Positions 1 through 5,173 of a stretch of DNA of 5,173 nt are shown here, piece after piece (the stretch's first letter is position 1; every line of letters starts with the position of its first letter). The notes under the pieces were generated by a model. It saw only the letters and a list, made by a program, of their open reading frames with translations, searched no databases and was not told the origin of the DNA. The DNA comes from a bacterium (GTDB taxonomy: Bacteria; BMS3Abin14). The stretch spans positions 1-5,173 of the forward strand of contig JARGFV010000151.1 of NCBI GenBank assembly GCA_029210545.1, given 5' to 3'. The position numbers and the translations under genes were made by a program.

Positions 1-44
1 CGAAGGCAAAAAGCATTAGAAAAGTCGTTCCAACAAACTTTTAC

Positions 45-74
45 GCAGCGTGTCAGGGTTTTCCGACACGCTGC
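45..74 (-). terminator. Hairpin downstream of the YihY/BrkB gene, probable terminator
   Basis: A perfect 10-bp inverted repeat (GCAGCGTGTC at 45-54, GACACGCTGC at 65-74) encloses a 10-base loop and starts only 6 bases beyond the TAA stop of the minus-strand YihY/BrkB gene. Position and stem strength fit the end of that transcript. In the minus-strand direction the stem is followed by GTAAAAGTTTGTT rather than a clean run of T, so it is not a textbook intrinsic terminator. It may work with Rho or protect the 3' end. Nothing else was recognised in bases 1-44. Confidence 0.55.
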
Positions 75-80
75 TAGTAC

Positions 81-1469
81 TTAATCCTGCTTTACCCCTA
101 TGTCCTTCAGCAGCACATTCGCCGGCGACCTGCGGTTCTCTTCCCTCATTGTCTCCATGCTCTGCCTCAGCTGCTCGATCTCGGCCGATTTCAGCACGGG
201 GATGGTGTCGACGCCATGGAGTTCCAGGGAATCGAGGACGGACGCCACGCTCATCTGGTCCGGATCGAAAGCTGGCTGGAAGGCGTGGACCTTTTCGCTG
301 GCCATGCGCACCGGGGAGATGAGTCCGGCTTCCACCAGTTCGAAAAGGATGTTGCGCAGCAGGCGTATGGGGATGCTCAGGTTATGGGCGATGGCATCCT
401 CGTCCATGGGCTGTTCCCCCTGGGAGAAATGCCCGATGAGCAGGTTGACGATCCGGAGGGACAGGAGTTTTCTGAAAGCCGGGCTGGCCAGGTTGGCATC
501 GGGTTCGAACTCGTAGGTGTCCACGTTCTGCGTGGCAAAGGAAAGTTCCGCCCCGGACAGGACGATCATCCAGCTGGCCTGGAGCCAGAAGAGGAACAGG
601 GGCAAGGCGGCGAAGCTCCCGTAGATGGCGTTGTACCTGGCCACCCCGACCTGGAAGCTCACGTACAGGAGCTGGAACAGCTGGAAGGCCGAACCCGCAG
701 CGACACCCGCGATGAGGGCGGCGCGGACCCGGACGTGGGTATTGGGCATTAAGATGTAAAGGAGAGTGAACATGAGGCAGATCACCGCCAGGGGCAGCAG
801 GCGGATGAGTGTGTGGACAAGAGGGCTGATGTACCCGAGCACGCTGATCTTCGCCATGATAGTCTGGATCTGGCCTGCTACGATGACCGTAGCGGCGCTG
901 GAAGCGATGAAGAGGACCGGAAGGATGAACATGAGCGACAGGTAATCGCTGACTTTCCTCACCCAGGTCCTTGGCTCCTTTATTCCCCATATCTCGTTGA
1001 AACTCTGTTCGATGTTGGAAAGAACCTTGATAACCGTCCACACCAGGAACGCGAAACCGATACCGGCCACAAGGCCGCCTTTCGTATTTTCCAGGAGGGT
1101 GTTGGCAAAGGTGACGATCTGCGACGCCACCTCCGCGTGGGCGCTCAAGACCTTGCCCACCTCCCTTTCCAGGGTCCTCTGGAAACCGAACCCCTTGGCC
1201 ACGCCGAAGGCCATGGCCATGACCGGGACCACCGACAACAGGGAGTAAAATGTCAGTGCACTGGCTCTCAGCTGGCATCGGTTTTCCACGAACCCGCGAA
1301 AGGTCAGCAGGAGGATCCTGAGGATCCTGATACCGAACCAGGAAAGGGAGGAAACATTTTTCCGGCGCACCCTCCAGATCCCGGTCTTGAGGAAGTTCAG
1401 GACCCACCGGAAGCCGATCATTTCTTTCCCCTGACCACCGCTGCTCTTTTTTCGCTCATTTTCAGTCAT
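81..1469 (-). CDS. YihY/BrkB family inner-membrane protein with C-terminal winged-helix-like domain
   Basis: This 462-residue integral membrane protein belongs to the YihY/virulence factor BrkB family (UPF0761), whose members were once mislabelled as ribonuclease BN. Its biochemical role is not settled, and transport or envelope functions have been suggested for relatives. The family signature is clear: RASALTFYSLLSVVPVMAMA at residues 68-87 and YGSFAALPLFLFWLQASWMI at 283-302. About six membrane segments are visible (roughly 71-93, 133-153, 177-200, 217-241, 246-272, 284-308). A basic N-terminal stretch of about 50 residues precedes them. A soluble C-terminal part follows, with a helical, winged-helix-like region at about 335-400 and a charged helix at 425-447; this makes it longer than the shortest family members. 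The ATG at 1469 has AGGA at 1477-1480 with a 7-base spacer. The gene follows the thioesterase by 55 bases, so it is probably the second gene of that transcript. Family assignment is firm; function is unknown. Confidence 0.93.
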   Translation of the reverse strand: MTENERKKSSGGQGKEMIGFRWVLNFLKTGIWRVRRKNVSSLSWFGIRILRILLLTFRGFVENRCQLRASALTFYSLLSVVPVMAMAFGVAKGFGFQRTLEREVGKVLSAHAEVASQIVTFANTLLENTKGGLVAGIGFAFLVWTVIKVLSNIEQSFNEIWGIKEPRTWVRKVSDYLSLMFILPVLFIASSAATVIVAGQIQTIMAKISVLGYISPLVHTLIRLLPLAVICLMFTLLYILMPNTHVRVRAALIAGVAAGSAFQLFQLLYVSFQVGVARYNAIYGSFAALPLFLFWLQASWMIVLSGAELSFATQNVDTYEFEPDANLASPAFRKLLSLRIVNLLIGHFSQGEQPMDEDAIAHNLSIPIRLLRNILFELVEAGLISPVRMASEKVHAFQPAFDPDQMSVASVLDSLELHGVDTIPVLKSAEIEQLRQSMETMREENRRSPANVLLKDIGVKQD

Positions 1470-1524
1470 TTAACTATCCTGTATCAAACGGGTGTGGACG
1501 TGCTCCTGGCTCCTGAATTCCAAT

Positions 1525-2256
1525 TCATCCCCACTTCGTTCTCAATCTCGTCAGTTCCTTCCCATCGGATTCCCTGACAAGCTGATGGAGAAAAAGGCCC
1601 TCACCCCCGGACCCGACCTTCGATATCACCTTATCTCCGAAACGGGCCTCGCCGCGGTATCCCACCTCGATCCCGGTGACCAGCTTTTTATCCATGACCT
1701 CGGCAGGGACCGAATCCAGGGCCCACTGGATGTAATGGACGTGGTTGACGTGCCGGTTCAGGTCGGTGTCGGACAGGCGGACGCAAAAGGTGGACTCGGC
1801 ATCCACACTTTCCATTTCGGGCAGGGGAGCAAAATCGTCTTCCAGGGAACGGACCGGATGCGGCGGAAAGCCGTCCAGGAGACCGTTGTCCCCGGACGGC
1901 CCTTTTCTTTTCATGTCGATGATGAGCCAGGAACTCGTCGCCCGGACTAAAGTGATCCCCTCACTATCGACGATCTCCCAGTCCCTGAGGTAGTAAGGCT
2001 TGACGGCTCCCGGGTACCACGTTCGCACCGTCACCCTCTCACCCACAGCCGGATCCCTTTCGACCTCCACGTGGTAACGGGTCAAGACCCAGGTCAGCCC
2101 CAGGGGCACGAAGTGGTATAGGGAGATCCCCCTCCGGTAGCTGTGCTCGAAGGCGGCATCCTGCAGGTAGTTCAGCAGCGCCTCGGGTTTCAGGGTTTTC
2201 CCGTACCCTGCCTCGTAGGGGCGGACCGTGTAGTTGATCTCATGGATCTCCGGCAA
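1525..2256 (-). CDS. Acyl-ACP thioesterase-like protein (FatA/FatB type, double hotdog)
   Basis: This 243-residue cytosolic protein resembles acyl-ACP thioesterases, which hydrolyse acyl-ACP to free fatty acid and ACP. It has two hotdog halves, about residues 5-125 and 150-243. The second half carries the hallmark D165-L-N167-R-H169-V-N171, corresponding to the D-x-N-x-H catalytic stretch of plant FatB enzymes. A glutamate, E203 in YRGEARFGD, lies 34 residues after the histidine, as the catalytic Glu does in plant FatB. The adjacent cysteine once proposed as nucleophile in plants is alanine here (A204). No transit or signal peptide is present, as expected for a bacterial form. The start is TTG: CTCCTTT at 2264-2270 reads AAAGGAG on the minus strand, 7 bases from the TTG, and the only nearby ATG (2242-2244) is out of frame. 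It probably forms a transcript with the membrane protein gene downstream. The exact substrate (chain length, ACP or CoA) cannot be read from the sequence. Confidence 0.88.
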   Translation of the reverse strand: MPEIHEINYTVRPYEAGYGKTLKPEALLNYLQDAAFEHSYRRGISLYHFVPLGLTWVLTRYHVEVERDPAVGERVTVRTWYPGAVKPYYLRDWEIVDSEGITLVRATSSWLIIDMKRKGPSGDNGLLDGFPPHPVRSLEDDFAPLPEMESVDAESTFCVRLSDTDLNRHVNHVHYIQWALDSVPAEVMDKKLVTGIEVGYRGEARFGDKVISKVGSGGEGLFLHQLVRESDGKELTRLRTKWG

Positions 2257-2405
2257 GGGCAGACTCCTTTGTATAAATAATTTTATGGCAACCGCTTACC
2301 CTGTATATTTAACTATTTATCTCTCTAACGAAAGAGACGTTCATCAATTCACAGAAAATCACCAAGGGAACATGGTGCTTGCCGTCAGTTTGAGATCATG
2401 AACAG
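2257..2405 (-). promoter_or_regulatory. AT-rich intergenic region, presumed thioesterase promoter
   Basis: This 149-base gap between the thioesterase start and the dispersed repeat is clearly richer in A and T than the rest of the window, above all at 2271-2330. It is the only place for a promoter driving the two-gene minus-strand unit. Minus-strand hexamers such as TATACA (in AAATATACAGG) and TAAAAT are weak -10 candidates, but none has a good -35 partner at 16-18 bases, so no promoter is assigned exactly. No reading frame with protein-like character was seen. Confidence 0.35.
2264..2270 (-). promoter_or_regulatory. Ribosome binding site fixing the TTG start of the thioesterase gene
   Basis: On the minus strand these bases read AAAGGAG and lie 7 bases before the TTG at 2256. 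The match to the 16S anti-Shine-Dalgarno sequence is strong and the spacing ideal. This is the main reason to accept a non-ATG start here. Confidence 0.75.
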
Positions 2406-2555
2406 TGATGGACTCGCAAAAAGTCCATCAACGCACCCCGCGCGGGGTGCCCGGATCGATGACCGGCAAATATGTCAGCGATCCGTGAGGAAAGGGAAAA
2501 CGACGCTTTTCCCTTTCCGTGGAGCGAAAAGTCCCGGATTGGACTTTTTGCGACC
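2406..2555. repeat. Dispersed multi-hairpin repeat, copy 1 (complete), MITE-like or REP-like
   Basis: This element of about 150 bases is built from consecutive inverted repeats. Hairpin 1 is 2406-2430 (9-bp stem, loop CGCAAAA). Hairpin 2 is an 18-base perfect palindrome at 2433-2450 (GCACCCCGCGCGGGGTGC). Hairpin 3 is 2452-2485, with one A-G mismatch. Hairpin 4 is 2489-2518 (12-bp stem, 6-base loop). Hairpin 5 is 2524-2551 (11 bp with one G-T pair). In addition, 2414-2427 (TCGCAAAAAGTCCA) is a perfect 14-base inverted match to 2540-2553, so the ends of the element can also pair with each other. A second copy in the same orientation begins at 5070, and identity between copies starts sharply at TGATGG. 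The element covers the 3' end of the small membrane protein gene. No transposase is encoded. It could be a non-autonomous mobile element or a REP-like sequence mobilised in trans; either is inference. Confidence 0.85.
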
Positions 2556-2781
2556 CTATCAACTGTACCACCTGGAAAAGCGCATAGGCACCCAGGCCGG
2601 CTGCCGCGATCCCGTAGAACCGAAAAGCCATGACGTGGTAGGGATCCGAAGAGAGGTCTTCGCGCAGGTAGGAACTGGCGCAGCGGCAAACCGCCCTCAT
2701 GCCCCACCGGGGAAACAGGGCGAACACGAGACCCGGGATCAGGACGATGGAGCAGATGACGAGGGAGATCGTGATGTCCAC
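2428..2781 (-). CDS. Small two-helix membrane protein with a repeat-derived C-terminal tail
   Basis: A probable small inner-membrane protein of unknown function. From the GTG at 2781 it has 117 residues; the open frame extends 12 codons further to a TTG at 2817, but neither start has a good ribosome binding site. The core has a hydrophobic segment (ISLVICSIVLIPGLVFALF), a polar stretch with FPRWGMRAVCRC and SSDPYHVMAFRFYG, then a second hydrophobic segment (IAAAGLGAYALFQVVQLIG). This layout resembles short two-helix proteins of the DUF6199 kind, which are about 60-80 residues long; that resemblance is from memory. The native part is about 76 residues. The last 41 residues, beginning SQKVQSG, are encoded by the dispersed repeat, and the TGA stop lies in its first hairpin. 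The tail therefore looks acquired when the repeat inserted. No partner gene is evident. The hydrophobic pattern supports a real gene, though its small size leaves doubt. Confidence 0.55.
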   Translation of the reverse strand: MDITISLVICSIVLIPGLVFALFPRWGMRAVCRCASSYLREDLSSDPYHVMAFRFYGIAAAGLGAYALFQVVQLIGSQKVQSGTFRSTEREKRRFPFPHGSLTYLPVIDPGTPRGVR

Positions 2782-2787
2782 CTTTCG

Positions 2788-2817
2788 ATAATACCGGCAA
2801 CAGCTTTCCCGAGGCAA
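2788..2817 (-). promoter_or_regulatory. Possible sigma-70-type promoter for the small membrane protein gene
   Basis: On the minus strand, TTGCCT (2812-2817) and TATTAT (2788-2793) are separated by 18 bases. They match the -35 and -10 consensus at 4 of 6 and 5 of 6 positions. If used, transcription would start almost at the GTG at 2781, giving a nearly leaderless message and excluding the upstream TTG at 2817. Such hexamers occur by chance, so this is only a candidate. Confidence 0.28.
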
Positions 2818-2887
2818 GGGGCGAGGGGGCGAGGGCAGGCTAATGTATGGGGGTGTGGGGGTGTGGGAGGGAAGGCAAGGGGCGGGG
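2818..2887 (+). other. G-rich tract with quadruplex-forming potential
   Basis: The plus strand carries a series of G runs. The densest part, 2849-2871, reads G5-TGT-G5-TGT-G3-A-G3, meeting the usual four-run, short-loop rule for an intramolecular G-quadruplex. Additional runs flank it at 2818-2835 and 2879-2887. It lies in the divergent gap between the small membrane gene (minus) and the TetR gene (plus), just upstream of the former. No coding potential was seen. Confidence 0.5.
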
Positions 2888-2932
2888 CCTGTTCCTTCGG
2901 AACGTATCGGAGTATCGGAGATACTTCCGCAT

Positions 2933-3018
2933 TGTCATTCCGGAAATCACGCCTGTTTGTCGCGGCGTAGTCATACCTTTGGTGTGACGAAGACGGGCAG
3001 GGTGATTATCCGGGATAC
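2933..3018. repeat. Dispersed repeat of the TGTCATT...CCGGGAT type, unit 1
   Basis: The unit opens with TGTCATT (2933), contains a 40-base block at 2957-2996, and ends near CCGGGAT (3011-3017). Within the block, GTCATACC and GGTGTGAC form an 8-bp hairpin with a TTT loop and one T-G pair. ACGCC (2949-2953) can pair with GGCGT nearby. Unit 2 follows 94 bases later. Similar sequences beginning TCATTGCGAG and ending GAAGCAATC are, from memory, common intergenic repeats in several bacterial phyla. Confidence 0.7.
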
Positions 3019-3026
3019 AAACGGTA

Positions 3027-3117
3027 TGTCATTGCGAGTCACGCCGACTTGTCGCGGCGTAGTCACGCCTTTTGCGTGACGAAGACGGATGGCGCGTGAC
3101 GAAGCAATCCCGGGATC
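3027..3117. repeat. Dispersed repeat of the TGTCATT...CCGGGAT type, unit 2
   Basis: This unit has the more canonical ends: TGTCATTGCGAG at 3027-3038 and GACGAAGCAATCCCGGGAT at 3099-3117, where ATTGC and GCAAT are inverted. Its 40-base block (3049-3088) is identical to that of unit 1 (2957-2996) except at four positions, all in the hairpin. ACGCCG (3041-3046) and CGGCGT (3055-3060) form a further short stem. Direct orientation and adjacency of the two units suggest tandem duplication or repeated insertion. Confidence 0.75.
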
Positions 3118-3277
3118 GCTTAACTCGGATAAGGGTGTGCTTCCTCACCCCCACCTCGGTCCTCCTACCAGCAAACCAATTCCTTCTTCTTCCCCTCCCC
3201 CATGGCCCGACGAAGATATTATGAGGACAGATTTCGGGCAGCGGATTTCGGGTTTCCTTCCCGGGAAAATTCCCGTA
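3118..3277 (+). promoter_or_regulatory. Leader and promoter region upstream of the TetR gene
   Basis: No gene was recognised here. A 22-base pyrimidine-only run occupies 3180-3201. TATTAT at 3217-3222 is a possible -10 box but has no convincing -35. GATTTCGGG occurs twice, at 3230-3238 and 3244-3252, 14 bases apart. TTCCCGGGAA (3258-3267) and CGGGAA/TTCCCG (3262-3275) are short palindromes. The frame of the regulator stays open back to an ATG at 3202, but no ribosome binding site precedes it and this part does not resemble the TetR family, so it is treated as noncoding leader. Confidence 0.4.
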
Positions 3278-3317
3278 TCCTCCCAGTTCGTGACCAGTCG
3301 GTCACCAACTGGGAGGA
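3278..3317 (+). promoter_or_regulatory. 40-base interrupted palindrome: likely TetR operator and/or RBS-masking hairpin
   Basis: The left arm TCCTCCCAGTT (3278-3288) is the exact inverse complement of AACTGGGAGGA (3307-3317). Inside it, GTGACC (3290-3295) pairs with GGTCAC (3300-3305) around a 4-base centre, with one C-C mismatch between the two blocks. The inner TGACC-N4-GGTCA is of the size and symmetry expected for a TetR-family operator, suggesting autoregulation by the gene that starts at 3322. The right arm also contains most of the ribosome binding site GGAGGAG (3312-3318), so the same sequence in RNA would fold it away. Operator function is inferred. Confidence 0.65.
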
Positions 3318-3321
3318 GTTC

Positions 3322-3993
3322 ATGAAACCGGAAGTCAGCCATCCCCGATACGAAAAACTCGAACCGGGCACCAGGCAGCGCATCTTTGACGCGGCACTAA
3401 AGGAGTTCGGCCGGTTCGGCTACCGGTCGGCCAGCATGAACCGTCTTGTGGAAGGAGCCGGGATCAGCAAGGGCGCCCTGTTCAAGTATTTCGGCACCAA
3501 ATCAGGCCTCTTCGGTTACGTCTACAGCTCCACCCTCAGTGAGGTGAAGAACGTTCTCCGGGAAGTCAGGGACAAAACCTTCGGCGAACCGTTTTTTACG
3601 CGGCTCGAACGGATCATCACCGCCGGGCTCGAATTCACCGCCCGGCGCCCCCTCTCGGCAGCCGTGTACTACCGGGTGATCTACACCGGGGACGCTCCCC
3701 ACGGGAACCATATCCTGGGCGAGATCCAGGACACCTCGAAACGTTTCCTTCGCTCCCTCGTGGAAGACGGGATGGCAAAGGGCGAACTGCGGGAGGACCT
3801 GGACCCGGAACGGGCTGCCTTTATCCTCCAGAGCGTTCTGGACCGCTTTCTCCAGGCCCACTACCTGGAGTTCATGGCCCCCGCCCTTGACTCAGGGGCC
3901 GGGGAGGGCAATTCAGGCACCGGCAGGAAAAACGACCAATGGGTACAGGAGATCATCCATATTTTCAGAAACGGCATGCGGGTAGAAAAATGA
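3322..3993 (+). CDS. TetR/AcrR family transcriptional regulator
   Basis: A 223-residue cytosolic DNA-binding repressor-type protein. The N-terminal TetR helix-turn-helix domain is at about residues 16-65: the opening helix RQRIFDAALKEFGRFGY, then SMNRLVEGAGISKGALFKYF with the recognition helix around 47-57, and the usual KSGLF after it. Residues from about 75 on form the helical ligand-binding and dimer domain, which has no recognisable ligand signature. The start at 3322 is chosen because GGAGGAG (3312-3318) precedes it at good distance and the family similarity begins soon after; an upstream ATG at 3202 would add 40 unrelated residues. The palindrome at 3278-3317 overlaps this binding site and suggests self-regulation. 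The next gene begins 13 bases after the stop, so the two are co-transcribed and the regulator may respond to the compound bound by its neighbour. The acidic, glycine-rich stretch near 193-206 is probably a loop. Confidence 0.93.
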   Translation: MKPEVSHPRYEKLEPGTRQRIFDAALKEFGRFGYRSASMNRLVEGAGISKGALFKYFGTKSGLFGYVYSSTLSEVKNVLREVRDKTFGEPFFTRLERIITAGLEFTARRPLSAAVYYRVIYTGDAPHGNHILGEIQDTSKRFLRSLVEDGMAKGELREDLDPERAAFILQSVLDRFLQAHYLEFMAPALDSGAGEGNSGTGRKNDQWVQEIIHIFRNGMRVEK

Positions 3994-4006
3994 GGAGAAA
4001 CTGCAG

Positions 4007-4954
4007 ATGAAAAGAACCCTTGTGACAATGGCGTTAGTTGCGGCAGCCGTTACGGCTGTTTCGTTCCCCGGAACCGCGAGAGCCGGAGAGAAGAAGATTT
4101 CCTTCGGCGTCCTGCCGGTGATCCAGGCCCTGCCCCTGTTCGTTGCCCAGGACAAGGGGCTGTACAAAGAGGAAGGGATCCAGGTCGAGCTCATCGGGTT
4201 CAGGTCGGGCCTCGAGAAGGACGCCGCCATGGCCGCCGGCCAGACCCAGGGCTATTTCGGGGACATGCTGACCTCCATTATCCTCGGCGCCAACCAGACA
4301 CCCATGAGGATGGTCGCCACCGTTTTCAACACTACCGGCGACCAGAGGATGTTCGCCGTCCTCGCTGCCCCGGGTACCGGGAAGCCGTCCCTCACCGAAC
4401 TGGCACAAAAGGGCATCGCGGGGAGCTCGAACACGGTCATCGAGTACGTGACTGCAAGGCTGCTGGAAAAGGAATCTCCCGGCGCCAGACTGAGCATGGT
4501 TGAGACCAAGAGCATCCCGGCCAGGATCCCCATGCTGCTGGAGGGACAGGTGGCCGGAGCCGTCCTGCCGGAGCCCCTGGTGACCTTCGTGGAGAAGAAG
4601 GGAGCGACTGTCGTAGCGGACGATCGCGGGCTCGGGATCACTCCCACCACACTCCTGTTCACCAACGAGTTCATCGAGAAGAACCCTGACGCGGTAAAAG
4701 CGTTTCTCCGCGCCACCACCCGGGCTGCCCGGCTCATCAGGGAGGATCCGGAAGGGGCAAGGGCCGCGATGATCAAGTACACAGGGGTCCCGGAACCCCT
4801 GCAGCGGGCCTTCCCCATCCCTGCTTTCGAGGATCCCGCTGTCCCGAGCCGTGAACTCACCATGGACACCTACAACTGGCTCAAGGCCAGGGGGATCCTG
4901 AAGAAGGAACTGACCTTCGACGAGATGGTGAGGGGCGATTTATTACCCCAGTAA
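4007..4954 (+). CDS. ABC transporter substrate-binding protein, NMT1/SsuA/TauA-like
   Basis: A 315-residue periplasmic solute-binding protein of the NMT1/THI5-like group, whose members bind nitrate, sulfonates, taurine, pyrimidine precursors and similar compounds for ABC import. Residues 1-26 form a Sec signal peptide (basic MKR, hydrophobic core, cleavage after ARA-26); no lipobox cysteine is present, so it should be soluble in the periplasm. Typical family stretches are FGVLPVIQALPLFVAQDKGLY near 33-53, followed by EEGIQVELIGF; AAGQTQGYFGDMLTSI in the first lobe; and ARIPMLLEGQVAGAVLPEPL in the second. Length is normal and the gene appears intact. GAGGAG at 3992-3997 is a good ribosome binding site. 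It follows the TetR gene by 13 bases. No permease or ATPase gene is seen, and the next 200 bases hold a hairpin and repeats, so partners must be encoded elsewhere. The ligand cannot be predicted. Confidence 0.92.
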   Translation: MKRTLVTMALVAAAVTAVSFPGTARAGEKKISFGVLPVIQALPLFVAQDKGLYKEEGIQVELIGFRSGLEKDAAMAAGQTQGYFGDMLTSIILGANQTPMRMVATVFNTTGDQRMFAVLAAPGTGKPSLTELAQKGIAGSSNTVIEYVTARLLEKESPGARLSMVETKSIPARIPMLLEGQVAGAVLPEPLVTFVEKKGATVVADDRGLGITPTTLLFTNEFIEKNPDAVKAFLRATTRAARLIREDPEGARAAMIKYTGVPEPLQRAFPIPAFEDPAVPSRELTMDTYNWLKARGILKKELTFDEMVRGDLLPQ

Positions 4955-4974
4955 GAAACCGGGTAATAAATCGC
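4935..4974 (+). terminator. 14-bp perfect hairpin spanning the stop codon of the substrate-binding protein gene
   Basis: GCGATTTATTACCC (4935-4948) is exactly complementary in reverse to GGGTAATAAATCGC (4961-4974), with a 12-base loop holding the TAA stop (4952-4954). The left arm codes for the last residues, including two consecutive TTA leucine codons that stand out in this GC-rich gene. No T run follows, so it is not a standard intrinsic terminator. A 3' end-protecting stem or a Rho-assisted end is more likely. The stem itself is certain; its role is not. Confidence 0.6.
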
Positions 4975-4975
4975 T

Positions 4976-5003
4976 GATCTCAAATCTCACATTTCAGATC
5001 TCA
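4976..5003. repeat. Four tandem 7-base repeats (consensus NATCTCA)
   Basis: Four units follow each other without gaps: GATCTCA (4976-4982), AATCTCA (4983-4989), CATTTCA (4990-4996) and GATCTCA (4997-5003). They lie just after the operon-end hairpin in noncoding sequence. The rest of the gap to 5069 shows no gene or clear structure. Confidence 0.65.
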
Positions 5004-5069
5004 AAGAAAACCCACAAGACAAATCCAGGATGTAATGGACTTGTTGCCGTTGTGTCCTGCTCTGAAATT

Positions 5070-5173
5070 TGATGGACTGGCAAAAAGTCCATCAATGCGC
5101 CCCGCGCGGGGCGCCCAAATCAATGACTCACACCGTAAGTCATTGATTTGTAAGGAAAGGGAAAACGACGCTT
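5070..5173. repeat. Dispersed multi-hairpin repeat, copy 2 (cut by the window end)
   Basis: This is the same element as at 2406-2555, in the same orientation, matched up to the window edge (5173 corresponds to 2508). Hairpin 1 is 5070-5094, extendable by one pair, and its loop is GGCAAAA instead of CGCAAAA. Hairpin 2 is the palindrome GCGCCCCGCGCGGGGCGC at 5097-5114. Hairpin 3, 5116-5150, is a perfect 13-bp stem with a 9-base loop. The left arm of hairpin 4 starts at 5153. Stem differences from copy 1 are mostly compensated on the opposite arm, while the loop of hairpin 3 is not conserved. It lies 115 bases past the stop of the substrate-binding protein gene. Confidence 0.85.

Follow-up and report, generated by a model that had tools for sequence, protein, structure and literature searches.

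The window analysed here, a stretch of 5,173 nucleotides forming the bacterial contig JARGFV010000151.1, contains two copies of a repeat that folds into several hairpins and whose stems differ by substitutions that preserve base pairing. Such a pattern raises the question of what maintains the fold: the original prediction proposed selection on the folded form, as in a structured RNA or a single-stranded DNA transposition substrate. Our analyses indicate that the repeat is very probably a MITE moved in trans by an IS1182/ISNCY-related DDE transposase, with its interior hairpins as passengers and its stem changes arising at the DNA level. The locus provides a worked case of real covariation among repeat copies that originates in a DNA transposon and can mislead RNA searches based on covariance. 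It also allows us to describe a group of MITEs with ends shared across Desulfobacterota and several further phyla.

Element borders and the insertion signature

The MITE belongs to a multi-copy group without coding capacity, with lengths from 45 to 279 bp. The copy in the window (GATGG...CTATC, 154 bp) occupies 2407–2560 on the forward strand, as established by flank matching over 57 elements and by empty sites; the original prediction had placed the element in a box at 2406–2555, which misses these borders by 1 and 5 bases. On either side are the target duplications AACAGT (2401–2406) and AACTGT (2561–2566), neither assigned to a strand, which match at only 5 of 6 bases here whereas many other copies match at all six. 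The left terminal inverted repeat, GATGGACTCGCAAAAAGTCC, is found at 2407–2426 on the forward strand and the right one at 2541–2560 on the reverse strand (reverse complement GATAGGGTCGCAAAAAGTCC); among 36 copies, these repeats of approximately 20 bp are paired in 90% of cells and have an invariant core. Five hairpins are described on the forward strand. Hairpin 1 pairs the first 8 bases of the left terminal inverted repeat with 2422–2429, and is succeeded by the GC-rich hairpin 2 (2433–2450), by hairpin 3 (2452–2485), which has a variable loop and carries a GGATCGATGACC...GTCAGCGATCC module in the window copy, by hairpin 4 (2489–2518), which has a 12-bp stem (GGAAAGGGAAAA / TTTTCCCTTTCC), and by hairpin 5 (2524–2551), formed by an inverted copy of the terminal repeat core that lies inside the element (GCGAAAAGTCC / GGACTTTTTGC). 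A second copy was also correctly anticipated, at 5070–5173; it starts one base later (5071–5173, forward strand), after a left flank of AAATTT at 5065–5070, and is cut off by the contig end.

Insertion leaves a consistent signature. When left and right flanks were compared across 57 elements from the window genome, a list in which a few entries are the same element read from both strands, agreement was confined to six positions and showed a preference for the target AANNTT; its two free central positions agree in 81% and 70% of cases, against 31–32% expected, and the positions beside the six match at expectation. The same 6-bp result was obtained for 18 elements from other, mostly Desulfobacterota, genomes, with the target ANNNNT. 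An 8-bp duplication (AAnnnnGA), hinted at by single copies, was ruled out by the chance-level matches outside the six positions. Empty sites are also present: a diverged duplicate of another repeat in the same genome reads CCCGCAACTTTATCACC where the filled copy reads AACTTT-188 bp-AACTTT, and a second empty site, AACCAT, was found in a Desulfobulbaceae MAG. A 6-bp duplication together with empty sites is the mark of a DDE-type transposon and not of IS200/IS605 or REP elements. We propose that an IS1182/ISNCY-related DDE transposase, acting in trans, would recognise the MITE ends over about 18–20 bp and insert the element at AANNTT by a 6-bp staggered cut, which would generate the 6-bp duplication.

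Free-standing elements of 45–46 bp consist of just two terminal repeats back to back, and in three genomes they carry perfect 6/6 duplications (AACTTT in the window genome, AAACAT in a family member and ATCTTT in the Desulfuromonadales MAG37). Hence, the hairpin interior is dispensable for insertion. These natural units suggest what the minimal transposable sequence is, and hairpin 5, which with the right end makes up the right third of the 154-bp element, resembles them. An unlikely alternative is that selection acts on the modular hairpin interior itself, which might, for instance, form a DNA structure that increases transposition or shields nearby genes; this MITE lineage would then be evolving a folded, mobile cassette built around a minimal transposon of 46 bp. 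Under the preferred MITE reading, the interior hairpins would be passenger modules that insertion does not require.

Covariation of the stems

The paired substitutions that prompted the original prediction were confirmed base by base: 2435A-2448T becomes 5099G-5112C in hairpin 2, and 2453G-2484C, 2454G-2483C and 2458G-2479C in hairpin 3 become A-T pairs at 5117/5149, 5118/5148 and 5122/5144, while the A-G mismatch at 2459/2478 is an A-T pair in the second copy. That the stems covary beyond chance was borne out by larger samples. An alignment of 36 full-length copies from the window genome shows pairing in 98.7% of the cells of the five-hairpin structure. Of the 50 stem pairs, 7 have changed on both sides, in 29 cells, whereas the shuffles average 2.8 pairs and 6.9 cells; none of 500 shuffles reached the observed covariation, a result that is no probability given that the aligned copies share kinship. 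When pairing partners were slid by 1–3 columns, only 0–2 double-changed pairs were obtained. The third pair of hairpin 2, A-T or G-C, is represented by G-C in 23 copies, A-U in 12 and A-C in one, and in hairpin 4, 5 of the 12 pairs change on both sides among 54 oriented copies.

In three copies, L001, L002 and L005, the three changes in hairpin 3, the mismatch and the loop are all found together, and the same hairpin is found as an extra module in longer copies (L051); a module swap therefore explains the block. The hairpin-3 changes are best counted as one event, and the four substitutions as fewer than four independent events. Stepwise independent changes do occur among copies at pairs 47/79 and 48/78, which appear as AG/CT, GG/CT and GG/CC.

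Significant stem covariation, strong folding on both strands (z -7.9 and -9.0, far below shuffled controls) and T-runs after stems at the element ends could be taken to indicate that the element carries or spreads a structured RNA, or a terminator that works in both directions, in which selection on the transcript fold drives the covariation. However, an Rfam scan of the window returned no match at E<=1. A functional RNA transcribed from one strand should tolerate G-U pairs better, yet half-changed transition pairs number about 7 G-U against 8 A-C copies in the 36-copy set, a count that omits columns 7/17, which an indel disrupts, and 121/144, at which G-U is the most frequent pair. In hairpin 4 of the 54 oriented copies, the corresponding figures are 6 against 6. 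These numbers are small; neither kind of half-change clearly outnumbers the other, and hence neither strand stands out as the transcribed one. The orientation of neighbouring genes also resembles the background (5 convergent, 3 divergent and 12 tandem, against 46, 49 and 206), and a terminator role was dropped on account of this unremarkable context. The strand-specific structured RNA suggested at the outset gains no support from the missing Rfam match, the equal folding of both strands or the symmetry of half-broken pairs, and we consider selection on a transcript very unlikely to be the source of the pattern. The stems do covary, and a DNA-level origin is the most economical explanation. Palindrome-preserving change, the alternative that the original prediction itself named, combined with exchange of whole hairpin modules would fit the pattern best; paired changes probably arise from palindrome correction, through template switching between arms, and from swaps of whole hairpins between copies, rather than from RNA selection.

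The candidate transposase and its rivals

A candidate helper is encoded in the window genome by a 520-codon transposase gene (contig C1:15778–17337), the product of which has DUF772 and DDE_Tnp_1 domains over the Pfam cut-off. Its best NCBIfam model is IS1182, with ISNCY (for which only a generic model scored) and IS5 behind, and all are below their cut-offs; copies of the helper score 116–171 bits, or 145–171 in longer copies, against the curated IS1182 cut-off of 270 (NF033551). The likely helper is a DDE transposase of the IS1182/ISNCY kind, assigned to a subfamily only tentatively. From the window-genome copy, approximately 77 residues are missing towards the end of the DDE domain; in relatives, this segment includes the motif GVEATMSEYDR and presumably the last catalytic acid. 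Neither the window genome nor the family yielded an intact partner transposase; the other family copies are fragments, and copies could be missed in these draft assemblies.

The helper element has ends similar to that of the MITE, GATGGACCCGCAATTAGTC on one side and GACGGCATCGCAAAAAGT on the other. A relative in genome G009 starts with AATAAT followed by GACGGACTCGCAAAAAGT, which matches the MITE end at 17 of 18 bases, and a complete relative in a Nitrospirae MAG has the same ends with AATTTT on both sides; the 6-bp flanks are clean only in this Nitrospirae copy, being unequal in most others. By comparison, agreement with the MITE end is limited to 11–14 of 18 bases at 18 of 20 control loci carrying other transposases, and the controls include one locus (L032, 16/18) that contains part of a neighbouring MITE copy.

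MITE-like elements were found exactly six bases from the helper end on both sides at L220 and L222, at L224, and on one side of the window-genome copy; at the first two, this arrangement is seen at L220 925–3017 and L222 972–2928. The element ends are GA...TC, and targets show a slight tendency to be preceded by TC and followed by GA; from these few cases, element borders may themselves be preferred targets. A strict search for such end-to-end pairs detected only one in 376 kb of the window genome. Two longer segments were rejected as autonomous elements: a 2-kb interval between two ends (C3:15321–17369) comprises two separate MITEs around ordinary genes, and a 3.76-kb interval with equal AACTTT flanks (C1:15585–19347) is more simply a MITE beside a 1.67-kb IS and unrelated genes. 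Among inverted end pairs in relatives (L053–L065), of which L053 was fully translated, no transposase-bearing element was recognised.

Other means of movement can be weighed against this candidate. The single-stranded substrate of the original prediction would be an element of the REP/BIME or IS200/IS605 type, mobilised by a Y1 (RAYT) transposase, and hairpins are indeed typical of such elements; the window genome has two Y1 transposase genes, one of them on the same contig as a MITE copy. The terminal inverted repeats, 6-bp target duplication and clean empty sites nevertheless refute it, and Y1 genes do not co-occur with the ends across family genomes: the end-rich genomes G006 (80% complete) and G007 (98% complete) have no Y1 match, while G001 and G002 have Y1 genes and no ends, which is suggestive only as these are draft genomes. 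We therefore attach almost no credence to movement by a Y1 enzyme. A transposase other than the IS1182-like one might instead be responsible, given that family copies of the IS1182-like gene are all broken or partial and that two MITE copies are identical over 150 bp, so that some activity is probably recent. Against this, 15–17 of 18 end bases and the AANNTT target are common to the IS1182-like elements and not to the other transposases examined, and a different enzyme is in our view decidedly improbable.

Distribution and comparison with known elements

The genome of the window (2.72 Mb in 241 contigs) contains about 40 near-full matches to the 150-bp stretch among the matches listed; the window copy is identical over 150 bp to another copy at C3:44361–44510. 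Exact matches to the end motif GGACTTTTTGCGA number 305, compared with zero occurrences of the reversed motif. The repeat lies at the ends of several contigs and has probably contributed to the fragmented state of the assembly. A tandem array of elements of approximately 157–161 bp, belonging to a related subtype and including an N stretch in the assembly, was observed at L052 3900–4290 (C6:3900–4290). The ends are present in 10 of 12 family genomes (all except G001 and G002) and essentially absent from 49 sampled genomes of other lineages, with 0–1 matches each, the same level as the control. A scan of named genomes places them mainly in Desulfuromonadales, Desulfobulbaceae and Desulfobacterales, with single end-bearing genomes labelled Nitrospirae, Chloroflexi, Acidobacteria and Bacteroidales, MAG labels that can be wrong. 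In an even sample of 247 genomes from the phylum of one Desulfuromonadales MAG, about 20 have a longer end motif, one of them with 156 matches. Related ends thus occur across Desulfobacterota and a few other phyla.

Of the 25 full elements within 376 kb of the window genome, 20 are located in gaps between predicted genes, though only 13% of the sequence is non-coding; the remaining five lie within crude ORFs, some of which may have been created by the element itself. In the window, a small membrane-protein-like ORF (2428–2817, reverse strand) reads through into the MITE, which may supply its C-terminus. Other repeats were also observed there. The contig starts inside a second repeat family (1–75, ends CTAGSAGYSTGTCGGA...TCCGACACGCTGCTAG); since hairpin ends of a similar type flank a locus with an IS1182-type transposase in the relative G003 (L076), this repeat may be another MITE/IS pair. 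Two 50-bp repeats at 2947–3088, 86% alike and 92 bp apart (TCACGCC...TTGTCGCGGCGTAGTCA...GTGACGAAGACGG), are probably a third dispersed repeat. A 94% inverted repeat at 3278–3317, with 18-bp arms and a 4-bp spacer, is situated immediately upstream of the probable start of a gene for a TetR-type regulator and is a candidate operator.

REP/BIME sequences, with their RAYT, are likewise intergenic multi-copy hairpins, but to our knowledge REPs have neither target duplications nor long terminal inverted repeats, both of which are present here. The candidate helper shares its DUF772 and DDE domains with IS1182 and with ISNCY (the ISDol1 group), although it differs from IS1182 in scoring below the curated cut-off. 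ISfinder lists 6–7-bp duplications for ISDol1. The hairpin-rich MITE family was not found in the literature searched, where its end sequence is absent in a relevant context, but the kind of element is known. The Chunjie MITE of Geobacter uraniireducens is short and non-coding, has terminal inverted repeats and direct repeats, and occurs in tens of copies of 178–235 bp (PMC10969869). Compared by description only, the present MITE is alike in these respects apart from length, its copy in the window being 154 bp, and related ends are also common in Desulfuromonadales, the host lineage of Chunjie.
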